The notes beneath the pieces were generated by a model, which had not been told where the DNA came from, made no database searches, and worked only from the letters and a program-made list of their open reading frames with translations. Below, in pieces: positions 1 through 64,000 of a stretch of DNA of 64,000 bases (positions are counted from its first letter, which is position 1; every line of letters starts with the position of its first letter). Origin of the DNA: an uncultured Alphaproteobacteria bacterium (GTDB taxonomy: Bacteria > Pseudomonadota > Alphaproteobacteria > Rs-D84 > CACZYB01); assembly GCA_944392955.1 (NCBI GenBank), contig CALXYK010000015.1:1-64000 (forward strand), read 5' to 3'. Made by a program: the position numbers and the translations under genes.

Positions 1-450
1 TGCATCATCATCTGCCAAATACGAATATTTAGTTAATAGTCCCTCTATCTGTATATCCATACATTCAACATAAGCATTTCGGCATGCTGTTCCACGTGCA
101 TTCGCAGTTGCATCATTTGTATTTGTAGAAATATCCGCAGTCTGAGAAGATCTTAACGAAGTAGTAGCGCCAGAATTTCTTGTTGAAGAACGAGCTGTTG
201 ATGAACGAGTTGTTGTTTTTCGTGCCGAAGAACCAGAACGTGCTGTTGTTTTAGAGGCACTACTTGTTCTTGAAGAAGTTGCTTTTTTCGCCGTTGTCTT
301 TTTTTTCGCACTTGAAGTTCTTGAACTACCTGATCTTGCAGTAGAAGCTGTTTTTCGCTGTGCCGCAGCAAAAACATGTTCTATAAATATAGTTTGAAAC
401 GAAAAGAAAAACGCCATAACAAACACAAAAATTCGCTTTAAAACAAACAT
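1..450 (-). CDS. Exported Ser/Thr/Arg-rich protein, cut by the window's left edge
   Basis: Reading leftwards from an ATG at 448-450 there are 150 codons with no stop, so the C-terminus lies outside the window. The start has a good Shine-Dalgarno (GGAG, about 8 nt upstream). Residues 1-31 form a signal peptide (basic start, long Phe/Val-rich core, ending near FAAAQ). Residues 32-100 are a low-complexity stretch of Ser, Thr, Ala, Lys and Arg. After that comes a more ordinary segment with two Cys (CRNAYVEC). The layout of signal peptide, basic S/T linker and C-x(6)-C resembles the start of the exported protein at 6210-8372 (SSTRGTRTTSSS followed by CNVDIDYC), so the two may be distant relatives. 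I do not recognise a function. The gene is divergent from the one at 601. Confidence 0.75.
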   Translation of the reverse strand, partial: MFVLKRIFVFVMAFFFSFQTIFIEHVFAAAQRKTASTARSGSSRTSSAKKKTTAKKATSSRTSSASKTTARSGSSARKTTTRSSTARSSTRNSGATTSLRSSQTADISTNTNDATANARGTACRNAYVECMDIQIEGLLTKYSYLADDDA

Positions 451-600
451 TTAAGTCTCCTTCTTCTATATATTCATACTCAAATAATAACACTTTATAG
501 ATAATATTTCAAGAACTTTCTGTATTTTTTCGCAAATAAAACTATTGATTTTTTTTATTTTTTCTTATAAAAATTTTTAGCAGAGATATTAGGAGGAAAT

Positions 601-2295
601 ATGAATATTTTTGTAATTCTTATTATGGGGGTTATGCTTGCAACTTATCAATATTTTACTACAAAACGATCTTCGGATGTTGTTTTGAATAAGGACGAAC
701 TTAGATTACAGGCCGAACTTACCTGTATGAAGCAATATCACGACTTTGCAGCATCAAGAAATGAGGCGGAAAAGGCCGAGGTAATCTCCTTCAAAGGAAC
801 CGCTGTCGGACAGGCAAATTACACTTGTACCGGAGCCGACACTATCAATTCTCAAAAATATTGTATAAACTCTGTTGGCACAAAAATTGATTGTAGTGAT
901 ACTGTAAATGTAAAGGAACATTGTGTATCCACTACTAAATGGAAAACTTTTTCTAACGAGGATAAATATTTAATTACTCAGATATTAAAATCTGGTGTTT
1001 CCATAATATCAAATGGAAAAATCAAAAATAAACATGTTCAACTGGATCCTGCACCTGAACAGGAACAAAATAAAACCAATACTGCAATAGGTTTAATCAG
1101 TTGTATTGATGCAGAAAAACTAAGTCTGCAAAATAAAATGTTGGGAAGCGAATGTGAAGAAGGAACCTATGCCGTTCAAAAGGAAAATGGAACTATTGTT
1201 TGTGAGGCTATTGCTGATATTTCTCCTTGCACTTCTCATGAAACCGAAGTTTCTTCTGCGAAATATGATAATTGTTCTGCTTCGTCAAGTGGACTTTGTT
1301 GCACCCAGTTAATATCTGGACGTTATTGTTGTCCTAATGCTCCTATTGAATGTCCAGCAGGCAAAAGTCCTGTTTGGAAACCTACACTACGATTCTGGAT
1401 GTGTTCTTCTGGTGAAGAATATTGCACTGAAAACGGAACTATGTTAGTCCAAGACGATAACGGAAATCCTATATCTACTCAGACTATTGAAAATGCATTT
1501 ACACCTCAATATGATGAAAGTTTAAAAACTTTTGTTTGCAATCCAAAGGCTGATTTGTTCACTACTAAATGTAAGGAACAAATATCATCTGATTATGCTT
1601 TCTTAGGTGTGGAAAATCTTTCTAAATCTATAACATATACAAATATAAACCAAGCAGGAAACACTCCTATTTGTAGACTTTCTGCAAAAAGCAATTCAAA
1701 GGCTGTTGAAAATTGTTCCGTATGCGAAGAAGTTGTATTTGACACTTTAAACAATCAATGGAAATGTCAAGCGAAAACCTGGAACGATATAAAGGGAAAC
1801 TCTGCATTAATAGATAAACTTAGGGGAACCGTTTCCTCAACCTATAATGCAAAGGGATTAAAGGGATGTTTTTCTGGTTGCGATGAATCTATGATAGCAG
1901 CAATTAAACAAGGAAAAAGGAATGGACCATATTGGGGCTTAAGATATGACTCCAACACCAGAATGTGGACCTGTTTCACTTGTCAAAAGGGTGATACATT
2001 TAACAATCAATGCAACTGCGACAAGAAAAATAAAAAGGTTGAGTGTCTTGAATCCGCATGCACCAATCAAACATCACAGGGAAAATGTTCTCCTTATGAA
2101 TGTTCTACGGAATACCAAGTTCAAATTGATGGAGAATGCTATACAAAATGGTGCAACAGATCCATCTTACCAGAAAATGCCGAAGTAAACCTTCCAACCG
2201 TAAATTCGTGTCCTGAAACGGCAAGCTGGATGGTATATAATGAACAAAGAACTTGTGTGTATTGTATAAGACCACCTGTTGAAAGAGTTGAATAA
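601..2295 (+). CDS. Cysteine-rich exported or membrane-anchored protein, unknown
   Basis: 564 residues. An N-terminal hydrophobic segment (about residues 2-18, followed by TTKRSS) looks like an uncleaved anchor or signal-anchor. The rest is predicted extracytoplasmic, with about 38 cysteines, many in CxC, CC or CxxC pairs (GLCC, RYCC, CSVC, CFTC, CNC, CVYC). That pattern points to a disulfide-rich surface or periplasmic protein. The start is firm: AGGAGGA lies just upstream of ATG 601. It is convergent with rlmE, and its last codons adjoin the rlmE terminator. The N-terminus is faintly like a pilin-type anchor, but I see no prepilin peptidase site. No family recognised. Confidence 0.8.
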   Translation: MNIFVILIMGVMLATYQYFTTKRSSDVVLNKDELRLQAELTCMKQYHDFAASRNEAEKAEVISFKGTAVGQANYTCTGADTINSQKYCINSVGTKIDCSDTVNVKEHCVSTTKWKTFSNEDKYLITQILKSGVSIISNGKIKNKHVQLDPAPEQEQNKTNTAIGLISCIDAEKLSLQNKMLGSECEEGTYAVQKENGTIVCEAIADISPCTSHETEVSSAKYDNCSASSSGLCCTQLISGRYCCPNAPIECPAGKSPVWKPTLRFWMCSSGEEYCTENGTMLVQDDNGNPISTQTIENAFTPQYDESLKTFVCNPKADLFTTKCKEQISSDYAFLGVENLSKSITYTNINQAGNTPICRLSAKSNSKAVENCSVCEEVVFDTLNNQWKCQAKTWNDIKGNSALIDKLRGTVSSTYNAKGLKGCFSGCDESMIAAIKQGKRNGPYWGLRYDSNTRMWTCFTCQKGDTFNNQCNCDKKNKKVECLESACTNQTSQGKCSPYECSTEYQVQIDGECYTKWCNRSILPENAEVNLPTVNSCPETASWMVYNEQRTCVYCIRPPVERVE

Positions 2296-2325
2296 AAAAA
2301 AGGATTTAAACTAACCTTTAAATCC
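2295..2325 (-). terminator. Intrinsic terminator of rlmE
   Basis: The 9-bp inverted repeat GGATTTAAA / TTTAAATCC (2302-2310 and 2317-2325) has a 6-nt loop and, read on the minus strand, runs into eight T. The hairpin overlaps the last codons of rlmE. Confidence 0.85.
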
Positions 2326-2970
2326 CTGTGCAATAACATAAGTTTCGGCACTTTCTTTTCTAGAAGAATCTGGTTTAAAATGTTTTACACTCGTAAAATG
2401 TTTTTTCATCTCTGATAAAAGGTTTGATTCTGTTCCCCCCTGCCTTACCTTTGCAACAAAAACGCCATCTGTTTTTAAAACATCAATCGCAAAATAATAC
2501 GCCTGTTCCACCAAAGCCATAATTTGCAAATGATCTACCGATGCATTTCCCGTAGTATTCGGAGCAATATCAGACATTACTACATCCGCTTTGCCACCTA
2601 ATGCATCAATTAAAAAAGTTTTCGCCTCGTCTAAATTGAAATCAATTTGCTTAAATACAACACCATCAATAGGTTTCATCTCTAAAATATCAATTGCAAC
2701 AACATTTCCCTTACCAACTTTTTTTACAGCAACATCACTCCACCCACCTGGTGCAGCACCAATATCCACAACTTTTTTACCTTGTTTAAAAATATGGAAT
2801 TTTTCATCTATTTCCATAATTTTAAATGTGGCCCTTGACCTATACCCCATTTCATGAGCCTTTTTCACAAATGGATCATTTAACTGCCTCAAAAGCCATT
2901 TAGTAGAAGATTTTTTTCTATATTTCGCAGTTTTAACTCTGACTTTTACTCTACTTTTTGCTACAACCAT
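2311..2970 (-). CDS. rlmE: 23S rRNA (uridine-2'-O)-methyltransferase RlmE (FtsJ/RrmJ)
   Basis: 219 residues. The enzyme methylates the 2'-OH of U2552 in the A-loop of 23S rRNA late in 50S assembly, using SAM. The Rossmann SAM motif VVDIGAAPGGWSD is at 67-79. The K-D-K-E catalytic set of the family is present as K50 (RATFK), D134 (MSDIAP), K174 (FVAKVRQG) and E209 (SAETYV), a constant offset of 10-12 from the E. coli residues. The length is close to E. coli RrmJ (209), with a basic N-terminal extension. Its start overlaps the end of the upstream transporter gene by 20 nt, so the two are co-transcribed; an intrinsic terminator overlaps its stop. Confidence 0.96.
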   Translation of the reverse strand: MVVAKSRVKVRVKTAKYRKKSSTKWLLRQLNDPFVKKAHEMGYRSRATFKIMEIDEKFHIFKQGKKVVDIGAAPGGWSDVAVKKVGKGNVVAIDILEMKPIDGVVFKQIDFNLDEAKTFLIDALGGKADVVMSDIAPNTTGNASVDHLQIMALVEQAYYFAIDVLKTDGVFVAKVRQGGTESNLLSEMKKHFTSVKHFKPDSSRKESAETYVIAQGFKG

Positions 2971-3910
2971 AACAAATTCCTTCTCTGTATAATCTAACCT
3001 TTTTTCTATTTAAAACACCACTTAACACAATATAGACATTTGCCAATATGATAAGTGTTCCTCCTATCATTATATTCCAAGTCAAATTAAAATGCAAAAA
3101 GATTATATCTAAAATAACTGCAACAACAGGTTCCAACAATAACAATAATCCAGAATGGACAACAGGTATATGTTTACTTCCAAAAAAGAATAAAACTGGT
3201 GCCAAAATATAACAAGATATAGAATACACAAACAATACAACCCAGGTTTGAATTGGAAAATCTAATTCAAATCTCATAAAATTTTTTGAATAGAAAACTT
3301 TATTTATAAAGGGATAACTAAATAAAAAAGGAATTGATAAAAATACATTTGAAAAAAATACAAACACCAAAGAACTTACTCCTTTTTTAGAAGCATAAGT
3401 ATTAAATAAAACAAACGATGACAATCCAATACCTGCCAACAATGCCAACACAATACCCGAAACCGAAAATTTCATATCATCAAATGGATTGATAAGTATA
3501 ATCAACCCCATAATTACCAAAAAACAAATCAAAACATCTTGCTTTTTAAGTTTATTTTTAAAAAAAGCAATGGAAAATATAATAGTCCATAGTGGCTGTG
3601 TATAAATAAGCAATTCTACTAAGGAAACAGATAAACCTAAAAACAATGGTACATATTGCCCTATCTGAGTAAAAACCGAAGTAATACAAAACAAATAAAT
3701 AAAGGATTTAGGTATCAAGAAAAAAGTATCATACTTTTTCAAAATAAACGGCCATAATAAAAAAACAATAATTATATTAGGCAGTATCAATAATTCTGAT
3801 ACAGACATTCCCATATTAGCAAGGATTTTTACACCAAAAACCACATTGGCATATAAACACCCCGCCAATACAACCAATAAATAAGACAACAAAACTTTTT
3901 TATTTTCCAT
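2951..3910 (-). CDS. EamA/DMT-family transporter
   Basis: 319 residues with about ten hydrophobic segments in two halves of five, the usual drug/metabolite transporter (EamA) fold. The end of the first half carries the typical LLIYTQPLWTIIFS stretch, and the second half the similar LLLLLEPVVAVILD. The C-terminal tail (after SGVLNRKK) is short and basic. The substrate cannot be told from sequence; DMT proteins export amino acids, metabolites or drugs. There is no clear Shine-Dalgarno before ATG 3910, which lies about 35 nt after the end of rnpB, so it may be read through from the rnpB promoter. The 3' end overlaps rlmE. Confidence 0.85.
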   Translation of the reverse strand: MENKKVLLSYLLVVLAGCLYANVVFGVKILANMGMSVSELLILPNIIIVFLLWPFILKKYDTFFLIPKSFIYLFCITSVFTQIGQYVPLFLGLSVSLVELLIYTQPLWTIIFSIAFFKNKLKKQDVLICFLVIMGLIILINPFDDMKFSVSGIVLALLAGIGLSSFVLFNTYASKKGVSSLVFVFFSNVFLSIPFLFSYPFINKVFYSKNFMRFELDFPIQTWVVLFVYSISCYILAPVLFFFGSKHIPVVHSGLLLLLEPVVAVILDIIFLHFNLTWNIMIGGTLIILANVYIVLSGVLNRKKVRLYREGICYGCSKK

Positions 3911-3943
3911 TACAAGAACAAGCCATTTGTGGCAAGTGAGAAA

Positions 3944-4229
3944 GGACAGTCTATAAGCCGGATTCTGTTTAAAGAACTATTCATCTTGAATGTATATTAC
4001 TACACATTTCTTTGCAACTTACCCAAAGGCTCCCAAGAGTACTCAACGCCTTTTTATTTAGTCTTGCACCAGATAGAGATTGCCTCGTTTCACTCCTGAC
4101 TTAACAGGCTCGTCTCTGTGGCTCTTATCCTCAGATTACTCTGGACGGGTATTACCCGTTATCTTCTCTTGAGGTGTCCGGACTTTCCTCTATATACCAA
4201 ACGATACACAGCAGTTCTCTGACTGTCCT
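3944..4229 (-). ncRNA. rnpB: RNase P RNA, class A
   Basis: This is the catalytic RNA that matures the 5' ends of tRNAs. On the minus strand the 5' block GAGGAAAGTCCGGAC (conserved region I, P4) and the 3' block AGAATCCGGCTTATAG (conserved region V) are both present. The ends pair as P1: GGACAGTC at 4221-4228 with GACTGTCC at 3944-3951. Between them are a GGGTAATACCCG hairpin and GGTAAGTTGCAAAG-like core sequence. The total of about 285 nt is short for class A. Exact ends are inferred from P1; a few flanking bases may belong. Confidence 0.93.
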
Positions 4230-4236
4230 ATACAAA

Positions 4237-4265
4237 ATAGTAAACTTTTATACTTTAAAAATCAA
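4237..4265 (-). promoter_or_regulatory. Promoter of rnpB
   Basis: On the minus strand TTGATT (4260-4265), a 17-bp spacer and TACTAT (4237-4242) sit about 8 nt before the P1 helix of rnpB. It is back to back with the start region of the gene at 4289. Confidence 0.75.
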
Positions 4266-4288
4266 TAAGAATATGTTATCATAGCAAT

Positions 4289-4663
4289 ATGAAAACTTTT
4301 ATAAAAATAGTTATAGTATTATCTTTTGCTTTTCCAACTATCTCATTGGCTAAGGTTGCCAGATTGGGTGGATTCACATATAATGTTGATGAATATGGTT
4401 CTCCTATTCTTAGTGAACAAACATTGATATTTAATGAAAGTGGAATGATGGGAATAAATGAGTATCCCGAAATTCCTTTTTACCTTAACCCTGATGATTT
4501 ATCAGATGCACGATTTAATGTTCAAACAGAACCTGACAGACATGTCCTACCTCCTGTTTATTCAAACCAACAACTATACGATATGCAAAATCATATAGAA
4601 GAAGGCGAAATAGAATATTATGACGATGAACCTATCTATGATGAAAACAACCAAACATATTAA
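4289..4663 (+). CDS. Small exported acidic protein, unknown
   Basis: 124 residues. Residues 1-21 are a signal peptide (MKTFIKIV, hydrophobic core, cleavage near SLAKVA). The mature part is acidic, rich in Asp, Glu, Asn, Pro and Tyr, with no Cys after the signal and no motif I know. No Shine-Dalgarno is visible. A TATCAT -10-like hexamer at 4277-4282 lies only 6 nt before the ATG, so the message may be leaderless. It is divergent from rnpB and convergent with the dCMP deaminase gene. Confidence 0.7.
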   Translation: MKTFIKIVIVLSFAFPTISLAKVARLGGFTYNVDEYGSPILSEQTLIFNESGMMGINEYPEIPFYLNPDDLSDARFNVQTEPDRHVLPPVYSNQQLYDMQNHIEEGEIEYYDDEPIYDENNQTY

Positions 4664-4679
4664 ATTTCAATACAAATTA

Positions 4680-5183
4680 TTATTTAAAATCTGGAATTTC
4701 ACAATCACCCCATAAATCTTTTAAATATGAATTTCCATTTATATTTTTACATTCCACATCTGGCATTGATTGAAGGATTCTTGTAATCGCTTCTATTGAG
4801 GTATCCGTTGTCATAGTCTTACAATTACCAGCTTGTTTACTTTTTACAACAGGATATTTATAAACAATTTTCTTTATCCCAACTTGTAAAATGTGTTTAA
4901 GGCAGTTTTCACAAGGTGCATACAAAGTGTATAAAATACAATTTCTTAAATCTCGCCTTGAAAACAAAATTGCATTCATCTCAGCATGCAATACAAGATG
5001 ATATTTCAAAGGTCTTTCCTGGGACATTTTACTTTCATTACAACCTGCAATAAAACCATTATAGCCAAATGACACAGGTCTATATTGCTCGTCCACTATA
5101 ACACAACCAGTTTTAGTAGAAGGATCTTTTGATTTTAAGGCAACCTGCTCTGCAATATTTAGAAAATATTCGTCCCACTGCAT
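4680..5183 (-). CDS. Deoxycytidylate (dCMP) deaminase-like zinc enzyme
   Basis: 167 residues of the cytidine/deoxycytidylate deaminase superfamily. Zinc and catalytic residues are H66 and E68 (LHAEMNA) and C91/C94 (PCENC). The N-terminus DPSTKTGCVIV and GYNGF are typical of dCMP deaminases (ComEB type). The family converts dCMP to dUMP, which thymidylate synthase then uses. AAGGAG lies before ATG 5183. A tRNA-specific or riboflavin-type deaminase is less likely, because of the GYNGF-x-GC-x-E stretch. Its promoter region is shared with the divergent xer gene. Confidence 0.88.
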   Translation of the reverse strand: MQWDEYFLNIAEQVALKSKDPSTKTGCVIVDEQYRPVSFGYNGFIAGCNESKMSQERPLKYHLVLHAEMNAILFSRRDLRNCILYTLYAPCENCLKHILQVGIKKIVYKYPVVKSKQAGNCKTMTTDTSIEAITRILQSMPDVECKNINGNSYLKDLWGDCEIPDFK

Positions 5184-5193
5184 TTTAAACTCC

Positions 5194-5222
5194 TTTTCAT
5201 TTTAATTAACTTGTGCTATTAT
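5194..5222 (+). promoter_or_regulatory. Probable promoter of the xer gene
   Basis: TTTTCA (5194-5199), a 17-bp spacer and TATTAT (5217-5222). It covers the upstream TTG (5211) and so argues that translation begins at ATG 5253. Confidence 0.55.
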
Positions 5223-5252
5223 AAAAAATGTAAAAAGGATATACAAGAAGAA

Positions 5253-6167
5253 ATGCATATAAATGAAATAAAACAAAAATGGATTGAATTTTTAAAATCC
5301 GAACGCCGTGTTTCAAACAATACTATTGAAAGTTATGAAAGAGATATTGATATTTTCCTACACTTTCTTAAAAATACTGCAAATATAAAGGAAATAAATT
5401 CCAACACATTAGAAACAATAGATATTTCTACATTCCGCAGTTTCATAACAACCCTTGCCCGACAAAACAAAAGTAATGTTTCCATCGCAAGAAATATTTC
5501 AGCATTAAAAAACTTCTTCAAATTTATGCAACAAAATGAAATTGCAAATAACCAATCTATTCAAATTTTACATTCACCTAAAATCCCCAAAAAACTTTCT
5601 AAATCTATAAATAGTATAGATATAATGAAATTATTGGATTGCTTTAATGAAATAATAAAGGATAAGTGGCAGGCAAAAAGGGATATCGCCTTATTCACAC
5701 TGATATATGGATGTGGACTTCGTATATCCGAAGCATTAAGCCTAAACTATACAGATATAAATGACAATGATGATGTAATAAAAATAAAAGGAAAGGGAAA
5801 CAAGGAAAGAATAGTTCCCATACTTCCAATTATAAAAGAAAAAATAAATGATTATCTAAAAATTGCACCATTTAATTTCAGAACCCACGACCCACTTTTC
5901 CGAGGCAGTCGTGGAGCACGACTAACCGCCAGAGTTGCCGAACGTGATATAGAAACCGCCCGAAATTATATAGGTCTTCCTAAAACCACAACACCACATA
6001 GTTTAAGGCATAGTTTCGCAACACATTTATTAGCAAACGGCACAGATTTAAGAACTATACAGGAATTATTGGGACATAGTTCCCTTTCCACTACTCAACT
6101 TTATACAAAGGTTGATATGGGGCAAATAATTGAAAATTATAAAAAAGCCCACCCCCATGCAAAATAA
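5253..6167 (+). CDS. xerC: Tyrosine recombinase XerC/XerD
   Basis: 304 residues from ATG 5253, close to the usual 298. The frame is open back to a TTG at 5211, but that lies inside a probable promoter. The N-terminal SAM-like core-binding domain (about residues 1-90) is followed by the catalytic domain. R157 (CGLRISEAL), K181 (KGKGNKER), H249 and R252 (HSLRHSFATHLL), H275 (LGHSS) and nucleophile Y284 (QLYTKVD) complete the RKHRHY set. Xer recombinases resolve chromosome dimers at dif near the septum. The XerC/XerD choice is uncertain. Nothing mobile sits next to it, so a housekeeping role is likelier than an integrase role, although a CDI island with tRNA-end scars lies 14 kb away. Confidence 0.9.
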   Translation: MHINEIKQKWIEFLKSERRVSNNTIESYERDIDIFLHFLKNTANIKEINSNTLETIDISTFRSFITTLARQNKSNVSIARNISALKNFFKFMQQNEIANNQSIQILHSPKIPKKLSKSINSIDIMKLLDCFNEIIKDKWQAKRDIALFTLIYGCGLRISEALSLNYTDINDNDDVIKIKGKGNKERIVPILPIIKEKINDYLKIAPFNFRTHDPLFRGSRGARLTARVAERDIETARNYIGLPKTTTPHSLRHSFATHLLANGTDLRTIQELLGHSSLSTTQLYTKVDMGQIIENYKKAHPHAK

Positions 6168-6187
6168 AAAGCCCCATCAGGAGCCTT
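6161..6187 (-). terminator. Intrinsic terminator of the gene at 6210-8372
   Basis: The stem AAGGCTCC/GGGGCTTT (6168-6175 with 6180-6187, TGAT loop, two G-U pairs) is followed on the minus strand by TTTTTATTTT-like sequence. It lies between the convergent xer gene and the exported-protein gene. Confidence 0.65.
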
Positions 6188-6209
6188 AATTTTAATCTAA
6201 TAACAGAAA

Positions 6210-8372
6210 TTATTTAGGAAATTTTGCACCCCAATCTTCAAATGGAAGAGTTTCATAAGCATCATTAAAATATCTTCTATAATTCCAAAGATCGACATAA
6301 GCCCCCTTATAATCATTACCTGATGTTCCTCCAAATTGAACCGTATCATAATTCCTTGACCATAAACATTTATTCCCAAAATAACTAGAATAAGTACACC
6401 ACATAAACATATTAGGTTTATCAAACAATACACTTAAACATTTTTCAATATTTTCATAAGATAATGATTTAGGACAATATTTTGGTGTAATATTTATACA
6501 ATGTTGTATTTTTGAATCTTTTGTATACGTCGCATATTTAAGAGAAGCATTACATTTTTGTTCAACAAGTTCTTCATAATTATAATCATGGCTAACGGAT
6601 TTCTCCTCTTCACAAATACATTCCTGTGCCTGCTCCATAATAGATTCCAATGCCTTATATACAGAAGATATCATATTGCGTTCCTGTCCATACTGGGAAT
6701 TTTGAACTCTGGTCATCTCTGATAGTGTATCAAAAAATCTAGTTTTTTCATCACAATTACCATTGTATGAATTCATAAAGTTTTCCCACTTTTTCAAATC
6801 TTCATATTGCACAGAAACGGACAATTTTGAAACTTCTTCACAATTAGACTTTACAGAAGTTGTATTCACTTCTACCTTCGAAGAAATTTGTTTTCCAGAA
6901 CTGCAATAATCCTCACAATACTCTTTTATATGTTTTGACATATTGGATGCATAATTATCACCCATTTGGTTATAAGAAGTTCCAAAGATAGAATTCAAAT
7001 CAGCCAATGTCATATTATACCATGTCTGATAATTTCCCTTTGAATTTCCGATACAGAAAAATTCCTTATCATCACCCACACCCAAATCGGTATTTCTATA
7101 ATAATATGCCTGTTTACAATTAGGGTAAAATACTTCACAAACACCTTCTCCTTTCTTAGAAGGCGACCACAACTTCCTTTCCAAATTCTTTGAACATACA
7201 AAATTAACAGGTGCTGTATTTACTGCCGTTGTAGTATTAGCACCACTAGAAACAGATGGTGTTGTGTTAGTATAAGTTACCGCAGTATTAGTTGTTGTGG
7301 TAGGCTGAGTTGCTACTACATTATTTCCTACTGCAATATTTAAACCTAAGAAAGCAGAGGAGGAAGACAAAAATTCATTTTCCTTTTCAACACATTCGCT
7401 GGAATTTTTGCCAATTGTATAACCTTCCTTACAAACCAATTTACAATCTGGATTTCCACCCTCTTTGTATTCCCAATAAAGTCCACCAACAGGCAAAGGA
7501 GAATTTACACAATCAGTTTGTCTGAACCAAGAATTAACAATCCTATTTGCTGTTTGTTTTCCTATCTCCGAAGCCTGAGCCTTTAACATAACCATCTGAG
7601 AATTTTCATGACTATCCAACGCATATTGATTAACCTTTGTAATTTGATAATCCTCCGCTCCACATGCAAGTTCGGCAATTTCCGTATACCCTGCTAAGGT
7701 TGCATCAACGATTTGTCGCCAATTTTCCCGTTTTTTGGTATTTTGATTAGTTGCCTTTAAATCATTTAATGCACCAATATTAGATTCGCCATAATCTCCC
7801 GCTTCGAAAAAGCGATTAAGCATATAACTATCACCACTTACATTAAAACCACAAAGTTCATCTAATTTATTATATAAATCCAACGAAGAAACTCCGTCAG
7901 ATGAAATCATCAATGCATAACAATTTTTCGCTGCTTGTAATGCCTTTGTTGCTTTTTGACATTCTTCTGAATTTCTTTTCAAACCTGTTTCTATCACATC
8001 TTTGTTTTCAAGCAAACTTACAACTCTGTCATAAGAATATGATTTACAACCATCTTTTAAATCCAATTGTTTTATAACAGCCCTAGTCTGTAAACAATCC
8101 TCTACATTCAAAAGTATTTTAGAGGCTGGTTCCGCACCACACTTTGAATACACTCCTTCATTCAAAGTTTTCTTATCAAAACAATATCTATTAAAACAAT
8201 AATCAATATCTACATTACACTCATCTTGTGTCGGAGCAGGATAAGACACATTTGAACTAGAAGTAGTTCTAGTCCCCCTAGTAGATGAAACAGATCTCTG
8301 AGTAGTCCTTGCCCCCATAACTAAACTTGAAACACCAATAACGGATAAAAAACAAATTAAAAATTTTTTCAA
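6210..8372 (-). CDS. Large Cys-rich exported protein, unknown
   Basis: About 720 residues. The best start is a TTG at 8370-8372, preceded by GGAG at the right distance and yielding a clean signal peptide (KKFLICFLSVIGVSSLVMGA). The frame is open for 14 more codons upstream to an ATG that has no ribosome site. After the signal peptide come a Ser/Thr/Arg linker, a Cys-containing domain (CNVDIDYCFNRYC), a long helical region, a Thr/Asn/Val-rich linker (about residues 360-395) and a second Cys-rich half ending in WGAKFPK. Pairs such as CICEEE and CEDYCSS suggest disulfides. I recognise no family. The linker and first Cys motif resemble the truncated protein at 1-450. Confidence 0.78.
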   Translation of the reverse strand: MKKFLICFLSVIGVSSLVMGARTTQRSVSSTRGTRTTSSSNVSYPAPTQDECNVDIDYCFNRYCFDKKTLNEGVYSKCGAEPASKILLNVEDCLQTRAVIKQLDLKDGCKSYSYDRVVSLLENKDVIETGLKRNSEECQKATKALQAAKNCYALMISSDGVSSLDLYNKLDELCGFNVSGDSYMLNRFFEAGDYGESNIGALNDLKATNQNTKKRENWRQIVDATLAGYTEIAELACGAEDYQITKVNQYALDSHENSQMVMLKAQASEIGKQTANRIVNSWFRQTDCVNSPLPVGGLYWEYKEGGNPDCKLVCKEGYTIGKNSSECVEKENEFLSSSSAFLGLNIAVGNNVVATQPTTTTNTAVTYTNTTPSVSSGANTTTAVNTAPVNFVCSKNLERKLWSPSKKGEGVCEVFYPNCKQAYYYRNTDLGVGDDKEFFCIGNSKGNYQTWYNMTLADLNSIFGTSYNQMGDNYASNMSKHIKEYCEDYCSSGKQISSKVEVNTTSVKSNCEEVSKLSVSVQYEDLKKWENFMNSYNGNCDEKTRFFDTLSEMTRVQNSQYGQERNMISSVYKALESIMEQAQECICEEEKSVSHDYNYEELVEQKCNASLKYATYTKDSKIQHCINITPKYCPKSLSYENIEKCLSVLFDKPNMFMWCTYSSYFGNKCLWSRNYDTVQFGGTSGNDYKGAYVDLWNYRRYFNDAYETLPFEDWGAKFPK

Positions 8373-8439
8373 TTTCTCTCTCCACAAAACATATATAGAA
8401 AAATTATAAAACATTAAAAAAACTTTCTCAATAAAAAAA

Positions 8440-8467
8440 TAGACATCTTAAAATTTATTGATATAAT
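8440..8467 (+). promoter_or_regulatory. Promoter of the bamE-like gene
   Basis: TAGACA (8440-8445), a 16-bp spacer and TATAAT (8462-8467), ending 29 bp before the start codon, with AAGGGAG as ribosome site. Confidence 0.7.
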
Positions 8468-8496
8468 CAAAAAAAGATTTAAGGGAGAAATTCACA

Positions 8497-8925
8497 ATGA
8501 AAAAAAACATATTATGTATTTTAGTTTTACTTTTGTGCAGTTGTATTACAAAGCAATATAAAAATGGTGTTCCAATTCGTCCCCATCAATACGAAGAAAT
8601 ACAAAAGGCAAAAACAAAACAGGAAGTATATAATATTTTAGGTTCACCTGCTGCACAAAATTTTGTCGGCGAAGAAAAATGGTTTTACTATACATCCGAA
8701 GGTGAAATTTTTGCATTTCTAGATCCCAAATTTTCTAAATACGAAATTTTAAGTATCGGCTTTGACAACAATGATAATATAAAAAGTATAGTATTGCGAG
8801 ATTTAAAGAATAAAGATATAGCCTTTAATACAGATGTAAAAACGACCTTACCATCAGATATTCAACTAAACTTTTTCCAAGAACTATTTGGTAATATAGG
8901 AAGGTTCAATACCGTTGGACAATAA
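8497..8925 (+). CDS. bamE: SmpA/OmlA (BamE) family lipoprotein
   Basis: 142 residues. The N-terminus is a lipoprotein signal with lipobox LLCSC (Cys15), so the mature protein is probably lipid-anchored in the outer membrane. The middle matches the SmpA/OmlA fold: a GVPIRPHQYEEI helix, AKTKQEVYNILGSP, then a WFYYTSEGE strand and a second IKSIVLRDL strand. BamE is the small accessory lipoprotein of the BAM complex that assembles outer-membrane barrels, of which this window has many. AAGGGAG precedes ATG 8497 and an intrinsic terminator follows. Other BamE-fold lipoproteins exist, so the exact identity is likely but not certain. Confidence 0.82.
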   Translation: MKKNILCILVLLLCSCITKQYKNGVPIRPHQYEEIQKAKTKQEVYNILGSPAAQNFVGEEKWFYYTSEGEIFAFLDPKFSKYEILSIGFDNNDNIKSIVLRDLKNKDIAFNTDVKTTLPSDIQLNFFQELFGNIGRFNTVGQ

Positions 8926-8937
8926 AAAATACAAAAA

Positions 8938-8966
8938 TAAAAACTCCCTTAACATAGGGAGTTTTC
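8938..8966. terminator. Bidirectional intrinsic terminator
   Basis: AAAACTCCCT (8940-8949) / AGGGAGTTTT (8956-8965), a 10-bp stem with A-rich left and T-rich right flanks. It can end both the bamE-like gene and the convergent barrel gene. Confidence 0.85.
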
Positions 8967-8982
8967 ATTTAAAACCATAAAA

Positions 8983-9798
8983 CTAGAATACATCAGAAAC
9001 AAAATCATATTTTAATTTAAGCATAAAATAATTATGTTCTAATTCATAAGGAACTTTATCATCTCTTTCATCAAAATCAACTTTGAATTGTCTATATTCT
9101 GCACCAATTATAAAAGGTGTATCTGTAAGTCTATACTCTAAACCTGCAATAAATTGATGTGAAGAAACATTTCCATCAGAACCTCCAGTTATAGATTGTC
9201 CCGCAGCATCATAAAATGTAAAATCAACTTTTGACATACCGATACCATAACCTATATAAGGATCCAATGCACCAAGTCCAGGAATTTCAAAGTAAACATT
9301 TGCCATATAAGAATCAACACTAATATCAGTCGGTTGATAGAAATTTACATCAAAATCATAATAAGGTGTACTTACACAAACATCACTTCCCGACTCACAC
9401 CACTTACCATTTGGATCATTTATCCTCATAACATAATTAGGGGATTTAAACTTTGTTTTTTGATATTCTGCTTCAAATCTGAACGGATTTTTAGGAATTG
9501 CCCAACCAATAGCAAAAGATGTGGTAGAAGTATCTTCTGTATTATAAAAATACTCTTCCTTTAACCCTGCAGCCCATGCAGAAGCCTCATAACCTTGAGC
9601 ATTTGGTGTTCCAGCAGGCCATCCAGGAAGCAAAGTAATTGCATCACCATAACAATTAACATCATCAGATGCACATGTAGTAGTAGAATAACTCATATCC
9701 GGATCACCAACACCATAACCTGCACTTAAATATAAACCAGCGGCATTAGCAACAGAACTTGTAAAAAGTAAAGCAACGGACAATAAAACTTTTTTCAT
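8983..9798 (-). CDS. Outer-membrane beta-barrel protein (Opa/OmpA-barrel type)
   Basis: 271 residues from ATG 9796-9798, which has AGAGGTG just upstream; a GTG two codons earlier is also in frame. Residues 1-19 are a signal peptide (MKKVLLSVALLFTSSVANA). The mature protein is built of alternating strands, with GLYLSAGYG at the start, PYIGYGIGMSKVDF in the middle and a final EHNYFMLKLKYDF strand ending two residues after the F. This is the layout of a small 8-10 strand barrel. The AEYRQFKVDF and GLEYRLTDTPFIIGAEY strands are typical of the Opacity/OmpW-like group. Function is unknown; adhesion or a small porin role is possible. Confidence 0.82.
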   Translation of the reverse strand: MKKVLLSVALLFTSSVANAAGLYLSAGYGVGDPDMSYSTTTCASDDVNCYGDAITLLPGWPAGTPNAQGYEASAWAAGLKEEYFYNTEDTSTTSFAIGWAIPKNPFRFEAEYQKTKFKSPNYVMRINDPNGKWCESGSDVCVSTPYYDFDVNFYQPTDISVDSYMANVYFEIPGLGALDPYIGYGIGMSKVDFTFYDAAGQSITGGSDGNVSSHQFIAGLEYRLTDTPFIIGAEYRQFKVDFDERDDKVPYELEHNYFMLKLKYDFVSDVF

Positions 9799-9862
9799 AA
9801 TCACCTCTTAATCTTATTACATACAAAAATCATTGTAGCATAAGTTAAAAACATAAACAATC

Positions 9863-9878
9863 AAAAAAAAAAAAAAAA
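9863..9878. repeat. A16 homopolymer
   Basis: Sixteen consecutive A between two divergent exported-protein genes. A run this long is prone to slippage in replication and to errors in sequencing, so nearby promoter spacing may vary. Confidence 0.9.
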
Positions 9879-9936
9879 TAATTATGGTAATACAGGATAA
9901 AATATGTTATAAAAAGATAACAAAGGAACAATCAAA

Positions 9937-10836
9937 ATGAAAGAAAAAATTTTCAACAAAGCAACAAAAAAAATCAAAAATAATAACTTCATAAAAACTA
10001 TTATTTTTGCAAGTTTATTATTAACTAATGCAAGGTTAACTCCCGATTTAATAGCCGAAGAAACACCATCTCCCACACCAATTGGAACCACAATAAAAGA
10101 TACAAAAATACAAATAAATTGCAATGCTGACGAAAAATACCTCGCACTACAATTAAAGAATATTATTCTGGATTTGAATAATCATAATGATATAAGCAAG
10201 ATAATAATAAAATCTCTTGAAGAAAATAATACTACCATAGAAATTTCTGAAACGAATGATATATCTAATGGTTATTATGTAATAGGTTCAAACAAGATAT
10301 ATATTCCAAAAAATGTAATAGAAAACACCCTTACATCAAAGGATAAATTATCCCACACATACTCTTTGCAAAAGGCAATAATCCATGAAACTATTCATAT
10401 GCTTCAGGATAAAAAGGGAATATTCAAAGATTGTGAACATCTATCCCCATTAGATTCTAGTATTGTTTATACCTTATCAGAACTTGATGCAATCTGTAAA
10501 TCTTATATAGTAATGGATACCGGAGTATGGGACACAAATTTAATTTTTGAATGTTTAAAAGATATGATACCATGTTTGGAAAACTATACCAAAAAGGGAC
10601 TTTATCTATCCCAAACCAATAATAATAAAAGCCAAGATATATCCATAGAAAAAGTGCTAAAAAAACTAAACAACAAAGGTTTTGACGACTATGAAAATAT
10701 ATCAAAGATGATAGAAACTGCAAAGGCCAAAATATCCCCCGAAATTATGGAGGAAATTTTAATAGCAAATAATGCATATAATGGATTTGAAAATAATATG
10801 TATGTTTCAACAAACTTAATACAAAAGGAATTTTAA
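9937..10836 (+). CDS. Exported HExxH putative metallopeptidase
   Basis: 299 residues. A basic N-terminus followed by a hydrophobic stretch (about 18-38) suggests a signal peptide or anchor. The segment KAIIHETIHMLQD (147-157) contains the zincin motif HExxH (H150, E151, H154). SELDAICKSY (181-190), 27 residues further on, could give the third ligand (E182 or D184), as in gluzincin-like folds. This suggests a zinc-dependent peptidase acting outside the cytoplasm, but family and substrate are unknown to me. The stop codon abuts the pth start directly (TAA-ATG), so the two are one transcript, though no functional link is evident. AAAGGA precedes the ATG. Confidence 0.72.
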   Translation: MKEKIFNKATKKIKNNNFIKTIIFASLLLTNARLTPDLIAEETPSPTPIGTTIKDTKIQINCNADEKYLALQLKNIILDLNNHNDISKIIIKSLEENNTTIEISETNDISNGYYVIGSNKIYIPKNVIENTLTSKDKLSHTYSLQKAIIHETIHMLQDKKGIFKDCEHLSPLDSSIVYTLSELDAICKSYIVMDTGVWDTNLIFECLKDMIPCLENYTKKGLYLSQTNNNKSQDISIEKVLKKLNNKGFDDYENISKMIETAKAKISPEIMEEILIANNAYNGFENNMYVSTNLIQKEF

Positions 10837-11376
10837 ATGATTGTAATAGCAGGCTTAGGCAACATAGGAAACGAATACACAAACACCCGCCATAATATAG
10901 GCTTTATGTGTGTAGATAAGATAAAGCAGGATTACAATTTTCCCGATTTCAAAGAAAAACCTAAATACCTATATACAAAAAAAACAATAAATGGAACCGA
11001 AGTAGTGCTTATAAAACCAACAACATATATGAATTTATCAGGTGAAGCACTACTTTCCATCTGCACTTTTTACAAAGTTCCATCATCAAATGTAATTGTA
11101 ATCCACGATGATTTGGATTTAGAAACAGGCAGAATAAAAATTAAACAAGGTGGTGGCAACGGCGGACATAATGGTTTAAAAAGTATTGATAAGGCAATAG
11201 GTCCCAATTACCACAGAATCCGCATAGGCATAAATCACCCACGAAATCTTTCACAAAAAATAGAAGTTTCCGATTATGTTTTAGGACGTTTTTCCCCAAC
11301 GGAAAAGGAAGAAATTGAAAAATCAATCAATATAATATCTGATGATTTAGAAGAGATAATTTCCAAAAACGTTTAA
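10837..11376 (+). CDS. pth: Peptidyl-tRNA hydrolase
   Basis: 179 residues. The enzyme hydrolyses the ester bond of peptidyl-tRNAs that drop off ribosomes and so recycles tRNA. The catalytic residues fit the family: N9 (GLGNIG), H19 (TRHNIGF), N66 (TYMNLSG), D91 (IHDDLDL) and N112 (GGHNGLKS). The length is somewhat under E. coli Pth (194), from a short C-terminus. The start codon directly follows the stop of the upstream metallopeptidase-like gene, and AAGGA lies within the end of that gene. Confidence 0.97.
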   Translation: MIVIAGLGNIGNEYTNTRHNIGFMCVDKIKQDYNFPDFKEKPKYLYTKKTINGTEVVLIKPTTYMNLSGEALLSICTFYKVPSSNVIVIHDDLDLETGRIKIKQGGGNGGHNGLKSIDKAIGPNYHRIRIGINHPRNLSQKIEVSDYVLGRFSPTEKEEIEKSINIISDDLEEIISKNV

Positions 11377-11458
11377 TTTTCTATAAATATTTTATCAAAA
11401 TATACTAGACTTTTTAGATATTTATATTATAATAAAAACATATTCTTATGGAGAGGAA

Positions 11459-12748
11459 ATGGTATTATTAAAAAACAGAATTTATATCATGCTGATGGCA
11501 GGCTTGTTATTGCCTAATAATGCCTATTCTCAAAGTACAAATATGGTTCTACCTAATCAGGTGGGAAGTTATGCTATAAATTCTAAAAATAATACCATGC
11601 AACTCCCTAATCAGGTTGGTGTTTATCAACCTCAACGATTTCCCACTACACCTAATACTGCATATAACCCATATATGATGGGACAGCAACGTAAACCTGT
11701 TGTTGATTACAGCAAACAACCAACAATGAACCGAACCATATATGAAAATGTCAATGGGTATAAAACACCTAACCGCTATTCTTTACAAAATGCAAATATG
11801 AAAAGGATAAATGAGCAAAAAAATATTCCTGTTGAATACGACTCTGAATACTATTTGTCATTATCATACGGATTTGGCTCATTTGACGGAACTGGACTTG
11901 AAAACGATAGTATTGTTTACCCACCTATGAACGAAATTTCCGAAGGTTTAGGTGATCCAAAACTATTATCTGTTGGATTCGGAATACAACAAAACCGAAA
12001 TGTAAGAATTGAATTGAACTATACAAACATTTCTGGCCTACATTACGAAGATAATGCCTATGCCACAAATCAATGGTGCGGACCATGGGATTATGATGGA
12101 TTTTTTTATGATTGTGCCGAATTATTACCTGTTTCAGGTGGTGGGATAAGTTCTAATGCCTTAATGTTGAATGTTGAAGTTCCCCTAACCGATTTAATCG
12201 GAACAATTTTTGATGGATTCGTCACCCCATATATTGGTGGTGGTGTTGGTATATCATTTAATACATTAAGTGATTATTCTGTATACGATGAATACGGCGA
12301 TGCCGAAATACCTGCAACCACTGACGGAAATCCATTTGACAGCGATGGTAATTTCACTGGTGGTTGGTTTGATTATAATGGAACAATCACCCATTTTGGT
12401 GCCACAACAAATAATATTGCCTGGAATGTAAGGGCTGGACTTTCATTCAACCTTGATAAAAAGACATTCCTAGATTTATATTATCAAATGGGAAATTATG
12501 GAAAGGTAGAAAGCCACGATTCCATATACTATTCTTATGAAACCGTTTATATAGTAGATCCAATCCAAGACAGCAGTGGTGGTTGGACCTGTACCGACGA
12601 TGCACTAAACGAAGGATATATATATATTGAAGAAAGCGGTTGGTGTGAATCTTCCCCATATTTGACCGAAGGAACTATTTCCGATGCAAAGGAAAAGGGA
12701 ACAATAGAAACAACAGAGATAGGAGTAAAACTTAGATTAATATTCTAA
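11459..12748 (+). CDS. Outer-membrane barrel protein, first of a tandem pair
   Basis: 429 residues. A signal peptide (about 1-25, ending NAYSQ) is followed by a low-complexity passenger in which LPNQVG(S/V)Y occurs twice, about 20 residues apart, in an Asn/Gln/Pro-rich context. From about residue 130 the protein becomes a barrel with paired strands (YYLSLSYGFGSF, NVRIELNYTNISG, TPYIGGGVGISFNTLSDYS, KTFLDLYYQMGNYGKV), ending in EIGVKLRLIF, a C-terminal Phe as expected for BAM recognition. It is a paralogue of the next gene: both share the SDYS/T, GxTT-N/K, NYGKV/TFGKV and final GVKL-R/K stretches in the same order. GGAGAGG precedes ATG 11459. Function unknown. Confidence 0.8.
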   Translation: MVLLKNRIYIMLMAGLLLPNNAYSQSTNMVLPNQVGSYAINSKNNTMQLPNQVGVYQPQRFPTTPNTAYNPYMMGQQRKPVVDYSKQPTMNRTIYENVNGYKTPNRYSLQNANMKRINEQKNIPVEYDSEYYLSLSYGFGSFDGTGLENDSIVYPPMNEISEGLGDPKLLSVGFGIQQNRNVRIELNYTNISGLHYEDNAYATNQWCGPWDYDGFFYDCAELLPVSGGGISSNALMLNVEVPLTDLIGTIFDGFVTPYIGGGVGISFNTLSDYSVYDEYGDAEIPATTDGNPFDSDGNFTGGWFDYNGTITHFGATTNNIAWNVRAGLSFNLDKKTFLDLYYQMGNYGKVESHDSIYYSYETVYIVDPIQDSSGGWTCTDDALNEGYIYIEESGWCESSPYLTEGTISDAKEKGTIETTEIGVKLRLIF

Positions 12749-12759
12749 GGTATAAAAAA

Positions 12760-14040
12760 ATGTATTTAAAACGATTACAAAATATTATTTTAACAGGCTC
12801 CATTTTAACAATGGCAGGGCCAGTTTTTGCACAAACTGCCACACCTGTTGGAATGCAATATGTTGGATCGCAACAATACATAGGACAAAACCGAACTATA
12901 ACTCCTAATACAAAAACGACTAAGGTTGCACCTCAAATAAATTCCGTATATGCAACACCTATGAAACGGGTAAATGAAATTCCACTATATGGAAAAAACA
13001 AAAATGTATATTTCTATAACCAACCTAAAAAGGACGAAGGTCTTTTCGCAGGAAGTGGACTATATATGTTTGCCGCATTTTCAACCGGATCTAATAATAA
13101 TGGTGTAAACTCTGAAAAAGGTACTGGATATGTAACAATGGAAAGTGATGGTCCATATTGGGGCACATATATGGGAGGAAGCGATTCTAATACCGATATG
13201 GGAACCGCAAATGGTTTAACACTTGGATTCGGACGTGTGATGTCTGATACTTTAAGTGTGGAATTTTTATATTCCTCCTATAACGGAATGGAATATGGCA
13301 ATTTTGCAAAATTACAAGATTATAACGAAATTGAAGATGAAGAAGGTTATTATTATGAACCTATTATCAACGATTTTACATACGAGGTAATAGATGGTGG
13401 TGATATCTCATCTGATTTCATAGGTATCGGGTTAAGATATAACCTTGATAATGTATTTGGTATGTTGGGTGGACGATTAAAACCTTACTTTGGTTTCCAA
13501 CTTGGAATCGCACAAAACACTATCTCCGATTACACATTTTCCGATCCATACGGATATATTGACGGGCCCAATGTAAATGATTTATTAACACTTAGTGATG
13601 AAGATATCGCAGCCAAAGGCCTCATAGATAATCAAAATTACACTGATTATGCATATAGTAATGGAACTATAACCTTTATTGGTAAAACAACAAAAACCTT
13701 TGGTGCCGGTTTGGAACTTGGACTTACACTTGAATTGGATAGTTCAATAGAACTTGATTTCTTCTATAAAATGAACACATTCGGAAAGGTAAAAACCTCT
13801 GGTAATGTGATAAGCACATACGATGAAACTACAACAGATTTCTATATTGCACCTCTTGGCACCCTATCATGTGACGAAGGTTATACTGGATATTACAATG
13901 GAGCAGATGGAACCTATTACATCTGTGTTGCAAATAATTCCTATTCTAATAGTGGTATTACAACCTTAGAACAACGAAGGGAAGAATCTGGCGATATGTT
14001 ATTCCAACAATATGGTGTTAAGTTGAAATATATGTTCTAA
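12760..14040 (+). CDS. Outer-membrane barrel protein, second of a tandem pair
   Basis: 426 residues, 11 bp after its paralogue and surely in the same transcript. Signal peptide about 1-25 (ending GPVFAQ), then a Thr/Gln/Asn-rich linker with KRVNEIP, comparable to KRINEQKNIP in the first copy. The barrel follows from about residue 100 (GLYMFAAFS, TLSVEFLYSSYNG, KPYFGFQLGIAQNTISDYT, IELDFFYKMNTFGKV) and ends YGVKLKYMF. Long acidic loops (DYNEIEDEEGYYYEP) and a late Cys pair differ from copy one, so the exposed loops have diverged while the strands are kept. Function unknown; surface exposure is likely. Confidence 0.8.
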   Translation: MYLKRLQNIILTGSILTMAGPVFAQTATPVGMQYVGSQQYIGQNRTITPNTKTTKVAPQINSVYATPMKRVNEIPLYGKNKNVYFYNQPKKDEGLFAGSGLYMFAAFSTGSNNNGVNSEKGTGYVTMESDGPYWGTYMGGSDSNTDMGTANGLTLGFGRVMSDTLSVEFLYSSYNGMEYGNFAKLQDYNEIEDEEGYYYEPIINDFTYEVIDGGDISSDFIGIGLRYNLDNVFGMLGGRLKPYFGFQLGIAQNTISDYTFSDPYGYIDGPNVNDLLTLSDEDIAAKGLIDNQNYTDYAYSNGTITFIGKTTKTFGAGLELGLTLELDSSIELDFFYKMNTFGKVKTSGNVISTYDETTTDFYIAPLGTLSCDEGYTGYYNGADGTYYICVANNSYSNSGITTLEQRREESGDMLFQQYGVKLKYMF

Positions 14041-14064
14041 AAATAAAAAACAATAAAAATTTCC

Positions 14065-14093
14065 TTGATTTTATAAAAAATAATATATATAAT
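14065..14093 (+). promoter_or_regulatory. Promoter of tRNA-Gly
   Basis: TTGATT (14065-14070), a 17-bp spacer and TATAAT (14088-14093). Transcription would begin about 8 nt before the mature tRNA. Confidence 0.85.
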
Positions 14094-14107
14094 CACCTAT
14101 TATCAAA

Positions 14108-14184
14108 GCGGGCGTAGCTCAGTTGGCTAGAGCGCAACCTTGCCAAGGTTGAGGTCGTGGGTTCGAGCCCCATTGCCCGCTCCA
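14108..14184 (+). tRNA. tRNA-Gly (GCC)
   Basis: 77 nt with an encoded CCA. The acceptor GCGGGCG pairs with TGCCCGC, the anticodon loop CTTGCCAAG reads GCC, and the T loop is GTTCGAG. A matching promoter and a strong terminator flank it. Confidence 0.97.
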
Positions 14185-14191
14185 AAAATTC

Positions 14192-14220
14192 AACACCCTG
14201 TATATACAGGGTGTTTTTTT
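14192..14220 (+). terminator. Intrinsic terminator of tRNA-Gly
   Basis: AACACCCTGTA/TACAGGGTGTT, nearly a perfect palindrome, followed by eight T. Confidence 0.92.
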
Positions 14221-14273
14221 TAATAATTAAATAAAAGAAATTTTTTTAAATATTAAAGATTTATGCAACCTAA

Positions 14274-14633
14274 TTATCTACCATACCTATCTTCGTAACG
14301 AATTATATCCAATTCATCAAGTTTTCTACCTGTTTGTATTTCAATAAATACCAGCGGTTTATCAGTATTATTTTGGATTCTGTGTTTTATACCGACGGGG
14401 ATATAAACACTTTCACCTGCCCGTCTGACAATATTTTTATCACCTAAAAAGATATTTGCTTCACCACTGGCAATAATCCAATTTTCTTCTCTGAAATTAT
14501 GAGATTGCAAAGAAAGTATTTGCCCTGCACTAACCGTAATTCTTTTTACACAATAATTATTGCTTACGGCAATTACTTCCCAACTTCCCCACGGACGTTT
14601 ATCCTTGTCCCCAGGTTTATAATTGTTTATCAT
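14274..14633 (-). CDS. Mannose-6-phosphate isomerase-type (type II) cupin
   Basis: 119 residues, a single cupin domain like the C-terminal part of ManC/AlgA mannose-1-phosphate guanylyltransferases. Recognisable stretches are RPWGSWEVI (13-21), VKRITVSAGQILSLQSH (cupin motif 1 with the metal-binding His), EENWIIASGEA and IPVGIKHRIQN (cupin motif 2). As a stand-alone protein it may interconvert mannose-6-P and fructose-6-P, or act on another sugar nucleotide. It lies 18 bp after glmS, which also draws on fructose-6-P, so a shared role in nucleotide-sugar supply for the envelope is plausible. No guanylyltransferase domain is attached. Confidence 0.85.
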   Translation of the reverse strand: MINNYKPGDKDKRPWGSWEVIAVSNNYCVKRITVSAGQILSLQSHNFREENWIIASGEANIFLGDKNIVRRAGESVYIPVGIKHRIQNNTDKPLVFIEIQTGRKLDELDIIRYEDRYGR

Positions 14634-14651
14634 ATAAAATCCTTTAATTTT

Positions 14652-16496
14652 TTATTCAACAGTTACGGACTTTGCCAAATTTCGTGGCTGGTCCACATCT
14701 TTTCCTAAAAAATTACTAATATGATAAGCAAAAAGTTGAAATGGAATAACACTTAATAACGGAGATAACAAATCTGAAACCGAAGGAATTTTCACTATTA
14801 CATCAAATAAATTCTTCAACTTTTCATCCTCAGAAGATGTTACCGTAATCAATTTTGCATTTCTTGCCTTTGCTTCTTCACAATTAGCAATTATTTTATC
14901 ATAGGTAATATAACCTGGGATTAAAACAGATACAATAGGAACATCTTCATCTAATAATGCAATAGGTCCATGCTTTAATTCACCTGCGGGATAAGCATTT
15001 GCATTGATATAACTTACTTCTTTCAGTTTCAATGCACCCTCCATAGCAGTAGGAAGATTTACCCCCCTACCAATATATATGAAGTTTTTAAATTTTGATA
15101 GTTTATCAGCAACACTTTCAATATTACTATCATCACTTAAAATTTCTTCCATCTTTGTAGGGATAGAAAGCAATTCTTCCTTTATAAGAGATATTCTATC
15201 ATCACTTTTACCCTTAACTTCGGCGAAATAAATCGCAAATAGGTAAAGCATCAATAATTGTGCAGTATATGATTTTGTCGCAGCCACACTAACCTCTATC
15301 CCTGCATTAACATTCAATATACTATCAGAATATCTTGTGATATTGGAATCAGGTCTATTTGTAATAACAACTATATATGCACCTTTTTCCCTTGCTTGAC
15401 GAACCGCAGTCAATGTATCCGCGGTTTCACCACTTTGGGAAATTGCAATAACTAAACTATTAGCATCAGTTGTATTATTCCTGTAAATATATTCACTGGC
15501 AGGCTCCACCTCCACCGGAACAGAAGCTAAATCCTCAATAAGATATTTTCCAACCAACCCTGCATGCAACGAAGTTCCACATGCAATAATTTGTATTTTT
15601 GATAAATTTCTCAAAATATCCAAAGGTATCTTTATTTCATCAAGTTTTATTTTGGCATTTACATCAGAAATTCTTCCATTAAGTAAATTTCTAACAATAT
15701 TAGGTTGTTCGTTTATTTCCTTTAACATATAATGCTTATACCCCATTTTGGAAACCGCATCTACCTCCATAGAGATCTTCACAATCTTCAAAGGGATAAG
15801 ACTTCCATCAACACTTTCTATTTCCACGGAATCCTTTTTGATAACAGCAATTTCTTCATCATTAAGATAAATAACATCAGATGTAATTGCAATAATCGCA
15901 GGCAAATCACTTGCAACAATGTTTTCATTATTCCCAACCCCTATAATAAGCGGAGCATGCTTCCTTGCTACCACAAATTTATCGGATTCGTTTTTACACA
16001 TAACACATATTGCATAAGCTCCCTTTAATTTAGGCAAGGCATTTCTAACCGCATCTTTTAAATTCAAGGCATATTTATATTCGTCGGATATCAGATTAGC
16101 AATAACTTCTGTATCTGTCTGAGATGCAAAGGAATATCCCTTTTCTATAAGATTTTCCTTTAACTCTTTATAATTTTCAATAATTCCATTATGCACAACG
16201 ACAATATCTTTATTACTTGATATATGAGGATGAGCATTAACTTCATTCGCCACCCCATGTGTAGCCCATCTGATATGACCTATACCAAACAATGAATCTT
16301 TTGTTTCTGATACAATCTTTGACATTTTATTTTTAAGGTTTTCTAATTTCCCTACTGACTTATAAATTTCAATCTGATTATTATTAAACAAAGCAATCCC
16401 AGCGGAATCATACCCACGATATTTAAGATTATCTAACCCCTTTAATAAAATTTCAGAAACATTATTGTCCCCTATATAACCAACTATGCCACACAT
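14652..16496 (-). CDS. glmS: Glutamine-fructose-6-phosphate aminotransferase (isomerising)
   Basis: 614 residues from the ATG at 16494-16496. This start makes the sequence MCGIVGYIG, leaving the catalytic N-terminal Cys after Met removal; an upstream ATG six codons earlier would destroy that. Residues 2-230 are the class II glutamine amidotransferase domain (HIRWATHG, HNGIIENY). The rest is two SIS isomerase domains (CGTSLHAG, SQSGETADT, VAATKSYT) with the C-terminal DQPRNLAKSVTVE that closes the active site. It makes glucosamine-6-P, the first step to UDP-GlcNAc for peptidoglycan and lipid A. I see no glmS ribozyme upstream, as expected outside Gram-positives. Confidence 0.97.
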   Translation of the reverse strand: MCGIVGYIGDNNVSEILLKGLDNLKYRGYDSAGIALFNNNQIEIYKSVGKLENLKNKMSKIVSETKDSLFGIGHIRWATHGVANEVNAHPHISSNKDIVVVHNGIIENYKELKENLIEKGYSFASQTDTEVIANLISDEYKYALNLKDAVRNALPKLKGAYAICVMCKNESDKFVVARKHAPLIIGVGNNENIVASDLPAIIAITSDVIYLNDEEIAVIKKDSVEIESVDGSLIPLKIVKISMEVDAVSKMGYKHYMLKEINEQPNIVRNLLNGRISDVNAKIKLDEIKIPLDILRNLSKIQIIACGTSLHAGLVGKYLIEDLASVPVEVEPASEYIYRNNTTDANSLVIAISQSGETADTLTAVRQAREKGAYIVVITNRPDSNITRYSDSILNVNAGIEVSVAATKSYTAQLLMLYLFAIYFAEVKGKSDDRISLIKEELLSIPTKMEEILSDDSNIESVADKLSKFKNFIYIGRGVNLPTAMEGALKLKEVSYINANAYPAGELKHGPIALLDEDVPIVSVLIPGYITYDKIIANCEEAKARNAKLITVTSSEDEKLKNLFDVIVKIPSVSDLLSPLLSVIPFQLFAYHISNFLGKDVDQPRNLAKSVTVE

Positions 16497-16667
16497 AACA
16501 AAAAATCCTTTCATTTTTGTAAATATGTATTTTATCCTAACATTTTAGCAAAATCTTTACAATTCAATATTTTGAAATATTTTGAAACAATACTTATAAA
16601 TAAAAAATACCTATTCCAAAAAGATGTTTTTATATAAAAAAGAAGTTTCAATACAAAAAAGTCAAAT

Positions 16668-17198
16668 TTATTTAGTATTTACATTTAAAAATGAAGATTT
16701 ATCCAATTCTATATTTCCACCACATTTAGGACATTTTAATATTTTACATTGCTCTTCTTTTCCATTTAATTTAATCAAAGAATTTCCACATTTAGAACAA
16801 TTATGAGAAAATCTATAACATTTATCCAAACCATTTTCTTTCCAGGACAAAATCATATCAAATTGTAATTCAAACGAATGACAAACTGGACAATAATATC
16901 CTCGTTCCAACGAAACTGAAACAAAGACATTATCAATTCCAACTTTCAATGCAATTTTTTTGGCTTTTTCTATCTTATCTTTATCTTTTAAATAACTTTT
17001 TAACTTAGATGGATGATTTTTTAATTTTTTTGCCACTTCTGTATCAGAAGATAAAAGAATATCTTTCGCAATTTTTTGATGTTTTTTAGGAAGCAAATTT
17101 GAAAAAGGAAATGTCAACAAAGCACCAAAAGAAAAATCACAAGACATATCTTTCTTTTTGGAATTTTCACATGTATAACTTACAAATAATCTTTCCAT
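16668..17198 (-). CDS. Zinc-ribbon protein, second of a tandem pair
   Basis: 176 residues. The N-terminal MERLFVSYTCEN and SCDFSFGALLTFP match the upstream neighbour (MERLCAKYICEN, TCDFSFNALLTFP). The middle is a Lys-rich helical segment (IAKDILLS to IEKAKKIALKVGI). The C-terminal third carries three Cys pairs: YYCPVCHSFE, HNCSKCG and LKCPKCGGNIEL, i.e. two or three zinc ribbons. No signal peptide or membrane segment, so cytoplasmic. It starts 1 nt after the stop of its paralogue with no ribosome site of its own, implying translational coupling. Function unknown; RNA or DNA binding is a guess from the ribbons alone. Confidence 0.75.
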   Translation of the reverse strand: MERLFVSYTCENSKKKDMSCDFSFGALLTFPFSNLLPKKHQKIAKDILLSSDTEVAKKLKNHPSKLKSYLKDKDKIEKAKKIALKVGIDNVFVSVSLERGYYCPVCHSFELQFDMILSWKENGLDKCYRFSHNCSKCGNSLIKLNGKEEQCKILKCPKCGGNIELDKSSFLNVNTK

Positions 17199-17199
17199 T

Positions 17200-17754
17200 T
17201 TATGAATATCTAGTTACTACATTTATAACAGAAGAATCATCAATTTTCACATTTCCACCACATTTTGGACATTTCAACTTTTCCGTTTGTTTTAATGATC
17301 CTGTTAATTTTAATAACTGAGAAGAACATTTTTTACATCTATGTTCAAAGGTAAACACCTGAACATTTCCATGTTCGTCCTTCCATGACATAAAAAATTC
17401 AATTTGCATTTGAAAAGTATGACATACTGGGCAATAATAACCTCTATCCAAACAACACGAAGCAAAAATATTTTCCATACCCACCTTTTCCGCAATTTTT
17501 CTAGCTTTTTCAACTTCTGGCATAACCTGATTATATTTTTCCAGTTTCAAAGGGTGCTTTTTAATTTTATTATAAATTGAATTTAACTTTTTATCACTTA
17601 ATTTTCTATCCAACAAAAACAAAGCTATCTTTTTATGATGTTTAGGAACAATCCCCGAAGCCGGAAATGTAAGCAATGCATTAAAAGAAAAATCACAAGT
17701 CGGAGTTTCCTTATCCACATTTTCACAAATATATTTAGCACATAATCTTTCCAT
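17200..17754 (-). CDS. Zinc-ribbon protein, first of a tandem pair
   Basis: 184 residues and a paralogue of the following gene: the same order of MERL...CEN, CDFSF-x-ALLTFP, a KHH/KKHQKIA helix, a (K)VG(M/I)(E/D)N(I/V)F(A/V)S turn, then (R)GYYCPVCH, CKKCSSQLLKL and KCPKCGGN(V/I). The cysteines are all conserved, which supports real zinc sites. No Shine-Dalgarno is obvious before ATG 17754. It stands alone with its copy between glmS and a phosphoesterase gene, which gives no clue to its job. I do not recognise the family. Confidence 0.75.
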   Translation of the reverse strand: MERLCAKYICENVDKETPTCDFSFNALLTFPASGIVPKHHKKIALFLLDRKLSDKKLNSIYNKIKKHPLKLEKYNQVMPEVEKARKIAEKVGMENIFASCCLDRGYYCPVCHTFQMQIEFFMSWKDEHGNVQVFTFEHRCKKCSSQLLKLTGSLKQTEKLKCPKCGGNVKIDDSSVINVVTRYS

Positions 17755-17874
17755 ACGAAAAGGATAACATAATTTTAAATATCCTCAATAAAAAAATGCA
17801 ATTTATTCATATTTTTTATGAAAGAAGACAAAAAAACAATACCCTTTACTTTTCAAAAGGATTAAAATATACAT

Positions 17875-18978
17875 TTACTTTACATTGACCACAACAAATT
17901 CAGATTTTGTACCGGTTTTAAATTTAATTTCCCAATCGGAAATTCCAGATGACACAATAAAATCCGTTCCATCTAACCTTTGATAACCATAAACTAAATC
18001 ATTTGCCCCAATCCATTTTCCAACCTGATTAAAAGGGAACATTTGTCCCCCATGTGTATGTCCACTTAAAACCAAATCTACCTGTGCCAACCTTTGATTG
18101 TCAAAATCAACTGGCTGGTGGTCCAAAACAATAAGATACTTACTTTTATCCAAACTCTTTGTCAGTTCAAAAATAGATTTTCTATTCCCCAATAATTTCA
18201 TATCCTCGGAATAATCTTTTCTTCCAATCACATAAAAAGAATTATTAAAAAATAACACTTCATCCCGTAATACTTTTATATTATTTTTCATTAGTTCCTT
18301 TGATAAATCATCAGCACTAAATCCCCTATAATCAGAACCATAATACCCCTTGTCATGATTACCACTAACAAAATATATACCATATTTCGTTTTCATCTCA
18401 CCCAAGGCTTTTGTTGCATCTATCATATCTTGTTTAGATGTAGAATCATCAACATAATCCCCAACAACAAAAACAATATCAGGTTTTTCATTTTGCATCA
18501 TCTTCACATATTTTTTAAATTTCTTCCCATCAAAAGTCGTTCCAACATGAGCATCGGAAAACATAACAATCTTTAACCCACTAATGCCTTTTATTGTAGT
18601 CAAGTTGTATTCTGTTTTCCAAACATTATGATTAAAATACCAACCAAAAGCAAAAAACAAACTTGTTAAAGTTATTGCCATAATTCCGGCGTAATAATAT
18701 TTATAATTAAAATTTAAAAACTTTTGCATAAATGCGAAGATCATATCACAAATTGCCCAAATCATAGCAAGGTAAATAGTACAAACAACCGCATTTACAA
18801 AACTGAAAAATAATGTAATACCTCCTACAAATAACAACCCCGAACTAAAACCAAGCAAAAGTTGTTTTTTCCTGTTATATCTATTATTAAAAAATCTTGT
18901 AAACCTAAAACAAATAAATAAAAACGAGATTCCCCATAAAAACAACGATACCCCTAAAATAGCAATCCACATTTTCAT
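17875..18978 (-). CDS. Membrane-anchored metallophosphoesterase (YkuE/YaeI type)
   Basis: 367 residues. Four or five hydrophobic helices occupy residues 1-115, and the rest is a calcineurin-like phosphoesterase domain. Metal-binding motifs in order: FSDAHVG (D142, H144), VVGDYVDD, SGNHDKG, LDHQP and SGHTHGGQMFP. Proteins of this type (YaeI, YkuE) are two-metal phosphoesterases; YaeI-like members have been linked to UDP-diacylglucosamine or lipid-linked substrates, which would suit an envelope role, but the substrate cannot be read here. AAGG precedes ATG 18978. It follows the phosphatase gene at 18991 by 12 bp, so the two form an operon. Confidence 0.88.
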   Translation of the reverse strand: MKMWIAILGVSLFLWGISFLFICFRFTRFFNNRYNRKKQLLLGFSSGLLFVGGITLFFSFVNAVVCTIYLAMIWAICDMIFAFMQKFLNFNYKYYYAGIMAITLTSLFFAFGWYFNHNVWKTEYNLTTIKGISGLKIVMFSDAHVGTTFDGKKFKKYVKMMQNEKPDIVFVVGDYVDDSTSKQDMIDATKALGEMKTKYGIYFVSGNHDKGYYGSDYRGFSADDLSKELMKNNIKVLRDEVLFFNNSFYVIGRKDYSEDMKLLGNRKSIFELTKSLDKSKYLIVLDHQPVDFDNQRLAQVDLVLSGHTHGGQMFPFNQVGKWIGANDLVYGYQRLDGTDFIVSSGISDWEIKFKTGTKSEFVVVNVK

Positions 18979-18990
18979 TTAGATACCTTA

Positions 18991-19461
18991 TTATATTTTC
19001 TTGTTATCTTTTAACCATTTCAAAAAAGATTGACATCCTTCAACAACATCCCAATAAGTCTCATCAAAATTACCAGTATACCACGGATCTTTGATATTCC
19101 TAGGATTAGATGTAAAATCCAATAATTTATAGATTTTTTTACTTTTATCTTCACCCAACAGAGTCTTCAAATCTTCAATATTGCCCTCATCCATTGTCAA
19201 TATATAGTCAAAGTTTTGATAATCAGATTTACGAATTTGTTTTGAATAATGTTCTGAAAAAGGAACTTTCATCTCCGTCAATATATCTTTTGTCCTATAA
19301 TATATTCCGACATGATCTTTTTCATTATGATCATGGGTACCCGCTGAATCTATCTCAAATAATTCGGTAAGCCCTTCTTTATCAACCATTTGTTGCAACA
19401 CAAACTGAGCCATAGGTGAACGACATATATTACCAAGACATACAAACAAAACTTTTATCAT
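18991..19461 (-). CDS. Low-molecular-weight protein-tyrosine phosphatase
   Basis: 156 residues. The N-terminal P-loop VCLGNICRS is the C-x5-R-S signature (nucleophile C8, R14), and the general acid is D125 in DPWYTG. This is the whole set for the LMW-PTP fold. In Gram-negative bacteria such enzymes often reverse the tyrosine autokinases that drive polysaccharide export, but no kinase or Wzc-like gene is in view. Arsenate reductase ArsC has the same fold, but DPWYTG favours the phosphatase. AAGGAG precedes the ATG, and it is the first gene of a pair with the metallophosphoesterase. Confidence 0.92.
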   Translation of the reverse strand: MIKVLFVCLGNICRSPMAQFVLQQMVDKEGLTELFEIDSAGTHDHNEKDHVGIYYRTKDILTEMKVPFSEHYSKQIRKSDYQNFDYILTMDEGNIEDLKTLLGEDKSKKIYKLLDFTSNPRNIKDPWYTGNFDETYWDVVEGCQSFLKWLKDNKKI

Positions 19462-19576
19462 ACTTTCTCCTTAAATACAAAAATCATAAACAAGCTCAAA
19501 TTGTATTATAGTATTTTTTACAATGCAATGATTTTAAACTCTTTCCAAGACAAAACATACCCCTTTAACTTAAAAA

Positions 19577-19643
19577 AAACCGCCCAACGGACGGCTTTTG
19601 AACTTTTGGTGACCCTTAGAGGTATCTTTCTCGAACTGACCCA
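19577..19643 (-). pseudogene. Broken tRNA-Arg-like 3' end with terminator (att-like scar)
   Basis: On the minus strand this has TGGGTCAG, TTCGA and then GGGTCACCAAAAGTT, followed by a GCCGTCC/GGGCGGT hairpin and a T run. The same elements, in the same order and orientation, form the 3' half and terminator of the intact tRNA-Arg at 31547-31623; a 15-bp block (19601-19615 and 31541-31555) is identical. No 5' half follows, and the T arm can no longer fold. It lies at the far end of the CDI island, as expected for a 3'-tRNA duplication left by site-specific integration. Confidence 0.55.
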
Positions 19644-19727
19644 TAGGTTGTAAAATCGCAGAAAATATACCTCTACAGAGATTTTAGACAATAAAAAAAT
19701 TCTTGGGAAAAACGGAGTGTCTAAAAT
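19618..19727. repeat. Two nested inverted repeats beyond the tpsB end
   Basis: TAGAGGTAT (19618-19626) pairs with ATACCTCTA (19666-19674), overlapping the broken tRNA. ATTTTAGACA (19681-19690) pairs perfectly with TGTCTAAAAT (19718-19727) across a 27-nt loop. The second may serve as a weak terminator for tpsB; the first may belong to whatever disrupted the tRNA-like sequence. No transposase is present. Confidence 0.6.
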
Positions 19728-19747
19728 GTAATTTTTAAGTGGATTTT

Positions 19748-21439
19748 TTAAATTCTTCCTTTGATACCAACATAAACAGATGTATATCCCTTTGATGTCA
19801 TATTATCTTCTTTTTTTATTGGAACGGCATAAGAAATTGATGTATCAAAAAAGCCATATTCTAGTGCTATTTTCATCCCACTTCCAGAAAGTTCTACCTT
19901 ACTATCATCAACGTTTGATTTTACTAAACCATAGTCAAAAAATAAACTTGGAGTAATTGCTTTTGCCCATAAAGATTCAGTTTTTAAAATATAAGGCAAA
20001 TTAAAACTTAAATCATTCCTTACATAAAAACCACTATCACCACTTACACCATCTTTAAATCCACGAACAGAAGTTTCTCCTCCTACATAAACTGTTTCCG
20101 AGGAAAGAACTTCATCTTCTGTATATTGCCCATCAAATGCCATAGTGTAGCTTACATATCCAAAATTCCAGTTAGAATATAAATACAATTTATATGCATC
20201 AAATTGTGCCTTTTGTGGATAAGTTTCATCATCTTCATCTACTCCAAACCAATTTTTACCCTCAATATAGGATGGTTTTACAAAAATAATTCCTCTATCA
20301 AAATAAAATGTCATAGGCAAAGCATATTCAAAGAAAGAAACTCCTCGGCTTGATGAAGCATTTTGTGTTTTTATATCAAGCACTTTTGTATAATTATTTG
20401 GCTTTTTATAATTGATACTTAATGATGCAGAAAGTTTGTATCTTTGCCCACGTGAAAGAACTCTATCAATAATAAAACTTTCACTGAAATTATCACCAAA
20501 CGAATAAAGTCTTTCTCCACTTACTGGTAGTTTCATATAAGTCTGGTATTCCGAAAATGATGCATTGTTTGTAAAAGTCCAATATCCAAAAGGAATAGAA
20601 TAGCCCAAACTTAGAGCTCTTGAATATTTTTCATTTAACTCAGAGGTCAAACTGTTTGTATAACCAAGATTAAGTTGATCATTTATACCAAACAAATTAT
20701 CTTCTACTAAACTTAGGCCTAATCTATATTCTCCTGTTGATTTTGAGCCAAGATTATCAGTATAAACAGAATAACTTGTGGGACTTTCTGGTTCATTAGT
20801 GATTACAACCTGACTTGTACCATTTGCGTCCTCGTTTGCCTTTATTTCCATTTTTGCATGATTAGAAGAAAGTCTGTTCATCTGATCCAAACCTTGCTCT
20901 ATATCACGAAGGTTTAAGATAGAACCCAAAACCCAAGGAAAAGCAGTTTTACGTTCTACCTCTGTTATTCCAGTAAATTTAGTTATTGTCCCTTCAACAA
21001 TTTTTACCTGCAAAATACCATCTTTAAGTTTTGTTTGAGGATTAATCAAATATGCACCACTTGTAATATATCCTGCATCAATATAGGCATTTGTGACAGT
21101 ATTTAAAATTTTGTTTATATCATCAACACTCAAACATTTATTAAGATATGGTTTTACAATTCGGTTAATCCTAAAATTAGAAAGTTTTGTATTACCATCA
21201 AATTCAACTGTTTTTATATCAACACATTTTGAAGATTTTGGTTTTTGAGTTTTTGGTTCAGCATATTTAAGTATTGAGGTAGGAAATTTCCTTATCGCAC
21301 GATCAAGCTCTTGCTTTTGAAATCCAGCATCAATTAACTGCTGTTGCTGACGCTGAATTTGTGACGAAACCTGCGCCTTTACTGAGGAAGTAAATGTGAA
21401 GAGAAATATAAAAATATAAGTTAGTAATTTAGTCATCAT
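19748..21439 (-). CDS. TpsB/CdiB outer-membrane transporter (ShlB/FhaC family)
   Basis: 563 residues. Signal peptide 1-23 (a second in-frame ATG at 21436 removes one residue), then a Gln-rich periplasmic helix and two POTRA domains (first about 70-145: VDIKTVEFDGNTKLS, AYIDAGYITSGAYL), then a 16-strand barrel. The VRGF motif of loop L6 is present (GGETSVRGFKDG, about residue 460). TpsB proteins export their TpsA partner across the outer membrane. The partner is the 2374-residue protein at the head of the same transcript; order tpsA first and tpsB last is unusual but known. The start overlaps the stop of the 82-residue gene by 11 nt. Its first 47 bp are duplicated at 23220-23266. Confidence 0.93.
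   Translation of the reverse strand: MMTKLLTYIFIFLFTFTSSVKAQVSSQIQRQQQQLIDAGFQKQELDRAIRKFPTSILKYAEPKTQKPKSSKCVDIKTVEFDGNTKLSNFRINRIVKPYLNKCLSVDDINKILNTVTNAYIDAGYITSGAYLINPQTKLKDGILQVKIVEGTITKFTGITEVERKTAFPWVLGSILNLRDIEQGLDQMNRLSSNHAKMEIKANEDANGTSQVVITNEPESPTSYSVYTDNLGSKSTGEYRLGLSLVEDNLFGINDQLNLGYTNSLTSELNEKYSRALSLGYSIPFGYWTFTNNASFSEYQTYMKLPVSGERLYSFGDNFSESFIIDRVLSRGQRYKLSASLSINYKKPNNYTKVLDIKTQNASSSRGVSFFEYALPMTFYFDRGIIFVKPSYIEGKNWFGVDEDDETYPQKAQFDAYKLYLYSNWNFGYVSYTMAFDGQYTEDEVLSSETVYVGGETSVRGFKDGVSGDSGFYVRNDLSFNLPYILKTESLWAKAITPSLFFDYGLVKSNVDDSKVELSGSGMKIALEYGFFDTSISYAVPIKKEDNMTSKGYTSVYVGIKGRI
21390..21436 (-). repeat. 47-bp direct repeat, copy 1 (5' end of tpsB)
   Basis: Identical over 47 bp to 23220-23266. 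It encodes MTKLLTYIFIFLFTF, the signal-peptide core of TpsB. At both copies the upstream immunity-like gene ends in GAC-TAA overlapping ATG-ACT-AA, so both junctions are the same. Confidence 0.95.
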
Positions 21440-21677
21440 CTATTAACTTTAATTGCCATAATTTTCCTATTAAATCATCTAAAATTAAACCATCTTCATT
21501 TGGTTCATCATTTTTTTGTAAACCATAATTTATAAAAATATCTGTTAGTAAATCTATAATCTTATCTAAATCTTCAAACTGAAAATCAAATTTTTTATCT
21601 GAAATTACTTCTATTTTATAAGAATAACCTTTTAAATATTTTTCAATTATATATTTTTTTTTTAAATTTATAATCAT
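21429..21677 (-). CDS. Immunity-like small protein (82 aa)
   Basis: 82 residues, acidic toward the C-terminus (NDEPNEDGLILDDLIGKLW-x-LKLIDDD), with no signal peptide or Cys. Small acidic cytosolic proteins between CdiA and other CDI genes are typically immunity proteins, and position is the main argument here. No toxin lies directly upstream, so it may be an orphan left by module exchange, or a second immunity for the orphan toxin. Its stop codon lies inside the tpsB start (11-nt overlap), so the two are translationally coupled. Function inferred only from context. Confidence 0.6.
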   Translation of the reverse strand: MIINLKKKYIIEKYLKGYSYKIEVISDKKFDFQFEDLDKIIDLLTDIFINYGLQKNDEPNEDGLILDDLIGKLWQLKLIDDD

Positions 21678-21705
21678 TTGTTTCTAGCCTTTCCGAAAGC
21701 TGTTA

Positions 21706-21804
21706 TTATTTTATAATTAAATATTTTTCTTCATTAATACTTGTATCTGCCAAACATGATAATGTAAACATATTTAACAAAAGTAATATAACATATTTTT
21801 TCAT
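21706..21804 (-). CDS. 32-residue lipoprotein-like peptide
   Basis: ATG at 21802-21804, 32 codons, TAA at 21706-21708. Sequence plan: KK, hydrophobic core (YVILLLLNMF), then TLSCLADTS, i.e. a plausible lipobox ending at Cys17, then only about 15 further residues. An AGAG ribosome site lies about 7 nt upstream. Colicin lysis (release) lipoproteins have this size and layout, but a truncated periplasmic immunity lipoprotein or chance are possible. It sits between two immunity-like genes on the CDI transcript. Confidence 0.5.
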   Translation of the reverse strand: MKKYVILLLLNMFTLSCLADTSINEEKYLIIK

Positions 21805-21822
21805 TTTAATTCTCTTTCTAAA

Positions 21823-22164
21823 TTACAAAATTTCATTAAAATTATTATAAATTAAATTTATATTTAATTTGTTAGAACATAAAAGAAATGCTTCGGGAGT
21901 ATCTATAGAATTTTCATCTAAACCTATGGAAAAAGTTAAAGAGTTATCCAAAGTAAATCTAATTTCTTTATCTAATATAACATCTATTTTTACAATATTA
22001 TGATTTATATATCTATTAATATCTGTAGAAAAATAACATTTATTATTAACTGATAAGCAAATTTCATTATCAAATTTTAAATCGTAAACAGAAATATTAT
22101 CTTTTATATAAGTTAATTTTCTATTTAATATAATTTCATTTAAATATTTTTCTATTTCCAACAT
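21823..22164 (-). CDS. Probable immunity protein for the orphan toxin (113 aa)
   Basis: 113 residues, predicted cytosolic, rich in Asn, Ile, Leu and Asp, with a two-sheet pattern (VYDLKFDNEICLSVNNKCYF, IRFTLDNSLTFSIGLD). It starts 1 nt after the stop of the orphan toxin gene, and the Shine-Dalgarno AAGGAGAG is formed by the toxin's last codons. Such tight toxin-immunity coupling is the normal CDI arrangement, so it is assigned as immunity by position. No family recognised. Confidence 0.65.
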   Translation of the reverse strand: MLEIEKYLNEIILNRKLTYIKDNISVYDLKFDNEICLSVNNKCYFSTDINRYINHNIVKIDVILDKEIRFTLDNSLTFSIGLDENSIDTPEAFLLCSNKLNINLIYNNFNEIL

Positions 22165-22165
22165 A

Positions 22166-23266
22166 TTACTCTCCTTTTTTTATAGGGAAATGTCCTTTCA
22201 TTTCTGTATCTATTTGTTTTAGTGTATAAGGATTTAATCCTGCATTACTTTCTGGTAAAGTATACTTCACATACCCATTTGGATAAGCAGGAATATTCCC
22301 GTAATTTTTACTTCCAACAGAATCCATAATTCTCATTTCAATATTTTTTTCACTTAAACTACCTTTCAAAACAGCACCCTTCTGATTATATGTTGGTTCT
22401 GAAATATAATTTTTAGGTGCTGGAAAAACTTGCCCTGATGAATCAACAAAGAAATCAGTTCCTGTTTTTGGTAAACTTTTTATATTATCTACTGTACTTT
22501 TAGGAAGAGTATCTCCAAAATCTATAAAACCACTATCAAAAGTTTTATTTATAGATTCATTTATTGATTTATTAACTTGATATACTCCCAAACCGAAACT
22601 TATCATATTAGATGCTGAATCTATTGCTAAATCTGTTCCTGTCATATACATACCTGAAAGATTTTCATAATATCCGGCACTATTTTTACCTTGAGAATAA
22701 ATAAAACCATCTTCCATTAAACCTGTTGCTCCGATTGATGTAAAACCAAGCCCAGAAATTAAATTACTTCCACCAGCAGTACCAATTGATGTAATCAATC
22801 CTAATGAATTTTTTGAAGTCGAATATAATAAAGCATTTCCACTAACTTTACTACCATACTCTGTCATATATAATCCATTCTCATCAGGACCATTTTTCCA
22901 ACTTGCAACATTTGATCCTATACTTTCAGCACTTTTTCCAGCAATATATGTGGACCAAGCCCAAAGTCCAACCTTTCCTATAGCAAAAGCTGTTCCTATA
23001 ATACTTGTATTTCCTTCACCATTTCCTGCCTGACTACTATTATAATCATTTAATAAACTTAGACTGCCTGCACTTCCTATTGTAAGATTATTTTCTTTCA
23101 TCCACTCGGTTTTACTCATACCATTAGTATTTTCGTTTCCAAAATTCTTCAAACTGAATATTCCGGCTCCGGTTTCTCCTCTATTTATTGAATCAGAATA
23201 TCCTGCATTTACGGAAGATGTAAATGTGAAGAGAAATATAAAAATATAAGTTAGTAATTTAGTCAT
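22166..23266 (-). CDS. Orphan CDI toxin module carrying a TpsB-derived signal peptide
   Basis: 366 residues. Residues 1-21 are the TpsB signal peptide (identical DNA over 47 bp), then a short joint (AGYSDS). Then comes the segment INRGETGAGIFSLKNFGNEN through WMKENNLTIGS and GNGEGN, nearly identical to the entry region of the toxin in TpsA (about residue 2155 onward). After GNGEGN the sequence is unrelated to the TpsA tip. A Gly/Ser-rich hydrophobic stretch (translocation-like, 70-240) leads to a C-terminal region of about 110 residues with TDFFVDSSGQVFPAPKNY, which I cannot name. So this is a displaced CdiA-CT with its own start and export signal. Its partner immunity gene follows directly. 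Confidence 0.8.
   Translation of the reverse strand: MTKLLTYIFIFLFTFTSSVNAGYSDSINRGETGAGIFSLKNFGNENTNGMSKTEWMKENNLTIGSAGSLSLLNDYNSSQAGNGEGNTSIIGTAFAIGKVGLWAWSTYIAGKSAESIGSNVASWKNGPDENGLYMTEYGSKVSGNALLYSTSKNSLGLITSIGTAGGSNLISGLGFTSIGATGLMEDGFIYSQGKNSAGYYENLSGMYMTGTDLAIDSASNMISFGLGVYQVNKSINESINKTFDSGFIDFGDTLPKSTVDNIKSLPKTGTDFFVDSSGQVFPAPKNYISEPTYNQKGAVLKGSLSEKNIEMRIMDSVGSKNYGNIPAYPNGYVKYTLPESNAGLNPYTLKQIDTEMKGHFPIKKGE
23009..23190 (-). repeat. 182-bp toxin-entry direct repeat, copy 1 (orphan toxin)
   Basis: Aligns without gaps to 24448-24629 in tpsA, with roughly 20 differences clustered at the downstream end. It encodes the INRGETG to GNGEGN segment. A shared homology arm before the variable toxin tip is what allows CDI toxin tips to be exchanged by recombination. 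Confidence 0.93.
23220..23266 (-). repeat. 47-bp direct repeat, copy 2 (start of orphan toxin)
   Basis: Perfect copy of 21390-21436 (5' end of tpsB). The copies lie 1830 bp apart in the same orientation, bracketing the orphan toxin, its immunity gene, the 32-residue peptide and the 82-residue gene. Confidence 0.95.
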
Positions 23267-23561
23267 TTATAAAAAGATGTCTAGTATTAATTTGTAAATT
23301 GTTAACTTCATTCTTTACTATTTCTATATCATCTACTAAATTAGAAATTGTAACAATTTCTAATTTGTCTAAACTTTCAATAATTTCATCCGCAAAATTT
23401 TCTGATTCTTCAGCATATTTATTCCAAAAATAAAACCAAGTAGCTCCTATATTTAATAATTCTTTTATTAAATTTTCTTTTGTACAAACTATTGCTAAAG
23501 TTGGTTCGTTAGATAAATCTTTTAATCTTTTTATATTATCAATAAAAATTTTTTTATACAT
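23259..23561 (-). CDS. Orphan immunity-like protein (100 aa)
   Basis: 100 residues, no signal peptide, with an alpha/beta pattern (LAIVCTKENLIKELLNIGATW, FYFWNKYAEES, LEIVTISNLV). It begins 3 nt after the previous gene, whose last codons (AAG AGG) supply the ribosome site, and its stop overlaps the start of the orphan toxin by 8 nt. No toxin tip lies directly before it, since the 139-residue gene is between. It may be the immunity gene of a toxin tip since lost. Assigned by position only. Confidence 0.6.
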   Translation of the reverse strand: MYKKIFIDNIKRLKDLSNEPTLAIVCTKENLIKELLNIGATWFYFWNKYAEESENFADEIIESLDKLEIVTISNLVDDIEIVKNEVNNLQINTRHLFIND

Positions 23562-23564
23562 TAT

Positions 23565-23984
23565 TTACCTCTTCGCAACTATATATGGATAGTATAAATT
23601 ACCATCACTATCAAATACCTCTCCTAAATAGTATTTTAAATTGACAGGAAAGTTTCTAATGAAAATTTCTTTTGTAGGAATATCTTTATTTTTTTGGAAA
23701 ACAAATTCAGGAGGTTCTTCCGATAACATATTCATCTTTAGTTGAGTAATATTCGCAAGACTATTTTTTCTTTCCTTCAAGTATATACATAAAGTTAATA
23801 TCTTATCTGACTCAGATTTTGTATTACATTCTGATAAAAATTTCAATGAAGATTCAATTATATCCAAATCTATTGTGGAAACTTCAAAAATATCATCCAA
23901 ATGACCACTAGGTGAATAATTTACATTTTGATTTTTAATCCAAACATTAAGTTTTTCTTCAAGATAATTACAATTTCCAACCAT
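23565..23984 (-). CDS. Probable CdiI immunity protein for the TpsA toxin
   Basis: 139 residues, cytosolic. A helical N-terminal half (LEEKLNVWIKNQ, IIESSLKFLSECN, KILTLCIYLKERKN) is followed by a C-terminal stretch with EEPPEFVFQKN and FPVNLKYYLGEVFD. Its start overlaps the end of tpsA by 17 nt, the classic cdiA-cdiI coupling, so it is the best candidate to neutralise the toxin tip of the TpsA protein. No family recognised; the assignment is positional. Confidence 0.68.
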   Translation of the reverse strand: MVGNCNYLEEKLNVWIKNQNVNYSPSGHLDDIFEVSTIDLDIIESSLKFLSECNTKSESDKILTLCIYLKERKNSLANITQLKMNMLSEEPPEFVFQKNKDIPTKEIFIRNFPVNLKYYLGEVFDSDGNLYYPYIVAKR

Positions 23985-26900
23985 TTTTATTTGCCCACTC
24001 CTTTACTGATTTAGGTACTTCTATATTTCCTGATGGATTATGTTTAAAACTTCCATCTCTATTTATTGCTCGTCCATCATTTAAGTGAATATGATCCTGC
24101 TCTCCCTTTATTTTTCCTTTATCAACTCTCTTTATTTCTTTAGGAGCTTTACCTTTCTGAACTTGTTTTTGCATTTGATTTACAGATGTAGATTTACTAA
24201 AATCTAAACATAATTTAGGATGTTTAGCACACCAACTGTTCGGATCTTTATCTCCACCATTATTATCATTATTATTCATATTTTCTGGTTCTTGTCCAGA
24301 AGAATTGTCATTACTTGAATTATATAACATTAATCCTGCTGTGGCAACACTTGTTGCTACCGTTCCAGCTACAATCCAATCTATACCTGCACCAGCAACA
24401 CATCCTATAGGACCTAAACTACAACCAGTAGCTGTTGCAACTTGTGGATTTCCTTCACCATTTCCTATTTGACTATTATTAACATCATTTAATAAACTTA
24501 GACTACCTGTACTTCCTATTGTAAGGTTATTTTCTTTCATCCACTCAGTTTTATTCATACCATTAGTATTTTCGTTTCCGAAATTCTTTAAACTGAATAT
24601 TCCGGCTCCGGTTTCTCCTCTATTTATTGCATTTTGCTCTTTTCTATTATGTTCTTCAAAATTTGTTGTTTCGTGATAAATTACATTCATCAAGTCGTTT
24701 GGTTTTGTTAAGTCTACATTTGCAAGGTTTATTGTAATATTCTTTATTTCCTCATCATTGCTTTGGTATGAGAAGCCTGCAACATTACCCTCTACATTTG
24801 CAAGTTGTAATTTTCCACTAAATCCATTTTCTCCTGCTGTTAAATCAGCTATCTGTTGCAATATATTTTTTGCTTCTTCTGAATCAAAGTTTGTCATTCC
24901 ATTTAATGCAAGCATCAAATCTTTTCTATTTTCCTTTAACTCAGTCATTTGCCTATCTTGTTCAACATAGTCATAGAAATTTTCAGAAAGGCTTTTATCT
25001 CCTTTTATTGTATTTTCAATTGATTTAGTAATTATATTATTTCTTAATCCATTACCAATTTGAGATAAATTTTCACCAAGTTTTTCGTGCTGTTCTACAA
25101 TATTCGCACGGCCCTCGCTTGTAAATACTCGGTTATCAATGGATGCACTGGCATCAAGGGTTCCGGTTGTCATATTTTTTGTAATTTCTTGGGCTTTTGA
25201 GGTGTCACGATTAAGGCCAGTCAAATCAGAACCTTGGGCAACCTCAATTACACCTTCACCTATTGTTGCGTGGGTAATTTGTTCTTTATCATTACCTGTA
25301 TCCTTTAAAGTAAGTGATGTTTCTCCGTTTGGATGAAGGTTTGTTTCTCCTTTATTCGTTGAGATACCAACACCTGTATTTACACCATATCCTTTATCAT
25401 TTGAACGATCAAAATCCTGTAAATCTTTGTATTCAAGTTTGTTTGTTGCAAGGTGGAGACTTTCACTTCCATCAATCATTGCACCAGTAATTGAGGTTTT
25501 TCCCGCTACATTTATATCAACATTCTTTCCAGTCAATTCAGTCATATCGTTGACCCAAGCACTGTCATGATATGATGAAGTAGAATTTACCCCTAATCCA
25601 GAAGAATTTTTACCCTTTGCATCACCTTCTACACCAATACCACCAGAGGTGTTAAATCCAAAACTTTTACCTTTTACATAATCAGTATCTTGTTTTGACT
25701 CAAGAGATAAATTTTCACCAATTGAAGCAATAAGAGTTTCGTTTGCATTTACGTTGGCACCACTAAATTCTGCATCACTACCTGTTGCAATTAAAATATT
25801 ATTTGCATTTGTATTTGAGCTTGTATAATTTGTTCCATGGGCACGATTGGTTGACTTATCATAACCTGCATTCAACTGAACAGCATTATTTCCATATGAT
25901 GCACCAGCGACAATATGTTCATCAGATGATGAAGATGAGTATGTATTTTCTCCCGCTAATACCTTTAATTTATTTAATACATTATAAGATACTGTATCAT
26001 TTGCAGTAATGTTTGAACCAATTTGATTTAAGTCATTATCTGAAGAATTATGAATATTTTCTCCTGAAATATTACTTGCAACACTTTGCATAGATGTATA
26101 ATTTTCTGTATGCTTATTTATATTATTATTTGATGAAACAGATGCATACATGCCTGTTCCAAAACTTGAAGCAGCAGCTGTCGCAGCACCTGAAACACTT
26201 GATGCTAATCCAATTTCTGCATTTGTCAAGTTAATCAATGCTAATGATAAATTATATTCTGCATCTTTAACAGATTCATTACTTGCTTTTCCATTATTTT
26301 GAGCATCTTTTATTTTGTTAAGATTTTCTTTAGCATCACTTACAGCTTTAGTTGCATTATAAAAATCTTTTGTTGCATTAACGGTATCAACATAACTATT
26401 TCCAACATTTGCTCCTGCAGAAACAGTTATATCTTTTCTTATATTTTCTTTGCTTACAGTATCATAATCATTCAAAATATTTATGTCATTACCTGACTTT
26501 AAAGTTATATCTTGATTAGAATTAAGATTTGATGCCTTTATATTAATATCTTTTGTTGCTCCAATTGTTAGATTGCCTTCAACATTAAGGTTTGAAGATA
26601 CAACTTTATTTTCTGTTTTATTCTCTTCAGAAGAACTCTTTTTTGCAATATCTACATTTGCACTTACTTTAGCATTTTTTACATCTACATCTAAACCAAC
26701 TGGAACACCCATAGATAATGCAGTAAGTTGTAACCCTGCATTTACAATAGCATTTAATGCATTTGTTTTTTCATGTTTTTCATAATAAGAAGAAGTTTCA
26801 ATATCATTTATAATATTAACATTAGCTTTGTTTTCTGTTTTTTCTACACCACTTTCTGTAAATTTATAACCAGCAAGTAGGTTTGCATCACCACCAACAT

Positions 26901-29900
26901 CTATATCACTTGCAATAATATTTACATCTTTATTTGATACTATATTTAAACCATCCTTAACCGTTACATTCGAACTTTTAAGCATTTCATTATCATCTAT
27001 TACTGTATCCTTCTTAGAATAAATACCTCCAAGATAAGATTTTGAACTATGACTATAATTATAATCTCTATCTTTTACTGCTGTAATATTTATATTGCCA
27101 CCTATATCAAGTAAAGCATCACCACCAACATTTACATTTGCTCCTGCAAAATTTGCATCGCCAGAAGTTGTAAGTATAAAATTACCACCAGCATTTATCT
27201 CACTTTCCTTATTTTCAATTGTATCTTTGATTGATATTTTTGTTTTTTTAGAAACTAGATTATCACTAATCTTTTTGGTTTCTGTTCTGTTATGAAGTTC
27301 TATTGTATTAAATGTTGCAGTTCCTGCCTTTATATTTACATCACCATCTTTACTTTCTATTTTTGCTCCACCATTAACTAAAGCATTATCAATATCCAGT
27401 GATACACCATTTACCCCACTGATAGTTGCTGTATTAGCTGCTATTTCAGTATGTTTCTTAAGTTCATATTTATCATCATAATCTGAACTTAATACTTTTG
27501 TTTGATTTACAAGATTATCAGACTTTATTTGGATTATTTTGCCCTCTATATTACCTGATAGGTTTGTAATATTCTTTGCATTTATTGTTGTTAATCCATT
27601 TGATTTAAGGGTTGCAACTTGATCATCATTGCTTTCATTTACAAGACTATTAGATTTTACTGAGAGAATATTGTTTGATGTAATATTTCCATAGTTAGAT
27701 ACATAATCAGATTCAATTCCTACATTAAATCCACTAATTTTTGATCCATTATTATTATCTATTGCATCCAGGGTTGCTTGTGATAAATACAATTCTGGAA
27801 CAAGAACCTTTTCTCCATTCACTTCCTTTGTCACATACCAAATAATATCTTTTTTAAGGTTTGTAATCTGACTTTTGTTTAATGCAATACCGACTTTTAA
27901 ACCTAATTCTTCTCGAACTTCTAATGCATTATCATAAAGTTGTTTCATTTGATCGGCATCGCTACCAATACTTCCATCATTAGCAAGATAATGCTGTTGT
28001 GTAGATTTTACTATTGCATCCATGATTATCTTTGTTTCATAAGCAGGATCTCCAAGTATTTTAACGGTATCTATACCATCCAAAAAATTACCAAGACCTT
28101 CAAAAAAATAACCACTTCCAATATAATTTTCTACATTTATAAATGGAACATTATTTTCAATAAGATATTTCCCACCTTCAGAAATTTTAAATAATCCATT
28201 GTTTTCAACAGGAAGTTGTATATCTATTGAAACATGTTGTTTTTCTATTGATTTATTGGAAAGTGTGGCAACGATATCTCCGTTTGGATTAACGTCTTGA
28301 TCATTTTCTATTTGGCTATCTGTCTTGATTGATAAAGTTCCACCAGAAAGGATTGTTGCTCTTTGCTTATTATAAATACGCTTTTTTGATATTTCAGATT
28401 TATTTTCATGGTGTTTACCAATTTTCCACTTTTTTCTTTTTATTTTTATTCTTTGTGAATTTACGGTAAAAGAAGCAATTTCACTTGTCGTAAGATTTTT
28501 TAATTTTTGAGCTTTTAGTATCATATCTCCTTTTGAGGATAGAATACTATTTTGATTTAAAATATTTTTTGTTGCATTAAGAGCAATGATTCCACCTGCA
28601 ACAATTGATGAAGGTAAACTATTAAGATTTATACTTTCAATTTCTTCTTGCCCAAGAACTTTCCATCCACACAACCAACCACAAGCTTTATCTCTGATTT
28701 TATTATACTTTTTTGTGACTGCTTTATCCCCAGTATTATAATCAAAACCTTTATTTGTGATAGAATTAGCAGAAATTTCTATATTTCTTTTTGCTTCAAT
28801 TTGTCCTGCATAATTTACAAAGTTATTTAAAAAAGTATTTATAAATGGATAATCAACTTCAGAAGTTTGAAAATTATTTAGTGTATTATTTGTTATAGTA
28901 TTTGTATTATCCAAAACTATTTCTTCATCATTTGGATCACCTGCAGGAATAGATTCAGTATAAGAAATATTGTTGCCATTACTATCTTTTATAGTAAATT
29001 TATCATCTCCACTATAACTATATACTTTTTGCTTAATAGTTGGTGAAATACCTATACACGCACTTTCATCCACACAATTTTGATACTCTGGATTTGGAAC
29101 ATCAATTTCTGTAATACTTTCTTCACCAATAATAAAAGTATAACCGTTAAGTTCAAAACTTTCTCCTGCCTGTGCATCATCACTTATAATATCAGAAGAA
29201 ATATCCACTGTTTCACCATTTTCAAGAATAATAGTAAGATTTACTTCTTCATCTTCGGGTGTATCGGTATAGGTAAATGGTATACTTACTTCTGCTGTAT
29301 TTGGATCTGTTTCTGCATCTATATATGGATTGTCATAAGTTTTATTTGTATCTAGTTCTTGATAATTGATATTTAGGTCATCACGACCTTCAATAATCAA
29401 ATCTCTTCCAGCATAAATATCAGCCTTGTAATTAACAAGATTATTTGCAATATAAAGGTGCATATCATTGCCTGCCAAAATACCTGAACCTCTATAATTT
29501 ATAAGATCGTTTCCTATATATAAATCCATATCATAGTTTGAAAGTAATTGACCATAGTTATTTAGATTTAATGCGCTTATAAAAAGATTATTGCCTGTAT
29601 TTATTTTTCCAATATTCTCTAGGTTATTATTTGTTATTATATCTAAATCATTATAAGCCAATAAATAAGCATTTTGTTTATTAAAGATATTTCCTAATAC
29701 ATTTAATTCAAAATTGTTTTTAGATGCTACAGTAGAATAATTTGTTAAACTACCATTTATTCCAATATAAAGGTTGCTATCAGACACTATATTTGCGGAA
29801 TTTATAAAGTTAGCACCAGTAGTAATATATAAGTCTTTTTTAGAATTTATATTTCCTTTTTTATTATCAAAATTTTGTTTTACTAATAATTCAATATCAT

Positions 29901-31092
29901 TATTTGAAATTATATTTGATTCATTTAAGAAATTTCCGTCTGTTGAAATATATAACTCATTATCAGATGTAATATTTGAATTATTTACAAAATTATTTCT
30001 CGCAATTAAAAATATATCATTTGAAGTAATTTTGTTTCCAAGTAATGAAATATCTTTTTCTGAATTTAATAAAATAGAATTATTTGCTATTACTTTACCT
30101 TCGGTAATGGTAGAAAGATTTTCTTTAGAGTTTGCAATAATACTATTTTGTGCAACAATGTTCTTTAGTTTAATTTCACCATCTGATGTAATTTCAATAT
30201 TACCAGCATCTGCGATAACATCCCCTCCAAGGTTTACTCCAAATCCATTTTGTGTAGCAATCACAAAAATATTACCAGCTTTCATTCCTCCAACAGAAGA
30301 AACATTAATAGCAACTTCTGAATTTATATTGTTATTTGATGAAATTTCTTGTGTATTCCAATCATATTTATCATTTCCTGATAAAACTTTTAAATCTCCA
30401 TATATAGAAACATCCCCTGAAATTTTTATTGCATTGGATACAAGTTCTGCTGAGCTTGGAGCATAAAGCCCAAAATTTTCAACGCCAACACCATTGATAC
30501 GTAATTCTGCATTAGGTGAAATTCTAAAACTTTCTATATTTCCATTTACAATATTAGAACTACCTGTTACTAAGGATAATCTTGTTGTATTTATAAATCC
30601 ACAACCATTACAAGTTATACCATTTGGATTTGCAACAACATAATCTGCTGGATGTCCATAAATTTCAGTATAACCATTCATTGTTGTTTTGGAATTTGAA
30701 ACAACTTCATTCAAAATAATTTTTGCATAATCTCCATCACGAAAATTTGGATTAAATTCAACATGCTGATTTGTTAGTGCTGACTTATAGGTAATGTTGT
30801 AATCTTGCAAATTAAGGTTGTTTACAATTAAACCTTCTGTTCCAACATTAAAATCATTAAACTTATTAACTGACACACCAGCAGCAGTTGGTTTTGTGAT
30901 ATTAAGAACAGGCGTATTATTTGATGGAATTCCTAATGTTGCATTATTGGGAACTGGATTAATTGGTAATGTTTGAGCAAATGCAGAAAAAGAAAATAAA
31001 GGTGAAAATATTAAGTAAAAAGAGAAATAAAAGACTAAACTTTTGCAAAATCCTTTCGAAAAAATTTGAAATATTTTGCTAAAACTTGACAT
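23968..31092 (-). CDS. TpsA/CdiA-type filamentous haemagglutinin with C-terminal toxin
   Basis: 2374 residues. A long signal peptide (about 1-40, ending SAFAQ) is followed by the TPS secretion domain (about 41-290) with NKFNDFNVGTEGLIVNN and VANPNGITCNGCGFINTTR. A beta-helix follows, with repeats of the type NDLYI-x-NxGNLVN (about 300-570). A non-repetitive acidic insert with a Cys pair lies at about 575-720, and a second Cys pair (CGWLCGW) near 807. Long FHA-2-like repeats run to about 2100. The toxin part begins near INRGETG (about 2155), has a hydrophobic segment (GPIGCVAGAGIDWIVAGTVATS), and ends in a tip with GEQDHIHLNDGRAINRDGS and KEWANKNGWKL, a C-terminus I associate with polymorphic toxins (possibly type 24, unverified). 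It kills or inhibits touching neighbours lacking the immunity protein. Confidence 0.93.
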   Translation of the reverse strand: MSSFSKIFQIFSKGFCKSLVFYFSFYLIFSPLFSFSAFAQTLPINPVPNNATLGIPSNNTPVLNITKPTAAGVSVNKFNDFNVGTEGLIVNNLNLQDYNITYKSALTNQHVEFNPNFRDGDYAKIILNEVVSNSKTTMNGYTEIYGHPADYVVANPNGITCNGCGFINTTRLSLVTGSSNIVNGNIESFRISPNAELRINGVGVENFGLYAPSSAELVSNAIKISGDVSIYGDLKVLSGNDKYDWNTQEISSNNNINSEVAINVSSVGGMKAGNIFVIATQNGFGVNLGGDVIADAGNIEITSDGEIKLKNIVAQNSIIANSKENLSTITEGKVIANNSILLNSEKDISLLGNKITSNDIFLIARNNFVNNSNITSDNELYISTDGNFLNESNIISNNDIELLVKQNFDNKKGNINSKKDLYITTGANFINSANIVSDSNLYIGINGSLTNYSTVASKNNFELNVLGNIFNKQNAYLLAYNDLDIITNNNLENIGKINTGNNLFISALNLNNYGQLLSNYDMDLYIGNDLINYRGSGILAGNDMHLYIANNLVNYKADIYAGRDLIIEGRDDLNINYQELDTNKTYDNPYIDAETDPNTAEVSIPFTYTDTPEDEEVNLTIILENGETVDISSDIISDDAQAGESFELNGYTFIIGEESITEIDVPNPEYQNCVDESACIGISPTIKQKVYSYSGDDKFTIKDSNGNNISYTESIPAGDPNDEEIVLDNTNTITNNTLNNFQTSEVDYPFINTFLNNFVNYAGQIEAKRNIEISANSITNKGFDYNTGDKAVTKKYNKIRDKACGWLCGWKVLGQEEIESINLNSLPSSIVAGGIIALNATKNILNQNSILSSKGDMILKAQKLKNLTTSEIASFTVNSQRIKIKRKKWKIGKHHENKSEISKKRIYNKQRATILSGGTLSIKTDSQIENDQDVNPNGDIVATLSNKSIEKQHVSIDIQLPVENNGLFKISEGGKYLIENNVPFINVENYIGSGYFFEGLGNFLDGIDTVKILGDPAYETKIIMDAIVKSTQQHYLANDGSIGSDADQMKQLYDNALEVREELGLKVGIALNKSQITNLKKDIIWYVTKEVNGEKVLVPELYLSQATLDAIDNNNGSKISGFNVGIESDYVSNYGNITSNNILSVKSNSLVNESNDDQVATLKSNGLTTINAKNITNLSGNIEGKIIQIKSDNLVNQTKVLSSDYDDKYELKKHTEIAANTATISGVNGVSLDIDNALVNGGAKIESKDGDVNIKAGTATFNTIELHNRTETKKISDNLVSKKTKISIKDTIENKESEINAGGNFILTTSGDANFAGANVNVGGDALLDIGGNINITAVKDRDYNYSHSSKSYLGGIYSKKDTVIDDNEMLKSSNVTVKDGLNIVSNKDVNIIASDIDVGGDANLLAGYKFTESGVEKTENKANVNIINDIETSSYYEKHEKTNALNAIVNAGLQLTALSMGVPVGLDVDVKNAKVSANVDIAKKSSSEENKTENKVVSSNLNVEGNLTIGATKDINIKASNLNSNQDITLKSGNDINILNDYDTVSKENIRKDITVSAGANVGNSYVDTVNATKDFYNATKAVSDAKENLNKIKDAQNNGKASNESVKDAEYNLSLALINLTNAEIGLASSVSGAATAAASSFGTGMYASVSSNNNINKHTENYTSMQSVASNISGENIHNSSDNDLNQIGSNITANDTVSYNVLNKLKVLAGENTYSSSSSDEHIVAGASYGNNAVQLNAGYDKSTNRAHGTNYTSSNTNANNILIATGSDAEFSGANVNANETLIASIGENLSLESKQDTDYVKGKSFGFNTSGGIGVEGDAKGKNSSGLGVNSTSSYHDSAWVNDMTELTGKNVDINVAGKTSITGAMIDGSESLHLATNKLEYKDLQDFDRSNDKGYGVNTGVGISTNKGETNLHPNGETSLTLKDTGNDKEQITHATIGEGVIEVAQGSDLTGLNRDTSKAQEITKNMTTGTLDASASIDNRVFTSEGRANIVEQHEKLGENLSQIGNGLRNNIITKSIENTIKGDKSLSENFYDYVEQDRQMTELKENRKDLMLALNGMTNFDSEEAKNILQQIADLTAGENGFSGKLQLANVEGNVAGFSYQSNDEEIKNITINLANVDLTKPNDLMNVIYHETTNFEEHNRKEQNAINRGETGAGIFSLKNFGNENTNGMNKTEWMKENNLTIGSTGSLSLLNDVNNSQIGNGEGNPQVATATGCSLGPIGCVAGAGIDWIVAGTVATSVATAGLMLYNSSNDNSSGQEPENMNNNDNNGGDKDPNSWCAKHPKLCLDFSKSTSVNQMQKQVQKGKAPKEIKRVDKGKIKGEQDHIHLNDGRAINRDGSFKHNPSGNIEVPKSVKEWANKNGWKL
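24448..24629 (-). repeat. 182-bp toxin-entry direct repeat, copy 2 (in tpsA)
   Basis: Partner of 23009-23190. It marks the junction in TpsA between the conserved stalk and the exchangeable toxin tip. Confidence 0.93.
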
Positions 31093-31124
31093 ATTATACC
31101 CTTATTGTCATTAATCTGAGTCGG

Positions 31125-31153
31125 AATTTAGCATTATTTATCTGATTTTACAA
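31125..31153 (-). promoter_or_regulatory. Promoter of the tpsA-tpsB operon
   Basis: On the minus strand TTGTAA (31148-31153), a 17-bp spacer ending in TGC (extended -10) and TAAATT (31125-31130). This gives a leader of roughly 30 nt with AAGGG before ATG 31092. Confidence 0.65.
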
Positions 31154-31510
31154 GCAAATTTTGAATATTTTTCTTTTAAACAATCCCTTTATTAATTATC
31201 AAACTATTTATTATCTGTGGATCCTCTACAACCCCGCAAAAAACTAAGGTTTTACAATTTAAGACTTTCTCTATGCACCAGTTAGCAATTATAAATCCGC
31301 TACTGGTTATTTTTTTACAACTTTTCTAATGTGCCGACACATTTTTATATAAGTAAAATCAAGTAGTTAAATTGACCAATAGATATGTCCAACAATTTCT
31401 TAGAGAATAGAGAGAAAATACTGAGAATTTACTCGTAAAAATATAAAACTGAGTGCCATTTAGATAATTTCAATTTTTAAAGACTAGGCAGAACCTGTAC
31501 TTTAAAGGTA
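31154..31510. other. Non-coding stretch between tpsA and tRNA-Arg
   Basis: About 360 bp with no plausible gene on either strand. Two hairpins are visible. ACCAGTTAGC / GCTACTGGT (31277-31286 with 31299-31307, one bulge) is followed on the plus strand by TATTTTTTT, so it looks like a plus-strand terminator with no gene in front. AATGTG-CCGA-CACATT lies near 31329-31344. This would be the tRNA-proximal end of the island; the stray terminator could be a relic of a lost gene. Confidence 0.5.
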
Positions 31511-31512
31511 TA

Positions 31513-31538
31513 GAAAAAACCGCCCATATGGACGGTTT
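31513..31538 (-). terminator. Intrinsic terminator of tRNA-Arg
   Basis: On the minus strand AAACCGTCC-ATAT-GGGCGGTTT (31517-31538, one G-U pair) is followed by TTTTTTCTAT-like sequence, directly after the tRNA 3' end. Confidence 0.85.
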
Positions 31539-31546
31539 GAAACTTT

Positions 31547-31623
31547 TGGTGACCCCGAGACGATTCGAACGTCTGACCCACAGCTTAGAAGGCTGTTGCT
31601 CTATCCAGCTGAGCTACGAGGCC
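31547..31623 (-). tRNA. tRNA-Arg (TCT)
   Basis: 77 nt with an encoded CCA. The acceptor GGCCTCG pairs with CGGGGTC, the anticodon loop CTTCTAA reads TCT, and the T loop is GTTCGAA. Its 3' end faces the CDI island. Confidence 0.96.
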
Positions 31624-31635
31624 ATACCGGAAAGT

Positions 31636-31663
31636 ATTCTAACACTTTTTTATGAATTGTAAA
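31636..31663 (-). promoter_or_regulatory. Promoter of tRNA-Arg
   Basis: On the minus strand TTTACA (31658-31663), a 16-bp spacer and TAGAAT (31636-31641), ending 12 bp before the tRNA. Confidence 0.75.
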
Positions 31664-31682
31664 GCATTTTCTAAAATTTAAC

Positions 31683-31710
31683 TTGACAAAATAAATTTTT
31701 ATGATAACAT
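31683..31710 (+). promoter_or_regulatory. Promoter of the small gene at 31734
   Basis: TTGACA (31683-31688), a 16-bp spacer and TAACAT (31705-31710). It overlaps the in-frame ATG at 31701, so the ATG at 31734 with AAAGGAC before it is the likely start. Confidence 0.65.
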
Positions 31711-31733
31711 TCTTAAAAAACAAAGGACATAAA

Positions 31734-32000
31734 ATGGAAAAAGAAATATCTCAACTTTTAAAAAGTATAGAAAGTATTAGAGTTCAAATATTAAAATATA
31801 CATCTAAAACTGGTAGCTCATTTACATTTTCATACACCTTGCTACACAATAAACTTGGAATAAATAAGTTAATGGCAAAGGCAAATAGTATAGATATAAA
31901 AAAGTTAGATGAAAATTCACAAAATTTATTAAAACAATTTCGTAATACCTACAACGAAATGATAAATAAAATATATACAGAACAAGGCAACCTAAGATAA
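31734..32000 (+). CDS. Small hypothetical protein (88 aa)
   Basis: 88 residues from ATG 31734 (ribosome site AAAGGAC). It is Lys/Asn/Ser-rich and predicted almost entirely helical (MEKEISQLLKSIESIRVQIL, KKLDENSQNLLKQFRNTYNE), with no Cys, signal peptide or known motif. It is isolated between tRNA-Arg and tRNA-Leu and outside the duplicated tRNA ends, so not clearly part of the CDI island. A regulatory or structural coiled-coil role is possible, but nothing shows it. Confidence 0.6.
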   Translation: MEKEISQLLKSIESIRVQILKYTSKTGSSFTFSYTLLHNKLGINKLMAKANSIDIKKLDENSQNLLKQFRNTYNEMINKIYTEQGNLR

Positions 32001-32003
32001 ATA

Positions 32004-32031
32004 TTGCAAAACCTAAAAATTTTGCTATAAT
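32004..32031 (+). promoter_or_regulatory. Promoter of tRNA-Leu
   Basis: TTGCAA (32004-32009), a 16-bp spacer and TATAAT (32026-32031), ending 11 bp before the tRNA. Confidence 0.82.
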
Positions 32032-32042
32032 ACAAAATACTT

Positions 32043-32129
32043 GCGATCGTGGCGAAATTGGTAGACGCGCAGTGTTGAGGTCGCTGTGGGGAGTTCCCCT
32101 TGGAAGTTCAAGTCTTCTCGATCGCACCA
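32043..32129 (+). tRNA. tRNA-Leu (GAG)
   Basis: 87 nt with a long variable arm (TGGGGAGTTCCCCTTGG region) and an encoded CCA. The acceptor GCGATCG pairs with CGATCGC, and the anticodon loop TTGAGGT reads GAG. Confidence 0.96.
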
Positions 32130-32243
32130 TTTATTTTAAAATTTTTTCAAAAAAGAATTTATTCAAACAAAAAATATTACAAAAGCACTAGATTTTAGTG
32201 TTTTTTTGTGATATACTCCTAATAGGAAAAGAGAGGGAAAACT

Positions 32244-32717
32244 ATGAATAATCAACAGGGAGTGTACAAAGATAAATTAAAAGATACATATCTAAAAGAT
32301 ATAAAAATTTCAAAAGAAGAAAAATTTGATATTGCAAATAAATTGATGAATTTAAAATCACAAAAACTATCAAATAACATTTTATCTATTGCAGGAATGT
32401 TGAATAAACACATTGATGATACATATTTCATAGTATACGCAATCTTAAATCAATACTCTGAAAAAATAACTGATTATTCAAAGGATACAGAAGAAAACCT
32501 TTCGGATAAACAAAAAATAGAAGGAATAGAAGCATCAAAACAAATAATAGAAAAAAATATTTCTAATAAGGAGTTTATCAATTCTGTTTACAAAGATATA
32601 AGAAGTGGTGCAAATATAGAAAAAATTTTTTTCCCAAAACAATTACAAAAAGAATTAAATGAAATGAAGGGGTTAATACAAATGTTAGAAACCCTAAAAA
32701 CATCAGAAAGATTCTAA
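32244..32717 (+). CDS. Hypothetical helical protein (157 aa)
   Basis: 157 residues, Lys/Asn/Glu-rich and predicted helical throughout (EEKFDIANKLMNLKSQKLSNN, KQLQKELNEMKGLIQMLETL), without signal peptide, membrane segment or Cys. GAGAGGGA precedes ATG 32244, and a TATACT -10-like box lies about 30 bp upstream, so it looks like a real single gene. Convergent with the membrane-protein gene at 32767. I do not recognise it. Confidence 0.65.
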   Translation: MNNQQGVYKDKLKDTYLKDIKISKEEKFDIANKLMNLKSQKLSNNILSIAGMLNKHIDDTYFIVYAILNQYSEKITDYSKDTEENLSDKQKIEGIEASKQIIEKNISNKEFINSVYKDIRSGANIEKIFFPKQLQKELNEMKGLIQMLETLKTSERF

Positions 32718-32745
32718 AAAATCCCGACCTTAACAATCGGGATTT
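32713..32745 (-). terminator. Intrinsic terminator of the gene at 32767-33636
   Basis: AAATCCCGA/TCGGGATTT (32719-32727 and 32737-32745), a 9-bp stem with a 9-nt loop. On the minus strand it runs into TTTTTTAG. Confidence 0.8.
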
Positions 32746-32766
32746 AAAACAACTTTGTAAATACTA

Positions 32767-33636
32767 TTACCAAAATTTAAACTTTGAAATAATCCCTAAT
32801 TTAGCCTTTTTAGATAAAAATATCTTTTTACAATAAGGACAAGTTGTAAAATTATCTGTAAATAGTTTTGCAATTTTAAACAATATCACAACTGGGATAA
32901 ATCCAACTATCACAATCAAAACTAAAACTGCAATAGAAACCCACTTATAATACTTATTTATAGATTCTATAATATTTTTAACAACCGAAGTTTTAGTTTT
33001 AGAAAGTTCGGAATAAATAGCCGAAGACACCTTTCTTTCTGCCTCTGTAAAGATACCATATTTTTCAGCCAAAAGATTTTTATAGTTTGTTGCAGATAGG
33101 TTCAACTGCTTTTGCATTTGAGTATCACCAAAAGATTTAAGTTCAGCCCTTAATGCCTTATTCAAATCTTGTTCTAATAATTTAGAAACTTCCGCAGTTT
33201 TTGTTTTTATTTCATTGTTAACCTTATCAACTTGTTTTTGCAAAGTTGCCGAAGTATCCGCAACCTTATCAGCCCCCTTTACCCCAAACGAAGAAAGTAT
33301 AGCAGCACCTTTTGCAACTTTTTCAGTTTTTTCTACAACACTATCCAATTTTATTTCTGGAACAGAAATTTTTGATGTGTATTTAGATATGTTAATATTT
33401 TTTATCAATTCATCTGACAAATTATCATATTGACTATTCAAAGCAGATGTTGCTTCATAAACACCTTTAATAACAACAAAATCACGAATACTATTAGAAT
33501 TTTTATAGAAAAAATCACAAACAGGAATCACTCCCAAAACAATCCACAAAATAGAAACAATCCAAGCAAATTTTTTCATTTTAGAAGATTGCTTTAAAAC
33601 CTTATACTCATCACCAGTCTTAATATTTTTTACCAT
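32767..33636 (-). CDS. Two-helix membrane protein with C-terminal zinc ribbon-like motif
   Basis: 289 residues from ATG 33634-33636, preceded by GGAGG; the longer frame begins at a TTG inside that ribosome site. One membrane helix lies near 22-42 (FAWIVSILWIVLGVIPVCDFF) and a second near 235-260. Between them is a helical, probably periplasmic segment of about 190 residues, with VVEKTEKVAKGAAILSSFG and a Lys/Glu coiled coil. After the second helix a short cytoplasmic tail carries CPYCKK. No family recognised. The gene stands alone with its own terminator. Confidence 0.72.
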   Translation of the reverse strand: MVKNIKTGDEYKVLKQSSKMKKFAWIVSILWIVLGVIPVCDFFYKNSNSIRDFVVIKGVYEATSALNSQYDNLSDELIKNINISKYTSKISVPEIKLDSVVEKTEKVAKGAAILSSFGVKGADKVADTSATLQKQVDKVNNEIKTKTAEVSKLLEQDLNKALRAELKSFGDTQMQKQLNLSATNYKNLLAEKYGIFTEAERKVSSAIYSELSKTKTSVVKNIIESINKYYKWVSIAVLVLIVIVGFIPVVILFKIAKLFTDNFTTCPYCKKIFLSKKAKLGIISKFKFW

Positions 33637-33697
33637 TTTTACCTCCAATTTTAAAATAAACTACAAAAATATGATAATCCACAAATAAAAAAAAGCA

Positions 33698-33727
33698 ATA
33701 AAAAAACCTCTTATAAAAAAGAGGTTT
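33698..33727 (-). terminator. Intrinsic terminator of the FadL-type gene
   Basis: AAACCTCTT/AAGAGGTTT (33704-33712 and 33719-33727). On the minus strand it is followed by TTTTTTTATTG. Confidence 0.88.
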
Positions 33728-33750
33728 AATTACTTTGATTTTAGGCAAAA

Positions 33751-34953
33751 CTAGAAATAATATTGAACAGCAAAACTCAACATATTAACCCCCATAGAAT
33801 AATTAGAATTTAAACCTTCGTAATCTGCATAATTATCATCGAGGAATATATGAGCATAAGCCATATCAATCTGACCACCATTAAATTTATAACTGCCACC
33901 CAATGCAGTAATTATTCTGTCATTATCAGGGATTCGTGCAGTTCTGTGTTCTTCACTTGAAATTCCAGTTTCATCATATTGAACACCTACCCTTAAAACC
34001 CAAACATCGCTTAAATCATAATCAAGCCCAACTGAATAAGCCCAGGTATTTTTCCAGTTTTCCTCTGTCTTATTAGGACCGTTAACATCAGAATAAATAT
34101 CAAGGTTTTTAAACCTACTCCACCTTGTCCACTTTGCACCTGCTGCTAAACCGAATTTACCAATTTTGTGATAAGCAGAAAACAAAACATGTTCTGGCAA
34201 TGTTATATTAGCAAATGCATCACCTGTAGCAATCAATGAACCATCCATATTATTTGTAAGCATATGATCCCCATTTAAATCAAAATCAGATTTTGAACGA
34301 TAGGAAATACCGAACCTTGTTGAATCAGTTGGTTTATACATCAAACCAAGAGTATATGCAACCGCAGGATCAGATTCCCCCTCTATCTCTGAATGAATAA
34401 GACTTGGGACAGGAGGAGTTGTAGAATCAGAATCGTTTGATAACTGTGCTGTCATATATTGCAATGATAACGAAGCACCAACAGAAAACTTGCTTGAAAC
34501 ATCATAAGACAAAGAAGAAGTCAAGTCATACACAACAACTTCGGAAAGTAATGCATGATTTCTTCCATACCAATCATCATCATATTCTGTTCCCAAACCA
34601 TAAGGAGCATAAAAAGCAAAACCAAGTTTCATCTTATCTGTTAATGAATTTTGCGCAAATAAAAATGGTACCGGTGAAGTAATATCCACCTTTGCTTTAT
34701 CCGATGGATTATCTACATCAAAAGCTTCTGCCTTAATATTTATAACACTCATACCTGCCTGCATACCATCATTTTTCAAACTCATTCCCGCAGGATTAGA
34801 TACAATAGCAGAATAGTCATCACCTACAACACCCATACCCGCAAAACCTCTGGCTAAATTAGAAGTTGAATACTCAGATAATGCAAACCCTGCACCTAAA
34901 ACTGCCTTACTAACAAATAAAAATGAAAAAGCAAAAAGCCCTATATGTTTCAT
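33751..34953 (-). CDS. OmpP1/FadL family outer-membrane transporter
   Basis: 400 residues. Signal peptide about 1-20 (ending VLGAGFA), then the FadL N-terminal hatch: SEYSTSNLARGFAGMGVVGDD followed by AIVSNPAGMS, with the hallmark NPA. The remainder is a 14-strand barrel (SLSYDVSSKFSVGASLSLQYM, GISYRSKSDF, GLDYDLSDVWVLRVGVQYDE), ending LSFAVQYYF with a C-terminal Phe. FadL-type proteins take up fatty acids or aromatic hydrocarbons by lateral diffusion. AAAGGA precedes ATG 34953. The TetR regulator begins about 700 bp upstream on the same strand and may control it, though no operator is identified. Confidence 0.92.
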   Translation of the reverse strand: MKHIGLFAFSFLFVSKAVLGAGFALSEYSTSNLARGFAGMGVVGDDYSAIVSNPAGMSLKNDGMQAGMSVINIKAEAFDVDNPSDKAKVDITSPVPFLFAQNSLTDKMKLGFAFYAPYGLGTEYDDDWYGRNHALLSEVVVYDLTSSLSYDVSSKFSVGASLSLQYMTAQLSNDSDSTTPPVPSLIHSEIEGESDPAVAYTLGLMYKPTDSTRFGISYRSKSDFDLNGDHMLTNNMDGSLIATGDAFANITLPEHVLFSAYHKIGKFGLAAGAKWTRWSRFKNLDIYSDVNGPNKTEENWKNTWAYSVGLDYDLSDVWVLRVGVQYDETGISSEEHRTARIPDNDRIITALGGSYKFNGGQIDMAYAHIFLDDNYADYEGLNSNYSMGVNMLSFAVQYYF

Positions 34954-35054
34954 AATAAAATCCTTTATTTAATTAATAACAATAGGACTATACTCCTAAA
35001 AAAAAATAAATCAAGCGTTTGTTTTAATTTAAAGAAAAAAAACAATAAAAATAC

Positions 35055-35675
35055 CTATACAATCAAAGACTTATCTACGATTTCACAAATTTTATTTATT
35101 TCCTTTTCTGAATAATCTTTCCAATTCATCAATTTTAATATAGGCTCCTTCCTAACTACTACATTAAATATTTGTGAAAAAAGCATAAAGGTATATAGCG
35201 AAGCATCTTCGTTAGATAATTTTCCATTACTTGCATCAATCATCAAATTCTTAACTATCGGCATATAAACAGAATTAAGTCCATTTTCAACAATGTAAAA
35301 AGAAGAAGATGGTTTAATATATTCATACAAATATATATAGGCAATATCCTTTGGTATTTTTGGAAGACAAATCACCTCAATAATTCTATGAATAATATTT
35401 ATCAGCATTTGTTTGCTTTTTTTAGGTGCAGGAAAAGATTTTTCTAAAATTTTATACTCCTCAACAAAAATTGAAACATATTTATTTATCTCATCTACGA
35501 CATAGGAAAGTATCTCATCATACAATCCCTTTTTCCCATTAAAATAATAGGCAATAGAAGAAATATTGACACCTGCCTTTTTGCAAATATCTCTAATAGA
35601 AGTTGCCTCATACCCCTTATCCGCAAATTCTTTGATAGCAACTTTTATAATTTTATTTTTAGAATTATTACTCAT
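35055..35675 (-). CDS. TetR/AcrR family transcriptional regulator
   Basis: 206 residues from ATG 35673-35675; a GTG four codons upstream is also in frame but sits on the ribosome site. The N-terminal helix-turn-helix is clear: IIKVAIKEFADKGYEATSIRDICKKAGVNISSIAYYFNG, where the last stretch is the recognition helix followed by the typical YYFNGKKGLY. The C-terminal ligand domain is about 140 residues (SKQMLINIIHRIIEVI, YIYLYEYIKPSS), like the CecR/DUF1956 group. It lies between a Slam-like gene and the FadL-type gene, all leftward, so it may sense a lipophilic compound; that is inference. Confidence 0.92.
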   Translation of the reverse strand: MSNNSKNKIIKVAIKEFADKGYEATSIRDICKKAGVNISSIAYYFNGKKGLYDEILSYVVDEINKYVSIFVEEYKILEKSFPAPKKSKQMLINIIHRIIEVICLPKIPKDIAYIYLYEYIKPSSSFYIVENGLNSVYMPIVKNLMIDASNGKLSNEDASLYTFMLFSQIFNVVVRKEPILKLMNWKDYSEKEINKICEIVDKSLIV

Positions 35676-35732
35676 AACAAAAACCACCTAACAAAAATAA
35701 ATTATAAACTTTTTCTTTTTTTATGCAAGCAA

Positions 35733-37139
35733 TTAAAAACTTTGATTAAAGGTAAATTCCAATGTAGATTTAGAATATTCTTTCTGCCAAATATTTGAAT
35801 CTTTATCAGTATAAGTGTATGTCAAGGTTGGGGAAAAACCAAAAACATTTAATTTTCTATTGGAAAAAGAAACAGAATATTTCTTTGTAATGTCTTTTTC
35901 CCTCATCATAACAAATTCATAATCATTAACAACCATTCCCTCACCTTCATAATTAGTAAATAAGATAGAAGGTTCCAAATAAACAAAAAACCCGTATGGC
36001 AGTTCTGCACCAAAACCTAATGCAAAACTTCTTCTTAAATTAGCATAAGTTTTGTTTATTGTATTTTCCTTTTCCAAACCAAACTTAAAAATAATATATT
36101 TTGAAACATCAAATGCATAAGAAAACCTACTACTGAATCCAGTAATATTTCCATTTAAAATATCCGCATAATCATCATAGTAAGTAGGAGTATAATACAA
36201 AGAAACTGAGCCAGCCAAAGATTTCGTAAAATCATATTTAGTATCAACTTTGACACCTAAACTTCTACTATACGGAGTATGATGAAGCCATCTTCTGTAA
36301 GAAGTAAGCCCTGTAAATACTTCTCCTCTGCTCCAAACATACTTACCGCCTATTACATAGGATAAATATAGGTCATCATACTCTTTTTTATCATAAGTAG
36401 AGTTATAAACAACCAATTCATTTCTCAACCTCCACCTATCCGATAATTTAAATTCATAATTACCACCAAAGGACAAATTTAAACCAACCGCTTTTTCCTT
36501 ATCTGGTAAATTATTACACAAAAGTCCAAACGGAGTCATAATACATTGTTCACCTGCCCTAGCATTGTTGATATTATTATCCGGAGCCGCACCTATGTTA
36601 AACCAAAAATTCCAGTTTTTATTTTGCCTTACCACATACAAAGCCATAGCAATACTATCTTGAACACTTTTTGGTAAGTTTTTATCTGTCAATGCCAAAC
36701 GTAAATGATAATCAGCCCTGAACCAAGACCCCTTTAACATATATAATTCTGCCAATTTCAACCTTATACTTGCAATATTAGGCTGATATCCAAGAATAAA
36801 TCTATATATTTCTATGGCATCATCAATCTTCCCCTCTATTATATAAACCTGAGCAATCAGATACAATCTTTCTATTTCTAATTCTATAACAGAAAACGGA
36901 GATTTTAATAACAAAACTTTTGCTGTATCCAGTTGTCTATTTTTAATAGAATCTTTGGCAAGTTTTAAAATTTGAATAGGTGTAAGAGAAATAATTTCAT
37001 CAGAGGTATCTTTCCCCTCTGAAACTTTCTCCATCACAACAGGAGTATCTTCCTTTTCATCTACATCACTTGCCAACACAACACTTGACGAGAATAAGAA
37101 GATTATAGATAAAAAGCCACATAAAATTCTATAAAACAT
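35733..37139 (-). CDS. Slam-like (DUF560) outer-membrane protein, TPR plus barrel
   Basis: 468 residues from ATG 37137-37139 (GGAGAGAG just upstream; the longer frame starts at a TTG in the ribosome site). Signal peptide about 1-25 (VVLASDVD), then a periplasmic TPR-like helical domain to about 180 (LTPIQILKLAKDSIKN, IDDAIEIYRFILGYQP). The barrel opens with NWNFWFNIGAAPDNNINNA, the signature of the surface lipoprotein assembly modifier family, and ends YSKSTLEFTFNQSF. Slam proteins move lipoproteins or secreted haemophores to the cell surface. No TbpB-like or other clear substrate lies next to it, so this copy is an orphan in the window. Confidence 0.82.
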   Translation of the reverse strand: MFYRILCGFLSIIFLFSSSVVLASDVDEKEDTPVVMEKVSEGKDTSDEIISLTPIQILKLAKDSIKNRQLDTAKVLLLKSPFSVIELEIERLYLIAQVYIIEGKIDDAIEIYRFILGYQPNIASIRLKLAELYMLKGSWFRADYHLRLALTDKNLPKSVQDSIAMALYVVRQNKNWNFWFNIGAAPDNNINNARAGEQCIMTPFGLLCNNLPDKEKAVGLNLSFGGNYEFKLSDRWRLRNELVVYNSTYDKKEYDDLYLSYVIGGKYVWSRGEVFTGLTSYRRWLHHTPYSRSLGVKVDTKYDFTKSLAGSVSLYYTPTYYDDYADILNGNITGFSSRFSYAFDVSKYIIFKFGLEKENTINKTYANLRRSFALGFGAELPYGFFVYLEPSILFTNYEGEGMVVNDYEFVMMREKDITKKYSVSFSNRKLNVFGFSPTLTYTYTDKDSNIWQKEYSKSTLEFTFNQSF

Positions 37140-37209
37140 CTCTCTCTCCAAATGAGAAACTACTACATCTATAAATATTTTTCAAGGAAAAAACTCCTAA
37201 ACAAGAGTT

Positions 37210-37238
37210 AAAAAAAACTGCTTGAAAAACTCAAACAG
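37210..37238 (-). terminator. Intrinsic terminator of tRNA-Glu
   Basis: CTGTTTGA/TCAAGCAG (37231-37238 with 37218-37225, one G-U pair). On the minus strand it is followed by eight T. Confidence 0.8.
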
Positions 37239-37251
37239 CCAATTTTTTATT

Positions 37252-37327
37252 TGGCGTCCCCAAGGAGATTCGAACTCCTGTTGAGAGATTGAAAGCCTCT
37301 AGTCCTAGGCCTCTAGACGATGGGGAC
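37252..37327 (-). tRNA. tRNA-Glu (TTC)
   Basis: 76 nt with an encoded CCA. The acceptor GTCCCCA pairs with TGGGGAC, the anticodon loop CTTTCAA reads TTC, and the T loop is GTTCGAA. Confidence 0.96.
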
Positions 37328-37346
37328 CCACACAAAATATATGAGC

Positions 37347-37374
37347 ATTATATATAAAAATTTTTAAAATGCAA
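37347..37374 (-). promoter_or_regulatory. Promoter of tRNA-Glu
   Basis: On the minus strand TTGCAT (37369-37374), a 16-bp spacer and TATAAT (37347-37352), ending about 20 bp before the tRNA. Confidence 0.82.
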
Positions 37375-37477
37375 GTATTTTTTTATTCAATAAATTAAAA
37401 AAAGATGAAATAAATTTATGGAATTTAAATAAATAAAGTGATAACATAGTCCAAGTTTAACAAAAAGGAGAATAAAA

Positions 37478-38545
37478 ATGGCAATGATATCTTTGCGACA
37501 ATTACTAGATCATGCAAGTGAATACAACTATGGAATTCCTGCATTCAATATAAATAATATGGAACAAATGCTCGCCGTATTAGCAGCAGCAAACAAATGT
37601 AATGCTCCTGTTATAATACAGGCATCAAAGGGTGCCAGAGCATATGCTAATGATAAGGTTTTAAAACATCTTATGCTAGCCGCAGTTGAAATGTATCCAA
37701 ACCTACCTATCTGTTTACACCAAGATCACGGCCCATCAGCATCTGTATGTGCATCTGCAATTTCAAATGGATTCACATCTGTTATGATGGATGGATCTTT
37801 AACACCTGATGGACAACCTTCAACTTTTGAATACAACAGCGAAATTACAAACAAGGTTGTAAATATCGCTCATCCTCTTGGTGTATCCGTGGAAGGTGAA
37901 ATCGGAGTTATAGGTTCCCTTGAAACAGGAAAAGGTGAAAAAGAAGATGGATTCGGTGCCGAAGGTAAAGTTTCAAAGGATAAACTTGTAACAAATCCTG
38001 ATGAAGCAGCAAAATTCGTTTCTGCAACACATGTTGATGCTTTGGCTGTTGCAATTGGAACATCTCATGGTGCATATAAATTCACAAGAAAACCTGATGG
38101 CGAAATTCTATCTATTGAAACAGTAAAATTGATTCATGCAAAATTACCAAATACTGCTTTGGTAATGCATGGTTCTTCCAGTGTTCCACAAGATTTATTA
38201 GAAGAAATAAATAAATATGGTGGTGCAATACCTGAAACCTATGGTGTTCCAGTAGAAGAAATTCAAAAAGGAATCAAATATGGTGTTCGCAAAGTTAATG
38301 TTGATACCGATTTACGTTTGGCATGCACTGCTGCAATAAGAAAGGTTTATGCAACAAAACCTGATGAATTTGATCCACGAAAATATATGAAACCAGCAAT
38401 GGAAAAAATGCAGGAAGTTTGCGAAGCTCGTTATGAACAATTTGGTGCCGCAGGACACGCAAGCCAAATTAAACCTATTTCTTTACAAGAAATGGCAAAA
38501 AGATACGAAAGTGGCGAACTAGATCCCGTCATAAAACAAAACTAA
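37478..38545 (+). CDS. fba: Fructose-bisphosphate aldolase, class II
   Basis: 355 residues. A zinc-dependent aldolase that cleaves fructose-1,6-bisphosphate to DHAP and glyceraldehyde-3-P in glycolysis and the reverse in gluconeogenesis. The zinc-site and substrate motifs are present: GIPAFNINN (19-27), CLHQDHGPS with the metal His pair, VSVEGEIGVIGS, AVAIGTSHGAYK, LVMHGSSSVP and RKVNVDTDLR. The length and the GEKEDGFGAEG insert match the subclass found in many alphaproteobacteria (CbbA/FbaB-like). AAGGAG precedes ATG 37478 and a clean terminator follows, so it is a single-gene transcript. Confidence 0.97.
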   Translation: MAMISLRQLLDHASEYNYGIPAFNINNMEQMLAVLAAANKCNAPVIIQASKGARAYANDKVLKHLMLAAVEMYPNLPICLHQDHGPSASVCASAISNGFTSVMMDGSLTPDGQPSTFEYNSEITNKVVNIAHPLGVSVEGEIGVIGSLETGKGEKEDGFGAEGKVSKDKLVTNPDEAAKFVSATHVDALAVAIGTSHGAYKFTRKPDGEILSIETVKLIHAKLPNTALVMHGSSSVPQDLLEEINKYGGAIPETYGVPVEEIQKGIKYGVRKVNVDTDLRLACTAAIRKVYATKPDEFDPRKYMKPAMEKMQEVCEARYEQFGAAGHASQIKPISLQEMAKRYESGELDPVIKQN

Positions 38546-38551
38546 AAACTA

Positions 38552-38578
38552 AAATCCCCTATCAAAAGGGGATTTTTT
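38552..38578 (+). terminator. Intrinsic terminator of fba
   Basis: AAATCCCC/GGGGATTT (38552-38559 and 38568-38575) followed by TTTTTTAT. Confidence 0.92.
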
Positions 38579-38642
38579 ATAAAAGTATCTTTACAAGGCT
38601 TTTAAAATATGATAATATAAAAAAGTCGAAATGAGGGAATAA

Positions 38643-39776
38643 ATGGCAGGAGAGAAATTTAAAACATTAAAAATTATAGGTATTATCTGTCTTGGACTAA
38701 CCTCCTGCCGTTCTTCACGCATAGACAACAGAATCTCTTTTAAAAAATCCGAAAAAAAAATGACCGTATCAGAAATCAGTTTTGATACTTTGCCAGGTTG
38801 GGACACCGAAGATCCATCCGAAGCATTAAAGGCTTTTAAAAAATCTTGCACAAAAATAATGAACGAAGGTGATTTTGTTGCCAGTTCACAAATAGTCATA
38901 TCTGCAAGTTTTATGAAAGATGCCTGCTCTGCAATTCCCGAAGGCAACATCACAAAGGAATTAGCAAAAACATATTTTGAATATTGGTTCGCCCCTTACA
39001 AAGTTTACACCCTTGATGGCAATGATCAGGGAACAATGACTGGCTATTATGAAATAGAATTAGAAGGTGATATCAACCCATCATGCGACTACCTTGTCCC
39101 TATATATGCAAAACCTTGCGACTTACCAAATGATGGTAGTAAATATTTAAGCAGAAAAGAAATAGAACAAGGTAAAATGAGGGATAAGGCTCCTGTCATT
39201 TTCTGGGCAAAAAATTTATCAGATGTTATACTCCTTCATATACAAGGCTCCGGTGTAATCAAGGCACCAAATGGCAAAAAATATCGTGTAGGTTATGCAG
39301 GAAATAATGGTTATAATTTCAAAGGGATAGGTTCAATTTTAATGGATCATGGGATTCGTCCCGAAGGTGGTTATTCAATGAATGCTGTTAAAAAATGGCT
39401 TGATACTCACCCTAATGAAACAAAAAAACTTATCCTTGAAAATGATAGATATATATTTTTCCGCGAAGTAATAGGCGAAGGGCCAATAGGTGCAATGGGT
39501 GTTCCTTTGACACCTGAACGAAGTATTGCTGTTGACCCTGAATATATACCACTTGGACTTCCACTATACATTGATACAACAGATGCAGATGGACAAGATT
39601 TCAAAAAAACTGCAATCGCACAGGATATAGGAAGTGCAATAAAAGGTGCTATCCGTGCTGATATATTTTGGGGTGGTGGAGAACGTGCTTTCTCTAAGGC
39701 TGGACGACAACATTCCAATGGATCCTATTATATCTTTTTACCAAAAGAAGGTAAAAGTTTCGCTATAAAAAAATAA
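38643..39776 (+). CDS. mltA: Membrane-bound lytic murein transglycosylase A
   Basis: 377 residues. Lipoprotein signal with lipobox LTSC (Cys22), so probably anchored to the outer membrane facing the periplasm. MltA domain: MTGYYEIELEG, RVGYAGNNGYNFKGIGSIL, then PEGGYSMNAVKKWLDTHP. The C-terminal 3D domain has ERSIAVDPEYIPLGLPLYI and AIAQDIGSAIKGAIRADIFWG, with catalytic Asp328. It cleaves peptidoglycan glycan strands to 1,6-anhydro ends during growth and recycling. GAGGGA precedes the ATG. The small GrpB-like gene follows 13 bp later. Confidence 0.95.
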   Translation: MAGEKFKTLKIIGIICLGLTSCRSSRIDNRISFKKSEKKMTVSEISFDTLPGWDTEDPSEALKAFKKSCTKIMNEGDFVASSQIVISASFMKDACSAIPEGNITKELAKTYFEYWFAPYKVYTLDGNDQGTMTGYYEIELEGDINPSCDYLVPIYAKPCDLPNDGSKYLSRKEIEQGKMRDKAPVIFWAKNLSDVILLHIQGSGVIKAPNGKKYRVGYAGNNGYNFKGIGSILMDHGIRPEGGYSMNAVKKWLDTHPNETKKLILENDRYIFFREVIGEGPIGAMGVPLTPERSIAVDPEYIPLGLPLYIDTTDADGQDFKKTAIAQDIGSAIKGAIRADIFWGGGERAFSKAGRQHSNGSYYIFLPKEGKSFAIKK

Positions 39777-39789
39777 TTTTATAAAATAA

Positions 39790-40011
39790 ATGACTAAACA
39801 ATTAAAAGATATGAGTTTAAAGGAATTATGGGCACTATTCCCCATAATTTTAACTCCACACAATGAAAAATGGGCAAATTGGTATAAAAAAGGAAAAGAA
39901 TACGAACAACTAAAACTTTCCCTTTGGAAAAAATACGAACACAACAGGGATAAATACACAAATGCAAAATCACAATTTGTAAATGAAATCCTTAAAACAA
40001 AAAAATTATAA
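39790..40011 (+). CDS. Miniature GrpB-like protein lacking the nucleotidyltransferase core
   Basis: 73 residues. The N-terminal half (MSLKELWALFPIILTPHNE, then W-x2-WY) looks like the start of GrpB/UPF0157 proteins, and the C-terminal half (YEQLKLSLWKKYEHNRDKYT, then NAKSQFV) like their end. The central part of about 100 residues, which in GrpB carries the HIGSTAVPG-type catalytic core, is absent. The two ends are joined in frame at about residue 36. This looks like an internal deletion; the product cannot be a nucleotidyltransferase. There is no clear ribosome site, so it may be a remnant or be translationally coupled to mltA. Confidence 0.6.
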   Translation: MTKQLKDMSLKELWALFPIILTPHNEKWANWYKKGKEYEQLKLSLWKKYEHNRDKYTNAKSQFVNEILKTKKL

Positions 40012-40018
40012 AAAGTAA

Positions 40019-40384
40019 TTAAAAAAACTTTTTACAAACCATTATCCAAACAAAAATCAAATTAACAAAGGACAATAACACAATCAAACTGCCAATATCT
40101 TTTGATGCTTTTGAAAGAATATGCCACTCAGAAGAAATTCTATCTATACACGCCTCTATCGCAGAATTAACTAATTCCGCAAACAAAACAAAAAATATAC
40201 TGGAAATCAATAAAACTCGTTCTACAACTAATACAGGAAGGAAAAGTGCTGTTATAAAAAGAATTAAGGATAATAATAAATCCTGTCTGAAAGCCTCCTC
40301 TTCCCTAAATGCATAAACAAAACCATCAAAAGAATTTTTAAAAGCCACAAAGATTCTTTTTATTCCGGAAAATTCATGTTTCAT
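40019..40384 (-). CDS. dgkA: Diacylglycerol kinase
   Basis: 121 residues, the size of E. coli DgkA. Three membrane helices (about 33-50, 56-73, 95-117). The family signature is present: REEEAFRQDL (cytoplasmic face) and ELVNSAIEACIDR followed by KASKDIGSLIVLLS. It phosphorylates diacylglycerol to phosphatidate in the inner membrane and recycles the diacylglycerol produced when envelope glycans take head groups from phospholipids. Its ATG follows the pssA stop directly (TAA-ATG). Together with psd and pssA it makes a phospholipid operon. Confidence 0.96.
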   Translation of the reverse strand: MKHEFSGIKRIFVAFKNSFDGFVYAFREEEAFRQDLLLSLILFITALFLPVLVVERVLLISSIFFVLFAELVNSAIEACIDRISSEWHILSKASKDIGSLIVLLSFVNLIFVWIMVCKKFF

Positions 40385-41152
40385 TTACTTTTTTCCTTCG
40401 TATTCCTTTTTCATCTTTAAAAATTTTATCACTGACAAAGGAATAGTTAAAAAATAGAAACACCAAACAAAAGCAACTACTCCCCAAAAATGGAAATACA
40501 ATAATCCAACTAATATAATAAATACTATATAAATAAATGGCAATTCATTTCTAGAAACTCTAATTTTTTTCAATGACAATGTTGGAATACGACTAATCAT
40601 TAACAAAGCAACAATTGCCATAAAAATCAAAGATATATAAGGGGATTTAAAAATTTCCAAATCAGTCGCTAAAAACAAAGATAATGGCAACACACCTAAC
40701 ATCGCCGCAGCCGGAGCCGGAACCCCGGTAAAGAAATATGACCAATACTCAGGCACATTTTCTTTTGTTGTCATAGTATTAAACCTTGCCAAACGAAGCA
40801 CACAACAAATCGCAAAAATAATAGAAATAATCCAACCAAAACTTTTTACATTTTGATTAGTAAAAAAGAACATAACAAAAGCCGGTGCCACACCAAAACT
40901 TATACTATCAGCCAAAGAGTCTAACTCCACCCCAAACTGTGATGGTGCATTAAACAACCTTGCAACCCTTCCATCAAAACCATCAAAAAATGCAGCCAAA
41001 ATAATAGCAATAACCGCCTTTTCAAATTCACCTCTTGATGCAAGTAATATAGCAGTCATACCAGCCGCAACTGATGCCAATGTAATCATTGCAGGTAAAA
41101 CTTTACCCAAAGGAAAAAATTTATCTTCATCAACAAACTTTGTTTTTTTCAT
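40385..41152 (-). CDS. pssA: CDP-diacylglycerol-serine O-phosphatidyltransferase
   Basis: 255 residues with about eight membrane helices. The CDP-alcohol phosphotransferase motif DG-x2-AR-x8-G-x3-D-x3-D is intact (D60, G61, A64, R65, G74, D78, D82). It is the membrane-type (Bacillus/alphaproteobacterial) enzyme rather than the E. coli peripheral PLD-like one. It condenses CDP-diacylglycerol with serine to phosphatidylserine, the substrate of the psd product encoded just upstream (11-bp gap). AAGGAG precedes the ATG. Confidence 0.96.
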   Translation of the reverse strand: MKKTKFVDEDKFFPLGKVLPAMITLASVAAGMTAILLASRGEFEKAVIAIILAAFFDGFDGRVARLFNAPSQFGVELDSLADSISFGVAPAFVMFFFTNQNVKSFGWIISIIFAICCVLRLARFNTMTTKENVPEYWSYFFTGVPAPAAAMLGVLPLSLFLATDLEIFKSPYISLIFMAIVALLMISRIPTLSLKKIRVSRNELPFIYIVFIILVGLLYFHFWGVVAFVWCFYFLTIPLSVIKFLKMKKEYEGKK

Positions 41153-41163
41153 AGCAAAACTCC

Positions 41164-41862
41164 TTATTTTTTACGCACAGCTAAAATAGTTTCACCGCTA
41201 ACCATTACCTGTCCAGGTAAAACCTTTATATCATATTTATTTTTAGGAAGGTAAATATCCAAACGGGAACCAAATTTAATAAGTCCAAATCTTTCACCTT
41301 GCTCTACGACATCTCCCTTTTGTAAACGAGAAACAATACGACGAGCAACCAAACCTGCAATCTGTACATAACAAACCGTATCACCTTCTTTTGTTTCAAC
41401 TAAAACAAGGTTTCTTTCATTATCCTTACTTGCCTTATCTAAATCAGCATTAAAAAACTTACCCGCAATATAAAGAGTTTTAAGGACAACTCCTGACACT
41501 GGATTTCTATTTACATGCACATTAAAAACGGACATAAATATACTAAATTTTATATATTTTTCATCTCCCATATTAAGTTCTTCTGGCAAGGTAGTTTCCT
41601 TAATAGGAAGCAATATTCCATCTGCCGGAGAAATCACCAAACCTTCCCCTTCCGGAGTATATCTTTCTGGATCACGAAAGAAGTAAAATGCGAACAAAGA
41701 AATTGCAATAGCAAAAATGCCTACTACATCTGATAAAAGCAATAGGAAAAATGAAATTGCAAAAAATATCGCCACTATAACAACACCTTCCGCACTGATT
41801 TTAGGAAGAAGAAAACTTCTGATACTTAAATCTATTTTTGGTTCTTTATCTTTTTTTGACAT
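41164..41862 (-). CDS. psd: Phosphatidylserine decarboxylase proenzyme
   Basis: 232 residues, the short membrane-anchored form. A hydrophobic pair of helices at about 24-62 is followed by FFRDPERYTP and ISPADG (D81), FMSVFNVHVNRNPVSG (H116) and the self-cleavage site KFGSR (between G198 and S199), which makes the pyruvoyl group. The short form uses GS within FGSR-x-DIYLP, as here, not the LGST of E. coli. It makes phosphatidylethanolamine and is first in the psd-pssA-dgkA cluster. GAGGAG precedes the ATG. Confidence 0.96.
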   Translation of the reverse strand: MSKKDKEPKIDLSIRSFLLPKISAEGVVIVAIFFAISFFLLLLSDVVGIFAIAISLFAFYFFRDPERYTPEGEGLVISPADGILLPIKETTLPEELNMGDEKYIKFSIFMSVFNVHVNRNPVSGVVLKTLYIAGKFFNADLDKASKDNERNLVLVETKEGDTVCYVQIAGLVARRIVSRLQKGDVVEQGERFGLIKFGSRLDIYLPKNKYDIKVLPGQVMVSGETILAVRKK

Positions 41863-41899
41863 AATAATAACTCCTCATCTTAATGAAATAAATCTTAAA

Positions 41900-42664
41900 T
41901 TACTTTTTTTCAAAAGTAAATCTGTTTTTTAAAATAGAAACTAAAACCCAAATAATCCTCCTGAATGCAATATAAATTTTATAAAATAAGGTAGGCAGTT
42001 TTTTGTAAAACGGCTTTCTATTACGTTTCAACATTTTATAGTCAATAGTTGAAGTCAGTTTTTCCTCTACAACTGGATATTCGGATAAACTAAAACCTTT
42101 TAAGCCATATTTCCAAAACTTAATATATTCGTGATCTATTGGAACAAACATAGGAAGCAACTTTTCCACATAGGATTTAGCCGCTTTCTTATTAACTAAA
42201 TATGCACCTGTTTTTGATTGATGAAAAATATTCCACACCAAAGAAAATTTAGAAGACAATTTTTTAAATACAATTTTTCCACCACTATGTGCACCATTTA
42301 ATTTCACAACATCCCATAAATCAGCATTTTTAACAAGCAATTCTACCCCCTCTTTAAAATCAGGGGAAAAAGAAACATCATCTTCTAAAATCAAAGCATA
42401 TTTTTTTTCTGAATCTTCAAGAAAATGTTTCAAGGTATTATAATGAGAAATAAAACAAGCAACTTCGGTCGGTGTAATATATTTTCCATGACACAAAGAA
42501 TATTTTTTCTGATTTATCTGGTCATCAGAAAAAGTAGTAGATTTTCCATCTATTGCAGGCACCCTTTCATATTGTAAACCAAGTTTTTTTAATTTTTTAT
42601 CCATGGATTTCAAGCGATCTAAACTTCTATCCAAGTTTATAAGATAAATTTGCACATCTTTCAT
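41900..42664 (-). CDS. Glycosyltransferase family 25 (LPS-type galactosyl/glucosyl transferase)
   Basis: 254 residues. Family 25 hallmarks are present in order: IYLINLDRSLDRLKSM (6-21), FERV-like YERVPAIDGK, EVACFISHYNTLKHFL, ALILEDDVSFSPDF (acidic metal-binding motif), then WDVVKLNGAHSGGK and GAYLVNKKAAKSYVEKLLP. The C-terminus has a basic, aromatic stretch that may lie at the membrane. GT25 enzymes add hexoses to LPS or lipooligosaccharide cores. Its start lies 2 nt after the parC stop and uses AAGGA within parC's last codons, so it rides on the parC transcript. Confidence 0.92.
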   Translation of the reverse strand: MKDVQIYLINLDRSLDRLKSMDKKLKKLGLQYERVPAIDGKSTTFSDDQINQKKYSLCHGKYITPTEVACFISHYNTLKHFLEDSEKKYALILEDDVSFSPDFKEGVELLVKNADLWDVVKLNGAHSGGKIVFKKLSSKFSLVWNIFHQSKTGAYLVNKKAAKSYVEKLLPMFVPIDHEYIKFWKYGLKGFSLSEYPVVEEKLTSTIDYKMLKRNRKPFYKKLPTLFYKIYIAFRRIIWVLVSILKNRFTFEKK

Positions 42665-42666
42665 TT

Positions 42667-44913
42667 TTATTCCTTACTAAATTTGTTTGACTTAGGGAAA
42701 CCATCCGGAGGCATATGTCCCACACTTGCACGTTTACCTTCCCACATAGAAATATCATCAACATGAAAATTTCGTGCCCCATTTTGCCAAACAAGTCCAG
42801 CCTTTTTTTCAAAAGTTTTAACATCAGAAAGATATGTTTTAGGCTCCTTATATTTTTGAAGTATGACCCCTTTTCCACGAGAAAGCATAGGTAATTCCTC
42901 CAAGGAGAATATAAGAAGTTTTCTATTATCACCTACAACGGCAACCATATCATCTTCTTTTGAAATAACAAAAACTTTGACAAGTTTGTCATCATCAGAA
43001 ACATTTACAACCTGTTTTCCCATCTTTGTTTGAGCCACACAATCCAAAGATTTTACCTTAAACCCATATCCGTTTTTAGTTGCAACCAAAACAGATAATT
43101 GAGCATCAGACACAAAAACCTTTACCAATTCGGCATCTATTGGTAAATCCAACATCAACCTTACAGGTTCACCATAACCGCGACCTGTTGGTATTTTGTT
43201 TGCATCTAAGGTGAAAAATTGACCATTGGACATTGCGAATACAATTTTATCATTTGTATATGCATGCAAGGCCAATTCTAAACTATCACCATCTTTAAAA
43301 GCAAAGTCGGAATTCAAATCCACATGATTTTTAACGGACTTAATCCAACCCTTCTTAGAAAGTATAATGGTAATAGGATCTTTTGAAACGAAAGCATCTG
43401 GTGAAATAACAACATCATCAACCACTTCGTCCACAATAGTTAAGCGAGCAGAAAGTTTTTTATTTTTTGCAAAAACTGCACGCATATTTTTCACTTGTTC
43501 TGTAATTTTTTTCAATTTATGGGAATCATCACTATTCAAAATCCATAAGTCAGCCTGTTCTTTTTTCAAACTTTCTGCTTCAGCTTTTATTTCTATTTCT
43601 TCTAATTTTCGCAAAGAACGCAATTTCATATTCAATATAGAATCAGCCTGTAATTCAGAAAGTTTAAATTCTGACATTAACTTTTCCTTTGCATCATCAT
43701 ATTCCCTAATTATATGAATCACCCTATCAAGATTAAGATATGCAGTCAAATACCCTTCTAAAATCTCTAATCTATGAGCAATATTCCTAAGCCTGAAATT
43801 AGTCCTTCTTGTCAACACTTCTTTTTGATGATCTACATAAGCCAAAAGAACCTCTTTCAAGTTCATAACCCTTGGAACACAATTTTTATCCAACACATTC
43901 ATATTTAGGGCAAATTTTACCTCTAATTCTGTTAAAGAAAAAAGTTGTGCCATTATCAGTTTAGGATCTATCACCCTTGACTTTGGTTCTATCACAATTC
44001 TAATATCTTCGGTGGATTCATCTCTGATATCAGCAATAGAAGGCAACTTTCCCTGCTCCATCAAATCGGCAATACGTTCAATCAATTTTGATTTTTGGAC
44101 CTGATAAGGTATCTCTGAAATCACAATCTGATAATTAGAGTAAGGCAATTCTTCTTTTTCCCACTTTGCCCTTATTTTAAAGGTTCCCCTACCTGTTTCA
44201 TAAGCCTGCACTATTGAATTTCTATCTTGATTTATAATACCACCAGTTGGGAAATCCGGAGCCTTAATATAATCAACCAAATTATCTACACTAATATCTG
44301 GATTTTTTATCAAAACCACTATTGCATCACAAACTTCTAATACATTATGAGGAGGTATATTTGTCGCCATACCAACCGCAATACCATTTGATCCATTCAA
44401 CAGGAGATTCGGGAAAATAGCAGGCATTACAACAGGTTCTACTTCTTCCCCTGAATATGTATCCATAAAATCAACACTATCTTCGTCCAACCCCTCCATA
44501 ATGGCTAAGGCAGCCTCTGATAATTTTGCCTCAGTATAACGCATTGCCGCAGCACTATCTCCATCTATATTACCAAAATTTCCCTGTCCCATAACCAAAG
44601 GATAGCGAACAGAAAAACTTTGTGCCAAACGAACCATTGCATCATATATAGAAACATCACCATGAGGATGATATTTACCCATAACATCACCAACAACCCT
44701 TGCGCATTTTTTATAGCCGTTTTTAGGGTCAAGTTTAAGTTGTCGCATACCATACAAAATTCTTCTATGCACTGGCTTCAAACCATCTCTTACATCAGGA
44801 AGGGATCTAGAAACAATAGTTGACATAGCATAGGCTAAATATCTTTCACTTATAGCATCGGATAATTGTTGAACTTTTACGACATCTTTTCTATCTTTTA
44901 AAACTTCGGACAT
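42667..44913 (-). CDS. parC: DNA topoisomerase IV subunit A
   Basis: 748 residues, the length of ParC (E. coli 752) rather than GyrA. The breakage-reunion domain has [20 protein letters not shown] (36-54), the helix with [14 protein letters not shown], and [10 protein letters not shown] with active-site Tyr126. The C-terminal part has degenerate beta-pinwheel blades and no clear GyrA-box (QRRGGKG-like), supporting ParC. Topo IV decatenates sister chromosomes. In the quinolone-determining helix the residues equivalent to E. coli Ser80 and Glu84 are V87 and D91. AAGAAGG precedes the ATG. A GT25 gene follows in the same transcript. Confidence 0.95.
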
Positions 44914-45033
44914 TGAAAAACCTTCTTATCAATTTTGCCTTAAAAAATTTAAAACAAAAATAATTCTCCTTTATTTACTTTAAAAAAGAGTTTATAATAT
45001 TAAAAAATAAAAATCAAAGGATAATTTAATTTT

Positions 45034-45765
45034 ATGAAATGGAATGATACAGGAATCCTTGTCGGAATAACAAAATTTGGGGAAACAGATCAACTTGCGA
45101 CATTTGTTACCTTTGAACATGGACTATCAAAAGGTCTAATAAAGGGCGGAATTTCAAAAAAACAAAAACCATATTTGCAAATAGGTAACGAATTTAATAT
45201 TGTTTGGAAATCAAGATTAGAAGAACAATTAGGCTTTTTTTCATTTGAAGCAACAAAAGTTTATGGAACAGATTTTTTTGAATACCCAATAAAATTACAA
45301 CTTCTAAGTTGTTGTTGTAATTTATTATTCGATTCTATGTCTGAAAATCATCCAAATAAAAATATTTATGAAACAACATTAAACTTGATACATAGTATAG
45401 ATGAAAGTCAAAATGACACATTGCTTTTATATAACTATATGATATGGGAAAAAAATTTACTAAAAGAATTGGGATTTGCCTTAACCTTAAATAAATGTAA
45501 TGCAACAGGAACGACTGAAAACCTTTGTTATATATCTCCCAAAAGCGGACATGCAATATGCGAAAGTGCCGGAAAGCCATACGAAAAGAAATTACTCAAA
45601 ATGCCTGATTTATGGAAAATCGGGAAAGAATTTTCCTATGATACAATAAACAAAGAAAATATATCCGAGGCATTAAAAGTCCTTGAATACTTTTTTAATA
45701 AACACATATATAGTGAAAAACACAAAGACATTCCTTACATACGAAGGAATTTAACAAGGCAATAG
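45034..45765 (+). CDS. recO: DNA repair protein RecO
   Basis: 243 residues, close to E. coli RecO (242). The N-terminal OB-fold is recognisable from WNDTGILVGITKFGETDQLATFVT, HGLSKGLIKGG and GNEFNIVWKSRLEEQLG. The helical C-terminal part follows (LLYNYMIWEKNLLKELGFAL, then YISPKSGHAI). RecO helps load RecA onto SSB-coated single-stranded DNA in the RecFOR path. The four zinc-site Cys of Deinococcus-type RecO are not conserved. It ends with TAG, showing that TAG is used as a normal stop here. It is divergent from parC. Confidence 0.93.
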   Translation: MKWNDTGILVGITKFGETDQLATFVTFEHGLSKGLIKGGISKKQKPYLQIGNEFNIVWKSRLEEQLGFFSFEATKVYGTDFFEYPIKLQLLSCCCNLLFDSMSENHPNKNIYETTLNLIHSIDESQNDTLLLYNYMIWEKNLLKELGFALTLNKCNATGTTENLCYISPKSGHAICESAGKPYEKKLLKMPDLWKIGKEFSYDTINKENISEALKVLEYFFNKHIYSEKHKDIPYIRRNLTRQ

Positions 45766-45773
45766 TAATCTAA

Positions 45774-46007
45774 TTACCTTGTCCTATTATACAACTTTGA
45801 ATTTACTTTGTTTAATATTTTGCGAAAAAGATATATGTTTTTGCAATATGTACAATCTGACTCTTCTGGATTACATTCTTCCATTCTGAAAATTAAATAT
45901 TTTGCATTATTAAGCACACAAGTACAACAATCATTTCCATCACATTTCATACCACAATATCTATCAATTTTTTCTTCTTTATTTATAAATTTTACACACT
46001 TTTTCAT
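45774..46007 (-). CDS. Small Cys-rich protein (77 aa)
   Basis: 77 residues with ten Cys in two groups: C-x12-C-x3-C-x4-CC-x-C near the start (RYCGMKCDGNDCCTC) and C-x6-C-x2-C (EECNPEESDCTYCKN) further on, then a basic tail. No signal peptide, so probably a cytoplasmic metal-binding (zinc or iron-sulfur) mini-protein. AAGAGG at the right distance from ATG 46007 supports real translation. It lies 20 bp after cysS and may share its transcript, and is convergent with recO. Not recognised. Confidence 0.68.
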   Translation of the reverse strand: MKKCVKFINKEEKIDRYCGMKCDGNDCCTCVLNNAKYLIFRMEECNPEESDCTYCKNIYLFRKILNKVNSKLYNRTR

Positions 46008-46027
46008 ATTATTTACCTCTTTTATTA

Positions 46028-47440
46028 TTATTTTTGTTTTAAGGAATAGCCATCTTTTGTATCTTCCACAACAAAACCCAAATCTAAGATTTTTGCACGA
46101 AGTCCATCTGCTTTTACGAAATCTTTATTTGCCTTTGCGACAAGTCGTTCCTCCGCCAATGCCTTAACCTCCTCAGGAATAGAAATTGTATTTGCAGTAT
46201 TTTTTAAGGCTAAGGCATTTTCAACTAACCTCAACCCTAAAATATCATCAAACAATTTAACCAAAGCCGATTTTGTATCAGCATCAACATCTGATTTCAA
46301 TAAATCTTGAAGCAATACAATAACCCCAGCCGTATTCATATCATTATTTAAGGTTTCCAAAATATTTGCTTTCCAACTATTGAAAATATCCTTATTAAAA
46401 TCTTCACCCGAACAAATAAATTCAGAAATCTTTTTTAACAAATTTTCATAACTTTTTTTTGCACCATCAAGTAGGTCATAAGAAAAATTAAGTTGTTTTC
46501 TATAACTAGCAAGAAGAAGGAAATATCTATATACAATAGGAGGATATCCTTTCTCCTCCAATAATGACAAAGTCAAAAAATCCCCATTTGACTTACTCAT
46601 TTTTCCACTTAAATCATTTAAAAATTCCATGTGAACCCAATAATTAACCCATCTATGTTTAATAACAGGTTCAACCTGTGCTATTTCATTAGTATGATGA
46701 ACTTTTATATGATCCACACCACCTGAATGAATATCTAAACTATCCCCTATCTCTGTCAAACACATAGCAGAACATTCAATATGCCACCCCGGAAATCCCA
46801 CACCCCAAGGACTTTCCCATTCCATTTGTCGTTTAGCATCTTTCGGTGAAAATTTCCACAACGCGAAATCAGCAACATTCCTTTTTCCATTTGAAAATTC
46901 CACTCTGGCACCAGCCTTTAATTCATCAAGGTTTTGTCCTCCCAATTTTCCATAATCTTTGAATTTAGAAGTATCATAATACACACCATCACCATCAATT
47001 ATATAGGTATAGCCTAAATCTTCTAATTTTTTAACTAAATCAATTTGTTCTGCAATATATTGTGTAGCAGGTGTATATTTCGTAGCAGGTAAAATATTAA
47101 GTTTTTTTATATCACTCATAAAAACATCAGTATAATATTTTGCAATATCCCAAACAGATTTTCCCTCTCTTCTGCTACCTTTTTCCATTTTATCTTCACC
47201 GGTATCAGCATCACTTGTCAAATGTCCAACATCGGTTATATTCATAATATGCTTAACTTTATAACCATTGGCTAAAAACATTCTTTTCATAATATCCTGA
47301 GATACATAAGTCCTTAAATTCCCAATATGTGCAAAATGATAAACCGTGGGACCACAGGTATAAATAGAGACTTCACCTTCCTTTAATGGTTTAAAAATTT
47401 CTATTTGTTTTGACATAGTATTAAAAAGTTTAATATCCAT
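46028..47440 (-). CDS. cysS: Cysteinyl-tRNA synthetase
   Basis: 470 residues from ATG 47438-47440, which has AAGGTGG before it; a longer frame (15 more codons) has no ribosome site. Class I features: zinc Cys29 in TCGPTVY followed by HIGNLRTYV (HIGH equivalent), the second zinc ligands in HIECSAMC and HHTNEIAQ, and KMSKS as GKMSKSNGDFLT. The C-terminal anticodon-binding helices (KALAEERLVAKANKDFVKADGLR) are standard. It charges tRNA-Cys with cysteine. Confidence 0.97.
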   Translation of the reverse strand: MDIKLFNTMSKQIEIFKPLKEGEVSIYTCGPTVYHFAHIGNLRTYVSQDIMKRMFLANGYKVKHIMNITDVGHLTSDADTGEDKMEKGSRREGKSVWDIAKYYTDVFMSDIKKLNILPATKYTPATQYIAEQIDLVKKLEDLGYTYIIDGDGVYYDTSKFKDYGKLGGQNLDELKAGARVEFSNGKRNVADFALWKFSPKDAKRQMEWESPWGVGFPGWHIECSAMCLTEIGDSLDIHSGGVDHIKVHHTNEIAQVEPVIKHRWVNYWVHMEFLNDLSGKMSKSNGDFLTLSLLEEKGYPPIVYRYFLLLASYRKQLNFSYDLLDGAKKSYENLLKKISEFICSGEDFNKDIFNSWKANILETLNNDMNTAGVIVLLQDLLKSDVDADTKSALVKLFDDILGLRLVENALALKNTANTISIPEEVKALAEERLVAKANKDFVKADGLRAKILDLGFVVEDTKDGYSLKQK

Positions 47441-47515
47441 AAAAATCCACCTTTTACTTAATAAATAACAAAAGCAAGATAGCAAAAAAAAATTTACATT
47501 TCAAGTTTATTATAA

Positions 47516-47549
47516 ATAAAAAGCGAAGTGCTATTTAAAAACACTTCGC
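47516..47549 (-). terminator. Intrinsic terminator of the SIMPL gene
   Basis: GCGAAGTG/CACTTCGC (47523-47530 and 47542-47549). On the minus strand it is followed by TTTTTATTTA. Confidence 0.88.
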
Positions 47550-47574
47550 CAATATAAATATCGAGTTTCACAAA

Positions 47575-48303
47575 TTAATCAAGCCAAAATTCAATAGTTG
47601 AAACAACTCTGACTTTTTTATCAATTACATTTTGTTCAGTTCCCAAAACTCCGTCCTGAGAAACGATAGAAAACACACCTTGTGAAGCCTTACGTATTTT
47701 TCCAACTTTTGAATCGCTTGCCTTTGCAAATTCTTCTGCTGAAATTCTTGCATTTTTTGTTGCTTCTTCTAACATCTTAGGTTTTATTTCATTAAGTCCT
47801 GTGAACAAGTATTTAACAGGATTTGTGTAATCATTACCTTCAAAAACTATACCTGTTGATACTAATTTAGAAATAGAACTTGATGCCTTTTCAACCAAAT
47901 CAACATTAGTAGATTTTACATCAACTTTCTGTGTTAAAATATAACGATAAGTTGGTACACTATCACCACCATAACGATCAGCCAATTTATCAACAACAAG
48001 CAAACTTGGAACGGAAATTTCATTTTCTTGAAAACCTTCGGCAAGTAAGAATTTTTTAACTTCACTAAGTTGTTTTTCAACCTTTGCTTTTGAAGAAACA
48101 ATATCATTACCGGCAACGGTAAATTTAATATTCCACACTGCCAAATCCGCCTTTACATTTTGCTCTGCCAATCCCTTAACTACAACTGAATTATTAGTTT
48201 TATATGTTTTAAAATAATAATATCCAGGAAAAAATCCAGCACACATTAAGCCAAAACAAAGTATTACTCCATAAATAATTTTATTTTTCATTTTTTCGTT
48301 CAT
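47575..48303 (-). CDS. SIMPL (DUF541) domain protein, membrane-anchored
   Basis: 242 residues. One N-terminal membrane helix (about 8-28) is followed by the SIMPL domain: VVVKGLAEQNVKADLAVWNIKF, repeated coiled helix KVEKQLSEVKKFL, YRYILTQKVDVKS and ATKNARISAEEFAKASDSKVGKI, ending RVVSTIEFWLD. SIMPL proteins (e.g. YggE) are periplasmic and form large rings; a role in oxidative or envelope stress has been reported for some, but the molecular function is not settled. AAGGAG precedes ATG 48303. It has its own terminator and is divergent from valS. Confidence 0.92.
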   Translation of the reverse strand: MNEKMKNKIIYGVILCFGLMCAGFFPGYYYFKTYKTNNSVVVKGLAEQNVKADLAVWNIKFTVAGNDIVSSKAKVEKQLSEVKKFLLAEGFQENEISVPSLLVVDKLADRYGGDSVPTYRYILTQKVDVKSTNVDLVEKASSSISKLVSTGIVFEGNDYTNPVKYLFTGLNEIKPKMLEEATKNARISAEEFAKASDSKVGKIRKASQGVFSIVSQDGVLGTEQNVIDKKVRVVSTIEFWLD

Positions 48304-48446
48304 TTTTACACTCCTTATAAAAATTAAAAAACCTCAACCAATATAACATCATTATTAAATAAAATCAACAAGGAAAAAAGGCTTTACTTTTTCCTTATAA
48401 CAATCTATCATAAACCAAAACAATTAAATAGGTAAAAAGGTATCAA

Positions 48447-51023
48447 ATGACAACAATAATCCCAGAAGAACTATATAAATATCAAGAAGAAAATGGATAT
48501 TACAAACCAAATCCAAACGAAAATAAAAAACGTTTTACTATAATGATACCGCCTCCTAATATCACAGGTAATTTACACCTTGGACATGCATTCACAATGA
48601 CAATGCAAGATATAATAATAAGATACAAAAGGATGATGGGATTTGACACCCTACTTTTACCTGGTACTGATCATGCAGCAATCGCAACCCAAATGATTGT
48701 TGAAAAAAAACTCGCTGAAAAGGGAATCAAAAGAAAAGAAATAGGACGAAAAGCATTCCTTGATGAAATATGGAAATGGAAAGGTGAATGCACAAATACT
48801 ATTACCCAGCAGTTAAGGAAAATCGGCTACTCCGCAGATTGGAGCAGAGAACGCTTCACAATGGACGAAGGGATGAGCACCGCTGTAAAGGAAGCCTTCA
48901 TCCGCCTTTACAATGATGGATTAATATATAAGGATAACCGACTCGTAAACTGGGACCCTGTCCTTCTAACATCAGTAAGTGATTTAGAAGTTAATATGAT
49001 AGAAACCCAAGGTAATATGTGGCACATTCGCTATGATATAGATAACTCTGACGAAAGCATAATAATCGCAACAACCCGCCCCGAAACAATGTTAGGTGAT
49101 ACAGGCATCGCCATAAATCCAAATGATGAAAGATTTAAACATTTAATAGGCAAATATGCAATAATTCCAATAGTAGGCAGAAAAATTCAAATAGTTGCTG
49201 ATGAATATGCAGATATGGAAAAGGGAACCGGTGCCGTAAAAATAACACCTGCACATGATTTTAATGATTTTGAAGTAGGTAAAAGACACAACCTTCCAAT
49301 AATAAACATATTTTCACCAAATGCTGAAATTGATGTTTCAAAAATATCTGATGCAAACGATTTTGTAAAATCTCTTGATAAAATAGATAGATTCGAAGCC
49401 CGAAAAATCATAATAGAAAAGTTAAAGGAAACAGGACATCTTATAAAGACTGAAACCTATACACACCAAGTTCCTCATTCTGAACGTGGTGGTGCTATAA
49501 TAGAGCCAAGGTTAACCGAACAATGGTATCTTGATGTTTCCCAAATGGCAAAGGATGCAATAAACCTAGTCAAAGAAGGCAAAATTAAATTTGTTCCTAA
49601 AATGTGGGAAAATACATTTTTTGCATGGTTGAACAATATACAACCATGGTGTATTTCAAGACAACTTTGGTGGGGACATCAAATACCTGCATATTACACT
49701 GATGATGGAAAAATAATTGTTGCAAAAAGTTTAGAAGAAGCTCAGGCAATAGCCGGCAAAAACATTCACCTAACCCAAGATGAAGATACACTTGATACAT
49801 GGTTTTCATCTGGACTTTGGCCTATGTCAACATTAGGCTGGCCTGATACCGAAAGTATTGACTTTAAAACATACTTTCCAACCTCAACTTTGATAACCGG
49901 ATTTGACATAATATTTTTCTGGGTTGCACGAATGGTAATGTTCAGTGTCTATTTCACCGGAAAGGCTCCTTTTGATACAGTTGTTTGTCATGGACTTGTC
50001 CGCGATGAACATGGGCAAAAAATGAGTAAGACAAAAGGTAATGTTATAAATCCATTAGATTTGATAAACGAATTTGATATAGACACAGTAAGATGGACCA
50101 TATGCACCTTATCAGGACAAGGTAGGGATATGAATTTCGGAAAAAGTTTAGTTGAAAACGGCCGTAAATTTATTACAAAACTTAAAAATGCTTCTAAATT
50201 TTGGGAACAAAAAGGAAGCAAAAATGCCCCAACCTTTAATCCTGCGGAATCTATTACCATAACAAATTGGATATTAAACAAAATGAACGAGGCAATTTCT
50301 ACTGCACAAACTGCAATAGAAAATTATCGTTATGACGAATATGCTCAAACAATTTATCATTTTGTATGGAATGATTTTTGTGATAATTTTATTGAATTAT
50401 CAAAACCAGAATTAGAAAGTGTAAACAAAGATATTATTCTTTCTACTGCAAACATAGTAATCAAAAACATACTAAAAATGCTACAACCTGTAATTCCATT
50501 TGTTTCTGCTGAACTATGGGAAAATATGGGTTATGGTAAGGCAACAGATTTCATAAAGGAAACCTATGCCTCACCTATACAAATAGATACCTCTAACACA
50601 AATGATATAGATTGGGTATTAAATATCATCTCTGTTATAAGGAATATTCGTGCAGAAAATAAAATTCCATTTAAAACTGAAATAAATATATCATTTAAGA
50701 TTACAAACAAAGATTTTATAAAATATATTTCTATGATAGAAACTCATACAAATACAAAGTCTTCAAATGAAACAAATGATATGTTAAACATTGTAATTGA
50801 TAAGGAAACAACACTATTACTTGAACTTCCTAAATCAAATAAAAATGATTCCTTGCAAAAGGCGAAACAAGAATTAGAAGAAATAGAAAAAAGGATTCAA
50901 AGTTTAACTATCCAAATAAAAAATATGGAAGGCAAGGCACCAGAAAACATAATCAACGACAGAAAGATAAGTTTAAATGATGCAATAGAAAAACAAAAAC
51001 AACTTAAAAATATAATAGGATAA
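48447..51023 (+). CDS. valS: Valyl-tRNA synthetase
   Basis: 858 residues. Class I: PPPNITGNLHLGH with HIGH as HLGH at 44-47, PGTDHAAIATQ, and KMSKS as KMSKTKGN near residue 525. An editing (CP1) domain lies between (TTRPETMLGDTGIAINP and GTGAVKITPAHDFNDFEVG). The C-terminus has the ValS coiled-coil arm (LEEIEKRIQSLTIQIKNMEG, then KAPENII), which separates it from IleS and LeuS. It charges tRNA-Val and hydrolyses mischarged Thr-tRNA. AAAGG precedes ATG 48447. The Nudix gene starts 3 nt after its stop. Confidence 0.97.
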   Translation: MTTIIPEELYKYQEENGYYKPNPNENKKRFTIMIPPPNITGNLHLGHAFTMTMQDIIIRYKRMMGFDTLLLPGTDHAAIATQMIVEKKLAEKGIKRKEIGRKAFLDEIWKWKGECTNTITQQLRKIGYSADWSRERFTMDEGMSTAVKEAFIRLYNDGLIYKDNRLVNWDPVLLTSVSDLEVNMIETQGNMWHIRYDIDNSDESIIIATTRPETMLGDTGIAINPNDERFKHLIGKYAIIPIVGRKIQIVADEYADMEKGTGAVKITPAHDFNDFEVGKRHNLPIINIFSPNAEIDVSKISDANDFVKSLDKIDRFEARKIIIEKLKETGHLIKTETYTHQVPHSERGGAIIEPRLTEQWYLDVSQMAKDAINLVKEGKIKFVPKMWENTFFAWLNNIQPWCISRQLWWGHQIPAYYTDDGKIIVAKSLEEAQAIAGKNIHLTQDEDTLDTWFSSGLWPMSTLGWPDTESIDFKTYFPTSTLITGFDIIFFWVARMVMFSVYFTGKAPFDTVVCHGLVRDEHGQKMSKTKGNVINPLDLINEFDIDTVRWTICTLSGQGRDMNFGKSLVENGRKFITKLKNASKFWEQKGSKNAPTFNPAESITITNWILNKMNEAISTAQTAIENYRYDEYAQTIYHFVWNDFCDNFIELSKPELESVNKDIILSTANIVIKNILKMLQPVIPFVSAELWENMGYGKATDFIKETYASPIQIDTSNTNDIDWVLNIISVIRNIRAENKIPFKTEINISFKITNKDFIKYISMIETHTNTKSSNETNDMLNIVIDKETTLLLELPKSNKNDSLQKAKQELEEIEKRIQSLTIQIKNMEGKAPENIINDRKISLNDAIEKQKQLKNIIG

Positions 51024-51026
51024 CAA

Positions 51027-51686
51027 ATGTCAGAATTACTAGATATATACGATGAGAATGGAAATCATATAGGCACAGAAGACAGAAACATTGTCCATCA
51101 AAACGGACTTTGGCATAAAACTATACATTGTTGGATAGTCAGAAATAAAGAAAATATTTTATTCCAAAAACGTTCTGCAAACTTATTGGATAACCCAAAC
51201 AAACTATATACAACAGCCAGCGGACATATAAAGGCAGGTGAAACCTTAGAACAGGCATTCAAAAGGGAAATATCCGAAGAACTTGGGATAAATTCAAACG
51301 ACATAATCCCTATCAAAATAATGGAACAAATTTATAAAACTGATTTTATGAAAAAAAACAATACTGAATTTCACGACAGAGTTTTTTGCAACATCTTTAT
51401 GGCACATTGTAATATCCCACTTACAGATTATAATTTACAAGAAGAAGAACTAGATGGAATAGTAGAAGTAAACATAACAGATGCAATAAATTTATTTTCA
51501 AATAAAACAAATGAAATTATTGGAAATTGTTATATTAAAAATAACGAAACAAATAAATTTGAATTAAAAACAAAACAACTAAATCAAAGTGATTTTTTAT
51601 GCACACCAACAGAAACTTTATATGATAAATATGTCCCAATATTTCAACTTATCAAAAAAGCAATAGAAAAACAAAATACCCCTTAA
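51027..51686 (+). CDS. NUDIX hydrolase (IPP isomerase-like subgroup)
   Basis: 219 residues. The Nudix box G-x5-E-x7-REUxEE-x-U-G is complete at about 66-87 (GHIKAGETLEQAFKREISEE then LG). The N-terminus (LLDIYDENGNHIGTEDR, then HQNGLWHKTIHCWIV) is that of the IDI/YfcD-like group acting on isoprenoid or unknown diphosphates. The C-terminal 70 residues are less usual (ETNKFELKTKQLNQSDF). The substrate cannot be told; a housekeeping role is possible given its place directly behind valS. Its stop lies in the stem of an intrinsic terminator. Confidence 0.88.
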   Translation: MSELLDIYDENGNHIGTEDRNIVHQNGLWHKTIHCWIVRNKENILFQKRSANLLDNPNKLYTTASGHIKAGETLEQAFKREISEELGINSNDIIPIKIMEQIYKTDFMKKNNTEFHDRVFCNIFMAHCNIPLTDYNLQEEELDGIVEVNITDAINLFSNKTNEIIGNCYIKNNETNKFELKTKQLNQSDFLCTPTETLYDKYVPIFQLIKKAIEKQNTP

Positions 51687-51703
51687 ACCAAGGGGTATTT
51701 TTT
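51674..51703 (+). terminator. Intrinsic terminator of valS-Nudix
   Basis: AAATACCCCTT/AAGGGGTATTT (51674-51684 and 51690-51700) followed by TTT; near-symmetrical, so it could also act on the convergent mlaC-like gene. Confidence 0.88.
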
Positions 51704-51719
51704 AATAACAAACTTCTTA

Positions 51720-52349
51720 TTAACTACCAAGTTTCAGTTTTATAACTTTATCTTGTATTTTCTCAGTCAAAACTTCAACTGGAACTTTACCTTCATCACT
51801 TGCTGCTTTTAAAATAGGGGCATATTCATTTTTATAACTCATAGCCATAGATACACCTTCAATAATAACATCTATAACCTGATACCTATCCCCATTTTTA
51901 ACGATTCGCCAATCAACACTATAATCTTTATCACCAGGGTTCATAGCACGAACTTTACTTGCTACAAAATATTGCCCCTCTTTCTTACCTGGTTGCACAT
52001 CTACTACATCAATTTTTGAATCTGTATATGCCTCAAACTTTTTAGCAAAACTATAAACATTAAGTTCAGCAAATTCCTTTATAAAATTTGTTAGTTGTTC
52101 TTCGGTAATATTTCTACCATAAACACCTAAAACAAATTTTGCAATAAACCTAAAATCCAAGTTATCATTAAGAACTGTTCTAAAAGGAATAACCCTTTCA
52201 TCTAATGTTTTTATATTCTTATTAAAAATTTTTACAATAGCATCATCAATCAAATTCTGTGTATAAACTTTTACATCATTATTATCCGAAGCCAATACAT
52301 TAAATGACAATCCCAAAAACAAAGTTAAAAAAGTAAAAAATCGTTTCAT
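51720..52349 (-). CDS. mlaC: MlaC/Ttg2D family periplasmic phospholipid-binding protein
   Basis: 209 residues. Signal peptide 1-20 (FNVLAS). Mature part: DERVIPFRTVLNDNLDFRFIAKFVLGVYGRN and EQLTNFIKEFAELNVYSFAKKF are the first helices of the MlaC fold. They are followed by a strand set (KIDVVDVQPGKKEGQYFVASKV, YSVDWRIVKNGDRYQVIDVIIEGVSM) and a terminal helix. MlaC carries phospholipids between the outer-membrane MlaA complex and the inner-membrane MlaFEDB transporter, keeping lipid asymmetry. No other mla genes are nearby. GGGAGG precedes the ATG. Confidence 0.88.
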   Translation of the reverse strand: MKRFFTFLTLFLGLSFNVLASDNNDVKVYTQNLIDDAIVKIFNKNIKTLDERVIPFRTVLNDNLDFRFIAKFVLGVYGRNITEEQLTNFIKEFAELNVYSFAKKFEAYTDSKIDVVDVQPGKKEGQYFVASKVRAMNPGDKDYSVDWRIVKNGDRYQVIDVIIEGVSMAMSYKNEYAPILKAASDEGKVPVEVLTEKIQDKVIKLKLGS

Positions 52350-52389
52350 AATATCCTCCCTTTTAAATTAAAAATCACATCAATCAATA

Positions 52390-53673
52390 TTATAACCATA
52401 TAAGTTTAAAAAATTCATCATAAATTTTCACATCTTTAATATTTTGTAAAACATTAGCCAAACAAGCCTTCATCAACAATAATTTCGCATTATCTTCTGA
52501 AATTCCTCTTGTCTGTAAAAAGAATAATTCCGCCGATGTAATGCCACTGATTACCGCACCATGAAATGCCTTTACCTTTTCAGATGCAATTTTTTGAAAA
52601 GGTTTTATCCTCGCCTTTGCCTTATCAGACATCAATAATACCCTAGATTCTTGCGAAGTTTTGACTCCGTTTAAACAAGATTTTGTATTTACCTCAGTCT
52701 TAAAGGAAACATCACTTTCATCTAATGCAACAGAAAATAACCTAACATCACTTTCCCCCATATCCCCAATATGATTAAGAATACAATCACAATCAAGCAT
52801 TGAGTTTTTCTTTGCCTCAAAGGAAGAAAACGACTTAAACGAAGCATTTTTTTCTATATAGGAAATATTTTTAATAAAATAATTTCCAAACCTACTATTA
52901 AAAGATACCTGATTAAATTCAGCATTATCATCTAAATTAAAAATGTTATTTTCAACAAACAATGAATCAAAAGAAACATCTGTAATTTTATAATCATTTA
53001 CAACAGAGTTTTTTCCTATAACAAATTGAGAAACCCTATTTTCAAAATATTTTTCACAATCAAAGGATAAATTGCTTTCTATAATATCAACATTAACATT
53101 ATCCCCTACCTTTACAAAAACCCTAGGATTAAAGAATATTTTTTCATTTTGAGTTGTAATAATAGAAATAATATGTATAGGCTTTGATAATTTTTCACCA
53201 TCTGCGATTTCCAAAACAATTCCATCTGATAAGTATGCAGAATTCAAAGCAATAAATGAATTATCGTCCAATACCAATTTCTGATTTAAAAATTCACTAT
53301 CATCTCTAAGAGAAAAATCAATACTATCACTAAAAACTGAAAAGGGCAATTCATCTTCATACGACAAATCCGGCGAATATTTACCATTTATTAAAACTAA
53401 GGTATATGCCTCTATATCCAAAAGCCTATATTTTAACAATGAATCCAACGACGGAAAAACATCAACCGGCTTCAATTCAAAATCATCATCTTTAATAAAA
53501 TCTTTGATTCTGCTATTAAAACAAAAAGAAGCAAAATTTTTAGTATAACTTTCCATACCTGCCCGTCTAAATTTCACAATCCATTGAGGAATATCAACAG
53601 ACGACAATATATGATACCCAGCGGTAAAAGGTATTTTTTCGTTATCTTCAATCATAGTAAAATTATTATTCAT
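52390..53673 (-). CDS. sufD: Fe-S cluster assembly protein SufD
   Basis: 427 residues. The C-terminal two thirds are the SufBD beta-helix core, with VKVGDNVNVDIIES, GDMGESDVRLFSVALDESDVS and the conserved KAFHGAVISGITSAELFFLQTRGI near residue 375. The N-terminal part is divergent, as usual in SufD. It forms the SufBC2D scaffold that builds Fe-S clusters. The start overlaps the end of sufC by 8 nt. The run sufB-sufC-sufD is unbroken; the desulfurase sufS and transfer protein sufE are not in this window. Confidence 0.93.
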   Translation of the reverse strand: MNNNFTMIEDNEKIPFTAGYHILSSVDIPQWIVKFRRAGMESYTKNFASFCFNSRIKDFIKDDDFELKPVDVFPSLDSLLKYRLLDIEAYTLVLINGKYSPDLSYEDELPFSVFSDSIDFSLRDDSEFLNQKLVLDDNSFIALNSAYLSDGIVLEIADGEKLSKPIHIISIITTQNEKIFFNPRVFVKVGDNVNVDIIESNLSFDCEKYFENRVSQFVIGKNSVVNDYKITDVSFDSLFVENNIFNLDDNAEFNQVSFNSRFGNYFIKNISYIEKNASFKSFSSFEAKKNSMLDCDCILNHIGDMGESDVRLFSVALDESDVSFKTEVNTKSCLNGVKTSQESRVLLMSDKAKARIKPFQKIASEKVKAFHGAVISGITSAELFFLQTRGISEDNAKLLLMKACLANVLQNIKDVKIYDEFFKLIWL

Positions 53674-54400
53674 CTGTAAAACCTTTTTGTTCTATCTGTT
53701 CAGCCAAAGTAATATCACCTGTCTGTATAACATTTCCGTCTTTCATCACATGCACAAAATTAGGATGAGATAAAAAAATCAATTTTGGATAGTGAGAAAC
53801 GATTAAAAAAGAAGTTCCCTTTATTTTCAAATAATCAATAGCCTTAGCAATAATATTAACCGCATCCACATCAACACCACTATCAGGTTCATCTAACAAA
53901 GCTAATTTAGGTTGCAAAAACAACATTTCCAACATACTTAGTTTTTTCTTTTCACCCCCACTAAAACCTAGGTTAACCTGCCTTTTCATCCAATCTTTTG
54001 GAACCGAAAGTATTTCACAATATTCATCAAGCAATTTAAAATATTCCGGTGCCGTAAGTGGTTTTTGCTGATTCGCTTCCCTAACACTATTAACAGAATT
54101 TTTAAGCAAAACTGATACAGATAATCCCGCAATCGCCGGTGAATTCTGAAAACTTAAAAAAATTCCCATCCGTGCAATATCACAAACAGATTTATCCGAT
54201 AAATCACAACCATCAAAAATAATGCTTCCAGATTCTATTAAGTATTTAGGATTTTTTATAATAGTGTTTAACAAAGAACTTTTTCCACTTCCATTTTTTC
54301 CCATTAAGATATGAGTTTCCGAATTACCAATATGTAAATTCAGATTATTCACAACAATCTTGTTATCCACCTTTACAACTAAATTTTTAATATCTAACAT
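53666..54400 (-). CDS. sufC: Fe-S cluster assembly ATPase SufC
   Basis: 244 residues, an ABC ATPase without membrane partner. Walker A GKNGSGKSS (34-42), signature LGFSGGEKKK, Walker B LALLDEPDSGVDVDA, and the switch His in IVSHYP. The LDEPDSGVD wording is typical of SufC. It drives conformational change of the SufBCD scaffold. It starts 1 nt after the sufB stop and overlaps sufD, indicating tight translational coupling. Confidence 0.97.
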   Translation of the reverse strand: MLDIKNLVVKVDNKIVVNNLNLHIGNSETHILMGKNGSGKSSLLNTIIKNPKYLIESGSIIFDGCDLSDKSVCDIARMGIFLSFQNSPAIAGLSVSVLLKNSVNSVREANQQKPLTAPEYFKLLDEYCEILSVPKDWMKRQVNLGFSGGEKKKLSMLEMLFLQPKLALLDEPDSGVDVDAVNIIAKAIDYLKIKGTSFLIVSHYPKLIFLSHPNFVHVMKDGNVIQTGDITLAEQIEQKGFTDE

Positions 54401-54401
54401 A

Positions 54402-55829
54402 TTAACCCTCTATACTTATATTTATTAATTCTTTTGCCTCTAACGCAAATTCAGCAGGCAATCTTTTTATAATATCGGAACAAAAACCATTTACTATCAA
54501 CCCTAAGGCTTTATCTTCTGATATTCCCCTTTGCATCATAAACAATAACTGATCTTCACTAACCGAAGAAACCGAAGCCTCATGCTCAACTATTGCAGTT
54601 TTATCCATACTTATTATATCAGGCAAAGCCAAAGATTGAGAATCATCTCCCACAACTAAATTATCACATTTTGTAAAATTTTTTGCGTTTTCAGCACCAG
54701 GTATAAATTTCACAAGCCCCCTATACCCATTTTTAGAATGACCTAAGGAAATTCCCTTTGAAATAATGGTGCTAGATGTATCTTTACCAACATGTATCAT
54801 TTTAGTTCCTGTATCAGCCATTTGATAATTATTAGTTATAGCAACAGAAAAAAATTCGCCTTTACTTCTATCCCCCTTTAAAATGCACGAAGGATATTTC
54901 CAAGTTTTAACCGCACCCACCTCTAATTGTGTCCATGATATAGTCGCATCGTCAAAGCAAATACCTCGCTTTGTTACAAAATTATAAACACCACCTTTTC
55001 CTTCTTTATCACCAGCATACCAGTTTTGAACGGTTGAATATTTTATTTTTGCCCCATTTAATGCAACCAACTCCACAACCCCAGAATGAAGTTGATAATC
55101 CGAGCGAATAGGTGCAGAACAACCCTCTAAATAAGAAACTTCACTTCCTTCATCTGCTATTATCAAGGTTCTTTCAAATTGCCCTAACTTATCAGTTTGA
55201 AGACGGAAATAAGAACTAAGTTCAATAGGACACTTAACATTTTTAGGTATATAAATAAATGTTCCATCAGAAAAAACCGCCGCATTTAAACAGGCAAAAA
55301 AATTATCTTCTGGTGGCACAACATGAGCCCAAAACTTTTTAACTAGTTCTGGATATTTTTTCAATGCAACGGACATAGGGCAAAAAATAATTCCCAAATC
55401 AAACAATCTTTGTTCATAGGTAGTTCTAACAGAAACACTATCAACTACTGCATCTACAGCCTGCCCTTTTAAAATATTTTGTTCATGTATTGGCACACCT
55501 AAACGTTTATAAGTTTCCTCTATTTTCGCATCAACTTCCTTATTGTGTTGTTTTGGTTTGGAAAAAAAATACATATCATCATAATTTATATTATCATAAT
55601 CAAACAAAGCCCAATGAGGCTCCTTCATAGACAACCATTTTTTATATGCATTAAGGCGGAATTGTAAAATATCATCTGATTCGTTATTTTTGGCACTTAT
55701 ATAACGAATAACCTCCTCTGATATTCCTTTTTTTTCTATGACATCAGAGGAAATCCCCAAATTGAACCCAGCCTGATAATCATTTAAAGAATTATCAGCA
55801 ATATTTTTTATTTTATTATTATCAATCAT
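54402..55829 (-). CDS. sufB: Fe-S cluster assembly protein SufB
   Basis: 475 residues from ATG 55827-55829. The frame extends 12 codons upstream to a TTG, but without a ribosome site. Neither start has a clear Shine-Dalgarno; a TATAGT -10-like box about 15 nt before the ATG suggests a very short leader. Typical stretches: YFRLQTDKLGQFERTLIIADEGSE, FVTKRGICF, SWTQLEVGAVKTWKYPSC and the C-terminal VEHEASVSSVSEDQLLFMMQRGI. It is the scaffold subunit that receives sulfur from SufS/SufE. First gene of sufBCD. Confidence 0.96.
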   Translation of the reverse strand: MIDNNKIKNIADNSLNDYQAGFNLGISSDVIEKKGISEEVIRYISAKNNESDDILQFRLNAYKKWLSMKEPHWALFDYDNINYDDMYFFSKPKQHNKEVDAKIEETYKRLGVPIHEQNILKGQAVDAVVDSVSVRTTYEQRLFDLGIIFCPMSVALKKYPELVKKFWAHVVPPEDNFFACLNAAVFSDGTFIYIPKNVKCPIELSSYFRLQTDKLGQFERTLIIADEGSEVSYLEGCSAPIRSDYQLHSGVVELVALNGAKIKYSTVQNWYAGDKEGKGGVYNFVTKRGICFDDATISWTQLEVGAVKTWKYPSCILKGDRSKGEFFSVAITNNYQMADTGTKMIHVGKDTSSTIISKGISLGHSKNGYRGLVKFIPGAENAKNFTKCDNLVVGDDSQSLALPDIISMDKTAIVEHEASVSSVSEDQLLFMMQRGISEDKALGLIVNGFCSDIIKRLPAEFALEAKELINISIEG

Positions 55830-55887
55830 AAGAAGGAAACTACTATAAAAAAACAGCAGTTTCAACCTAAAAATAACAAAAATTCAA

Positions 55888-56682
55888 TCATTTTTCCGAA
55901 GGGAAAATATTCAAATCAGAATTTAACAAGGATATATTTTCCGAATCCGAATATTTACCTTCCTGAAGATTCGTTGCATCATCTTTATTTGTTAAGGATG
56001 CCAGCAAGATATTTCTCACTTTTCCTAAATCACCTTCTTCAATAATTTGAGAAACAAAACCATCTAAATCATATTTATTTATAAATTTCAATAATTTATC
56101 ATATTTTTCTGAAAATATAGAAATCATTCCAGCCAAAGAATCGTCCTTTTTCACTAATCTTCGCAAACTTTCATCAAAATGAGGTGTAGATTCTCTTTTA
56201 TCAAGAATGATTTTGCATACAGAATATAGTTTATTATCCCCATCTTTTGACAATGCATCGTAAACAACAACATCCGAAGCCATAGAGGTCTGAGATATAA
56301 TATCTGCTATAATTTGGCTCATATTATTAAATATAATAGGTAGATTCGTAAAGAACTGATTCGTAAATCCTAATTTTCTTACTTCAATCAATGACTTAGC
56401 AATAGTTTGTATTCCTGACATAGAAGATTTATTTGATTGCAATAAGTTAAATAAAATATTCTTATTCTGATTATTTGAAACAATAACACAGAAAATTAAC
56501 ACCAGCATAAGCAGTAATATAATAGGCAATGCAACAGCAAATAAAATATAAGACATATCACTAGGTAAAATTCCTCCGACTCCTGTCATATTGTAGGTTG
56601 AAAGGAAATAATGTGTTCCCCATACCCCCCAAAATACACATAAAAAAAACACAAATCCAATAACAGAATATAGTAGTATCAT
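55888..56682 (-). CDS. Membrane protein with long cytoplasmic or periplasmic helical tail
   Basis: 264 residues. Two membrane helices (about 3-25 and 46-71) are joined by a short loop with NMTGVGGILPSDMSY. Then a tail of about 190 residues, predicted helical and Ser/Asp/Lys-rich (SSMSGIQTIAKSLIEVRKLG, KDDSLAGMISIFSEKYDKLL, DDATNLQEGKYSDSENI). No Cys pattern or catalytic motif. The hydrophobic pair recalls MotA/ExbB-like or DotI-like anchors, but I see no firm match. GGGAG lies upstream of ATG 56682. It is divergent from the nrdD region and about 60 bp before sufB on the same strand. Confidence 0.7.
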   Translation of the reverse strand: MILLYSVIGFVFFLCVFWGVWGTHYFLSTYNMTGVGGILPSDMSYILFAVALPIILLLMLVLIFCVIVSNNQNKNILFNLLQSNKSSMSGIQTIAKSLIEVRKLGFTNQFFTNLPIIFNNMSQIIADIISQTSMASDVVVYDALSKDGDNKLYSVCKIILDKRESTPHFDESLRRLVKKDDSLAGMISIFSEKYDKLLKFINKYDLDGFVSQIIEEGDLGKVRNILLASLTNKDDATNLQEGKYSDSENISLLNSDLNIFPSEK

Positions 56683-56794
56683 CCCAGTTTTCTCCCATTT
56701 TATTTTAAACTTTTAAAGTATTATATCATAAAAAAAAGTTAAATTATAGATTTTTCTACATTTTTTAATAGTCAAGAAATTTATTTACAAAAAA

Positions 56795-56810
56795 ACACAA
56801 AATATAGTTT
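56795..56810 (+). promoter_or_regulatory. NrdR box 1
   Basis: ACACAAAATATAGTTT matches 14 of 16 positions of the NrdR consensus (ACACwATATATwGTGT). It lies 31 bp, i.e. three helical turns, from the second box, the canonical NrdR pair spacing. Confidence 0.82.
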
Positions 56811-56837
56811 GATTTCTTATCAAAAACACTATATCTT
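56809..56837 (+). promoter_or_regulatory. Probable nrdD promoter between the NrdR boxes
   Basis: TTGATT (56809-56814), then TATCTT at 56832-56837 (17-bp spacer) or TATATC at 56830-56835 (15 bp). The -10 lies inside NrdR box 2, so NrdR binding would block polymerase. Confidence 0.55.
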
Positions 56838-56841
56838 GATA
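56826..56841 (+). promoter_or_regulatory. NrdR box 2
   Basis: ACACTATATCTTGATA matches about 12 of 16 consensus positions, with a perfect left half. NrdR represses ribonucleotide reductase genes when dATP is high. Confidence 0.78.
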
Positions 56842-56889
56842 TCAGAGACAAGGAAATAAAAGTTTTTAATAGGAAAGGGAATAATAACC

Positions 56890-57255
56890 ATGGATAATCC
56901 AAAAGAAACAAATGTAGTATCAATTACCCCATTCAATAAATTAGACATCACATAGGTAGTAAAAAGGAATGGAGAAGTTGCTGATTTTAACATAGAAAAG
57001 ATTGCACATGCAATAAAACAGGCTGGTGAAGCCACAACTCCCTTTTCCCAAGATGAACTATTAAAATTAACAAATACTGTCGCAAAATTCCTAAATCATA
57101 AATATAGTGGTGAAGAAGCCGTATTCATAGAAAAAATCCAAGATGTCGTAGAACAGGCTTTAATAGATTCTAATTACTATGAGACAGCAAAGGCTTATAT
57201 ATTATATAGAGAAAAACGTGCACAAAATAGAGATGCCGAAAAAATCAAAATAGAT
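56890..57255 (+). pseudogene. nrdD: nrdD N-terminal ATP-cone region, interrupted by an in-frame TAG
   Basis: ATG 56890 opens a frame continuous with nrdD except for one TAG at codon 22 (56953-56955). Before it: 21 residues (MDNPKETNVVSITPFNKLDIT). After it: VVKRNGEVADFNIEKIAHAI and the rest of an ATP-cone (FLNHKYSGEEAVFIEKIQDVVE, YYETAKAYILYREKRAQNRD), all intact and in frame up to the GTG at 57256. In ATP-cones the residue before VVKRNG is commonly Lys, and AAG to TAG is one base change. The ATP-cone binds dATP/ATP and switches the enzyme off or on. Either the region is read through, or it is lost, or the base is an error. Confidence 0.8.
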
Positions 57256-58938
57256 GTGGAAAAATCTATCTCCGAATACCTAGAACAATTAGACTGGCGA
57301 GTAAATGAAAATGCAAATCAAGGTTATTCATTAGGAGGAATGATTTTAAATATTTCGGGTAAAGTTGTTGCAAACTATTGGCTTTCATACATTTATCCAA
57401 AGGAAATAGGTGATGCACACAGAAACGGAGACTATCATATACATGATTTAAGTATGTTATCTGGATATTGTGCAGGTTGGTCTTTAAGGGCATTATTAGA
57501 AGAAGGCTTTAACGGAGTTCCTGGCCATGTAGAATCTGTTCCACCAAAGCATCTATCATCAGCAATAGGTCAAATGGTAAACTTTATGGGAACATTACAA
57601 AATGAATGGGCTGGTGCACAGGCTTTCTCATCAGTTGATACTTATCTTGCTCCGTTCGTAAGAATTGATAATATGACATACGATCAGGTAAAACAAAAAA
57701 TTCAAGAACTTATCTACAACCTTAATGTCCCAAGTCGTTGGGGAACACAAACACCATTTACAAACTTTACTTTTGACTGGGTATGTCCAAAGGATTTAGC
57801 TCCTCAACACCCTAAAATCGGAGGTAAAGAACTAGATTTCACCTATGGTGAATTACAAAAAGAAATGGATATGATAAATAAAGCATACATAGAAGTTATG
57901 TCAGCAGGTGATGCAAAGGGACGTCCATTCACATTTCCTATTCCAACTTATAACATAACAGATGACTTTATTTGGGAAGGTGAAAATGCAGACTTATTAT
58001 TTGAAATGACTGCAAAATACGGCTTACCATATTTCCAAAACTTTATGAATTCCGACTTAAAACCAACAGATGTTCGTTCTATGTGTTGTCGTTTAAGATT
58101 GGATGTAAGGGAACTATTAAAAAGAGGAAACGGACTTTTCGGTTCCGCAGAACAAACTGGCTCAATTGGTGTTGTTACAATAAATTGTGCAAGACTAGGA
58201 TATAATTACAAGGGAAATTTAGAAGGATTGTATTATCGCCTTGATCAACTAATGGAACTTGCAAAAACAAGTCTAGAAATAAAAAGAAAGACCATACAAA
58301 AGTTAATGGACGGCGGATTGTATCCTTTCACAAAACGATATTTGGGTTCACTTCGCAACCATTTCGCAACAATAGGTGTAAATGGTGTAAATGAAATGAT
58401 TAGAAACTTTTCTAATGACGAATACGATATAACAGATCCAAGGGGACACAAAATGGCAAGTGATCTTCTTGAACATATAAGAAATAAAATGGTTGAATTC
58501 CAAGAAGAAACTGGCAATTTATATAATTTAGAAGCAACCCCAGCGGAAGGAACGACATACCGATTCGCAAAGGAAGATGCAAAACGTTTTGCTGATATAA
58601 TACAGGCAGGCACAAAAGAAGCTCCTTACTACACAAATTCAACACAAATACCTGTAAATTATACTGACGATCCTTTTGAAGTATTGGATATGCAGGATGA
58701 TTTGCAAACAAAATATACTGGTGGAACTGTTCTCCATCTTTATATGGCAGAAAGGATTTCTAATATAAATACATGTAAAAATATCATAAAAAGGGTATTT
58801 GAAAATTACAGAGTTCCATATATAACAATAACTCCAACATTCTCAATATGTCCAAAACATGGATATATTGCAGGTGAACATGAATATTGTCCTATATGTG
58901 ACGAAGAAATTTTATCAAAAACAGGTACTAACCAGTAA
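57256..58938 (+). CDS. nrdD: Anaerobic ribonucleoside-triphosphate reductase, catalytic part (no glycyl-radical tail)
   Basis: 560 residues from a GTG that has no ribosome site, so the true start is probably further up (see the TAG-interrupted region before it). The class III core is complete: SLGGMILNISGKVVANYWLS, HRNGDYHIHDLSMLSGYCAG, PSRWGTQTPFTNFTFDW, RSMCCRLRLD (active-site thiyl Cys), NLEATPAEGTTYRFAKEDA and the zinc-site region SICPKHGYIAGEH-x2-CPIC. It stops shortly after CPICDEEIL, before the usual RVxGYxRPV glycyl-radical loop, which is encoded by the next gene. It makes dNTPs without oxygen, using formate and a glycyl radical made by NrdG. Confidence 0.94.
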   Translation: MEKSISEYLEQLDWRVNENANQGYSLGGMILNISGKVVANYWLSYIYPKEIGDAHRNGDYHIHDLSMLSGYCAGWSLRALLEEGFNGVPGHVESVPPKHLSSAIGQMVNFMGTLQNEWAGAQAFSSVDTYLAPFVRIDNMTYDQVKQKIQELIYNLNVPSRWGTQTPFTNFTFDWVCPKDLAPQHPKIGGKELDFTYGELQKEMDMINKAYIEVMSAGDAKGRPFTFPIPTYNITDDFIWEGENADLLFEMTAKYGLPYFQNFMNSDLKPTDVRSMCCRLRLDVRELLKRGNGLFGSAEQTGSIGVVTINCARLGYNYKGNLEGLYYRLDQLMELAKTSLEIKRKTIQKLMDGGLYPFTKRYLGSLRNHFATIGVNGVNEMIRNFSNDEYDITDPRGHKMASDLLEHIRNKMVEFQEETGNLYNLEATPAEGTTYRFAKEDAKRFADIIQAGTKEAPYYTNSTQIPVNYTDDPFEVLDMQDDLQTKYTGGTVLHLYMAERISNINTCKNIIKRVFENYRVPYITITPTFSICPKHGYIAGEHEYCPICDEEILSKTGTNQ

Positions 58939-59000
58939 ATGTTTTTGGTATTGTAAAAGCAAACTAAAAATAGTATAATAAAAAGAAGGAGGAGAAAAAA

Positions 59001-59204
59001 ATGAAAATGTTTGAAACAACACTTGATAATACAAAAAGAACTAAATGTGAAATATGGACCAGGGCTATGGGTTATTGCCGTCCTGTATCAAATTTTAACA
59101 AGGGGAAAAAATCTGAATTTTATGAAAGAAAATATTTCACAGAACAAAAAACATTATCCTCTATGGAATGCTTAGATTGTCATTGTGAACAAAAAATAGC
59201 ATAA
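59001..59204 (+). CDS. Stand-alone glycyl-radical domain of anaerobic ribonucleotide reductase
   Basis: 67 residues. CEIWTRAMGYCRPVSNFNKG (16-35), followed by K-x-EFYERKYF, is the C-terminal glycyl-radical segment of class III reductases: R-x2-GY-x-RPV-x2-FN-x-GK-x2-E, with the radical Gly at residue 24. A Cys-rich tail (MECLDCHCEQ) follows. AGGAGGAG lies just before ATG 59001. The gene is in another frame from nrdD, 62 bp after its stop, with several stops between, so it is not a simple frameshift. It would have to dock on the NrdD core so that Gly24 reaches the thiyl Cys, as the spare-part protein GrcA does for pyruvate formate-lyase. Confidence 0.85.
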   Translation: MKMFETTLDNTKRTKCEIWTRAMGYCRPVSNFNKGKKSEFYERKYFTEQKTLSSMECLDCHCEQKIA

Positions 59205-59212
59205 GGAATAAA

Positions 59213-59238
59213 AAACTCTCTTCCCGAGAGTTTTTTTT
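59213..59238 (+). terminator. Intrinsic terminator between the reductase genes and nrdG
   Basis: AAACTCTC-TTCCC-GAGAGTTT (59213-59233) followed by TTTTT. It would lower nrdG expression relative to the reductase. Confidence 0.9.
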
Positions 59239-59304
59239 ACCCAATATTTTTTGATTTCAGAAAATTACGACTAAATAATTTTTTTATTTTTACATGGAGT
59301 CGTT

Positions 59305-60033
59305 ATGGATGTAAATTCAAATATAATAGTTGGTGGTTTAGTCCCGTTTACAACAATAGATTATCCTTCAAAAATGTCTGCTGTAATATTTTTACAGGGT
59401 TGTCCATGGAGATGTATTTATTGTTCCAATCCACATCTATTTGAATTTCGTCGTCCAACACAACAGGACAAATCCAACTGGCAATATATATTATCTTTAT
59501 TACAAAAAAGGACTAAGATTCTTGATGCCGTAGTATTCAGTGGTGGTGAAGCAACAGCACAAGCCCAAGAAATAATAGAGGCAATAAAAGACATAAAACA
59601 ATTTGCTCCACATTTTAAATTCGGGCTTCATACTAATGGTTGTTTTCCTGATAAACTAGAAATGTTATTACCATATATTGATTGGATTGGACTTGATATA
59701 AAGGCTCCATGTAAAAAATATGAACAAATTACAAAAGTAAAAGGTAGCAGTGAGCAAGCATTTTCCTCATTAAACTTATTATTAAAATATAACAAAGATT
59801 TTGAGGTCCGAACAACTGCCGACCCTACTATATTAACAAAAGATGATATCTTAGAAATTGCTGAACAAATATCAAAAATAGGTGTAAAAACTTATGCAAT
59901 TCAAAAATATAGACCTGTTGATAAAAACAATCCAAACAACCCACCATCAACAGAAATAATGCAATTTTTCACTGACAAAGAATTTGAAAAAAAGTTAAGG
60001 GAACTAATCCCTAACCTAACATTAAGATTTTAA
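59305..60033 (+). CDS. nrdG: Anaerobic ribonucleotide reductase activating protein (radical SAM)
   Basis: 242 residues. The radical-SAM motif C-x3-C-x2-C is C33, C37, C40 (QGCPWRCIYCSNP). It is preceded by GLVPFTTIDYPSKMSAVIFLQG and followed by VVFSGGEATAQ and GLHTNGCFPD, typical of the longer NrdG2-type activases rather than the 150-residue E. coli NrdG. It uses SAM and a 4Fe-4S cluster to place the glycyl radical, here on the small separate protein. TGGAG lies before the ATG. Its stop overlaps the convergent HhH gene by 4 nt. Confidence 0.94.
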   Translation: MDVNSNIIVGGLVPFTTIDYPSKMSAVIFLQGCPWRCIYCSNPHLFEFRRPTQQDKSNWQYILSLLQKRTKILDAVVFSGGEATAQAQEIIEAIKDIKQFAPHFKFGLHTNGCFPDKLEMLLPYIDWIGLDIKAPCKKYEQITKVKGSSEQAFSSLNLLLKYNKDFEVRTTADPTILTKDDILEIAEQISKIGVKTYAIQKYRPVDKNNPNNPPSTEIMQFFTDKEFEKKLRELIPNLTLRF

Positions 60034-60719
60034 TCTATAAATTTAAGCAGTCCCACCTGACATGATTTCCACAAAATAACATCAATATACCCTACCGGCA
60101 AACCTGTATCTTTAGAACATAGATTAAACATCTTATCACAAATTTTTATTACTTTATCGTCAACCGGACTTTTAACAGAACAAGAATCATCTCCATACAA
60201 GGCAATTCCCAATCGTTGTATCCAAACATCATACTTAACTTTATTAATACCTAAATTTCTTGCTATATGATTTTTAGTGATTTCCCCTATATAAGGAAGT
60301 GTGGAAAGAAATGATAACTTTTCATCATCTAAATCCAAAGAATAAAATTGATTTCTATAAAAATCTTTATTATTCCAAATCTTACAAATAGCATTTATCT
60401 TGTTTTTGTTTTTAAAAAAAACTAATAGGTTATCTGGTATTGCCTGCCCACCCTCTTCTAAAAACTTTGAAATTTGAAAGAATTTTTGTTTTGCAATTTT
60501 TTGTTTAAACCCACTAGCTAAAATAACATAAATTACTTCTTTTGCAAAATCAGTTGAATTTAAAACAGGAGGATTTTTTAGTTTTTCCCTTATAATATCA
60601 AAACTATCCTTATCAGAATCTTCACCTAATTCAATCAAGGATTTTTCCAACAAACAAAAAACTCCCTTATCTATTTTAGAGATAAAGGAGTTATTAACCG
60701 AGCAAAACAATTTTTTCAT
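60030..60719 (-). CDS. HhH-GPD-like DNA glycosylase homologue, atypical
   Basis: 229 residues. The helical architecture ends in a helix-hairpin-helix LPYIGEITKNHIARNLG (141-157) followed by VKYDVWIQRLGIALYG. D164 corresponds to the catalytic Asp of the HhH-GPD superfamily (Nth, MutY, Ogg). The Lys that bifunctional enzymes carry in the hairpin (as in GVGRKTA) is not at that position (Ile), so if active it would be monofunctional. A diverged 8-oxoguanine or alkyl-base glycosylase is the best guess; a non-catalytic DNA-binding protein is possible. Its ATG directly follows the kdsA stop. Confidence 0.6.
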   Translation of the reverse strand: MKKLFCSVNNSFISKIDKGVFCLLEKSLIELGEDSDKDSFDIIREKLKNPPVLNSTDFAKEVIYVILASGFKQKIAKQKFFQISKFLEEGGQAIPDNLLVFFKNKNKINAICKIWNNKDFYRNQFYSLDLDDEKLSFLSTLPYIGEITKNHIARNLGINKVKYDVWIQRLGIALYGDDSCSVKSPVDDKVIKICDKMFNLCSKDTGLPVGYIDVILWKSCQVGLLKFID

Positions 60720-61607
60720 TTAAATTGCTTTTCCTTCCTGAACCCAATCTTCAAGTCTTGGTAAATTTGCCTTTGCAACATCATCAATCGCTTTAAGTTG
60801 AGAAAGCACCTCTTCCATATACATCAAAGGAATTGCATTCCAAATATCAGATCCACCTTTCAAAGGTTCTGGATGAGTTTCAATAAATACTCCCGCAACA
60901 TGTCCAGTAGATAAAGCAGATCTTGCAATAATAGGAGCCATTCTACCTTCACCACCTGATGAATCACCCATAGCAGCAGGTTTTTGAACAGAATGAGTCG
61001 CATCAATAACAACCGGATAACCAGTTTCCGCCATAGTAATAAGGCCTGTTGTATCAACAATCAAAGCACCATAACCAAACGAAGTTCCCCTTTCTGTTAA
61101 GCAAAGAGAAGTATTGCCGAAAGTTTCATATTTTTTTATTACATTCTTTATATCTTTCGGAGCCATAAACTGAGCCTTTTTCAAATTACAAACCTTACCA
61201 GTTTTAGCAATAGCTTCACTTAAATCAGTCTGTCTTATCAAAAAAGCAGGTTGTTGTATCATATCAACATGAGGAGCTATAATTCCAGCCTGTTCATTAG
61301 TGTGCACATCAGTAATTACCGGCACATGAAATGTAGAACGAAGTTCATCAAAAATTTTAATTCCTTCATCTATACCTACACCTCTATCACCATTAACTGA
61401 ATTACGATTTGCCTTATCAAAAGAAGCCTTAAATATATAATTTATGCCCAATTTTTCAGTAATTTTAACAAGATTTTCGCAAATTTTCATCGCTAAATCC
61501 CTATCCTGTAATTGACAAGGTCCAGCAATCAAAGTAAATGGAAGATCATTTCCCATTACAACTTCTTTTGTAATTCCACCACCAACTTTTATATGTTTAT
61601 TTTCCAT
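60720..61607 (-). CDS. kdsA: 3-deoxy-8-phosphooctulonate synthase
   Basis: 295 residues. It condenses phosphoenolpyruvate with arabinose-5-P to Kdo-8-P, the precursor of the Kdo that links lipid A to the LPS core. Landmarks: IAGPCQLQDRDLAMKI, FKASFDKANRNSVNGDRG, PVITDVHTNEQA, LKKAQFMAPKDIKNVIKK, LTERGTSFGYG, DATHSVQKPAA and FIETHPEPLKGGSD. Asn at KANRNS suggests the metal-independent form. AAAGGAG precedes ATG 61607. It confirms that the organism makes LPS. Confidence 0.97.
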   Translation of the reverse strand: MENKHIKVGGGITKEVVMGNDLPFTLIAGPCQLQDRDLAMKICENLVKITEKLGINYIFKASFDKANRNSVNGDRGVGIDEGIKIFDELRSTFHVPVITDVHTNEQAGIIAPHVDMIQQPAFLIRQTDLSEAIAKTGKVCNLKKAQFMAPKDIKNVIKKYETFGNTSLCLTERGTSFGYGALIVDTTGLITMAETGYPVVIDATHSVQKPAAMGDSSGGEGRMAPIIARSALSTGHVAGVFIETHPEPLKGGSDIWNAIPLMYMEEVLSQLKAIDDVAKANLPRLEDWVQEGKAI

Positions 61608-61641
61608 AATAACTCCTTTCTAATAATTTATATAAACATTA

Positions 61642-62526
61642 TTAAACTCTTCCTGCATTATTAAGTAAAGCAGAAAAAACATCAGTATCTAGCTCTATTG
61701 GAGATACCGCATTTGAAGAAACAGCAAAACTTTTTATACCCAAAGATTGCATATTCTTACAAATATTTTTATTATCATCATAAAACTTAACCTTATCTAA
61801 ATCATATTCAACCCCTTGCTCATCACAAAAGTTCTTCAAAATTACCTTAAAAGCATTAACCCCCTTCTCCATTTTTTTAGTTGTACCACTTTCACAATCA
61901 AACATATCAACTATCAAAGGAAATTTAGCAGGATCATATCCCAAAGATCTCATTCCTGACAAAACATTATCTTTTGAATTGTCTGTATAAACACAAACAA
62001 GACTATCTGTTTCAAAAGCCTTATCCAAAATTTTTTGTATATGAGTATTCTTTTCTATATTTCTATAAGTAATAGTTGCATATTTTTTGTAATAATCTTC
62101 TATATCCTTTTGTGAAATTTCTAATCCTAAATTAAGCATTCCAGAAACACGATGATTTCCCTGACCATTAGGTTCTGTCATTTTACTTAATGCCCTTGCC
62201 AAAATAACATTAGTTTTATTTCCATTTTCCTTCTTTATATAATCAGAAAACTTTAAATCCTTACCATCAAAGTAAGACACAACAGGACCAACTTTTTCAG
62301 CATTATTATTATGCAAATTAGGAGTTATAGAAGTTTTATCTAGTTTTTTAAATTTTTTATCCAAATTTCCCAAAACTTCATCCTTATTAGGAGAATTTTC
62401 TAATTTATCCATAAAAAGGCGAAACATCGCCAAATCTATAGCATCTTCCAATTTAGGTATGTCAGATGTTGGTGTTTTATAAAAAGTCCCATCAAAATCA
62501 AAAACATAAATATTTTTCTTTTCCAT
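61642..62526 (-). CDS. HAD-superfamily hydrolase-like protein
   Basis: 294 residues. HAD motif I is VFDFDGTFYK (nucleophile D10, acid D12), motif II is in VCVYTDNSKDNV (Thr), and motif IV is KFYDDNKNICKN (acidic pair) followed by LGIKSFAV. A large insert (about 20-150), mostly helical, lies between motifs I and II and is unlike common phosphatases; it may be a cap that sets the substrate. Cytosolic. AAGAGG precedes ATG 62526. It is upstream of kdsA on the same strand (34-bp gap), so it may share the operon. It does not look like the KdsC phosphatase, which is smaller and lacks such a cap. Confidence 0.8.
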   Translation of the reverse strand: MEKKNIYVFDFDGTFYKTPTSDIPKLEDAIDLAMFRLFMDKLENSPNKDEVLGNLDKKFKKLDKTSITPNLHNNNAEKVGPVVSYFDGKDLKFSDYIKKENGNKTNVILARALSKMTEPNGQGNHRVSGMLNLGLEISQKDIEDYYKKYATITYRNIEKNTHIQKILDKAFETDSLVCVYTDNSKDNVLSGMRSLGYDPAKFPLIVDMFDCESGTTKKMEKGVNAFKVILKNFCDEQGVEYDLDKVKFYDDNKNICKNMQSLGIKSFAVSSNAVSPIELDTDVFSALLNNAGRV

Positions 62527-62680
62527 TAAAAACCTCTTAACACAATTTTAAAAAAATCAATACCAAAATTATATCATAAAAAGGCAATATGTCAAATAAT
62601 TTATAGTCTATATACGAATAAAAACTCTTGACTAAAAAGCAATAAAATTGCAACATATAAAGAAATTATAAGGAAGAAAA

Positions 62681-64000
62681 ATGATATCAGTAATAGTCCC
62701 AGTATATAATGTAGAAAAGTATTTAGCAGAATGTTTAGACAGCATTCTAAATCAAACATATACTGATTTAGAAATTATCTGTGTAAACGATGGTTCTACT
62801 GATAATTCATTGACAATTTTAAACGAATATGCAAAAAAAGATAACAGGATAAAGGTCATATCTCAACATAGTGGTGGAGCTTCTGTCGCAAGAAATACAG
62901 GTATTAAACATTCTACATCAGAATATTTAACCTTTGTAGATTCGGATGATATAATAAAGCCAACATACATGGAAACTTTGTGGGTTAATAAAGACAAAGC
63001 CGATTGCATCCAAGTCAATATGGAAATTTTTAGCACGGAAATGAAAATAAATTTTTCTGATTCTGCATGGTTTAAAGAATTTAATTTAAGGAATAGTACC
63101 GATATTATAAATATCACCTATAAAGATATACCTTACATTTTTATGACATCCTGGGGAAAATTATTTAAAAAATCAATATTACAAAAATATAATATTACTT
63201 TTTATGAGGGAGTAATAAATGAAGATTATGCCTATACATATGAATATCTATTTCATTGTAAAACATTTTATAATATTCCAAATAATTTGTATTTATATAG
63301 AAAAAGATTCAATAGTGTAAGTAATAAAGAAAATTTAAAAAGATTATTTGATATAGCAAAAGTCTTTATTCATTTGATAAAACATATAAAAAAATATGAT
63401 AACAAAATATTCAGATACAGAAAATTTATATTAACTATATTAAGACAAGAAGGAAAAATAAATACAATATTAAAAACCAATACACTACAATCCACATATT
63501 ATATACATAAACTTGCCAAACTTTTAAATATCAAATATAAAATATTTCGTAAATTATTAGAAGTAGAAAATATAAGAGTAAACATTTCAAATCCAATAAA
63601 TGACAAAAAAATAAAAATATATAATACAAATTTTACTAAATATAAATATGAATATCCTGAATGGTTTAAAAACGGAATTACACTAATAACAAAAAAAAAT
63701 AATATACAAATAACTTATAAAACTTCTAAAAATATAATATTAGAAATTACTATTTTGCCTAATATTATATTACTAAAAAACAAAACATTAAAAATCAATT
63801 CATTAACAATTAATAAAGAAAAAAAAATTATAACTCCTATATACATAACACATGATTTACCCTACAAATACAACATTGATACTCAAAACAATGAATTTAT
63901 AGAAATTTTTGTAAATTACGAAGTGGTAGACAATTATAAACCTTTAAAACAATCTCAAATTGAATTAATTACCGAAGAAAATACTCCTTTATCAATAACT
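62681..64000 (+). CDS. Glycosyltransferase family 2, cut by the window's right edge
   Basis: ATG 62681 (AAGGAAG before it) opens a frame with no stop for all 440 codons to the window end. The GT2 (GT-A) domain covers residues 1-220: MISVIVPVYNVEKYLAECLD, IICVNDGSTDNS, SGGASVARNTGI, FVDSDDIIKP (DxD) and INEDYAYTYEYLF (acceptor-side acidic residues). After about residue 250 a Lys/Asn/Ile-rich region follows, much lower in G+C, with strand-like repeats; this second part is not recognised and continues beyond the window. It is probably a surface-glycan or LPS transferase, fitting kdsA and the GT25 gene nearby. Confidence 0.88.
   Translation, partial: MISVIVPVYNVEKYLAECLDSILNQTYTDLEIICVNDGSTDNSLTILNEYAKKDNRIKVISQHSGGASVARNTGIKHSTSEYLTFVDSDDIIKPTYMETLWVNKDKADCIQVNMEIFSTEMKINFSDSAWFKEFNLRNSTDIINITYKDIPYIFMTSWGKLFKKSILQKYNITFYEGVINEDYAYTYEYLFHCKTFYNIPNNLYLYRKRFNSVSNKENLKRLFDIAKVFIHLIKHIKKYDNKIFRYRKFILTILRQEGKINTILKTNTLQSTYYIHKLAKLLNIKYKIFRKLLEVENIRVNISNPINDKKIKIYNTNFTKYKYEYPEWFKNGITLITKKNNIQITYKTSKNIILEITILPNIILLKNKTLKINSLTINKEKKIITPIYITHDLPYKYNIDTQNNEFIEIFVNYEVVDNYKPLKQSQIELITEENTPLSIT

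Follow-up and report, generated by a model that had tools for sequence, protein, structure and literature searches.

A putative NrdR operator upstream of the class III ribonucleotide reductase gene nrdD in an uncultured alphaproteobacterium

Do two palindromic sites upstream of nrdD form an operator for the repressor NrdR, and what do they tell about a reductase whose glycyl-radical loop is encoded apart from its main chain and whose gene carries an in-frame TAG? The locus lies on contig 15 of an AT-rich genome of 915 kb that is 95.6% complete, and the stretch analyzed (64,000 nucleotides) is referred to below as the window. A preliminary description had reported two NrdR boxes 31 bp apart over the nrdD promoter, and had taken them as a sign that an odd split reductase is under normal dNTP-dependent control and in use. 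The features discussed in the following are:

56795-56810, + strand: putative NrdR box 1, ACACAAAATATAGTTT; 14/16 to the consensus, identical across six genus genomes
56809-56837, + strand: possible sigma-70 promoter, TTGATT-17-TATCTT; 8/12 by reading, weak, overlapping box 1 at its end and box 2 in its middle
56811-56825, no strand: spacer between the boxes; 15 bp, less kept (63% mean identity in the genus)
56826-56841, + strand: putative NrdR box 2, ACACTATATCTTGATA; 12/16, jointly with that of genome G002 the lowest-scoring box 2 in the genus
56890-58938, + strand: nrdD, class III ribonucleotide reductase with ATP-cone and catalytic domain, assigned by profile matches; in-frame TAG at codon 22
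56953-56955, + strand: the in-frame TAG; Lys (AAA, two genomes) or Gln (CAA, three genomes) in the five other genus genomes
59001-59204, + strand: glycyl-radical-loop ORF, 67 aa; matches the end of the Pfam NRDD profile (531-562 of 562)
59210-59236, + strand: terminator-like hairpin separating nrdG from the glycyl-radical ORF; + strand fold z -4.55
59305-60033, + strand: nrdG-type activase; TIGR02495 NrdG2 at 181.4 bits (cut-off 131.15)

The box pair upstream of nrdD

Both boxes were scored against ACACWATATATWGTGT, which we take to be the NrdR box consensus. The scores of 14/16 and 12/16 and the start-to-start distance of 31 bp given in the preliminary description were reproduced, and the pair, which ends 48 bp 5' of the nrdD start, exceeds chance expectation as detailed below. 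C4 and G13, the conserved C and G pair, are present in both boxes, whereas in box 2 the T at position 14 is missing. The spacing also fits binding of an NrdR tetramer as described earlier; the 15-bp spacer falls within the range of 14-17 bp that, besides 24-27 bp, is reported in PMC12051234 to bind NrdR. According to the same study, strong binding requires both boxes, and four NrdRs bound most strongly when the spacer measured 15, 16 or 17 bp.

In an AT-rich genome, palindromes of this kind might arise by chance, and single boxes are indeed no commoner here than expected. With up to three mismatches, the window contained two single sites versus 2.23 expected, and the forward strand of the genome contained 34 versus 56 for the reversed control pattern. 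A genome scan for single boxes is thus uninformative, because the control matched more often than the motif itself. The pair behaves differently. When a pair was defined by a summed score of at least 26, at least 12 in each box and a spacing of 31 or 32 bp, the nrdD pair was the only one in the window, versus none in 300 order-1 simulated 64-kb sequences, and 20,000 simulated versions of the 207-bp intergenic region gave none. A lone NrdR-like site is therefore weak evidence and the pair is strong evidence. Together with the better preservation of the boxes than of the spacer and leader, and with the link between the pair and the presence of nrdR (both described in the next section), this leaves a chance origin hardly credible.

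A partner was also sought 30-33 or 40-43 bp from each of the 34 genome sites. Only the nrdD site has a good, phased partner (sum 26), and none of the other 33 sites has a well-phased partner with a sum of at least 25 that would point to a further NrdR target. The runner-up on contig C10 reaches a sum of 24 at 43 bp and lacks the G at position 13. The one other two-mismatch site of the genome (14/16; contig C6:2083-2098, L003:1501-1516) is located between an ndk-like gene, which matches the nucleoside-diphosphate kinase profile at 139 bits and thus under the cut-off of 155, and dnaQ (DNA polymerase III epsilon). This site was rejected as a target: it has lost C4, is partnerless and is absent before the same gene in the other five genomes of the genus, where the best matches reach 10-12 of 16, and it is probably a chance match.

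NrdR operators often, but not always, overlap the site of RNA polymerase. For the nrdD boxes, an overlap with the likely -35 and -10 elements had been proposed, and this part of the earlier reading is weak. The candidate elements TTGATT (56809-56814) and TATCTT (56832-56837), separated by 17 bp, match the sigma-70 consensus at 8/12 positions by reading, and a consensus promoter scan that needs 9/12 listed no + strand site at the boxes (13 sites found in 56650-59330 vs 13.3 expected). On this evidence, the overlap is only plausible.

A second conserved element is present nearby. GTCAAG (56771-56776) starts 24 bp 5' of box 1 in 9/9 family genomes with an nrdD locus. Its reverse complement, CTTGAC, may serve as the -35 element of a divergent membrane-protein gene, which is present in seven of these nine genomes, and of the suf genes beyond that gene. 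NrdR might act on this divergent promoter as well.

The regulator nrdR and conservation of the pair

An nrdR gene, on whose presence the earlier reading depended, was found on contig C8 as an ORF of 185 aa (TIGR00244, 162.1 bits; cut-off 124.65). The encoded protein has a Zn ribbon and an ATP-cone domain and retains D15 and R17, the residues reported in PMC9110341 to contact the conserved C/G pairs of the 31-bp register. Whether nrdR shares the pair had been proposed as a check: in a 3.6-kb stretch around the gene there was no good pair, the best one scoring 21 of 32. Other nrd genes offered no target for the same comparison, because neither NrdA/NrdJ (PF02867) nor NrdB (PF00268) had a match in this genome; NrdA/NrdJ had no match in the six genus genomes either.

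Conservation of the boxes before nrdD in relatives, the other point on which the preliminary description had made its reading depend, was seen at genus level, where the spacing of 31 bp is kept in 6/6 genomes (this genome counted). Mean identities in these six genomes were 100% for box 1, 83% for box 2, 63% for the spacer and 58% for the leader, and those in nine family genomes were 89%, 85%, 50% and 52%, respectively. Upstream of the boxes, the block 56690-56760 reaches 80% identity in the genus, close to the value for box 2, but 59% in the family; box 2 therefore stands out clearly from this flank at family level only.

For the wider comparison, pairs were searched at spacings of 30-33 bp with a summed score of at least 24. 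This threshold was chosen once first results had been seen, and thresholds of 23, 25 and 26 also gave the association reported here; in simulated regions, a sum of 24 was reached in 0/2400 and a sum of 23 in six. In the named collection, in which the nearest relatives of this nrdD are metagenome-assembled genomes (MAGs; best, "Alphaproteobacteria bacterium, Water_deer_Rectum" with 94% protein identity), 51 of the 80 loci had a pair, comprising 47/61 with nrdR and 4/19 without it (Fisher p = 1.8e-5, ignoring relatedness). In these calls, L067 with a partial nrdR (96 bits) was counted as positive and L050 with a 19-bit match as negative. The four pair-bearing loci without nrdR are from MAGs, which may be incomplete, and 12 of the 14 nrdR-positive loci without a pair are titled other than Alphaproteobacteria or Rhodospirillaceae. 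A search of 59 genomes gave a match in 50, and the 30 best of these, namely this genome and 29 of its relatives, formed a further set (L098-L127). A pair was found in 29/30 of these loci, including one in L121 (sum 25) at an unusual place that is probably a different site. The exception is G047, a 96% complete genome without a pair, whose NrdR match (117.9 bits) is below the cut-off. Two genomes may have lost the repressor recently, as judged from their sequences: in G048 (C3:19701-20140) the nrdR match is broken into two parts, one of which contains two in-frame TGA codons, and G024 (98% complete) has no nrdR match.

Four of these loci (L099, L100, L103 and L107) duplicate L018, L019, L020 and L022, with the same nrdR coordinates and scores and the same nrdD sequence scores, and were left out of the two counts that follow and of the GTCAAG count. 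Among the remaining 106 loci, 76 had a pair, and all four C4 and G13 positions were kept in 74 of these, although the score itself favors these positions. The spacing in the 76 pairs was 30 bp in 12, 31 bp in 25, 32 bp in 13 and 33 bp in 26. In PMC12051234, the linker has been suggested to set the tolerance of NrdR for box spacing. In an alignment of 71 NrdRs, mostly from genomes with a pair, no length change was found between the Zn ribbon and the ATP-cone, and linker length was therefore rejected as the determinant of spacing. In family f5 (L110-L127), the boxes are 33 bp apart (17-bp spacer) in 17/18 loci, and all 17 NrdRs of these 33-bp genomes have a one-residue insertion in the ATP-cone. 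As the cause of the 33-bp spacing this insertion was rejected as well: G047, which lacks the boxes, has it, and other 33-bp genomes do not.

NrdR thus very likely controls nrdD, because nrdR is present, the pair is conserved before nrdD and the pair goes together with the presence of nrdR. We regard it as highly probable that this pair serves the nrdD transcription unit as the operator for an NrdR repressor switched by dATP and ATP.

The split reductase and the in-frame TAG

Assignment of nrdD is based on NF006126 (1043 bits, cut-off 548) and TIGR02487 (490.6 bits, cut-off 326), both for 57256-58938, and on Pfam matches to the ATP-cone and NRDD profiles. The Cys-rich end (CPKHGY...CPIC) remains in the large ORF. 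In class III reductases, the catalytic chain carries the glycyl-radical loop at its C-terminus; here the loop is off the main chain in a separate ORF, and we infer that NrdD works as two chains. The preliminary description had called this arrangement odd, whereas a separate glycyl-radical ORF proved usual among relatives: of 110 loci, 98 were split, 2 were fused and in 10 the loop was not found. These counts include this genome (L098) and the four duplicates, all split, and 93/105 of the other distinct genomes were split. Split loci also occur in Burkholderiales-titled MAGs and in Parasutterella. Further downstream, the hairpin at 59210-59236 was assigned to the + strand by reading, as the terminator scan lists it on the minus strand only. 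Because this hairpin precedes nrdG and no second box pair is present in the window, the activase may escape direct NrdR control.

Whether the reductase is in use is a separate question. The boxes had been taken to support this, but an operator does not show that the protein is made, and this copy of nrdD carries a TAG at codon 22; hence, the boxes do not show a reductase in use. Better evidence that nrdD has been needed comes from its low dN/dS in the genus and from the lack of any other ribonucleotide reductase match. Compared with the five other genus genomes, dN was 0.05-0.08 and dS 1.1-1.4 (near saturation), giving a dN/dS of 0.04-0.07, and nrdD is thus under strong purifying selection.

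The explanation of the TAG that we judge most likely, at somewhat better than even chances, is an assembly or base-calling error in an otherwise intact and ordinary unit, which is compatible with the operator. The gene is the only ribonucleotide reductase found and is strongly selected, and the position holds a sense codon in all five of the other genomes of the genus; on the other side, two base changes separate TAG from either AAA or CAA, the codons that occur in the genus (one from AAG, which is seen in G006 of the family). Reading of TAG as a sense codon is not favored, because no CUA anticodon was found among the 37 tRNAs detected and TAG terminates 6/49 mechanically picked ORFs of at least 120 aa in the window, although in an incomplete genome this is not proof. 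The same two observations would suit a nrdD that has been newly broken by a true nonsense codon, with boxes that are still a real operator but are becoming a relic, and with dNTPs obtained from elsewhere. Such a loss would also agree with the low score of box 2, the weakest in the genus with that of G002, and with the absence, 3' of the TAG, of any in-frame ATG, GTG or TTG before the GTG at 57256, a codon that lies beyond the ATP-cone. It is nevertheless improbable, given the 660 open codons 3' of the TAG, the low dN/dS (at saturated dS) and the lack of another reductase match in a 95.6%-complete genome. Very improbable, finally, is a real amber codon that is read through at a set level, by which the dNTP supply would be limited twice, by NrdR at the promoter and by inefficient translation at codon 22.

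Predicted regulation and comparison with known systems

From NrdRs studied in other species, we infer tetramer binding, dATP/ATP switching and repression at this locus. When dATP is plentiful, NrdR with ATP and dATP would form a tetramer, whose two Zn-ribbon pairs would bind the boxes, which are separated by about three turns of the helix. Bound NrdR would kink the DNA and exclude RNA polymerase, so that less class III reductase and less of the separate glycyl-radical subunit would be made. When dATP falls, NrdR with ATP alone would release the DNA, and nrdD would be transcribed. Thus, of the ordinary dNTP-dependent control proposed before, the control of nrdD by NrdR is very likely, and its dependence on dNTPs is carried over from the studied NrdRs.

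The arrangement resembles that of nrdDG in Listeria monocytogenes, which also has two NrdR boxes before nrdD and an NrdR with Zn ribbon and ATP-cone; there, the spacer is 16 bp vs 15 bp here and the boxes overlap the RNA polymerase site (PMC12051234). In contrast to L. monocytogenes, nrdD is the only ribonucleotide reductase found here, its glycyl-radical loop has an ORF of its own and a terminator-like hairpin precedes nrdG. The nrdJ gene behind the nrdRJ operator of Streptomyces coelicolor encodes a class II reductase. This operator, known from a solved NrdR-DNA structure, has the same 31-bp C/G register (9/18 and 40/49), and the S. coelicolor NrdR likewise has D15 and R17; the operator precedes nrdR and nrdJ there, whereas no good pair is located near nrdR here (PMC9110341).

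The probable operator before nrdD, well backed by the comparisons, is of an ordinary kind. The natural variation in spacing (30-33 bp) without a linker change in 71 NrdRs bears on the linker suggestion made in PMC12051234. For an uncultured lineage with a small genome, our results indicate that standard dATP-sensing control very likely acts on what is apparently its only ribonucleotide reductase.
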